From assembly GCA_003132025.1 (NCBI GenBank), contig PKWJ01000057.1:4847-39100 (forward strand): DNA of 34,254 bases, read 5' to 3'. Position 1 is the stretch's first letter. Each line of letters begins with the position of its first letter. The position numbers and the translations under genes were made by a program. This document shows positions 1 through 34,254 of this stretch, piece by piece. Below the pieces are notes generated by a model that was not told the DNA's origin, searched no databases, and saw only the letters and a list, made by a program, of their open reading frames with translations. The stretch is from Gammaproteobacteria bacterium. Lineage in GTDB: Bacteria > Pseudomonadota > Gammaproteobacteria > Steroidobacterales > Steroidobacteraceae.

Positions 1-2
1 GA

Positions 3-425
3 ATGCTGCTGAGCGTCCTGTCAGCGTTGGCGCGCCTGGACGTCGATCCCTGGGAGGAGGCTGCCGAATTAGCTCGGTTGCCGGGGGACGCCGCAACTCG
101 GAAGTTGGCCGCACTGATTGCGGCTCTCCCCGCTGGGCCATCGGCGCGTCCGGATTCTGCAACGATTGCTGCTCGTTTGATCCCGCTATTACCGCGCCAG
201 GTTGATCGCGAGGTCGCCTCGCGCCCGACGTCGCCCAGCGTCGCGACGATAACCCACCCTCCAATCCTCACATATCTTATCGTCAACTTCATCTGCCTGC
301 TCTTCATGCTGGCCTACCGCTGGCTCGTTGCAAGCCCTCCGCCGCAATCGCCGCTTAACAGTACTACTGCGCTGCCCGCGCACATCGTGGCGCCACAGTC
401 TCCGTCGCCGAGGAGCCTTCCGTGA
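3..425 (+). CDS. Hypothetical single-pass membrane protein (start uncertain)
   Basis: I recognise no characterised family. The first ~65 residues look helical and rich in Leu/Ala/Arg, with LDVDPWEEAAELARLP near residue 12. One strongly hydrophobic segment at about residues 87-110 (ILTYLIVNFICLLFMLAYRW) is a likely transmembrane helix, followed by a Pro/Ser-rich tail. The layout suggests a cytosolic helical part tethered to the inner membrane. The first in-frame ATG is at base 3, so the true start may lie outside the window and the protein may be longer. The stop TGA overlaps the GTG of a short possible ORF. The role is unknown; the position before envelope-stress genes is the only context. 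Confidence 0.55.
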   Translation: MLLSVLSALARLDVDPWEEAAELARLPGDAATRKLAALIAALPAGPSARPDSATIAARLIPLLPRQVDREVASRPTSPSVATITHPPILTYLIVNFICLLFMLAYRWLVASPPPQSPLNSTTALPAHIVAPQSPSPRSLP

Positions 426-526
426 TTTTCAACGGCTTGTTAATCGAAGATAACGTGACTGAGGCCGTGCGCGCTATCGCGCAGACGCCTGCACCGCGCA
501 TGCTCGAGTATCGCAGTGATTTCTGA
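422..526 (+). CDS. Possible 34-residue ORF coupled to the preceding gene
   Basis: A GTG codon overlaps the TGA of the preceding gene (GTGA, bases 422-425) and opens a 35-codon frame ending in TGA at 524-526. The peptide starts VIFNGLLIEDNVTEAVR and has no signal peptide or transmembrane segment. The overlap is the only argument for translation. There is no clear ribosome-binding site of its own and I recognise no family, so it may be chance. Confidence 0.2.
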   Translation: MIFNGLLIEDNVTEAVRAIAQTPAPRMLEYRSDF

Positions 527-571
527 GCCGCTCGTTATCGGTGCGGGGACAGCAGGAATTGCGCTCTCGTC

Positions 572-593
572 GAGCGTTTCGTGTTGAACGCTC
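572..593 (+). promoter_or_regulatory. Stem-loop just upstream of a ribosome-binding site
   Basis: GAGCGTT (572-578) and AACGCTC (587-593) are a perfect 7-bp inverted repeat with an 8-base loop. It ends three bases before the AAGGAG ribosome-binding site (597-602) of the PRC-barrel gene at 611. The position would suit control of translation or mRNA stability, but it could also be an operator or chance. Confidence 0.3.
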
Positions 594-610
594 TTGAAGG
601 AGAATGAACT

Positions 611-1486
611 ATGTTACGCAGTTTGAGCGATCTAGAGGGTTATGCGATCCGTGCGACCGACGGTCTCATAGGGCACGTGAAGGATTTCTACTTCGATGAC
701 GAAGCCTGGGTGGTCCGCTACCTGGTGGTGGAGGCAGGCAGCTGGCTGCTGAGTCGTAAGGTATTGATCTCGCCGGTCGCCGTCGGGCAGCCAGATTGGA
801 CGGACAAGGTAATTCCCGTGTCGATCACCCGAGAGAAAGTCAAGAACAGCCCCGACATTGACACCGACAAACCTGTCTCGCGACAGCACGAGATGGAATA
901 TTTCGGCTATTACGGTTACTACCCGTACTATTGGGGCGGCGCCGGACTCTGGGGTGGAGGGGCCTATCCTGGCGCGATGCTAACAGGCGATGGTTACGCC
1001 GGGTCCGGTGCCGAATATCTCACAGCGCAAGCGGAGCAGGCTCGGGTGGCACGAGAGGTCGGTCGGCACGAGGATGACGATCCTCACCTGCGCAGCGGCA
1101 AAGGGGTGATGAAATATCACATCGAGGCGAGCGACGGCGGCATCGGCCACGTCCAGGGGCTGCTCCTCGACGATGAAACCTGGGCAATTAGATACCTCAT
1201 TGTGGACACCAGCAATTGGTGGCTCGGGCACCAGGTGCTCATCGCGCCAAAATGGATCCAGTACGTGAGCTGGTCCGAGCGCATGATCTCGGTGGATCTG
1301 ACCCGTCAGTTGATTAAGGATGCTCCGCCCTATCATTCAGCGGCGACGCTGGATCGAGACGGGGAAATAAACGTGCATAAACATTACAAACGTGCCGGCT
1401 ATTGGGCCGATGAGGTTAAGCTTGAGAATCCGCAATTCCGCGTCGTTAATTCCGCATCGCAACGAGCAATTCACAAGAACAACTGA
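611..1486 (+). CDS. PRC-barrel protein with two barrel repeats
   Basis: A 291-residue protein with two PRC-barrel repeats, at about residues 5-75 (YAIRATDGLIGHVKDFYFDD, then VRYLVV and VLISP) and 168-235 (YHIEASDGGIGHVQ, then IRYLIV and VLIAP). The Tyr/Gly-rich linker at about 95-125 contains YFGYYGYYPYYWGG. PRC-barrels are small beta-barrel modules found in RimM, photosynthetic reaction centre H subunits and many stress proteins; no enzymatic activity is implied. No signal peptide or membrane segment is evident, so it is probably cytosolic. The start is supported by AAGGAG eight bases upstream. A paralogue lies at 14052-14855 with the same two-repeat layout. The exact function is unknown; stress or envelope association is inferred from the BON and SPFH neighbours. 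Confidence 0.88.
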   Translation: MLRSLSDLEGYAIRATDGLIGHVKDFYFDDEAWVVRYLVVEAGSWLLSRKVLISPVAVGQPDWTDKVIPVSITREKVKNSPDIDTDKPVSRQHEMEYFGYYGYYPYYWGGAGLWGGGAYPGAMLTGDGYAGSGAEYLTAQAEQARVAREVGRHEDDDPHLRSGKGVMKYHIEASDGGIGHVQGLLLDDETWAIRYLIVDTSNWWLGHQVLIAPKWIQYVSWSERMISVDLTRQLIKDAPPYHSAATLDRDGEINVHKHYKRAGYWADEVKLENPQFRVVNSASQRAIHKNN

Positions 1487-1526
1487 CGGCCCGGACTGTG
1501 ATTGCGGTTATCAGTACTCCGGGCCG
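1487..1526. terminator. Inverted repeat between convergent genes, possible terminator
   Basis: CGGCCCGGA (1487-1495) and TCCGGGCCG (1518-1526) form a perfect 9-bp GC-rich stem around a 22-base loop. It begins at the base after the PRC-barrel stop codon and lies before the stop of the convergent BON gene. There is no T-tract on either side, so intrinsic termination is not certain; it may act mainly as an mRNA 3' end. Confidence 0.4.
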
Positions 1527-1591
1527 GCGAGGCCCCTTCGCTCGCAGGACCGGTGTGCCCTAGAATGACGCTCGCGGCCGATCTCGAAGCT

Positions 1592-1924
1592 TTAACCGCC
1601 GCTTTTGACTGTGATGTGGCTGTGGACATCCTTGACATGCTCGGTGTCGCGTGCAATCGACACCGCCTTATCTGCCGCTTTCCACGTACTGGCCGTGCCG
1701 GACAGCCACACAATGCCATCCTTGTCGGTGTCGACATGAATGCGCTCCAGGCTGGTTATATGCTCGGCGGCCAGCTTGCCCTTGATCTCGGTTGTAATGG
1801 CCGAGTCCTTGACGAACACCATCGCACGTGCGCCGTCGGAGGTCGAATCGTCGGCCGATACGGCCACGGCGGATCCGAGTAACATGGCGCAGACGGTACA
1901 AGATATCGCAGATTTAATTTTCAT
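1592..1924 (-). CDS. Periplasmic BON-domain protein
   Basis: A 110-residue protein with an N-terminal signal peptide (MKIKSAISCTVCAMLLGSAV, cleavage probably after AVSA). One BON domain follows: DSAITTEIKGKL, then IHVDTDKDGIVWLSGT, then ADKAVSIARDTEHVKDV. BON domains are found in OsmY and in secretin-associated and mechanosensitive proteins and are thought to bind phospholipid or membrane. I chose the ATG at 1924 because it opens directly into the signal peptide and has GGAAAG just upstream; the frame stays open further upstream but that part has no signal-like character. It is likely an OsmY-like osmotic or envelope-stress protein, transcribed divergently from the SPFH gene. It is much shorter than two-domain OsmY. 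Confidence 0.88.
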   Translation of the reverse strand: MKIKSAISCTVCAMLLGSAVAVSADDSTSDGARAMVFVKDSAITTEIKGKLAAEHITSLERIHVDTDKDGIVWLSGTASTWKAADKAVSIARDTEHVKDVHSHITVKSGG

Positions 1925-2166
1925 GATCTTTCCATATAGATGACTGATCTTGATGGTGAAGCAAAAATAGCCTCTGGTCTGTTCGTTGACGTACATATGT
2001 AGCATTCTGGATCGAGCCGGGGCAGCGACCCATCCGCATAGCAACTCGCGCGTCACCGCCTTTCGGGGCAGGCGACCCGGTCGGAACCGTCCTGGGTGCG
2101 CCAGCGCACCGACAGCAGTGACGAAGGCGCGCAGAGTTCAGGCATCGCAATTGCACCTACGGGCCA

Positions 2167-3081
2167 ATGAATATGAATCCTGTCACGTCGTTTCTGGTAT
2201 TCGCCTGCATGGTCGCAGGCCTCGCTGTGGGCTACTTTGGTCATCTTTATTTCGGGATCGCGTGCTTCGCGGTCGCGGCCGTTATTGCGATGTCGCTGAA
2301 GATGGCCAACGTTTGGCAGAAATTCGTGATCCTGCGGATGGGAAAGCTGCAAAGCGTCCGCGGTGCGGGGCTGTTCGCGATCATTCCGGTCATTGATTCG
2401 GTAATCGCAGTCATCGATGGACGAATCCAGACTACGGCCTTCAACGCTGAGCAGGCGCTCACCAAGGATACGGTCCCGGTTAACGTTGATGCGATTATCT
2501 TCTGGCACGTTCACGACGCCGAGAAGGCCGCATTGGCCATTACCAACTATCGCGAAGCGATCGACCGGGTTGCACAGACCTCGCTGCGCGAGATGATCGG
2601 CTCCTCGATGCTGGCCTCCTTGCTATCGGATCGCAAGGATGCTGACGAGCAACTCAAGATCGAAATTGGTCAGAAGACGGCACCCTGGGGGATATCGGTG
2701 AGCTCGGTGGAGATCCGCGACGTGGCCATCCCGGTTGCCCTGCAGGATGCTATGTCGCGTCAGGCTCAGGCTGAACGTGAGAAGCAGGCACGGGTGATTC
2801 TCGGATCTGCCGAAGCGGCGATCGCAGGCCAGTTTGTCGAGGCTGCCAATACCTATGCTGGACACCCCGAAGCGCTGCAACTGCGAGCGATGAACATTAT
2901 CTATGAGACGACGAAGGAGCGAGGCGCGACGATTCTGATGCCCAGCTCGATGGTAGACAGCATGAATCCCTACGGGAACACGCTGGCCCTTGCGCTCGCG
3001 GGCAATGAAGTGCTCAAACCCAATGGAATGATCAAGCCAGCAGAGCTCCCCAGGCCTCCGGCCGTGGCAGTGAGCGCGTGA
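2167..3081 (+). CDS. SPFH/Band 7 (slipin-like) membrane protein
   Basis: A 304-residue protein. Two hydrophobic N-terminal segments (about 6-25 and 28-45) are followed by an SPFH/stomatin domain at about 48-215, recognisable from KFVILRMGKLQSVRGAGLF, then RIQTTAFNAEQALTKDTVPV, then NYREAIDRVAQTSLREMIG. The Ala/Glu/Arg-rich QAEREKQARVILGSAEAA is the classic post-SPFH coiled-coil. Slipins oligomerise on the inner membrane and organise membrane domains or regulate proteases. Many bacterial slipins are paired with an NfeD protease gene, but no NfeD is visible here. No strong ribosome-binding site precedes the two close ATG codons (2167, 2173), so the start is uncertain by two codons. Confidence 0.88.
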   Translation: MNMNPVTSFLVFACMVAGLAVGYFGHLYFGIACFAVAAVIAMSLKMANVWQKFVILRMGKLQSVRGAGLFAIIPVIDSVIAVIDGRIQTTAFNAEQALTKDTVPVNVDAIIFWHVHDAEKAALAITNYREAIDRVAQTSLREMIGSSMLASLLSDRKDADEQLKIEIGQKTAPWGISVSSVEIRDVAIPVALQDAMSRQAQAEREKQARVILGSAEAAIAGQFVEAANTYAGHPEALQLRAMNIIYETTKERGATILMPSSMVDSMNPYGNTLALALAGNEVLKPNGMIKPAELPRPPAVAVSA

Positions 3082-3396
3082 CCACCTGCTGAAACCGGCA
3101 AATTGCCTCCAGCGGGCGAAGCGCTTCCGCCCAACCTGAGAGAGCAGCCGACAACTGCCATTCGCGATGATCGAGAGCCGAACTCTCGCATCGATCATCT
3201 CGTGTGCTGCGCGCGTTGCCGGGTCCGGTGTAGTCGGCGCCGCTTGCCGGACGGTCGCCGGGGCACCTATTCCATGGCGGCGACATGGCTATAAGCAGCA
3301 TGAATTTGTTGTAGTCGCGCAATGGCTTTGCGTTCCAGGCGGCGCTAATCTGGTCGACGCTCAGGTCTAGAAGATGGGAATGACGGAGCTCGACTC
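3082..3396 (+). other. Intergenic region, no gene seen
   Basis: About 315 bases between the SPFH gene and the response regulator. I see no convincing coding region or RNA gene. It should hold the promoter of the two-component pair; ACGGAG about 10 bases before the regulator ATG is its probable ribosome-binding site. Confidence 0.5.
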
Positions 3397-4071
3397 ATGC
3401 GTGTATTGGTCGTGGAAGATGACAGCACGATAGCTTCATTTATCGTCAATGGGCTGAAGCAAAGCGGCTTTGCGGTGGATTGCGCCGCTGACGGCGAGCA
3501 GGCGCTGCGCCACTTCCGCACTGTGGCTTACGATGCGGCCGTTCTTGACGTGATGCTGCCCAAACTGGATGGCTTGTCGGTCCTGAGCGTACTGCGGCAG
3601 GAAAAATGCCTCGTGCCGGTGCTCATTCTCAGCGCGAAGGCGAGCGTAGAACATCGCGTCGCGGGCTTGCAGGCCGGAGGCGATGACTATTTGACCAAGC
3701 CCTTTGCGTTCTCCGAATTGTTGGCGCGCATTCACGCCCTCATTCGCCGCGCCACGCACACCGCGGAACCTACCACGCTGTCGGGCGGCGACCTGACGAT
3801 CGATCTGCTTTCCCGAGTAGTCACACGCTCCGGGCACAAGATAGATCTGCAGAGTCGCGAATTCGCGCTGCTCGAATTGTTGCTGCGCAATCCCGGCCGT
3901 CCGATCACTAAGACCATGATTCTGGAGCACATCTGGGACTATTCGTTTGATCCGCAGACCAATGTGGTAGACGTGCTGGCGCATCGTCTGCGTGCCAAGG
4001 TGGACAAGGACTTTCCGGTAAAACTCATTCATACCATCCGGGGAGTCGGCTATGTTCTCAAACCCGGCTAA
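3397..4071 (+). CDS. OmpR-family two-component response regulator
   Basis: A 224-residue protein of the usual length for this family. The receiver domain (about 1-115) has the acidic pair EDD at residues 7-9, the phospho-acceptor Asp51 (AVLDVMLP), a Ser at 79 (ILSAKAS) and Lys101 (LTKPFAF). A winged-helix DNA-binding domain follows (about 128-222), with the typical LQSREFALLELLLRNPG and LIHTIRGVGYVLKPG. It is a phosphorylation-dependent transcription factor and its partner is the overlapping histidine kinase downstream. The sequence resembles the CopR/CusR/QseB branch, but there are no metal-resistance genes nearby, so the signal and targets cannot be given. Confidence 0.93.
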   Translation: MRVLVVEDDSTIASFIVNGLKQSGFAVDCAADGEQALRHFRTVAYDAAVLDVMLPKLDGLSVLSVLRQEKCLVPVLILSAKASVEHRVAGLQAGGDDYLTKPFAFSELLARIHALIRRATHTAEPTTLSGGDLTIDLLSRVVTRSGHKIDLQSREFALLELLLRNPGRPITKTMILEHIWDYSFDPQTNVVDVLAHRLRAKVDKDFPVKLIHTIRGVGYVLKPG

Positions 4072-5446
4072 GTCGCTGTTGCGCAATTTCACCGTTCGCC
4101 TGAGCCTGTGGTACGCGATGCTGTTCACGCTCAGTGCGGGCGTTCTGTTCGGCCTGCTCTACTTCCTATTGGCTTCGGCTCTGGAGCGCAAGGACCACGA
4201 AGTCATCGAGACGCGGCTTAGAGCTTGCGCCGCCGTCTATGACAATGGCGGCCTTGACGCCTTGCAGGAATTTGTCCAAAGCAGTCGGGACACCGACAAG
4301 CCAAGATCATACTTTGTTCGCGTGGCCGGAATCTCGGGCGCCGTGTTGCTGATGAACGTGCCGGAGGATTGGGTGCAATTTGATCCTGGGGCGCTGAAGG
4401 CGGGCGGCGATATGTCGCGCCTGGTCTGGTTGCGGATACCGCAGGATGCGGAGCGTGATTTTACGATTGCCTCGATGCGATTGCCGGATAATTCAGTGCT
4501 GGAGGTCGGCCGCAGTACCAGCAACCGTGAGGTGGTTCTTCAGGCATTTCGCCTGAACTTTCTTGCGGTGATGATCCCCACCCTGCTGCTCGGGGTGCTG
4601 GGAGGCGCGTTGTTCGCCCATCGCGCCACCCAGCCGGTGCGCGAAGTGGTGGCCACCGCGCGCGCCATCATCGATACTGGGGATTTCTCCGCACGCGTTC
4701 CGAGCACCGCCAACAGGACCGACTTGGATGACCTGGCGCGGCAGTTCAACCGCGTGCTCGACAAAAACCAATCACTGATCCAAGGCATGCGTGGCGCGCT
4801 CGATAACGTTGCACACGACCTGCGTACGCCGCTGGCGCGCCTGCGCGGGACGGCGGAAGCGGCAATGCGGGAGACTTCGGATGCGGCTGCGCACGAGGCC
4901 TTGGCCGATTGCGTGGAGGAATCCGACCAGGTGCTCATTATGCTGACGGCGCTGATGGACATCACCGAGGCCGAATCTGGCGTCATGCAACTGCATCGCG
5001 CGCTCACGTCGGTGAATGCGTTGTTGGCCAGCGTCATTGATCTCTATCAGGTGATCGCAGAAGAGAAACGCATCTCGGTCACGACGCATTTTATGACATC
5101 GTGCGAGGCGGCCGTGGATGCGGTGCGCATGCGCCAGGTATTCGCCAATCTGCTGGACAATGCATTGAAATATACGCCCGAGGGTGGTGCGGTACAGGTA
5201 TCGTGCAGCACGCAAGGCGGCCGTGTCGCCGTTTGCATCCGCGATACGGGAATTGGCATTTCGGCGGCTGAGCAGCCGCTCATCTGGGACCGTATGTATC
5301 GCGGCGACAGAAGCCGGTCACAGCGAGGACTAGGGCTCGGACTCAGTCTGGTCAAGGCGATCGTCGAGGCGCATCACGGTGAGGTGTCGGTGGAAAGTGA
5401 GTCGGGTCGTGGGGCCGCATTCACGGTGGTGCTGCCGGTGTCCTAA
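4052..5446 (+). CDS. Membrane sensor histidine kinase, partner of the upstream regulator
   Basis: A 464-residue protein. TM1 lies at about 20-42 and TM2 at about 168-190, enclosing a ~125-residue periplasmic sensor region, then a HAMP linker (about 190-243). The HisKA domain has His255 in HDLRTPLARLRG, and the ATPase domain has the N box NLLDNALKY (367-375), G1 DTGIGI (398-403) and G2 GLGLGLSL (426-433). All catalytic motifs are intact. The gene starts inside the last codons of the response regulator (20-base overlap), indicating translational coupling and a cognate pair. The periplasmic domain has no recognisable ligand-binding motif, so the stimulus is unknown. Confidence 0.93.
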   Translation: MFSNPAKSLLRNFTVRLSLWYAMLFTLSAGVLFGLLYFLLASALERKDHEVIETRLRACAAVYDNGGLDALQEFVQSSRDTDKPRSYFVRVAGISGAVLLMNVPEDWVQFDPGALKAGGDMSRLVWLRIPQDAERDFTIASMRLPDNSVLEVGRSTSNREVVLQAFRLNFLAVMIPTLLLGVLGGALFAHRATQPVREVVATARAIIDTGDFSARVPSTANRTDLDDLARQFNRVLDKNQSLIQGMRGALDNVAHDLRTPLARLRGTAEAAMRETSDAAAHEALADCVEESDQVLIMLTALMDITEAESGVMQLHRALTSVNALLASVIDLYQVIAEEKRISVTTHFMTSCEAAVDAVRMRQVFANLLDNALKYTPEGGAVQVSCSTQGGRVAVCIRDTGIGISAAEQPLIWDRMYRGDRSRSQRGLGLGLSLVKAIVEAHHGEVSVESESGRGAAFTVVLPVS

Positions 5447-5473
5447 CCTTGCGCGTTGCAGACTCGCGCAAGG
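5447..5473. terminator. Perfect hairpin between convergent genes
   Basis: CCTTGCGCG (5447-5455) and CGCGCAAGG (5465-5473) are a perfect 9-bp inverted repeat with a 9-base loop. It starts at the base after the kinase stop codon and sits 35 bases beyond the end of the convergent Bat operon. No clear T-tract follows, but the location fits a bidirectional transcription end. Confidence 0.5.
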
Positions 5474-5508
5474 ACTTGCCGACTACCCGGGGTGCCGGCC
5501 GACACGCG

Positions 5509-6198
5509 CTAGCTCCCGCGCGGTACGATCGGCGCCAAGTCGGCGCGAACAACCCATCCGGTCAGCCCGGCCGCGGTCTGCACCAGAACAAAGCCCTGGC
5601 GCTGCCCTTCGACCCTCACAATCTGCGCTTCGTGCAAGGTGCCAAACGGTTCGGCCAGGGTCGCCGGCGCCACCCGTTGCGCCGTGGTGGGCGCAATCAC
5701 AACCGCTTCGCTCATGACGGGCCAGAGTGCGGCGGCAGCGCACAGGGCGAGGATAACGCTCGCAACGCCAGCGGCGCTGATGGCACGAAGGGCCATTCGG
5801 TGTCGCGGATAGATCCGCCGCGCGAGCTCGCTGGTGCCGGCGAGCAGAATGCCGATACAGCCGAGCCAGAAGAAGGTGCTCGAGCGGAGCAATCCGACGT
5901 GGCGATCGAACCAATTGCCGGTGACCGCCGGCAGCCCGGCTGCTTCAAGGACATACTGCAGGTTGGCCTGGACGTCGGGATCACTGGGCGCAAGCAGGCG
6001 GGCGCGCTCATAGTCCAACACCGCCAAGCCCGGTTTGCCGTCGCGGGCGTATGCATTGGCCAGGTTGTAGAGCTGGGGCGCCGAATAGCCGGTGCCTGGC
6101 TGGACTGGCGCGGCCGTGGCTCGCTGGGCGATGCCCGCACCGAGCGCCAACATGAGCGCAGCTATCGCTGCGCCGTAGGTAGATCTGCGAAGGCTCAT
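5509..6198 (-). CDS. BatE-like TPR/SH3 membrane protein, last gene of the Bat operon
   Basis: A 229-residue protein. A signal peptide or membrane anchor (MSLRRSTYGAAIAALMLALG) is followed by a tetratricopeptide unit at about 38-80 (LYNLANAYARDGKPGLAVLD, then ERARLLAPSDPDVQANLQYVL). Two transmembrane segments follow at about 105-125 and 132-155, then a C-terminal SH3-like segment containing AQIVRVEGQRQGFVLVQT and GWVVRADL. This matches BatE of Bacteroides/Leptospira-type Bat operons, which carries TPR repeats and is thought to scaffold the Bat complex in the periplasm. The ATG at 6198 is chosen because it overlaps the batD stop as ATGA (6195-6198). Naming it BatE is an inference from architecture and gene order. 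Confidence 0.75.
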   Translation of the reverse strand: MSLRRSTYGAAIAALMLALGAGIAQRATAAPVQPGTGYSAPQLYNLANAYARDGKPGLAVLDYERARLLAPSDPDVQANLQYVLEAAGLPAVTGNWFDRHVGLLRSSTFFWLGCIGILLAGTSELARRIYPRHRMALRAISAAGVASVILALCAAAALWPVMSEAVVIAPTTAQRVAPATLAEPFGTLHEAQIVRVEGQRQGFVLVQTAAGLTGWVVRADLAPIVPRGS

Positions 6199-8057
6199 GA
6201 TGGCGCAATCTCCTCGATCTGACGCAGAACAACCTGCCGCCACTTCTGAGAATCGATGGGCTCAAGCATGGTGCCGGCGTAGGCCGCCTCATCTGCGAGA
6301 TCAAATAATCGGCGAATTTCTGTTCTATCGGTGCCCAGCCGCGCGCCCATGCTTTCGGCGGCAATTGACTCCGGCGAAACCTGCCATCGTGCGGCCAGAG
6401 TTTGCTGCACGGCCCTTCGCGCGCTGTTGAAAAAGCTCCTCGCATCACCGGTCGCTGCCGCTCGATCCATCTGTGCGAGCAGTGTCGCCGTTTTGATCCT
6501 GTCCGCTTGCTGCGCGTCATCGTCGATCGAGACCTGCGCGCGGCGGCGCATCCACAGCCACGCGCCGGCGAACGCGACGGTCAGAACGCTGGGAAGGGAC
6601 AGATACCGCGGCCGAAAAAATGGCGGAGCCAAAGACGCCGACGACTCTCGCGTCTCGACGTGATCCGGCCGGAGGCCGCCGGTTGTTGATCCGCCGGCTG
6701 CTGTTGACGCTGCACCGACAATCGGTGCGGGTGCGATCGTCACGGGGCCGCCGGCTGCGGCGGGGGAAACCGCAACGCTCAATGGCGCGGTCCGCACGGT
6801 TTCATAGCGGCCGGTGTCGGGGTCGAAATAGCTGAATGCCATGCCCGGCAGGGATAGATTCCCTGGTTGCGCGGCGATCAACGGCTGTTCGAACACCTTG
6901 CTCCCATGGTAGCCCGCGTTATCGGCGGCGGTGAAGCTCGAAGTCGGAGCGTAAGTCTTCCAGTGATCAACGCTGCCGAGCATGGTGCTGTTCACGCGAT
7001 CAAAATTACCAGCGCCGGTGACCTGTAGCCGCAGCGTGACAGGGTCACCCACGATCGCTGCCGTGGCTGACAGCTCGCTGTTGACCTTGAATGTGCCCAC
7101 GGCACCGCTGAACCCTACGGGGCGATTCTGGGACGGTAGTGCGAGTACGTTGAACTCGGCCGGGGTACTTGCGACCGTGATGTCCTTCTCAGTGGTACCG
7201 CCGAAGAAATTCTGGAAGAACGGGTCATTGAAGAAATCATTCAGGTCCGAGTCCCCGAGCGCGTCGGCCGGCACAGTCGAGCGAGCCTGCATTCGCACCG
7301 TCAGGGGGGTCTCGATCCGGAGCGACAGCGCGCCCGGTTTCACCGCCGCCAGCAGACTATGCCAGGTCAGAACGGTAAAGGGCCGGCCACCGATGAGTTC
7401 ATCAGTGCGATCTGGCTGCGTCGAGAGCTTATTCAGCGTGAACGAATCGCCGTTCAATGTCGGCAGTCCGTTGAGCGAGGCGACCAGGCCTTCTCGCATG
7501 CCGACCTGAATATCCACCGGTATATTTTCCCCGACATAGAGCTGGTGCTTGGGCAGTCGCAGGCGCACAAAAGCCGAACCGTCCGGCGTCAGCCGAGTGG
7601 CACCCGCGGCCAGCCCGCTCATAGCCGCAGGCGGCAGCGCCGATGCGCCGGCGATGTTAGGCAATGCCGCGCCACTGCCCGCACTGGCCGGCAGCACACG
7701 CAGCACCTGTGGCTGCGATCCCGGGGCAACTGCCGGGATGGTGTAGATTCCGGCGCGCTGCGGCGTCACCTGATAAATTATTGAACTCGTTGTGCTCGTC
7801 TGCCCGTTAATGGATTCCATCTGGCTCGACTGGCCGACGGCCACAAACTCCAATCCCGGGATGACGGGTGGTGCAAGCGCGCCCGGAGCGTCGCCTGAGC
7901 CGGTAATCGTCAGCTGTGCGCTCTGCCCGACGGTGATCTCTGCTGGCTCGACCTGTTCGGTGACAGCGGCGGCGGCCGCCGATGCGGCAGTGGCCAGCGC
8001 CATCAGTCCGGCCAGGGCCGCGAGCAGCCGATTGACGTGCGATGGATGCGTCTTCAT
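6195..8057 (-). CDS. batD: BatD family protein (large periplasmic, oxygen-tolerance operon)
   Basis: A 620-residue protein. It has a signal peptide (LLAALAGLMALATAASA), a long periplasmic beta-rich region starting VTEQVEPAEITVGQSAQLTI with several Ig-like strands (RLRLPKHQLYVGENIPVDIQ), a late transmembrane helix (VLTVAFAGAWLWM) and a cytosolic helical tail ending QKWRQVVLRQIEEIA. This is the BatD layout. The conserved NDFFNDPFFQNFFGG patch (about residues 270-285) is typical. The ATG at 8057 is preferred since it lies one base after the batB/C stop (TGACATG) and precedes the signal peptide directly. BatD is thought to assemble with the VWA proteins BatA and BatB at the inner membrane. The link to aerotolerance comes from Bacteroides and is not proved in proteobacteria. 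Confidence 0.85.
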   Translation of the reverse strand: MKTHPSHVNRLLAALAGLMALATAASAAAAAVTEQVEPAEITVGQSAQLTITGSGDAPGALAPPVIPGLEFVAVGQSSQMESINGQTSTTSSIIYQVTPQRAGIYTIPAVAPGSQPQVLRVLPASAGSGAALPNIAGASALPPAAMSGLAAGATRLTPDGSAFVRLRLPKHQLYVGENIPVDIQVGMREGLVASLNGLPTLNGDSFTLNKLSTQPDRTDELIGGRPFTVLTWHSLLAAVKPGALSLRIETPLTVRMQARSTVPADALGDSDLNDFFNDPFFQNFFGGTTEKDITVASTPAEFNVLALPSQNRPVGFSGAVGTFKVNSELSATAAIVGDPVTLRLQVTGAGNFDRVNSTMLGSVDHWKTYAPTSSFTAADNAGYHGSKVFEQPLIAAQPGNLSLPGMAFSYFDPDTGRYETVRTAPLSVAVSPAAAGGPVTIAPAPIVGAASTAAGGSTTGGLRPDHVETRESSASLAPPFFRPRYLSLPSVLTVAFAGAWLWMRRRAQVSIDDDAQQADRIKTATLLAQMDRAAATGDARSFFNSARRAVQQTLAARWQVSPESIAAESMGARLGTDRTEIRRLFDLADEAAYAGTMLEPIDSQKWRQVVLRQIEEIAPS

Positions 8058-8058
8058 G

Positions 8059-10086
8059 TCACCAGTCCTTGATGGGTTGATCTGAGGCGATGTCATTGTT
8101 GCCGCTGCGGGCGAGGGGCGCGCTGGGTAAGCGGCGTTGCTCCTGCTTGACCGAATCGAGCAGCTCGCGCGCTTCCTCGGGGCTCATCTGGCCTGGGACC
8201 CGCTGGTTATTCGCAGCGGTCTCATCGTTGGTCTGATCGGCACCGCTGGCGCCTTGATGGTCACCCCGTGGCTGAGCGGCGGCGGGGCTGGGTTGCTGGC
8301 TCTGCCCACCGGACTGCTTTTCCTGGTCATGCCCGCTAGGGCTGTTGCCCGGCTGCGAGCCCTGTTGCCCCGTATTGTTCTGGGCCATCTGGGCGGACGA
8401 TTGCGCAGAGGGCTTCTGGCCATCGTTCTGCTTGTTTTCCGGCTGCTTTCCCGGCTGACCGTCCTGCTGCTGCTTCTGTGGAGAGTTGCCCGCCGACTGA
8501 CTGTCCTTATTCTGCTGCTTCTGCTGCTTCTGCTGGTCCTGCTGCGACTGTTTCTTTTTCAGCTCATCGAGCTTTCGCATCACAAGATCGCGGTTGAATT
8601 TGCTGTCGGCATCATCGGCACGCAGCTGCAGGGCGGCGTCATAGGCCTGAACGGCCTGGGTCCAGGTTCGGATCGTCTCCTGTGGGCTGCTCTGTTCGCT
8701 CCTTTGTCCGGTGCGATACAGGGTGTTGCCGAGGTTGTAATAGGTGTTGTCCTGCTCGGCCAGACGCCTGCTGTCCGCCGACTGTCCGACGCCCAGTGAT
8801 GCCTGAAAGGCCGCGGCTGCCTGGGGATACTGGCCAGCCCGGTAAGCGGCCGTGCCGACGTCGTATTGCAGAGCGGGGCTTTTCGGATTGCGCTGGGCAG
8901 CGGCGGAGTAATCACGTTCCGCCGTGACGAAATCGCCCTTCGCGTAGGCTTTCGCCGCGCTGGTCGTCGAGGCGTGCGCCGGGTGGATAAACACCAGCAG
9001 GAGCAGGCCAGACAATGCGGCGACGCCGGGTACGGACAGCCGGGCCCCAATCGGTGCTCCGGCCTGAGCTTCGTCTGCGCCGGGGACGCGCCTGCGGGTG
9101 CGCATCAGCACACTGGCGAGCAGCATCGCCAGCGCCGCGGCGAGCGGCCACTGGTAGCGCTGCGTATAGATTTTCTGCTGACGCGACGCCAGATCATGCT
9201 TGACCAGCGGCGCCAGGGCCTGCCGGTAGATGAGCTCAAGTCCCTGGCCTTCCGCGCCCAGTGGTACGTATAGGCCGCCGGTGGCGGCGGCGATGGCTTT
9301 CAAGGCGGTCTCGTCGAGCCGCGACTTGACCGGGTTGCCGGCAGCATCCTTCACGAATCCGCCGCCCTGATCGGGTGGCAGCGGAATGAGATCCCCGTTC
9401 GCGCTGCCGACGCCTACGGTGTAGATCTTCAGGCCGTCCTGTTGCGCTGCGGCCTTGGCTGCGGTCAGTGCGTTGCCATCCAGATCCTCCCCGTCGGTGA
9501 CCAACACCAGGATCCGATCGCTTCCCGGACGGTTGCGCAGCGCGCTCTGCGCCTCGCGAATAGCGCTGGCGATATTGGTGCCACCGCGCGGAATGATATT
9601 GGTATCGACTGCGTCGAGTGACTCGCGGAATGCGCCGTAGTCGAGGGTGAGGGGGGTTTGCAGAAACGCATTGCCCGCGAAGGCGATCAACCCCACGGCG
9701 TCGCCGTCCAGTCGCGTCACGAAGTCAGATATCGCGAGCTTGGCGCGGGTAAGTCGATTGGGCTTGACGTCGGGCGTCAACATGCTACGCGATGTGTCGA
9801 TGGCGAAAATGATGTCGTTACCGCTACGCGTGACTTGTTCCCAGCGATAGCCGGCCTGCGGACCTGCCAGCGCGACGAACACCAACGCCAGTGCCCCCAA
9901 CAACAGTCCGCGCTTGATACGGCGTCTTGCAGGCGAGACCGACCGCGTCAGCTGCGCCCGCAGGTGGGCCGAGACGAATTGGGCCAGCGATGCCTGCTGC
10001 CTCATGTCATAGCGCCGCCACAACCAAACCAGCGCCAAGCAGACCGCGACGCCGGCCGGTAACCACAGGGGACTGGAAAAGCTCAT
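8059..10086 (-). CDS. BatB-BatC fusion: VWA domain, TPR repeats, Gln-rich tail
   Basis: A 675-residue protein that fuses two Bat components. The BatB part has two N-terminal membrane segments (about 7-24, 58-76), a von Willebrand A domain with MIDAS DTSRS (97-101), a Thr in PRGGTN (170) and VTDGED (197-202), and a membrane segment at about 312-328. The BatC part begins with a second hydrophobic segment resembling a leftover signal peptide (about 355-372, ending HPAHAS). Two or three TPR units follow (about 373-500), then a ~110-residue low-complexity tail rich in Gln/Lys/Ser (about 510-620) and a conserved-looking MSPEEARELLDSVKQEQ (634-650). The ATG overlaps the batA stop as ATGA. It presumably binds a divalent metal and partners BatA and MoxR. 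Confidence 0.88.
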   Translation of the reverse strand: MSFSSPLWLPAGVAVCLALVWLWRRYDMRQQASLAQFVSAHLRAQLTRSVSPARRRIKRGLLLGALALVFVALAGPQAGYRWEQVTRSGNDIIFAIDTSRSMLTPDVKPNRLTRAKLAISDFVTRLDGDAVGLIAFAGNAFLQTPLTLDYGAFRESLDAVDTNIIPRGGTNIASAIREAQSALRNRPGSDRILVLVTDGEDLDGNALTAAKAAAQQDGLKIYTVGVGSANGDLIPLPPDQGGGFVKDAAGNPVKSRLDETALKAIAAATGGLYVPLGAEGQGLELIYRQALAPLVKHDLASRQQKIYTQRYQWPLAAALAMLLASVLMRTRRRVPGADEAQAGAPIGARLSVPGVAALSGLLLLVFIHPAHASTTSAAKAYAKGDFVTAERDYSAAAQRNPKSPALQYDVGTAAYRAGQYPQAAAAFQASLGVGQSADSRRLAEQDNTYYNLGNTLYRTGQRSEQSSPQETIRTWTQAVQAYDAALQLRADDADSKFNRDLVMRKLDELKKKQSQQDQQKQQKQQNKDSQSAGNSPQKQQQDGQPGKQPENKQNDGQKPSAQSSAQMAQNNTGQQGSQPGNSPSGHDQEKQSGGQSQQPSPAAAQPRGDHQGASGADQTNDETAANNQRVPGQMSPEEARELLDSVKQEQRRLPSAPLARSGNNDIASDQPIKDW

Positions 10087-11081
10087 GGCAGCCTCCGAAA
10101 TCGGGTCTGCTCCAGGCCGAGTCCCAACCCGAGGATGCCCAGAGCGGGAATCAGCGCCCAGGCGTACAGCTCCTGGTAATGCTCAAACTTCGATACCGTC
10201 TGGGCCGACGTCTCCAGTCGGTTGATCTGCTCGTAGATCTTCTGCAGCGACCCGGTATCGGTGGCTCGATAGAACGCCCCCCCGGTCATCGTCGCGATGC
10301 GTTGCAGCGTAGCCTCGTCCACGTCGACCTTGGCCATGACCAGCTGGGTATGGCCGAACTCGTCCATTACCGGTACCGGCGCCTCTCCGCGCACGCCCAC
10401 TCCGATGGTGTAGATCTTCACGCCCAGCACCTTGGCGGCCTCGGCGGCGGCGATGGGGGAGATCTTTCCGGTGTTGTTCACGCCGTCGGTGAGCAAAATC
10501 ATGACCTTTGATTTGGCCGGCGCCTCACGTAGGCGATTGACGCCGGCGGCGATGGCCGAGCCGATGGCCGTGCCGTCTTCAACGCCCCCGGTCTGGACAC
10601 GCTCAAGATTCTGCTGCAGCCAATCGTGATCGAGAGTGAGCGGGCTGACCAGGTACGGCGCCCCGGCGAATGCGATCAGCCCAATGCGATCGTTGGGCCG
10701 TTCGTCGATGAACTTGGACACCACCGACTTGACGATCTGGATGCGGTTGACACGTTGATTGTCTACCTTGAAGTCCAGCGCCTGCATGGAGCCCGACACG
10801 TCCAGTCCAAGCATGATGTTGATGCCGTTGGCAGTCACGGTAGTGCTACCGTGTCCCAGTTGCGGTCGCGCGAGTCCGACGATCATGAGTGCACAGGCGA
10901 GGATGGGTAGTAGCCGCAGCCAGCGGCCAGGCCGGCTGCGGGTCGCCTGGGCTGCCTTACGGGCGAGAGCGACGTCGGAGTATTCTACGGCCGCCACGGC
11001 GCCGCGCCGCCCGAGCCAGAGCAGGGCGAAGGGCAGCAGTGCCAGCAGCCACAGCCACTCAGGTTGAAGCAAGTGAATCAT
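10083..11081 (-). CDS. batA: BatA: membrane-anchored VWA-domain protein
   Basis: A 332-residue protein. An N-terminal membrane segment (EWLWLLALLPFALLWLG) and a second at about 57-72 precede a von Willebrand A domain with the MIDAS motif DVSGS (94-98), GTAIGSAI and LLTDGVNN. A C-terminal transmembrane helix (ALIPALGILGLGLGLEQT) closes the protein. The metal-binding motifs are all present. VWA domains mediate metal-dependent protein contacts, and partners are expected to be BatB and the MoxR ATPase. The ATG at 11081 has AAGGAC eight bases upstream and overlaps the DUF4381 gene by 23 bases; an in-frame ATG 36 bases further up lacks a membrane-like start. Confidence 0.9.
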   Translation of the reverse strand: MIHLLQPEWLWLLALLPFALLWLGRRGAVAAVEYSDVALARKAAQATRSRPGRWLRLLPILACALMIVGLARPQLGHGSTTVTANGINIMLGLDVSGSMQALDFKVDNQRVNRIQIVKSVVSKFIDERPNDRIGLIAFAGAPYLVSPLTLDHDWLQQNLERVQTGGVEDGTAIGSAIAAGVNRLREAPAKSKVMILLTDGVNNTGKISPIAAAEAAKVLGVKIYTIGVGVRGEAPVPVMDEFGHTQLVMAKVDVDEATLQRIATMTGGAFYRATDTGSLQKIYEQINRLETSAQTVSKFEHYQELYAWALIPALGILGLGLGLEQTRFRRLP

Positions 11082-11760
11082 GGATGTCCTTGTCAGCCGG
11101 CGATCGCGCGATGTCATGCGTCGCGGGGGTCAGTCCGGGCTTGCCTGTGATGAATACGAAGCTGCGAGCGCTCTGGTGCATGCTTTCCATGTTCTGGCCG
11201 GAAAGCCTCCAGCCGCCGAATTTGACCAGGTCGCAGTGATTGAGAAATTCTGCCAGCGAGGCGCGGTGAGCCGTGAGCAACGCATTCGAGGGCTTCAGCA
11301 GATCGTGCAGAAACTCCTCCGTAGTCCGGTGCGTGGCCATGACGCGGAAGCGCTCCTGTATGTAGCGGCGAACAATGTCCGATACCGCGATCGAAAATTC
11401 CCGCACTGTTTCTGGGCGCATAAGGGCTCGAGCCGCCTGCAGCCGCTCGAGAGCAATTTCATAGGGAAGTTTCATCGCAATAATCTTGCGTTGCCGATTC
11501 CAACGGTAGACGCCGTATCCGCCCGCCGCTGCTAAAGCTCCGCCCGCCAACCCCATGGCCCACAGCCACGCAGAGGGAATCGGTTCCGGACCGCGGATGT
11601 CGCGGATATCATTCGATAACGTGCTCGGGGCGACGGCAGCTGGCGGCGCTGCCGCTACCACGCTTGGGGTCTGGGCAAGCGTCTGGACGCCGCCGACAAA
11701 CGTGCCGAGCAGGACGGTGGCCAGCGCCCGGCCGATGTGGGATGCAGTGCGGGTATTCAT
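11059..11760 (-). CDS. DUF4381-type membrane protein of the MoxR/Bat operon
   Basis: A 233-residue protein. The hydrophobic N-terminus (LATVLLGTFVGGVQTLAQ) is probably a signal peptide. A Pro/Ala-rich spacer contains DIRDIRGPEPIPSAWLW, followed by a transmembrane helix (about 68-86) and a cytosolic helical domain with PYEIALERLQAAR, then SIAVSDIVRRYIQERF, then TTEEFLHDLL and LAEFLNHCDLVKFGG. That order is typical of DUF4381 proteins, which lie between DUF58 and batA genes in proteobacterial MoxR operons. No enzymatic motif is visible and a structural role in the VWA/AAA complex is inferred. Its start overlaps the DUF58 stop (ATGA at 11757-11760). Confidence 0.82.
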   Translation of the reverse strand: MNTRTASHIGRALATVLLGTFVGGVQTLAQTPSVVAAAPPAAVAPSTLSNDIRDIRGPEPIPSAWLWAMGLAGGALAAAGGYGVYRWNRQRKIIAMKLPYEIALERLQAARALMRPETVREFSIAVSDIVRRYIQERFRVMATHRTTEEFLHDLLKPSNALLTAHRASLAEFLNHCDLVKFGGWRLSGQNMESMHQSARSFVFITGKPGLTPATHDIARSPADKDIHDSLAST

Positions 11761-12665
11761 GCGCGTCTGCGCTCCCGGTTCTTGAAAAAACGCTGCAGCG
11801 ACGGCATGTACGACGCGCCGGTGACCAGCTCCAAGGTGTCGACCCCTTCGGACCGAAGGTCAGTCACCAGGCGTCGTGAGCGCTCCCGAGCCGTCACATT
11901 GAAGCGGCTGCGCACCGCCGGGTTGGAGGTGTCCAGTTCAACGACGTCGCCGGTTTCCGCGTCTTCTATCGCGAGTACACCAACATCCGGCAGTAGCTTT
12001 TCGTGCGGATCCTCGATGCGCACGGCGACGACGTCGTGACGTCGATTGGTCTGCCGCATCGCACGCCGCAAATTTGCCCGGTAACCCGGGGGATCCCCCG
12101 GCGACAGGAAGTCAGAGATCAGATAGACAATGGCGCGTCGATGCAGGAGCTGACTGGCGACGTCCAGCGCCTTCACTGTATCCGTTCCCCGGCCGGTCGC
12201 TCGATGGTAGAGAATCTCGCGCACCACCCACAGCACATGGCGGCGGCCCTTCTTCGGGGCCAGGTAGCGCTCAATACGATCGCTGTAGAGCAGCAGCCCG
12301 ACCTTGTCGCTGTTGCGGATGGCAGAAAATGCCAAGACGCTGGCGAGCTCGGCGGCAAGATCGCGTTTGCTCTGCGAAGTGGAACCGAATTGTCCCGAGG
12401 CACTGATATCCACCACCAGCAGAATGGTCAGTTCGCGCTCCTCGGTGAATTTCTTGACGAACGGACGCCCGGCGCGCGCGGTGACATTCCAATCAATCGC
12501 GCGCACCTCATCGCCGGGTACGTACTCACGCACCTCGTCAAAATCCATGCCGCGACCCTTGAAGACCGAGTGGTATTCCCCGACCAGACTGTCGTTCACC
12601 AGCCGGCGCGTGCGGATTTCAAGCTGCCGCATGCGGCTCAGGATGGTCTTGGTGTCGGTTTGCAT
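11757..12665 (-). CDS. DUF58 (VWA-like) protein
   Basis: A 302-residue protein of the soluble DUF58 family. The family signature VREYVPGDEVRAIDWN lies at residues 45-60, followed by KFTEERELTILLVVDIS with a VWA-like DISAS (86-90) and later YLISDFL. There are no membrane segments. DUF58 proteins nearly always sit beside moxR and are thought to bridge the ATPase to VWA substrates. The gene begins 23 bases after the moxR stop. Confidence 0.92.
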   Translation of the reverse strand: MQTDTKTILSRMRQLEIRTRRLVNDSLVGEYHSVFKGRGMDFDEVREYVPGDEVRAIDWNVTARAGRPFVKKFTEERELTILLVVDISASGQFGSTSQSKRDLAAELASVLAFSAIRNSDKVGLLLYSDRIERYLAPKKGRRHVLWVVREILYHRATGRGTDTVKALDVASQLLHRRAIVYLISDFLSPGDPPGYRANLRRAMRQTNRRHDVVAVRIEDPHEKLLPDVGVLAIEDAETGDVVELDTSNPAVRSRFNVTARERSRRLVTDLRSEGVDTLELVTGASYMPSLQRFFKNRERRRA

Positions 12666-12688
12666 GGCTACGACTCCGTCGTGCTCTT

Positions 12689-13795
12689 CTATGGGACCGG
12701 CAGCGTGTCGAGGATCTTCTGAATGATGTCCTCGGCGCTGACGTTCTCGGCCTCCGCCTCGTAACTGACCGTTACCCGGTGCCGCAGTACGTCCATGGCG
12801 ATCGTCTTGACATCCTGCGGGGTTACGTAATGGCGGCCGCTTAGGAAGGCCGTGGCGCGCGCGGCGAGTGTCAGGTTGATCGTGGCGCGGGGCGAGGCAC
12901 CGGTCTGGATGAAGCCGTTGAGTTTGAGCGATGCGGCCGTTGGCGGGCGTGTCGCCAGCACCAGGTCGACAATGTAATCCTTGACCTTAGCATCCACGTA
13001 GATGGTATTGACGATCTCCCGGGCTCTGAGAATCTCTCCGGCGGAAACGACGGGCCGCACCGACAGCGGCGGTTCGGTCGTCGCCATGGAGTCCAGAATT
13101 GCGCGTTCCTCGACCCGGGTGGGGTAAGTGATCACCACCTTCATCATGAAGCGATCCACCTGCGCTTCGGGCAACGGATACGTTCCCTCATGCTCCAGGG
13201 GATTCTGCGTGGCCAGCACCAAAAACGGGTTGGGCAGCGGATAGGTCTCATCGCCGATCGTCACCTGGTGCTCCTGCATCGCTTCCAACAGCGCGCTTTG
13301 CACCTTGGCCGGTGCGCGATTGATCTCGTCTGCGAGAATCAGATTGCTGAAAATGGGGCCTTGTCGGGTGCGAAAGCCGCCGTCTTGTGGGTTGTAAATC
13401 ATTGTGCCGACGATGTCGGCGGGCAGCATGTCCGGCGTGAATTGCAGCCGCTTGAAATGAAGCGCGACACTCTTGGCCAGAGTCTTCAACGAGAGCGTCT
13501 TGGCCAGTCCCGGCACACCTTCGAGCAAAATGTGTCCGTTGGTGAGCAGGGCGACCATCAGCCTGTCGACAAGATGCTTTTGGCCGACGATGACCCGCGA
13601 CATCTCCTGCTGAAGTGGTTGAACCCAGGTCGAGTTCTTTTGCACGGCCTCGCGCAAGCGGTGCAGTCCGGCATTGTGCTCGGCCTGCGCGTCGGTCGGC
13701 GCGGGTTGCACCGTCGGGGCCGTGCTGAGGCCGGGCCGGTACCTCAGGGTGTCAAGCGACTGCTCGCTGGTCGCTGTCGCGGGTTTGCTGCTCAT
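12689..13795 (-). CDS. MoxR-family AAA+ ATPase, first gene of the Bat operon
   Basis: A 368-residue protein. After a ~55-residue Ala/Pro/Thr-rich extension that is variable in the family, the AAA+ core has Walker A GVPGLAKT (93-100), Walker B LILADE (152-157) followed by INRAPAKVQSALLEAMQE, sensor 1 in LATQNP, and an arginine-rich lid with GASPRATINLTLAARA. It is predicted to hydrolyse ATP to act as a chaperone for metal or cofactor insertion, or activation of partner proteins, together with the downstream VWA proteins. AAGAGGAG lies 8-10 bases upstream of the ATG. It is transcribed divergently from the PRC-barrel gene at 14052 across a ~256-base gap that should hold both promoters. Confidence 0.93.
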   Translation of the reverse strand: MSSKPATATSEQSLDTLRYRPGLSTAPTVQPAPTDAQAEHNAGLHRLREAVQKNSTWVQPLQQEMSRVIVGQKHLVDRLMVALLTNGHILLEGVPGLAKTLSLKTLAKSVALHFKRLQFTPDMLPADIVGTMIYNPQDGGFRTRQGPIFSNLILADEINRAPAKVQSALLEAMQEHQVTIGDETYPLPNPFLVLATQNPLEHEGTYPLPEAQVDRFMMKVVITYPTRVEERAILDSMATTEPPLSVRPVVSAGEILRAREIVNTIYVDAKVKDYIVDLVLATRPPTAASLKLNGFIQTGASPRATINLTLAARATAFLSGRHYVTPQDVKTIAMDVLRHRVTVSYEAEAENVSAEDIIQKILDTLPVP

Positions 13796-14051
13796 ACTGT
13801 CAACTCCTCTTGCTGGTATTTGCGTCGCGACATCGCTTTGATTGGGCGGCGCCGTAGGAGCAGTAGACGACAGCCAGATGGGTACAGCCTTACCCGAGAA
13901 TTACAAAGTCGTAAGGAACGGCGCCTTGGGTACCAATGGGCCGGTCAAACCGAGCTAAAATGCGCCTGCCTCCCCTGGCGAATGATCGAATGCCTTGTTG
14001 GTCGAAGCGGTGGTACTTCGCTGTTTCGATAGCAGCGATGGAGAAAGTGCG

Positions 14052-14855
14052 ATGTTGCGTAACCTGAAGGATCTGCTGGGCTACACCTTGCATGCCACCG
14101 ACGGCACCATTGGCGATCTGAAGGATCTCTATTTTGATGACCAATCCTGGGTCGTCCGTTATCTCATCGTGGACACCGGGACATGGCTGTCCAGCCGCAA
14201 GGTGTTGGTGTCGCCAATTGCGATCGCAGGGTCAAGCGCGACAGGCAAGGTATTTCGGAGTTCACTCACCAGAGAGCAGGTGAAGAACAGTCCGGATATA
14301 GACACGGACACGCCGGTGTCGCGACAGCACGAATTGCGGCATCTCGATTACTACGGCCACCCCAAATATTGGGAGGGTGTGGGTCTGGCGGGCGGCATTT
14401 ACCCGAGCTGGCTGACGGGCCTTCACAACCGCGGGAACGCGGTGGAAGATCCCTGGTCGCAACCGGACCGGGCCCGACGAACGGATGAGGCCAACCAGGA
14501 CACAAACGCGCATCTTCACCTGCGCAGCTGCAATGCGGTGTTGCAATATCAGGTCCACGCGAGCGACGGGGAGATCGGCCACGTCGAGGACATGCTCGTC
14601 GACGAGGAGACGTGGGCCGTCCGCTACATTGTCGTGAACACGAGCAGCTGGTGGTTTGGCCACAAAGTGCTGATCGCGCCGCAATGGATCCAGAATGTGA
14701 GCTGGCCTGACCGGACCGTTACGGTGGATCTGGTTCGCCAGGCAGTGAAACTGGCTCCGCCATATGACTCAAGCGTGCCGCTCGATCCGGAGTTGGAACT
14801 GCGCATCTTCGAACACTATGGGCGCGAACTAGTGGACGCTGCGGCCAAGGTTTGA
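14052..14855 (+). CDS. PRC-barrel protein, paralogue of the gene at 611-1486
   Basis: A 267-residue protein with two PRC-barrel repeats, at about residues 5-70 (HATDGTIGDLKDLYFDD, then VRYLIV and VLVSP) and 155-220 (VHASDGEIGHVEDMLVDE, then VRYIVV and VLIAPQWI). It shares its opening and the motif VKNSPDIDTD with the paralogue at 611, but lacks most of the Tyr/Gly-rich linker. The ATG at 14052 is chosen over an upstream in-frame ATG because GGAG lies eight bases before it and the product then begins exactly like its paralogue. Function is unknown; a cytosolic stress role is a family-level guess. Confidence 0.87.
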   Translation: MLRNLKDLLGYTLHATDGTIGDLKDLYFDDQSWVVRYLIVDTGTWLSSRKVLVSPIAIAGSSATGKVFRSSLTREQVKNSPDIDTDTPVSRQHELRHLDYYGHPKYWEGVGLAGGIYPSWLTGLHNRGNAVEDPWSQPDRARRTDEANQDTNAHLHLRSCNAVLQYQVHASDGEIGHVEDMLVDEETWAVRYIVVNTSSWWFGHKVLIAPQWIQNVSWPDRTVTVDLVRQAVKLAPPYDSSVPLDPELELRIFEHYGRELVDAAAKV

Positions 14856-15337
14856 GAATCCGACGCTCCCGTCATCAAGATCCCTGCGCAACAAGTGCGT
14901 CGCCACGATATGAGACAAGCGCAGCAGCGATTCGACCGTCGCCGCGCAGTCCGGAGCCGGCAATGTGGTCCCGGACAGTTCGGGCGCCGGACTTTGATTT
15001 GGTGTGCCGGTTTCTGCGCGACGTCAGGCGCCTCGAGTGGCCGCGATTGGCCGCGATTGGCCACCACAAGCCTATCTTGTCAGTGAGTTAGTTGAATATC
15101 CCGGGACGCAAAGGGCCTCAATTCGCGCTAATAATGCCGAGGTCGCGAGTTCGAGTCTCACCCTAGCCACCACTCGATCGATTACTTGCAGGCGCTTGTT
15201 GGGTTCGTACGAAAGGCACCGCGTGACTTTTGCGTGACCCCAACTCGCACCCACCCGCTCCGCAGCATGAATCTACGCCGTTGAAGGCGCGCGAACTGAC
15301 CGGCATTGGCTCAAATCGTGCCTGATATAATTAATGT
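14856..15337. other. Gene-free stretch holding the first tRNA-Met scar
   Basis: About 480 bases without a convincing gene. It holds a short tandem repeat GGCCGCGATT at about 15042-15064 and the tRNA-Met 3'-fragment at 15125-15179. I see no integrase coding sequence on either strand. Composition and content change here from core-type genes to accessory genes. Confidence 0.5.
15125..15179 (+). repeat. Copy A: 3' fragment of a tRNA-Met gene (attachment-site scar)
   Basis: The segment reads as the 3' part of a tRNA: an anticodon-loop-like CTAATAA, the stem side TGCCG, the T arm GCGAG-TTCGAGT-CTCAC, the acceptor strand CCTAGCC, and ACCA. The 5' half (expected to start GGCTAGG) is missing, so it is not a functional tRNA. 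It matches copy C at 51 of 55 positions and copy B at 40 of 43 over the shared part. In copy C the loop is CTCATAA, anticodon CAT, as in elongator tRNA-Met. Such 3' fragments are what integrases leave at the far end of an inserted element. Confidence 0.75.
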
Positions 15338-16239
15338 ATGTACACGCCGCAAGCTGGAATCTTTGCTCTTGGAACCTCCTCTCATGCCTACTTGGAGTTT
15401 GACCTTCTGGATGCGAAGAAATGCAAGGAGTTCGCTTCTACAATCTCGGCGATCCGTGAACCAAGGACCACTACAGGAGGAGTGAACTTCGTTATTGGCT
15501 TTCGGCCTGAGCTCTGGTCCGCTGTCGTTCCAGACGACGCCCCCCCGGCGTGGAGGGCTTTAACAAGGAGATTCAGGGCGCAGAAGGGTTCGTCATGCCA
15601 AGCACTCAACACGATGCGCTGGTATGGCTGTCCGGCGGTGCCTATGACGTGGTCTTCGATATGGCCCGGTCGGTCATCCGTGATCTCGCAGGCTTAGCCT
15701 GCCTAGGGCAAGAGACCTCTAGTTGGTCCTACCGGCACGATCGCGACCTTACCGGATTTATAGATGGCTCGGAGAATCCGACGCTGCTCGACGCCCCTCT
15801 CGCAGCGCTCTTACCCGAGGGAGTTCCCGGTGCTGCGGGCACGATCCTGTTGCTTCAAAAGTGGAAACACCAAACAGCTAAGTGGGAAGCTCTGCCGATC
15901 GATCAGCAGGAGCGAATCATGGGACGCACCAAGCTCGACAGCATTGAACTCGAAAACAAGCCGTCTGACTCGCACGTCGCTCGCACAGATCAGGACAAGT
16001 TTGGAAGTATCTTTCGCCGCAATATGCCCTACGGAAATGTTGATGATCATGGCACTGTGTTTGTTGGGTTCAGCGCAGAGCAGAAGCGGCTTTCTACAAT
16101 GCTTAATAGCATGGCGGGCCTGGTCGCCGGTGCGCGCGATGCGCTCACCCGATTTACGCAGCCGTTGACCGGCTCCTATTATTTTGTCCCTTCCGTCGAG
16201 AGCTTGCGGCGCTTACGCGGCAACCCGGACCCGGCCTAA
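15338..16239 (+). pseudogene. DyP-type haem peroxidase (YfeX-like), disrupted by a frameshift
   Basis: Two overlapping frames together encode one ~300-residue DyP-type peroxidase, the normal length for the YfeX branch. The first (from ATG 15338) gives PQAGIFALGTSSHAYLEF up to VVPDDAPP. The second continues with GVEGFNKEIQGAEGF and carries the family motif GFIDG (bases 15757-15771), the proximal-His region SHVARTD and the distal-Arg region FRRNMPYGN. The break is in a run of seven C (15540-15546); eight C would restore a single frame. All catalytic residues lie after the break. These enzymes use haem and H2O2. It could be a real mutation, phase variation in the C-tract, or a base-calling error. 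No export signal is seen. Confidence 0.85.
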
Positions 16240-16276
16240 ACAAGATCAAGACATTGGTGGCAATGCGCCTTCGGCC

Positions 16277-16293
16277 GGCGTCGCGCCGACGCC
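16277..16293. terminator. Short GC-rich hairpin between convergent genes
   Basis: GGCGTCG (16277-16283) and CGACGCC (16287-16293) form a 7-bp stem with a 3-base loop, between the end of the DyP gene and the end of the convergent small acidic gene. No T-tract is present. The position fits a shared transcription end, but the evidence is only structural. Confidence 0.35.
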
Positions 16294-16306
16294 CGGAAGC
16301 TACCAT

Positions 16307-16555
16307 CTATTCGCCGTCCTCCTCCTCGTCGGCGTCGTCACCTGTAGGCTTATCCAACCTATCCTTATATTTGACATCGAACTCTTCGGGGATCTCGGTG
16401 CCTTCGTGGTTCGCGCGAATCGATGCCTCATTCTCACCCACATGTTCATCGTCTCGGTCATCGAAGTCATCTTCGGTGCCGCTCGTCGGATTCGCGGGAA
16501 GAGTCAACCCCTGAAAGTGGGGCGACGTGTGTGGTGCTTTGTATCGGGTGGTCAT
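16307..16555 (-). CDS. Small, very acidic, probably disordered protein
   Basis: An 82-residue protein I do not recognise. After a short basic start (MTTRYKAPHTSPHFQG) it is dominated by Asp and Glu (TEDDFDDRDDEHVGENEAS, and a tail ending DADEEEDGE), with no hydrophobic core, signal peptide or cysteines. It is therefore probably intrinsically disordered and cytosolic. The ATG at 16555 is supported by AGAGGA about eight bases upstream. It sits inside the first tRNA-Met-bounded block. Strongly acidic small proteins can be DNA mimics, histone-like partners or stress proteins, but nothing here selects among these. Confidence 0.6.
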   Translation of the reverse strand: MTTRYKAPHTSPHFQGLTLPANPTSGTEDDFDDRDDEHVGENEASIRANHEGTEIPEEFDVKYKDRLDKPTGDDADEEEDGE

Positions 16556-16639
16556 GCAAGGATCCTCTTGAACGGAATTACCGGTGAGCCCAGCTACCTC
16601 GCCCATTTGGACAGGTATCCGCCCGCGTGACTCTAAAGG

Positions 16640-17782
16640 TCAGTCAGTAGACGACCTGTAGGGTCGTCGTGACCTGGCTTCGCACCTAGGGTTTTCAGAT
16701 GAGCGAGCGGGTCTTGGACGTTTGAGTACCTCGCCGATCAGGGCATTGAGCTCATACACGTTGACAGGCTTTCTGAGCAGGGAAACATCGGCCAGTGGCG
16801 CAGGCTTGCCGATCTCTATGGACGTCCGAGTTGTCAACAACACCGCGGGAACGCTGTAGCCAAGCAATAGACGCGTTTTCCCGATCACTGCGAGGCCGTC
16901 ATCGCCGCCAGTGAGGTCCAAGTTCGCAATAATGAGGTCAATAGACGATGTCGCCATCCGCGCCCTCCGGGCTCGGTCGAGCGCTTCGTCCGCGTTGGCT
17001 GCCGCGTACACCCGATATCCTGCGCATAGCAGATAGATCCGTAAGGCGCCCAAAACCTCTCGGTCCTCATCGATTAAGAGGACGCGGCGTACGCGGGACG
17101 TTGGCCCGAGCGCCGCTGTCCGCTCGGGGCTGTCCACGGCAGATATCATCGACCGTTCGGCCGACTGTTGTTCAGCGCGCGGCGCGGACGACGCACTCGC
17201 CTCGCGCCGTTTTCCGCCAGTAGCTCGCGAAGTAAGGTTCGCGGGCGGTCCTGGCCATCGCGCTATCCCGGGCTCGGGGATCGCCAGGAATCCGTCAATT
17301 AGATCGGCTACGACATTGAGCGCTTGACGTTGCTGTTCAATCATTCTTACCGCCACCATGTCGATTCCCCGACCATCCCAGTCGCCGTGCAGCCGCAGCA
17401 TCGCCGTCAGTGGTTCGCGTAAATCGCGCTGCGCTCCATGCAGTAAGCAGCGACTGGCTCGACTGGCGTTATCAGATTGATGGCGCGCTCGGCGCAGTTC
17501 GGCAATGAGCCCTTCCACGCTTGCCAGATCGTCCTGGCATTTTTCGCTGGCACGAGATTTACGGCTTGCCGTTCGGGAACTCAGTCCGGCTGTCGTCGGT
17601 CCAGAGGCCAGCCTGTCGACATGTCCCGCGGCGATGACCGTACCGATGACGTCTATCGCCACCGGTGCAGCAACGGCGTATTCGACGAGATCCTTGGCAC
17701 CAGTTGGGTTCATGGCGTTGCGAATAGTGCCGCTGGGCGCAGCGGACTTCAGAGCGTTACGACGTCGAAGGAAACAACTCAT
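16640..17782 (-). CDS. Degenerate histidine-kinase/receiver protein lacking phospho-acceptors
   Basis: A 380-residue protein. A helical region at about 80-165 resembles a HisKA dimerisation domain (AQRDLREPLTAMLRLHGD), but the position normally occupied by His in H-D-L-R-x-P-L is Arg119. No ATPase domain follows. A linker (about 180-230) leads to a receiver domain (231-353): VLLIDED, then IDLIIANLDL, LLTTRTS and LLRKPVN. The phospho-acceptor Asp is replaced by Asn287, while the acidic pair and Lys338 remain. Phosphotransfer is thus unlikely and a protein-interaction or sequestering role is possible. The start is uncertain: neither the ATG at 17782 nor that at 17713 has a good ribosome-binding site. 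It lies in the first accessory block. Confidence 0.65.
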   Translation of the reverse strand: MSCFLRRRNALKSAAPSGTIRNAMNPTGAKDLVEYAVAAPVAIDVIGTVIAAGHVDRLASGPTTAGLSSRTASRKSRASEKCQDDLASVEGLIAELRRARHQSDNASRASRCLLHGAQRDLREPLTAMLRLHGDWDGRGIDMVAVRMIEQQRQALNVVADLIDGFLAIPEPGIARWPGPPANLTSRATGGKRREASASSAPRAEQQSAERSMISAVDSPERTAALGPTSRVRRVLLIDEDREVLGALRIYLLCAGYRVYAAANADEALDRARRARMATSSIDLIIANLDLTGGDDGLAVIGKTRLLLGYSVPAVLLTTRTSIEIGKPAPLADVSLLRKPVNVYELNALIGEVLKRPRPARSSENPRCEARSRRPYRSSTD

Positions 17783-18485
17783 GACGTGCCCGCCCGGTTT
17801 GCATGAGCCACTTTGGGTGTTTATGGAACGTGCCGTCGCGGTGCGCTCGCCATACCGCAGGATGATCCCGCAGATGCTTGGACACGCCCTACGCGCGTGG
17901 GATCCGCTGGATTAACCCGCAGGCGACGCATACCGCGGCATGCCTGCCTAGTTCGGAGGACCGGTCGGATTGCGGGCTGGCGAGAGTGGCGCAAGAATCG
18001 CGCCCGAGCCAATAGATACTCGCAAGAAGAAAGAGTCACGAGCCACCGATGACGGTACGCTGAGTATTATGTGATGTCCAGCATTATCGGTGTTATTGGG
18101 TAGGACACCGCACCTCCCTTGGCGACACCCATATAACTCCTGCCGATCAGCCGCTAGCCACTGCTGTCGGACCCGTTTGTTATCGATCGTCGCCCATTCG
18201 GTCTTTTAGGCTCAGAACGACGATCGGACATCCGGTCGTTCAGGAGGACGCCGGCGCATTCCAACAGCCGAGGTCGTGAGTTCGAGTGTCACCCTAGCCA
18301 CCAATCGATTCGAAAACATAGCGACGTGTCCGGCGCACACGAGAGAACGCGGAACCGGGGGCGCTTCCATCGTTTGCTCGACGGTTATCAGGTCGAATTC
18401 TGTTGTGCCATCCAGCCAAGTGGCGTTGGATGCCAGCATCGACTCGGAAGGCGGAAGCCGGCGTGCGGGTGTATGCGAGGGTGCT
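17783..18485. other. 700-base gene-poor stretch with the second tRNA-Met scar
   Basis: No coding region is convincing on either strand here. The only feature I can support is the tRNA-Met fragment at 18267-18309. The stretch forms the junction between the two accessory blocks and may contain eroded sequence from a lost gene. Confidence 0.5.
18267..18309 (+). repeat. Copy B: 3' fragment of a tRNA-Met gene (attachment-site scar)
   Basis: The T arm GTGAG-TTCGAGT-GTCAC, acceptor strand CCTAGCC and ACCA are followed by the shared ATCGAT. Forty of 43 positions match copy A. Similarity stops before the anticodon loop, so this copy is the shortest of the three. The three copies have different mismatches in the T stem; a perfect stem results from combining B's left side with the right side of A or C, as expected for decayed derivatives of one intact tRNA. 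Confidence 0.72.
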
Positions 18486-19427
18486 TCAGCGCAGAATAAA
18501 CGACTTCGCCGCCTGCTTCACGCGCGCGGCCGTCTCGTCACTGACGCTGGCGAGCACAGCGAGAAAATTCCGGTTCTCCATGGCAGAACCCAGGAAGGTC
18601 CAACGCAACGCTTGGTGCTGCACCTCGAGAAATTGCCTGCGGTTACCTTCAGACAATGTCCGACCGATGGCCCGCTCCAGCGACTTCAGGTCGAGCTCCG
18701 CCTGCTGCTTGAAACCCCCGTCGAGGAACGCGCCGATCTCGAAGTATTCCTGGATCGCAGTCGCAATGTCCTGTACTGAGCTGCGCTGAGCGAGCGACTT
18801 GAGCACGAGGCCATCGAGTTTGGCGTGCTGCGCCTCCTCAATCCAATGGTGCTTGAGCAAGCTCTTGAACTGCGGATCGAGATCCTGGTTGTCTTTGATG
18901 CTCCCGAGGTAGTGCCCCTGCGACATCCACTCGAGGCCTAGAATGGCAATGGCGACCGCCAGGGGCCCGTGCCCCAGAATCGCCTGGCATATGTCCTTGG
19001 CTGGACCGATCAGGCCGCACTCCGTGCCGAACTCGGCGTCGAACGCGCGGAGCATGGCGCTGAACAGCTTGCGATGTTTTTCTTCCTCGTCGGCAAAGTG
19101 GCGAAGCGCCTGCGCGCGGAAAGGCTCCGCAGCCGCGCCATCGTCGGCCTGATCGGAGATGAACGGCACGATAAACGCTTCCACAAGCTCGAAGAGTGCC
19201 AGGTAGCCGCGCGCCCGGATCTGGTTCAGCTTGAGTTTTTCCTGCGAGCTTAGGAAACCAAGTGGCTCCGTCTGCGCAAAGGTCTCGGGCAGAAACGGCC
19301 GCGTGAAATCCAAGCGCCTGCCCTCTCCAATCAGATCCTCCAGGTGCCAGTTCACGCGCCGCGAAGTTTCAAGCAGATGCTGGTAGTTCTGAAGCGGCGT
19401 CACGCTCGCATCTCCTAGAGTGCGCAT
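18486..19427 (-). CDS. Ferritin-like diiron-family protein
   Basis: A 313-residue all-helical protein with the ligand pattern of a ferritin-like diiron centre: a Glu at about 80-83 (FELVEAF), E115xxH118 in EEEKHRK, Glu166 in LEWMSQ, and E198xxH201 in EEAQHAK. The two E-x-x-H pairs about 80 residues apart fit the AurF-like N-oxygenase and related diiron oxygenases, but I cannot assign a subfamily or substrate. It is the last gene of the DUF4242-mddA-diiron operon, starting six bases after the mddA stop. The ATG at 19427 has a weak AAGAG; a GTG at 19403 preceded by AGGAG with ideal spacing is a serious alternative start. A redox role linked to methylated sulphur compounds is inferred from context only. 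Confidence 0.72.
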   Translation of the reverse strand: MRTLGDASVTPLQNYQHLLETSRRVNWHLEDLIGEGRRLDFTRPFLPETFAQTEPLGFLSSQEKLKLNQIRARGYLALFELVEAFIVPFISDQADDGAAAEPFRAQALRHFADEEEKHRKLFSAMLRAFDAEFGTECGLIGPAKDICQAILGHGPLAVAIAILGLEWMSQGHYLGSIKDNQDLDPQFKSLLKHHWIEEAQHAKLDGLVLKSLAQRSSVQDIATAIQEYFEIGAFLDGGFKQQAELDLKSLERAIGRTLSEGNRRQFLEVQHQALRWTFLGSAMENRNFLAVLASVSDETAARVKQAAKSFILR

Positions 19428-19433
19428 CAGCTC

Positions 19434-20189
19434 TTACTCAGCAACCCTCTTGCCCGACGAGGCGAGCCGAATCCTCGGCACGAGCATGCCCACCGTGGCG
19501 CGATACTGCCGGTAGCGCTCGCCGAAGTGCGCGATGAGGTCGCGCTCTTCGAACCAAATGCCAACGAAGATGTAGCCGGTGGTGGCCACCGCAAAAAACA
19601 GGTGCCCCAGGCTCATGTGCGGCGCCGCCCAGAAGGCGAGGATGAAGCCAGCATAGATCGGATGGCGCAGCCACCGATACAGGTAGGGCGTTACGAACGC
19701 AGGCTCCGGCGGAGTCTGTCCAATCAGCCGGGCGAGTCCTTGGCTCACCCCGAACAGTTGAAAGTGGCTGATGAGGAATGTGCTCAGGAGCAACAGCACC
19801 CATCCGCTCCACGACACAACGAGGAGCGCCTTGGAGCCGATGGGATCAACGACGGACCAAACTGTCTGCGGTAGTGGACGCCACTGCCAGCAGACCAGGG
19901 CGAGCACCAGGCTGGCAAATAGCACAAAAGTGCTGCGCTCGATCTCCTGAGGCACGATGCGCGTCCAGACTCGCTTGAACCACGAGCGCGCCATGATGCT
20001 GTGCTGAAGTGCAAACAACACCAGCAATCCCGCATCGATCAGCAATGAGCTGACGATCTGGCCGCCTGAACCTGAGTCGATCGACTTCGGCACCAGGACA
20101 TTCTCTACGAAGCCGATGGCGTACAGAAAAACGGCCAGAAAAAAAACATAAACTAGAACGCTATAGAGCGCGGTCAGTAGTTTTCTCAT
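19434..20189 (-). CDS. mddA: MddA-like methanethiol S-methyltransferase (integral membrane)
   Basis: A 251-residue protein with about six transmembrane segments. It opens MRKLLTALYSVLVYVFFLAV and then has FLYAIGFVENVLVPKSIDSG, typical of MddA. The C-terminal third has the S-adenosylmethionine-binding features of the isoprenylcysteine methyltransferase fold: RHPIYAGF and EERDLIAHFGERYRQYR. MddA enzymes methylate methanethiol to dimethyl sulphide using S-adenosylmethionine. A relative such as an NnrU-like methyltransferase cannot be fully excluded. The ATG at 20189 is fixed by AAGGAG seven bases upstream; the frame stays open above but that part is Arg/His-rich and not membrane-like. It lies between the DUF4242 and diiron genes in one operon. 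Confidence 0.75.
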   Translation of the reverse strand: MRKLLTALYSVLVYVFFLAVFLYAIGFVENVLVPKSIDSGSGGQIVSSLLIDAGLLVLFALQHSIMARSWFKRVWTRIVPQEIERSTFVLFASLVLALVCWQWRPLPQTVWSVVDPIGSKALLVVSWSGWVLLLLSTFLISHFQLFGVSQGLARLIGQTPPEPAFVTPYLYRWLRHPIYAGFILAFWAAPHMSLGHLFFAVATTGYIFVGIWFEERDLIAHFGERYRQYRATVGMLVPRIRLASSGKRVAE

Positions 20190-20212
20190 CACGGTCTCCT
20201 TGAGAGGGCCGG

Positions 20213-20497
20213 TCAGTTGTTTGCGGTGAGCGGATCGATGACCTGGGGAATCTCGATAATGCGCGTGATCGGGATCCCGCTGAGCTCCGCATGCTTTTGG
20301 ATCAACTCCTCGCTCGCGGCGAGATAGATGCAGAAGGTCTTGTCGCCGGCCACGTAGCTGTGCTGCCACTGAATGCCGTCGCCGATCTGCTCGATGGCCC
20401 GATTCGAGGCGCGTGCCGCGCCGCATAACTCCACGATCGACATCCCGCCTACTCCCGGGATATCGCGCTCGATCAGGTATCTGCGCAGATGTGCCAT
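20213..20497 (-). CDS. DUF4242 protein (SCO4226-like nickel-binding family)
   Basis: A 94-residue cytosolic protein with the ferredoxin-like layout of DUF4242: HLRRYLIERDIPGVG, then IQWQHSYVAGDKTFCIYLA and HAELSGIPITRIIEIPQVID. A Streptomyces member, SCO4226, binds nickel; whether this one binds metal is not known. The start at 20497 has a strong GGGAGGAAGG ribosome-binding site. It is the first gene of the operon with mddA (23 bases downstream) and the diiron gene, divergent from the LysR gene. Confidence 0.8.
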   Translation of the reverse strand: MAHLRRYLIERDIPGVGGMSIVELCGAARASNRAIEQIGDGIQWQHSYVAGDKTFCIYLAASEELIQKHAELSGIPITRIIEIPQVIDPLTANN

Positions 20498-20568
20498 GAC
20501 CTTCCTCCCTGTTGGCTCTATCTTCCGCCGCGCCCGCACGATGTTAAAGCTAAGAATCCTTGCAAGCA

Positions 20569-20585
20569 CTAAAGATAATCTTTAG
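20569..20585. promoter_or_regulatory. Palindrome between divergent LysR and DUF4242 genes, likely operator
   Basis: CTAAAGATAATCTTTAG is a perfect 8-bp inverted repeat around one central base. A looser pair AAGCTAA (20547-20553) and TTAGCTT (20582-20588) encloses it. The site is ten bases before the lysR start and about 70 bases before the DUF4242 start, where a LysR-type regulator would both control the operon and repress itself. It has the dyad, A/T-rich form of LysR boxes (T-N11-A type). Confidence 0.5.
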
Positions 20586-20594
20586 CTTATTGCT

Positions 20595-21551
20595 ATGGCG
20601 CTCTCGCACCTTAAGTCCCTCCAAGCGCTCGAGCTGGCGCTGCGGCTGGGGTCGCTCCGAGCCGCGGGGCGGATGCTTTGGATAACGCCCGCAGCGGTCG
20701 GGCAGCGGATCAAGGCTCTCGAGGACTATCTCGGCATAGATCTGGTGGTACGCGGTCGATCGGGCCTGCGGCCTACCTCGGAACTCTCGGGAGCACTCGA
20801 GCACCTGCGAGCTGCATTCCACGAGCTGGATACCGTTGCCACAATGTTGAACCTGCAGCGCGGCGAAGAGATCCACGTTGCGGCCACGTCAGACTTCGCC
20901 GATTTTTGGCTGAAGCCTCGCATCGGTAGCTTCATAGCCGAGCATCCGCACGTTCTTTTCTGTATCAACGGTGAAGGTGATGCGCCGTTACGCATCGGTC
21001 AGGTCGATTGCGAGATCAGCTTCGGCCCGCAACGGCCCAATTCGCGCGATGACCTACTGTTTCGGGATTTTGTGCTGCCGATAAGCTCCCCAGAAAACAC
21101 GCGTCGCATATCTAATGTTGCACTGCGGGAACGCCTCGAGGGGTTTCCGTTATTGCATCTCGACTTCTACAAGGAGGACCCGAGCACGCCCAATTGGGCC
21201 GCTTGGATCAAGGCCCAGCGGCTTAGACGAACGGAACCTAACCGTGGAATCCGTTTCCAGCGCATCAAGCTCGCACTCGAGGCGGTTCGCGCGAATGCGG
21301 GCTTGACCATCTGCGGGTTGGCGCTACTCGGCCCCTACATCGATGACGGCACGCTCAGCCTGCCGTTCGCTGTGTCGACCGGGCAATGGACGCATCACGC
21401 CTTTCAAGCCCATTTCCGTCCCGACGCGCTGCTTCGACCGCAAGTGAAGCGCTTTCGCGAATGGCTGGTGGCTCAGGCCGCAGTTACCCGAGATTGGCTC
21501 TTGCAGCGTGTTCAATCAGCCAAACCGCTGCAGCGGCCAGGGCGAAGATGA
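20595..21551 (+). CDS. LysR-family transcriptional regulator (divergent from the mddA operon)
   Basis: A 318-residue protein. An N-terminal winged helix-turn-helix (about 5-62) has LKSLQALELALRLGSLRAAG and ITPAAVGQRIKALEDYLG. A substrate-binding-like effector domain (about 92-300) follows, beginning EEIHVAATSDFADFWL and including the GcvA-like DCEISFG and GLTICGLALLGPYIDDGTL. The sequence resembles the GcvA branch. It faces the DUF4242-mddA-diiron operon across ~97 bases with a palindrome, so it most likely regulates that operon. No good ribosome-binding site precedes the ATG; translation could be leaderless. Effector unknown. Confidence 0.88.
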   Translation: MALSHLKSLQALELALRLGSLRAAGRMLWITPAAVGQRIKALEDYLGIDLVVRGRSGLRPTSELSGALEHLRAAFHELDTVATMLNLQRGEEIHVAATSDFADFWLKPRIGSFIAEHPHVLFCINGEGDAPLRIGQVDCEISFGPQRPNSRDDLLFRDFVLPISSPENTRRISNVALRERLEGFPLLHLDFYKEDPSTPNWAAWIKAQRLRRTEPNRGIRFQRIKLALEAVRANAGLTICGLALLGPYIDDGTLSLPFAVSTGQWTHHAFQAHFRPDALLRPQVKRFREWLVAQAAVTRDWLLQRVQSAKPLQRPGRR

Positions 21552-21653
21552 GGCGGTCTGGATGCCGGCGCCGCTACCACTTGTCACGTGGGTCCTCGCG
21601 GAATGCCGACCTTTTGTCGCCTTCAGGCTGCGTCCTCAGCCACAGCGCGCGGT

Positions 21654-21920
21654 TCAATTTCGCGCACTGCGCGCTTCGTTTTTTGGTGAGCGCTCGGCCG
21701 TCCGCAGCTCGTAGATTGCATTCAGGTTCAGCCAAAACTGCGCATCGCCACCGAAATAGCGCGCGAGCCGAACAGCCGTGTCTGCAGTGATGCCGCGGCG
21801 CTCAAGCACAATATCATTGATGCGCGAAGGTGCCAGACACAGCGCCTTGGCCAATGCATGCGCGCTCAGCCCCAGCGGCTCCAAGGGGTGCAGCGGCCGC
21901 ATTCCGCTCTTGAAAGCCAT
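21654..21920 (-). CDS. higA: HigA-like antitoxin (XRE family), orphaned
   Basis: An 88-residue protein with the HigA signature: PLEPLGLSAHALAKAL, then SRINDIVLERRGITADTAVR and LARYFGGDAQFWLNLNA. This is a complete helix-turn-helix antitoxin that normally binds HigB and represses the higBA promoter. The ATG at 21920 is preceded by AGGAGATAGG. A normal HigB toxin should lie just upstream, but only its C-terminal remnant is found (21933-22025). The N-terminus is slightly different from common HigA, and the tail after YELRTAE is unusually basic. Converges on the lysR gene. Confidence 0.8.
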   Translation of the reverse strand: MAFKSGMRPLHPLEPLGLSAHALAKALCLAPSRINDIVLERRGITADTAVRLARYFGGDAQFWLNLNAIYELRTAERSPKNEARSARN

Positions 21921-21932
21921 CACCCTATCTCC

Positions 21933-22025
21933 TCACGCATAATGGTTCGTAATCTCAACATCGATCGGTTCCGCATTGGTCTATTGGAAGCAGATGCGCG
22001 ATTTGTCATTGATGCGGATGCTGTG
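21933..22025 (-). pseudogene. higB: Remnant of the HigB toxin C-terminus with an in-frame TAG
   Basis: Reading the minus strand from 22025, the frame gives HSIRINDKSRICFQ, then TAG, then TNAEPIDVEITNHYA and TGA, ending 13 bases before the higA ATG. HigB toxins end with SIRINDQWRICFRW and then DVEIVDYH, so the remnant lines up residue by residue and TAG stands where the conserved Trp (TGG) is expected. Upstream of the His the similarity fades within about ten codons. The tRNA-Met scar begins 85 bases further on, so the toxin's 5' part may have been removed by the recombination at that junction. Confidence 0.7.
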
Positions 22026-22109
22026 TGCTCGGCTGTGCTCAGTGATGCCAATTGCAACGGACGCCGCGCGGCTAGTGATTGAAATTAAAGTCTCTGAAAT
22101 CCAAACGCT

Positions 22110-22164
22110 GCGCTCATAATGCCGCTGTCGCGAGTTCGAGTCTCACCCTAGCCACCAATCGATC
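22110..22164 (+). repeat. Copy C: 3' fragment of a tRNA-Met gene, anticodon loop kept
   Basis: This copy keeps an anticodon loop CTCATAA (anticodon CAT, identical to the loop of E. coli elongator tRNA-Met), then TGCCG, the T arm around TTCGAGT, the acceptor strand CCTAGCC and ACCA. Before the loop, GCG can still pair partly with TGCCG, but the D arm and 5' acceptor strand are missing, so it is not a functional tRNA. It closes the second accessory block. Confidence 0.77.
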
Positions 22165-22281
22165 AAGCACTTACGAGCCCTCGCCGAACACAACGATGGA
22201 CAATGCGGGACTTTTCCGGCACCTCATTGTGGTGACATGATCAGACGTCTGGCCAAGCAGGTGATGCCCCTGGGGTCCAAG

Positions 22282-22308
22282 ACCGGACTGTCATATCATC
22301 AGTCCGGT
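22282..22308. promoter_or_regulatory. 9-bp inverted repeat upstream of the SnoaL-like gene
   Basis: ACCGGACTG (22282-22290) and CAGTCCGGT (22300-22308) form a perfect dyad with a 9-base spacer, 29 bases before the ATG at 22338. It could be a regulator-binding site or a hairpin in the leader. No T-tract follows on the plus strand. Confidence 0.4.
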
Positions 22309-22337
22309 GGCCGGTTAATGTCAGGGAGAAATGAATC

Positions 22338-22820
22338 ATGAAAAGCAGAGTAATGTCGCGCCGGACCATTCTCGAAGCGGGTGCGTGCGCACTTGCTGCA
22401 GTGGTGAGCGTCCCGCAAGTGGCGAGTGCGAACGCGGAGACTGGACTAAGCCCGAAGAGCGACAAGACTATCCGCAAATGGTATGCGGCATGGGAGCAAA
22501 AGGACTGGCACCCGGTCGACATCATGCTGGCGGACGATTTCACATTTACGAGCGCAGCCGGTGACGACCACATCAGCAAGAGCGCTTTCAAAGCGCAATG
22601 CTGGGAGACGCAGATCAATTTTATCGAGCGGTTTGACTTGCAGCGGGTATTTGGAAGCGGCAACGAGGCACTTGTGTTGTACGTTTGTCGGACCAGGAAT
22701 GGCAAAACTTTCCGCAACGTCGAATATATCCGCCTTCGAGATGACAAGCTGGAGGCCATCGAGTGCTACTTCGGTGCGCAATCCAGCTTTCCATCTGCAG
22801 TGAGCACCGGGAAGAGTTAG
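22338..22820 (+). CDS. Tat-exported SnoaL/NTF2-like protein
   Basis: A 160-residue protein. The N-terminus has a twin-arginine signal (SRRTIL at 7-12, then ACALAAVVSVPQVASA), so it is probably exported folded. The mature part is an NTF2/SnoaL-like alpha+beta barrel: IRKWYAAWEQKDWHPVDIML, then DDFTFTS, and VEYIRLRDDKLEAIECYFG. This fold covers many small enzymes (isomerases, hydrolases) and binding proteins, so the substrate cannot be named. GGGAG about ten bases upstream supports the start. A Tat route hints at a cofactor or rapid folding, which is unusual for SnoaL proteins. Confidence 0.78.
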   Translation: MKSRVMSRRTILEAGACALAAVVSVPQVASANAETGLSPKSDKTIRKWYAAWEQKDWHPVDIMLADDFTFTSAAGDDHISKSAFKAQCWETQINFIERFDLQRVFGSGNEALVLYVCRTRNGKTFRNVEYIRLRDDKLEAIECYFGAQSSFPSAVSTGKS

Positions 22821-23042
22821 CACGCAGTAGTCCTTCGCCAGGAGCAAGCTGATCTACTTGGCCCGAGGTTATTGCGCTTTATGGGCCTATTCATCTAGTT
22901 CCAGGCGCTTCGAAATCCTGGGCGCCACTTCTACAGGCCGCTTTCGGTTCGTAAGGGAGGGCGCCTGCCTTTATCGCTGCGACCTGCCATAGCGCCCGAA
23001 GTCCCTCACGAGGGAATCGACAAACCGCTCGTCAGCCGAGCT

Positions 23043-23750
23043 TCAATCGGCATAGGCCAGGTCGCGCTGATTCTTGTACATCTCCACGGCCGGACGTCTG
23101 ATGAGGTACAAGCCGCCGTCGGTCAGCAAAAAGGTTGTGCCGGTTTCCTTCCTCGTAACTTCTTCACGCACCTGCTTTACGTCGAATACACGATAGAGCT
23201 CCTGTGAATCCGCAGTGTCGACGATCTGATAGTCGCGAGTCGCCTGCACTTCAGCACCAACCTGATTGGTGAGCATGAATCCATCCTCGCCCAGAGGCAT
23301 AGCGGACCCCTGCACTGACAGCCCTTGCACGGTCCTGAGAATCGGTGCCTGCGGCGCATGCAAATCCAGCACCGCGTCTACCTGGGCTTGCCGAAAACGG
23401 ACGAGTTCTGCGCGGTCTCCGAGGGTGGAGACAAAGTCAAACGGTCCCATAGCCTCAAGCCTCACCGAGCCCCCCGCTCTGACATGGACCGGGTCGGTGA
23501 CGTCGAGGATCGCCAACTCGCTTCCCTGGCTGTGTTCGATATACAGAAGCGTTCTGCCATCCACCGTGTCGTGGAGGAACATGGCTTCGCCGGTTTGCCG
23601 CGCCGATTCCGGCAGGGCCGTCGGTGGCACCAGAACAATGTTGGAGGCCTTGGCGAATACGGCTGGAGCCGCAAAAGTTCCGCTCGCGACAATCGCAATC
23701 GCGACTCGGCGCAGGCCGTTCGAAAACTCACTGTCACCATTCTGTTTCAT
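23043..23750 (-). CDS. Secreted protein with LVIVD-like repeats
   Basis: A 235-residue protein I do not recognise precisely. It has an export signal (VAIAIVASGTFAAPAVFAKA) and no further membrane segment. The mature part shows short beta-propeller-type repeats of the LVIVD kind: ELAILDVTDPVHVRAGG and AVLDLHAPQAPILRTVQG. It is likely a periplasmic binding or structural protein. The ATG at 23750 is supported by AAGGAGAG about eight bases upstream. Located downstream of the cytochrome c and TIGR03118 genes on the same strand, but separated by 256 bases, so a shared operon is doubtful. Confidence 0.65.
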   Translation of the reverse strand: MKQNGDSEFSNGLRRVAIAIVASGTFAAPAVFAKASNIVLVPPTALPESARQTGEAMFLHDTVDGRTLLYIEHSQGSELAILDVTDPVHVRAGGSVRLEAMGPFDFVSTLGDRAELVRFRQAQVDAVLDLHAPQAPILRTVQGLSVQGSAMPLGEDGFMLTNQVGAEVQATRDYQIVDTADSQELYRVFDVKQVREEVTRKETGTTFLLTDGGLYLIRRPAVEMYKNQRDLAYAD

Positions 23751-24006
23751 GACACTCTCTCCTTAAAGCTGCCTATGACCACGAAAGCCTGTCCGAATGC
23801 CGATTGGTGCACCTCCCGCGTACCGCTCGCTTTCCGTTGGGCTCTGTTCAACTGTAAGACTGCTGAACCAACACGTTTATTCCCGCTGTCTGTTCCGTGA
23901 GCAGCCCGCGCGACGATTGCTTGGCGACGCCCTGGCGGTCCGGTCAGCGGCTTCGCGTTTGGCGTGCGACGCCGGTTACCTATATGGCACGCCGCGGCGA
24001 CTGGTG

Positions 24007-24405
24007 CTATTTCAGTTCTTTCAGGTAGGCGATGATGTCTGCGCGAGCCTGCGGGTCATCGATCTTGAAGAACATCTTGGTGCCGGGTACCAGCGCACTG
24101 GGGTTGGTCAGCCACCTGTCCAAGGTGGCCTCATCCCAAGTCAAACTAGAATTCTTCAGTGCCGTGGAATAGGAGTAATCCTCAACGCTTCCTGCACGTC
24201 GCCCGACGACACCACGATGCTTGGGTCCCAAATCATTGTCGTCGACTGAGTGGCAAGCCTGGCACCCCTGATACAGGGCCTCACCATGGGCCGCGTCGCC
24301 ATTGGGAGCGGTGTCCGCCGATGCTGGCGTCGCCCCAACGATAGAGGCAGCCGCGAGGAACGCGCTGACCATGAGATTGTTAATGCTGAGTGTATTGCGC
24401 TTCAT
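24007..24405 (-). CDS. Class I cytochrome c (c2/c550-like)
   Basis: A 132-residue protein with a signal peptide (cleavage probably after PASA, residue 30), the haem-binding CQACH (48-52) and the axial Met111 in VPGTKMFFK. A closing helix contains ARADIIAYLKEL. This is a complete single-haem, periplasmic electron carrier of the class I, cytochrome c2-like type. The ATG at 24405 leads straight into the signal peptide with GAGGG upstream. Its redox partners are unknown; nearby haem enzymes are the DyP remnant and KatG, but neither is a clear partner. Confidence 0.9.
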   Translation of the reverse strand: MKRNTLSINNLMVSAFLAAASIVGATPASADTAPNGDAAHGEALYQGCQACHSVDDNDLGPKHRGVVGRRAGSVEDYSYSTALKNSSLTWDEATLDRWLTNPSALVPGTKMFFKIDDPQARADIIAYLKELK

Positions 24406-24560
24406 CGGATTGCCCTCATGCCTGTTGGAGCACAAGACCGCTGCCAAGGCGGATTTATTCCCACTCGGACATCAACGGGCATTCTTTAATGTCCGGACTG
24501 ACGTTGCAGTCCGCGAGTTGCGCGGCATGATTTACGTCGCCAGGAATCCGCAGCATCGGC

Positions 24561-24589
24561 CTATGCCCCGCACCTGCTGCGGGGCATAG
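24561..24589. terminator. Perfect 11-bp hairpin downstream of the TIGR03118 gene
   Basis: CTATGCCCCGC (24561-24571) and GCGGGGCATAG (24579-24589) form a perfect 11-bp stem with a 7-base loop, 33 bases past the stop of the TIGR03118 gene. A T-run is missing on the minus strand, so it may be a Rho-dependent end or an mRNA-stabilising structure. Confidence 0.55.
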
Positions 24590-24621
24590 ACCTTTGCTTG
24601 GCGAGCTGCCCTTGCTGTTGG

Positions 24622-25836
24622 TCAGTAGGGGTTTGGCGCCGGACTGCTCGTGGACGCGCTCGTGGCGGTGATACTACCGAAGACGCCGTCCGTCTGATCG
24701 GCAAAACCGGCAGTGTAGAACAGCGTGGTCACCGGCTTATCCGGGTCGCCGTCTCCAAATACGAGGGACCAGAGGCCTGGGATCGTCAGCGTCTGACCAT
24801 TGTTGACCGTGATGGCGCCTAGGGAAGAGCCATTGGGCGCGAAGATATTGATTGTGCCATCGCCAAAATTGCCGATCAGCAGATCACCTTCGAACGAGCC
24901 GAATCCAGCCGGAGCAAGTGCCATGCCCCAGGGGGCATTGAGCGCGCCTGCCGATGAAAAGCGGCTTACGAAGTTGCCGCTGAAGTCAAATATGTCAACG
25001 TAACCTAAACCAGCACCCGTGACTTCGTCATGCATTGCCGCGTCCTGCTGGGCGTACGTGACGTACAGCTGGCCGTTCAGCGCTGCTATACCGAATGGCA
25101 CGAAGCCGGCTGGCATGGTTGGGTCAACAAATTTGCCCTGCATTTCGGCCGGCTTGGCGAAGTTGGTATCGAACACGTCAATTTTGTTGTTATGCAGATC
25201 GGTCGCGTAGAGAAAGGTTGCGCCATTTACGGTTCCCAGCGCCAGGCCCTTGTACACTGCATGACCAGTACCGTTGACCAAGCCGTCGTCGTACGACGTG
25301 ACCGCCGTCGCGCCGCTGTCCTTGGCCCACGCTGCAATGGTTCCCCCCTCACCGTCAAAGATGAACAGTGCGGTCTCTTGACCGCTGGCCGTAGGAATCA
25401 TGAAGCCGCCGGTGCCGTTGTACACCTGGCCCGTGGGATTCGCCGGCACGCCGGCTGTGGAGGCCGGCAGGGCAATGCCGATATCGCTCGAGCCTGTGAT
25501 CTCGCCGGTCTGAATCACACCCGTACCACTGTAGAGGGTGGCCAGGTTGCTGTTGTTGTCGGCGACCCAGAACGGCAAGCCTGGTGCGGTTACCAGGCCC
25601 CAGGGATTCGACAAATTGGCGTCAATTGTAGTGACGGTGGCGACGAGTCCGGTATTGCTCGTCACCAGAACAGTGTCGCTGATGGTGGTGGTGGGTGCTT
25701 GAGTCAGCATCGAACTGCCGCCACTAGAGACGGCACTGCCGCCGCCGCCACCGCACCCGGCGATGGAGAGGGAGCATACAACTCCGATCATCAGGTAAGG
25801 CGACACCTTCGCTTCGAGAAGTCTTTGAAATTTCAT
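24622..25836 (-). CDS. TIGR03118-family lipoprotein (beta-propeller-like)
   Basis: A 404-residue protein. The signal peptide ends in a lipobox (SLSIAGCGGGGG, Cys28), predicting a lipid anchor followed by a Gly/Ser/Thr linker. The body matches the uncharacterised TIGR03118 family: NLSNPWGLVTAPGLPFWVAD, then TALFIFDGEGGTIAAW, KGLALGTVNGATFLYATDLH, and LNAPWGMALAP with FGSFEGDLLIGNFGDGTINI. The repeated blade-like pattern suggests an NHL/six-bladed propeller on the outer face of a membrane. The function is not known in the family. AAGGAT precedes the ATG. Confidence 0.85.
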   Translation of the reverse strand: MKFQRLLEAKVSPYLMIGVVCSLSIAGCGGGGGSAVSSGGSSMLTQAPTTTISDTVLVTSNTGLVATVTTIDANLSNPWGLVTAPGLPFWVADNNSNLATLYSGTGVIQTGEITGSSDIGIALPASTAGVPANPTGQVYNGTGGFMIPTASGQETALFIFDGEGGTIAAWAKDSGATAVTSYDDGLVNGTGHAVYKGLALGTVNGATFLYATDLHNNKIDVFDTNFAKPAEMQGKFVDPTMPAGFVPFGIAALNGQLYVTYAQQDAAMHDEVTGAGLGYVDIFDFSGNFVSRFSSAGALNAPWGMALAPAGFGSFEGDLLIGNFGDGTINIFAPNGSSLGAITVNNGQTLTIPGLWSLVFGDGDPDKPVTTLFYTAGFADQTDGVFGSITATSASTSSPAPNPY

Positions 25837-25851
25837 TTGGTACTATCCTTG

Positions 25852-25882
25852 CGTGGGAGATCTATGGATTCTCAATCCCACG
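25852..25882 (-). promoter_or_regulatory. Inverted repeat in the leader of the TIGR03118 gene
   Basis: CGTGGGA (25852-25858) and TCCCACG (25876-25882) are a perfect 7-bp repeat, 16 bases before the start codon. It can fold as a leader hairpin with an extended, bulged stem (GAGA with TCTC). Its function is unknown. Confidence 0.3.
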
Positions 25883-25906
25883 TTAGTGCTCGTAGATTGA
25901 ATACTG

Positions 25907-25921
25907 GTTCGTTATACGAAC
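25907..25921. promoter_or_regulatory. Palindrome GTTCGT-TAT-ACGAAC, possible operator
   Basis: A perfect 6-bp dyad around three bases, about 70 bases upstream of the TIGR03118 gene, in AT-rich sequence suited to a promoter. The length and symmetry fit the binding site of a small dimeric repressor. No such regulator is adjacent. Confidence 0.35.
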
Positions 25922-26270
25922 AATTAAAGTTGCGGGCGCAACCAGGGAGCATTGGGAACTGCGAGAGACACGGTGCCACACGGCTCCTTTGGCCGGCCCG
26001 CCGAACAGCCGTGCATTTGAGCGCGCTGCAAGGTCAATTTCGCAAGGGACCCTCCGACACCGCCGTCTACTAACGTGCTGGGTCAGAAGAGAAAATCTCC
26101 GATCAGACGTTTTAATCCAAATTTCGGTTCCATCCGTTAACCGATCGTCCGGGGTCAATCTGGAGGATTGGGGCAGGGACTGGCACCCTATTCGCGGGCG
26201 TCGCCCGAGAAAGCATAATGGCTCGCGCCCGGTTGAACCTTCGACTCTTGAGTTCCCAACGTGCTTTTGA

Positions 26271-28595
<2,325 letters not shown>

Positions 28596-28620
28596 TCGCA
28601 GACAGGACCGTCTCCCGAGT

Positions 28621-30588
28621 CTATCGAGCGCGGTGGGTGGAAAGCTTGCTATGGGTGCGCTCGACATCCGATTGCGCCACCGCCTCGGAGTCGTTTTGCT
28701 GCCGGCGTAGGAGATCCTCGAATGCGTCCGCGGTGATGGCAGGGCTAAAATAATAGCCTTGATACTGATCGCATCCAAGCGACTTCAAGATTGTTAACTG
28801 TTCGCTCGTCTCAACACCCTCAGCAACGACCTTTAGCTTCAGGCAGTGCGCGAGCGAAACGATTGCCCGCACGATGCAGGCATCATCGGATCGGGTGGCG
28901 ATCTCGTTAATGAAGGATTGGTCTATCTTTAATTTATCAATCGGGAAACGCCGCAGATAACCGATACTCGAGTATCCGGTACCGAAATCGTCGACCGAGA
29001 CAAGCACGCCCATCGTGCTTAGCTGCTCTAGAATTGCAACGGATCCCGCTGGGTCGCTCATCACCGCGCTTTCCGTCAATTCGACTTCCAGGTTTTGTGG
29101 GTCAAGCCGCGCATCATTTAATGCCTCTTTGACTGTCTCCAATAGTTTGCCATGGCGGAATTGAGACGCCGATAGATTCACAGCCACGCGCACTGCCGGC
29201 AATCCCGCGCGTCGCCAGGCACTAGCCTGACGACAGGCTTCGCGCACCACCCATTCGCCTATCACCCCAATCAATCCGTAATCCTCGGCAAATGGGATGA
29301 ACTCTGCCGGGCAGACCAGACCACGTTCGGGATGTCGCCAACGGATCAGAGCCTCCACGCTACGCACGACACCCGAGGCCACCTCCACCTTTGGTTGGTA
29401 GTACAGTTCAAATTGATTCAGCGCAATCGCCTCATGCAGATCACTTTGCAGACGCGCCGCATCTCGCGTGTGCGTGTCCATGCCAGCCTCATAACACTGC
29501 GCGTTGTTGCGTCCCCGCTGTTTGGCACAATGCATCGCGGCATCCGCATGGGAGATTAGAGCCTCGACAGTCACGCCGTCCGCGGGAAAGATCGCAATGC
29601 CGATACTGGGTGTCGTGTGGGTTTCGACACCGGTGATTCGCAGTGTCGCATTGAGTGCCTCGATCACGCGTGTAGCCATCAGCGTGGCATCCACCCGCGT
29701 CGCGACTGGATTAATAATCATCATGAAGTCGTCCCCACCGCTGCGCACCACGGTATCCACGTCACGCGCAATGCCGCTAAGGCGACGTGCGACCTCCTGC
29801 AGGAGTTCATCACCGGCGCGGTGACCGAGCGAATCATTGATCAACTTGAATCGGTCAAGGTTCACGGCAAGCAGGGCAAACATACGCCCCTCACGCTCGC
29901 CGTGTGCCATCGCCTGAGTGAGGCGATCCTCTAAGAGGATGCGATTCGGCAGCCCAGTTAGCGCATCGTGCGTGGCGACGTGGCGCAGCTTCCGGTTGGC
30001 AATATCCAAGCCCTCGGTGTGCGTGCTTACGGCGCGCTCCAGGGTCTGTACCTGGCCGCGCACAATGCGCTCATTCTGCCATTTGCGAGTCAGGGCACTT
30101 GCGCACTGTATGATTTCGATAATCTCAAAAGGCTTCTTAATGATTAATAATTTATCCGCATGCCCTAATCGAGCGATCACGTCCATCCAGTCGTAGTCGG
30201 ACTGCGCCGAGCAGATCGCGACCTGCAGGTCGGGATCGACAGCCCAGAGTCTTTCGATGGTTTCCAAACCGTCCCATCCCGGCGGCATGCGCATGTCCAC
30301 AAAAGCCATGGCGTAGGGCCGCCCCGCCGCGAGCGCTGTCCGCACTCGCTCGAGTCCTTCCTCACCTTGCAGCGCGAAGTCGAGCTCGAAGCTCGGCCGA
30401 CTCCTAGTCGTGGCGGCAGCGCCGAACAGAGCACACTCATCCGCCGCGAGTGCGGCATCGCCATCGTCGGAAGTCGCCAGGATCTTGCGAAAGTCCTCGT
30501 GAATCTGCGCGTTGTCGTCGATGATTAGTATGCGCGGATTGAGTACGGGTCGCCGACTATCCATGCGCCGGTTCTCGGGGCTACTCAT
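28621..30588 (-). CDS. Receiver-GGDEF-EAL response regulator (c-di-GMP turnover)
   Basis: A 655-residue protein. The receiver (about 18-165) has DD at 24-25, phospho-acceptor Asp98 (AFVDMRMPPGWDG) and a Lys-Lys-Pro at 151-153. A coiled linker leads to a GGDEF domain (about 205-365) whose signature reads GGDDF (284-288), a conservative change that may weaken cyclase activity. The EAL domain (about 380-635) is intact: EALIRW (412), NLSASQF, ELTES, DDFGTGYSS, KLKIDQ, AEGVET and QGYYFS. It is therefore predicted to be mainly a phosphodiesterase degrading c-di-GMP. The ATG overlaps the stop of the upstream kinase (ATGA), which marks that kinase as its partner. Confidence 0.93.
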   Translation of the reverse strand: MSSPENRRMDSRRPVLNPRILIIDDNAQIHEDFRKILATSDDGDAALAADECALFGAAATTRSRPSFELDFALQGEEGLERVRTALAAGRPYAMAFVDMRMPPGWDGLETIERLWAVDPDLQVAICSAQSDYDWMDVIARLGHADKLLIIKKPFEIIEIIQCASALTRKWQNERIVRGQVQTLERAVSTHTEGLDIANRKLRHVATHDALTGLPNRILLEDRLTQAMAHGEREGRMFALLAVNLDRFKLINDSLGHRAGDELLQEVARRLSGIARDVDTVVRSGGDDFMMIINPVATRVDATLMATRVIEALNATLRITGVETHTTPSIGIAIFPADGVTVEALISHADAAMHCAKQRGRNNAQCYEAGMDTHTRDAARLQSDLHEAIALNQFELYYQPKVEVASGVVRSVEALIRWRHPERGLVCPAEFIPFAEDYGLIGVIGEWVVREACRQASAWRRAGLPAVRVAVNLSASQFRHGKLLETVKEALNDARLDPQNLEVELTESAVMSDPAGSVAILEQLSTMGVLVSVDDFGTGYSSIGYLRRFPIDKLKIDQSFINEIATRSDDACIVRAIVSLAHCLKLKVVAEGVETSEQLTILKSLGCDQYQGYYFSPAITADAFEDLLRRQQNDSEAVAQSDVERTHSKLSTHRAR

Positions 30589-31979
30589 TCTACGCTCGCA
30601 GCCAGATTGACCGGCAGGTCTAGGGTGAATGTCGCGCCTTTGCCAGGGCCATCGCTGCCAGCTGTAATACTACCTGCCATTTCCTTGGCCGCTAGCGCGC
30701 AGCTGTGCAATCCGAATCCGTGACCATTCTTGCGGGTCGTATAGCCGTGGGCAAAGAGGCGCACCAGATTCTCCGGAGCAATTCCCTCGCCATCATCCTT
30801 GACGAGAATTCGTAAGCGAGGCTCACCGGCAAATACGGCGATCTCCGTTCGCAGCGTGATGTGATGTGATCTATCGGACACCCCGTCCATCGCGTAGTTG
30901 GCGTTACCGATTAGATTGACCAGGATCTGCAGAACCAGATGTTTATCCAACTGCAATGCAGGCACGTCGGCGAATTCTCTAATCACAGCGATTTGATTCT
31001 GTGCCATGGACGCGGCATTCATGCGTAGTGCGTCCTCCATAAGTTCCGTGATCTGCACGGGCTCGACGACGCTGGTCGCACCGGAATAGTGTTGCTGGGT
31101 GGCAACGATGTCCTTAATGTGGTCAATATTCTTGATCAATGAGCGAAGCTCTTCGGCGATACTGCGTTTCTCGGCGGAAAGCGCGAGATGCAGCTTGTTC
31201 AGATAGCCCGGGAGAACCTTTCCTCTTTCGTCTCGAGTCAGGAACTCGCCCAGATCTGCGGCATGCTCATTCATGAGCTGGACAACCTTGGCCAAGCCCT
31301 GCGCCTTCGAGTCACGCGCCCGGTCGCCAATCAGGCCGGCCGATACGTTGACGCTGTTAAGAGCGTTGCCAACGTTATGAAGCACGTTGTTGGCGATCTC
31401 GGCCATGCCCGCCTGGCGCGACGCACTCGTCAGCTGCTTATGCATTCGCTCGAGTTGGGCTTCGGCGTTCTTACGCTTGGTGATATTGCGCGCGATGGCG
31501 ACCACCTGGTCGCGCAAGAGCGGGACTAGTCGTACTTCGTAGAACGATTCTGACCCCGGTGCGCCCTCCGAATGCTCGACACTGACCATCGACCTGTCGG
31601 CGATTACGCGCCGCAAAATCTCGGAAAAGTTGTCACCTGAGTCTTTCAGCCAACACTCCTGGATTCGATGTCCCGATAGTTCCTGTGGCGGCAGTTCGCC
31701 GGCCGTTCCAGCTTTAACAGAGAGGATGGTGCCCTCGTGGTCGAGGCGAAATACCAGGTCCGGAATCGCCTGGAATATGGCCCGGATTTCCGAATTCACC
31801 TCGAGTAGTTCGTGCGAACTCAATTCGAGCGAACGTTCCATCAGCTTGCGATCGACCTCGAAGTCTGCATAAGCGCTGTCGACTGCAGCGATGAAGCCCA
31901 CCCACTCGGCGGGAACATTGCTGTCATTGCCGAAGAAGCGCTTTAGCTGGCGCTTCAATAGGCTTTGCGTCGGGACCAT
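30585..31979 (-). CDS. Soluble PAS-domain histidine kinase
   Basis: A 464-residue protein without membrane segments. A helical start leads to a PAS domain (about 65-170: IFQAIPDLVFRLDHEGTIL, closing VAIARNITKRKNAEAQL). The kinase has an unusual H box LHNVGNALNSV (His201) and an ATPase domain with LVNLIGNANYAM (353-364), G1 DDGEGI (395-400) and TTRKNGHGFGLHS. This belongs to the PAS-linked kinases whose H box reads HNxGN. It lies two bases after the FIST gene and overlaps the receiver-GGDEF-EAL gene, so a FIST sensor to kinase to c-di-GMP regulator relay is likely. Confidence 0.92.
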   Translation of the reverse strand: MVPTQSLLKRQLKRFFGNDSNVPAEWVGFIAAVDSAYADFEVDRKLMERSLELSSHELLEVNSEIRAIFQAIPDLVFRLDHEGTILSVKAGTAGELPPQELSGHRIQECWLKDSGDNFSEILRRVIADRSMVSVEHSEGAPGSESFYEVRLVPLLRDQVVAIARNITKRKNAEAQLERMHKQLTSASRQAGMAEIANNVLHNVGNALNSVNVSAGLIGDRARDSKAQGLAKVVQLMNEHAADLGEFLTRDERGKVLPGYLNKLHLALSAEKRSIAEELRSLIKNIDHIKDIVATQQHYSGATSVVEPVQITELMEDALRMNAASMAQNQIAVIREFADVPALQLDKHLVLQILVNLIGNANYAMDGVSDRSHHITLRTEIAVFAGEPRLRILVKDDGEGIAPENLVRLFAHGYTTRKNGHGFGLHSCALAAKEMAGSITAGSDGPGKGATFTLDLPVNLAASVE

Positions 31980-31981
31980 GA

Positions 31982-33148
31982 TCAGTGCTCGGCAAACGTG
32001 GTCACGGTCATGGTCTGGTTGTGGAGTTCGCTGCGCTCGCCGAGTAAAAATGGGGCAATCTCGCCATAGGAGTAAAAACCGGTGATCGTGGCTTGCGCGC
32101 CCAGTATCTCGCGCACGCCTTCCACTTCTTCCTCGATGCGTTGCTTGAGGACCAGTTTGCGGCCGACGCAGCTGATCAGTATCGCCAGTTCGGGCGCGAG
32201 ACCGCCTTCCGGGCGGCTGGCCCGCGCCGCGCCTATCGCGCCGTCTACCAGCCGGTCGACGCTGGCCTTTGTGAGACGTGCATAGGCGCCTTCGGTAACA
32301 TCCCCCGCAAAGGTCATGCTCTGCTGCTTCTCATCGACCGCCAGTATTGTGCGCACCACCGGTATGGCGCCCGGCTTGACCCGAACGCTCAGGGGAAACA
32401 GTAGGCCGGTGGCCGGCAGGCCGTCGGCGTGTTCGCCTAAGTACTGCTTGTATAAGCCTAGGGCCGGACGCGTATCCAGTTCGAATAGGACATTTCCTTT
32501 CGAGCGCGTCACTAACCGTTCCGGACCGAACGGGTCCCAACCGCCTAGAGAACCGAAGCCCACCTGCAGCCGGCTTCCGTACAGGCCGACCGCAGCGACA
32601 ACCCCTCTCTCGGGAACGTCGCCTTTAAATACCAATGTCTCGCCAAAGCGCGCTCCATCGCCGGCCAGGCCGCCGGTCAAAGTGACATCTTCAGGTAGGA
32701 TCTTCATTAGGCCCCGAACCAGTTCGCTTCCGTTAATGCTCAAGCCATCGGACAGCACCAGGACGTGAGTCAGCTTTTCTTCCGCACCAGTTCCCTCAGC
32801 ACCGACCGAGTGCGGCAGTGCCTGCGCCAGCAATTCCCCGGCTCGCTGGCCATCGCTATCCGCATCCAGGCTTACCTGAGCCGCGCGCACGTAGGTATGC
32901 TCGAAATGGATTGCCGTTGCGACCAGGGAGTCGTCGAACACTTGGGCACCGCAGATCTCCCCCGCGGTGGAACAGCCGAGAATGTGCGCTGCGGGATAGA
33001 ACGCGCGGATTGACTCTGACAGTCGGGGATCTTTCAGGACAGCTGTAGCGCCGAACACGAGGACAAGCTGTGCAGACTGCGCCAGAGGTCCGGGGGAACT
33101 CGGCACCCAGCCGTGGGCCTGAGTCCATGTTCTCTGCTCGGTTTTCAT
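31982..33148 (-). CDS. FIST-domain sensor protein
   Basis: A 387-residue protein with FIST_N (about 25-225: AQLVLVFGATAVL, HILGCSTAGEI, LTGGLAGDGARF) and FIST_C (about 230-365, ending TITGFYSYGEIAPF). FIST proteins are sensory proteins proposed to bind small ligands such as amino acids, and often sit beside kinases. No membrane segment or signal peptide is seen. The ATG at 33148 has GGAG about seven bases upstream; the open frame above it adds 14 residues without support. It is the first gene of the FIST-kinase-RR operon. Confidence 0.92.
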   Translation of the reverse strand: MKTEQRTWTQAHGWVPSSPGPLAQSAQLVLVFGATAVLKDPRLSESIRAFYPAAHILGCSTAGEICGAQVFDDSLVATAIHFEHTYVRAAQVSLDADSDGQRAGELLAQALPHSVGAEGTGAEEKLTHVLVLSDGLSINGSELVRGLMKILPEDVTLTGGLAGDGARFGETLVFKGDVPERGVVAAVGLYGSRLQVGFGSLGGWDPFGPERLVTRSKGNVLFELDTRPALGLYKQYLGEHADGLPATGLLFPLSVRVKPGAIPVVRTILAVDEKQQSMTFAGDVTEGAYARLTKASVDRLVDGAIGAARASRPEGGLAPELAILISCVGRKLVLKQRIEEEVEGVREILGAQATITGFYSYGEIAPFLLGERSELHNQTMTVTTFAEH

Positions 33149-33518
33149 GGATGCTCCGCCCCTGGCCAGGGCGGCGCCGTTCGCGTGCAATGCATGGAAA
33201 TTCTCCTCGGGGCTACGGCGCTAGAGTTGAATTCCGGCGGTGCGTCGGCCCGGAGGATTGGCATCACTATGTTCCAATATCTGGAGACAAAGCACGTCGC
33301 CCGTCACGGTATCCGCCCTACGGGTCAAATGAACCCCGAGTTGCGGCTAGTGTCGAGCTTGAGCGCCTACGTCGGGCTACGTGGTGTCCTACACCCCGAG
33401 CAGGTTTCGTTAGAACTCGGGGCCCGTGTGCGGTTGTGGCGGCGCGCACCAAAGATGCGATGCAACATTCTGGCCGTGGTACAGCGAGGCCTCACGTGCC
33501 ACGAATGTGCCCAGCCCA
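33149..33518. other. Intergenic region between LytTR and FIST genes
   Basis: About 370 bases. An open frame runs through it on the plus strand, but it has no family resemblance and continues antisense into the LytTR gene. It should contain the promoter of the FIST operon. I see no RNA gene. Confidence 0.45.
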
Positions 33519-34254
33519 CTACCGTTTTGTTTCTGGCGACAGCGACGCCTCCGGGTAGGGCGCGCCTGCTGAAATCACGCCCATTCGCTCCAGAAGTCGC
33601 TTGCGAAAACGTCGGCTCAACCGCAGACGGACCTTGGTTTTCAATACCACTTCGTACTCGCCATCGATCTGCAGTTCCAGTCCACGGATCTGGCGGAGAT
33701 TCACGATAACGGAGCGGTGGATACGGATGAAATTCTGCTCACCCAAATCCCGCTCCAGCTCCATGAGCGTACGGCGCATGAGGTGCGTGTCATTGCCCAC
33801 GTGCAAACAGGCGTAGTAGTCCGCAGCTTCGATCCAGTCTATGTCCGCGACATCCAGGAATACCACCTCGCCCGGAGCCTTGATCACCAGCCGTTCCACG
33901 GGCTTGGGTGGCGATGGCGTGTAGTGCGCAAGCTTATCCTTGGCACGATTCAGGGCGCGACCGAAGCGAGCATCGTCGAACGGCTTCAACAGGTAATCGA
34001 GCGCACCGGCCTCGAAGGCGCGCAGCGCGTATTCATCGTAAGCCGTCACGAAGATGATGGTTGGCGGCGATTCGCTTCCCAACATTTCCAGCATATCGAA
34101 GCCATCGCACTCGGGCATTTGCACGTCGAGAAACACCAGGTCCGGTTTCGACTTCCGAATCTCCTCAATGGCGGCAACCCCGGATTCGCATTCGGTGACT
34201 GATCCAATGTCAGGATCGCGGCCCAGAAGTACGGTCACATTGCGCCGGGCCAAC
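33519..34254 (-). CDS. LytTR-type response regulator (5' end beyond the window)
   Basis: At least 245 residues; the gene runs off the right edge. The visible N-terminus (LARRNVTVLLGRDPDIGSV) matches the part of the family that follows a short I-x-V-D-D-E-x-x-A opening, so about 10-15 residues are missing. The receiver has DLVFLDVQMPECDGFDML (phospho-acceptor Asp), TAYDEYALRAFEAGALDYLL and Lys-Pro-Phe. A LytTR DNA-binding domain follows, with WIEAADYYACLHV, then FIRIHRSVIVNL and a basic region RLSRRFRKRLLERMG. It resembles the AlgR/LytR family. Its cognate LytS/AlgZ-type kinase may lie to the right. Confidence 0.9.
   Translation of the reverse strand, partial: LARRNVTVLLGRDPDIGSVTECESGVAAIEEIRKSKPDLVFLDVQMPECDGFDMLEMLGSESPPTIIFVTAYDEYALRAFEAGALDYLLKPFDDARFGRALNRAKDKLAHYTPSPPKPVERLVIKAPGEVVFLDVADIDWIEAADYYACLHVGNDTHLMRRTLMELERDLGEQNFIRIHRSVIVNLRQIRGLELQIDGEYEVVLKTKVRLRLSRRFRKRLLERMGVISAGAPYPEASLSPETKR

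Follow-up and report, generated by a model that had tools for sequence, protein, structure and literature searches.

Three repeats on one strand of contig C60 are tRNA-Met(CAT) integration scars in stacked order. They very probably record a stack of integrative elements that inserted successively at the 3' half of an elongator tRNA-Met gene and then lost their integrases. The stack would comprise at least two elements, and probably three or more. The window, the whole 34,254-nucleotide stretch that was analysed, corresponds to C60:4847-39100 of a 61-contig draft genome (4,201,539 bases; 97.0% complete, 4.67% estimated contamination). Neither a tRNA prediction with ARAGORN nor an Rfam scan at gathering scores gives a match in the window. 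Feature coordinates on the window are collected in Table 1.

In the proposed route, tyrosine integrases would bring the elements in, each with its integrase gene at the tRNA-side end and reading towards the tRNA. With each insertion, the copy carried by the element would restore the tRNA, while the previous 3' half ended up at the element's far side; scars A, B and C would be these displaced halves. The integrase genes would be lost after insertion, and the youngest insertion would lie nearest the tRNA. On this model, A-B (block 1) and B-C (block 2) would each be one element, and the array would sit downstream of a tRNA-Met gene that escaped assembly.

Table 1. Features of the scar array and its cargo, in window coordinates
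Feature	Position	Strand	Remarks
Scar A	15125..15179	+	tRNA-Met 3' half from anticodon loop to CCA, with 7 further bases
Integrase C-terminal remnant, last 23 codons (by sequence comparison)	15181..15249	-	Reads towards scar A; left end of block 1
Block 1: DyP-type peroxidase, two overlapping frames	15338..16239	+	PF20628 and TIGR01413 on 15550-16239
Block 1: 99-aa ORF rich in acidic residues	16307..16606	-	DNA conserved in G008:C4 beside regulator
Block 1: response-regulator-like protein	16640..17782	-	PF00072 E 2.3e-6, 28.2 bits, just below curated cut-off 30.2
Scar B	18267..18309	+	tRNA-Met last 37 bases plus 6 bases
Block 2: 313-aa protein, weak AurF-like match	18486..19427	-	PF11583 E 0.0024, 17.5 bits, below cut-off 29.6
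Block 2: methanethiol S-methyltransferase (MddA)	19434..20192	-	NF045656 324.3 bits, cut-off 270
Block 2: SCO4226-like small protein	20213..20569	-	PF14026, 67.4 bits
Block 2: LysR-type regulator	20595..21551	+	PF03466, PF00126
Block 2: HigA-family antitoxin	21654..21923	-	TIGR02607 77.5 bits, cut-off 47.7
Conserved right end of integrative element, 96 bases	22018..22113	+	Runs into scar C; HMM E 4.2e-19
Scar C	22110..22164	+	tRNA-Met 3' half keeping anticodon loop CTCATAA, with 7 further bases
Probable decayed integrase 3' end (LLGQTSDHVTT ... RKSPALSIV)	22192..22260	-	Reads towards scar C

The three tRNA-Met scars

An earlier note on this DNA had described three same-strand repeats of a tRNA-Met 3' end, beginning at 15125, 18267 and 22110, and the description holds: scars A and C share 51 of 55 bases, and A shares 40 of 43 with B. 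The three copies have start-to-start spacings of 3131 and 3854 bases. The anticodon loop CTCATAA (CAT) that the note had seen in the third repeat is indeed kept in scar C; in scar A the loop reads CTAATAA. Measured against a 45-base consensus of the 3' half (anticodon loop to CCA), which a scar in G014 matches exactly, A differs at 2 positions, C at 3 and B at 6, one of B's differences falling within its last 37 bases. Under the definition used by Islander, the repeats are 3' tRNA fragments in one orientation with a known target tRNA.

Chance similarity to a tRNA, or a tRNA-derived repeat dispersed through the genome, is almost certainly not the explanation. The repeat 24-mer (up to 3 mismatches) occurs 3 times in the window versus 0 in 100 shuffles of it, and element ends are attached to the scars. 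Across the whole 4.2 Mb genome, the same 24-mer core has 3 copies, all on one strand of one contig and at one locus (reversed control, 0); the dispersed repeat that the earlier note had named as a refuting condition is thus not seen. Dispersal is favored by one further, shortened copy on contig C22, which is identical to the typed tRNA query over 35 bases and ends within the T stem. A possible fourth scar, D, lies outside the window (C60:43457-43487) and is weak, with 16 exact bases and an nhmmer E of 3.3.

Scars A and C share a T-stem substitution, T to C, that is absent from scar B, the C22 copy and the G014 scar, and that by our reading breaks a T-stem pair. The change may have arisen twice or passed from one scar to the other. 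Independent displacement does not predict it, and to that extent it counts against serial insertion. It is also the observation that favors a very unlikely alternative, in which homologous recombination copied or moved some of the scars, and some blocks are products of repeat recombination rather than of site-specific insertion. A single transition can arise twice, however, and the repeats span just 43-55 bases. Moreover, a foreign element end before C and an integrase end after A are what site-specific insertion predicts.

Integrase remnants and element ends

Serial insertion followed by loss of integrases draws on element ends beside two of the scars. Judged by sequence comparison, the DNA directly after scar A is the remnant of an integrase gene. 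Its minus strand reads CELGSRKSHAVPFVRTQQAPASN, which shares 16 of 23 residues with the integrase that adjoins tRNA-Met in the sibling species G008, and the DNA is 84% identical to the end of the G008 integrase over 96 bases; among 1500 windows of 260 bases drawn at random from the contig, none reached the integrase-end score found here. A remnant is probable after scar C, where 13 of 1500 such windows scored at least as high. The DNA downstream of C scores 37 against the integrase end of G008, 36 against G002, 29 against G009 and 20 against G003, where the DNA-level null (up to 400 random pairs) has a maximum of 30. Candidate remnants after B and D were rejected because random windows did as well too often (921 of 1500 for B and 72 of 1500 for D), and the flanks of both score at most 23 at the DNA level with anything compared.

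A conserved right end precedes scar C, as detected with an HMM built from four sequences (G003, G014 and two from G009). Its pairwise scores are 40-95 against the null maximum of 30, and the same 96-base end also precedes scars in three sibling species. The HMM reports no match before A or B up to E 5. The upstream flank of A is marginally similar to the conserved end, scoring 28 with G014 against a 99th percentile of 27 and a null maximum of 30, as one of several comparisons. Remnant, HMM and pairwise searches find no recognisable element end on either side of B, and two separate elements, A-B and B-C, are therefore not proven. The stub is better kept at A than at C, which fits an order with the newest insertion nearest the tRNA; B is no help in this respect.

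The earlier note had described the array as lacking any integrase. Contig C60 does lack an intact integrase domain (no PF00589 match), and the 'integrase gene in island' that Islander looks for is thus absent, but integrase stubs are present after A and probably after C. Set against the description of a CIME, the array has scar bounds, no integrase domain, and element ends at A and C only.

An unlikely reading of these features is that the blocks, rather than having arrived with integrases that they later lost, are integrase-less elements (cis-mobilisable elements or satellites) whose ends still work and which a same-family integrase encoded elsewhere moved in cis or in trans. Consistent with this, ends of 96 bases each survive at A and at C although the body of the integrase has been lost, and G009 has two copies of the conserved right end 8.2 kb apart, one with no scar after it, on a contig without an integrase match. 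As for the tyrosine recombinase that the earlier note had proposed to look for, C60 shows no such domain, and a related full-length integrase lies on C22, 0.36 kb downstream of the shortened tRNA-Met copy. However, that integrase abuts tRNA-Arg(ACG), ending 40 bases from its 3' end, and not tRNA-Met. Relatives of this integrase favor serial insertion: of the 30 loci that carry one in named genomes, 15 show a tRNA 3' end no more than 250 bases downstream of the match, always convergent, and 0 show a tRNA within 600 bases upstream, several loci ending sooner on either side; the nearest tRNAs are Arg(ACG) at 7 loci and Met, Pro, Phe and Lys at 2 each. Against movement by an integrase coded elsewhere, the preserved left end codes for integrase, a sign that the element once had one of its own. 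B is without recognisable ends, and there is no sign of excision or transfer.

The earlier note had suggested movement in trans or RecA-mediated recombination between scars. Neither is needed to explain the array, although either may have taken place. It is distinctly unlikely that the blocks belong to a genus-wide family of small integrase-less tRNA-Met modules, each retaining just two recombination ends, an integrase 3' stub on one side and the conserved 96-base arm on the other, and shuffled by integrases coded elsewhere. If true, such integrase-less modules would make the array a slow, tRNA-anchored cassette store.

The absent tRNA-Met locus and its counterparts in sibling species

The intact tRNA-Met gene, for which the earlier note had proposed a genome search, was not found in this assembly; the genome-wide 24-mer search (up to 3 mismatches) returned only the three scars. 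Two CAT tRNAs (L007 and L023) were rejected as the native gene on account of their other acceptor stems, with 30 of 41 Rfam-matched loci scanned. An intact gene outside these 30 loci is unlikely to have been missed because the 24-mer search would have shown its 3' end.

Comparison with G008, the sibling with the strongest matches to the 11.8-kb stretch around the array, suggests where the gene belongs. There tRNA-Gln(TTG) comes first, followed by several genes, ychF (TIGR00092, 503.9 bits) among them, and then tRNA-Met; others between the two tRNAs are presumably prs, rplY and pth. In all seven sibling genomes inspected, 4.0-6.9 kb separate tRNA-Met from the tRNA-Gln upstream of it. Contig C36 of the present genome tracks G008 at 82-83% up to the tRNA-Gln, with no longer stretch of similarity past it among 40 of 353 candidates scored, and an integrase match lies 260 bases after this tRNA-Gln. 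No ychF was found in the genome, where the closest of 23 candidates, all of them scored, reaches 41% over 129 residues. Because ychF is also absent and the scored G008 matches stop at the tRNA-Gln, the assembly most likely lacks the tRNA-Met stretch, and the absence of tRNA-Met therefore says little about biology. A link between C36 and C60 through a shared repeat was considered and rejected, as C60:1-6000 has no match to C36:186000-205334. Serial insertion has against it that no empty site is seen and that C60 is not linked to tRNA-Met in the assembly.

It is highly improbable that C60 is misassembled or derives from another organism in the metagenome bin, which would leave the array and the missing tRNA unrelated. 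The 61-contig draft and its estimated contamination allow for such an error, and C60 begins within a group II intron (RF02003, 96.4 bits). Synteny with G008 to the left of the array was sought and rejected, the matches there, among 37 of 172 candidates scored, being short and scattered over different contigs. To the right, however, the alignment of C60 with G008 resumes at about C60:56.4 kb with 78-79% identity, and G001 aligns with C60:44.1-48.8 kb at 66-69%; the tRNA-Met end in the scars also matches the genus. As a unit, the 11.8-kb stretch around the array is found in 0 of 14 other species of the genus, where the matches scored are scattered pieces, and both blocks as units are likewise seen in none of these siblings (one genome per species, 20 candidates scored per genome). 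A MoxR/Bat-like stretch on the left part of the contig is also present in G011.

The repeat 24-mer (up to 2 mismatches) is present in 18 of 98 genomes, the present one included. The 19 matching loci in relatives comprise 16 with an intact tRNA-Met(CAT) and 3 with a scar only. In four siblings (G008, G002, G003 and G009), integrase sequence is adjacent to tRNA-Met and convergent on it; in G008 this is a partial integrase gene (PF00589) at most 10 bases after the intact tRNA-Met and reading towards it. Intact tRNA and scars occur together on one contig in G004 and G002. On contig C109 of G004, a same-orientation scar lies 13.8 kb from the intact tRNA-Met, with an integrase remnant match between them. 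On the model, such a remnant inside the island should have a scar for a neighbour, and 15 bases of a tRNA-Met end do lie there as an exact match. The resulting order in G004 (tRNA, scar plus integrase remnant, scar) is the same as in the array described here. G002 combines an intact tRNA-Met, with integrase sequence adjoining it, and, at a distance of 7.5 kb, a 78% scar. Specific scars on one strand, intact tRNA-Met genes in relatives and the matching order in G004 support the stacked array at tRNA-Met that the earlier note had proposed.

Cargo, known systems and meaning

The two frames of the block 1 peroxidase are split near a C7 run (15540-15546), and treating 15338-15697 as part of the gene is our own reading, because this frame alone matched nothing. 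The 99-aa ORF has no Pfam match. Together with the block 1 regulator, it has homologues in G008 directly after tRNA-Ser(TGA); an apparent tRNA-Met scar beside them was rejected as the 3' end of this intact tRNA-Ser(TGA), which has a similar T arm. Among defence models, the response regulator has one weak match, PD-T4-6, at 27.1 bits. In block 2, a HigB remnant was suspected beside HigA and set aside, having no Pfam match. The sibling loci that carry methyltransferase homologues (L104, L105) or LysR-pair homologues (L097) showed no tRNAs, and a scan of 17 window proteins against Pfam or NCBIfam turned up no conjugation genes.

Four published accounts bear comparison with the array. In CIME accretion, an integrative element is described as decaying to a CIME, after which the next element inserts at the displaced end of the target gene to give a tandem (PMC5704250). 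The array resembles this in its site-specific insertion, its decay of integration genes and its tandem bounded by target-gene ends; unlike the tandem described there, it probably has three or more members, and its contig carries no intact integrase domain. Dehalococcoides ssrA islands are reported as tandems with direct repeats of the 3' end of an RNA gene downstream of one gene, and 15 islands without an integration module are proposed to be cis-mobilisable (PMC3146451). These islands likewise have integration genes on the reverse strand beside the left boundary, but the target described is tmRNA and the enzyme a serine recombinase (PMC3146451), whereas here they are tRNA-Met and a tyrosine integrase.

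Islander, as its description has it, lists 125 tandems of two or more islands and 4 of three or more, and requires an integrase for each member (PMC4383910). Like its islands, the array has 3' tRNA fragments in the orientation of the tRNA with identity from the anticodon loop, a starting point that we read as Islander's site A (2083 islands; PMC4383910). The filter described would nonetheless reject the array because it requires an integrase gene and a tRNA, neither of which is in the assembled part (PMC4383910). Methylophilaceae are described with additive flexible islands that have tRNA-Lys end repeats and with tycheposon-like islands at tRNA-Met(cat) (PMC10872708). The likeness lies in recurring tRNA-end repeats beside variable modules and in a tRNA-Met island border with a tyrosine recombinase; the lineage is different, and the likeness is one of description (PMC10872708).

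Serial insertion at one tRNA gene followed by decay is a known and fairly ordinary bacterial route to extra genes. A repeat array that seems free of integrases may still hold an integrase stub beside a scar, and 'no integrase' in such arrays can therefore mean decay and not an unknown mover. In a genus represented mostly by draft genomes, several species have tRNA-Met as a hot spot for insertion, and the cargo of the hot spot here includes a methanethiol S-methyltransferase gene.

Cargo of the two blocks

In block 2, the methanethiol S-methyltransferase gene is flanked by two scars (displaced tRNA-Met 3' ends) and its score exceeds the curated cut-off. The HigA antitoxin gene lies 0.1 kb from the conserved integrative-element right end at scar C, and in the sibling genome G009 two copies of this type of end enclose PIN-domain and PemK-like genes. 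In block 1, the frame change of the DyP-type peroxidase coincides with a C7 run that may reflect decay, phase variation or sequencing error.

Coordinates of the features discussed
Feature	Position
Methanethiol S-methyltransferase gene	window 19434-20192
HigA antitoxin	window 21654-21923
PIN-domain and PemK-like genes, G009	L090:7721-9840
C7 run	window 15540-15546
Response regulator/99-aa ORF homologue, G008:C4	L089:8849-10617
tRNA-Met 3'-half copy, G000:C22	L106:8447-8481
Tyrosine integrase, G000:C22	L106:8841-9980
Match to tRNA-Met end and flank	L046:4458-4488 (C60:43457-43487, outside window)
Integrase match	G000:C36:183340-184186
Group II intron piece (RF02003)	L044:56-194 (outside window)
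PRC-barrel ORFs	window 611-1486; window 13995-14855; L044:808-1920

The left part of contig C60

A group II intron piece at the left end of C60, the contig that holds the window, is a likely cause of the assembly break. Two of the three PRC-barrel ORFs on C60 flank a stretch with MoxR/Bat-like genes, the MoxR/Bat part of which is common to the sibling G011.

Other tRNA-associated sites

On contig C22 of the same genome, a tRNA-Met 3'-half copy ends early inside the T stem, and 0.36 kb downstream a full-length tyrosine integrase adjoins tRNA-Arg(ACG). Elsewhere on C60, a tRNA-Met end and its flank are matched exactly over 16 bases on the same strand; this statistically weak match is perhaps a fourth, oldest scar. 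On contig C36, an integrase match 260 bases past tRNA-Gln(TTG), where the match to sibling G008 ends, perhaps marks a second site for islands, close to the tRNA-Met locus that is missing. The block 1 response regulator and 99-aa ORF have a homologue in G008 (80-83% DNA identity); because it directly follows tRNA-Ser(TGA), this module occupies a different tRNA in that sibling.
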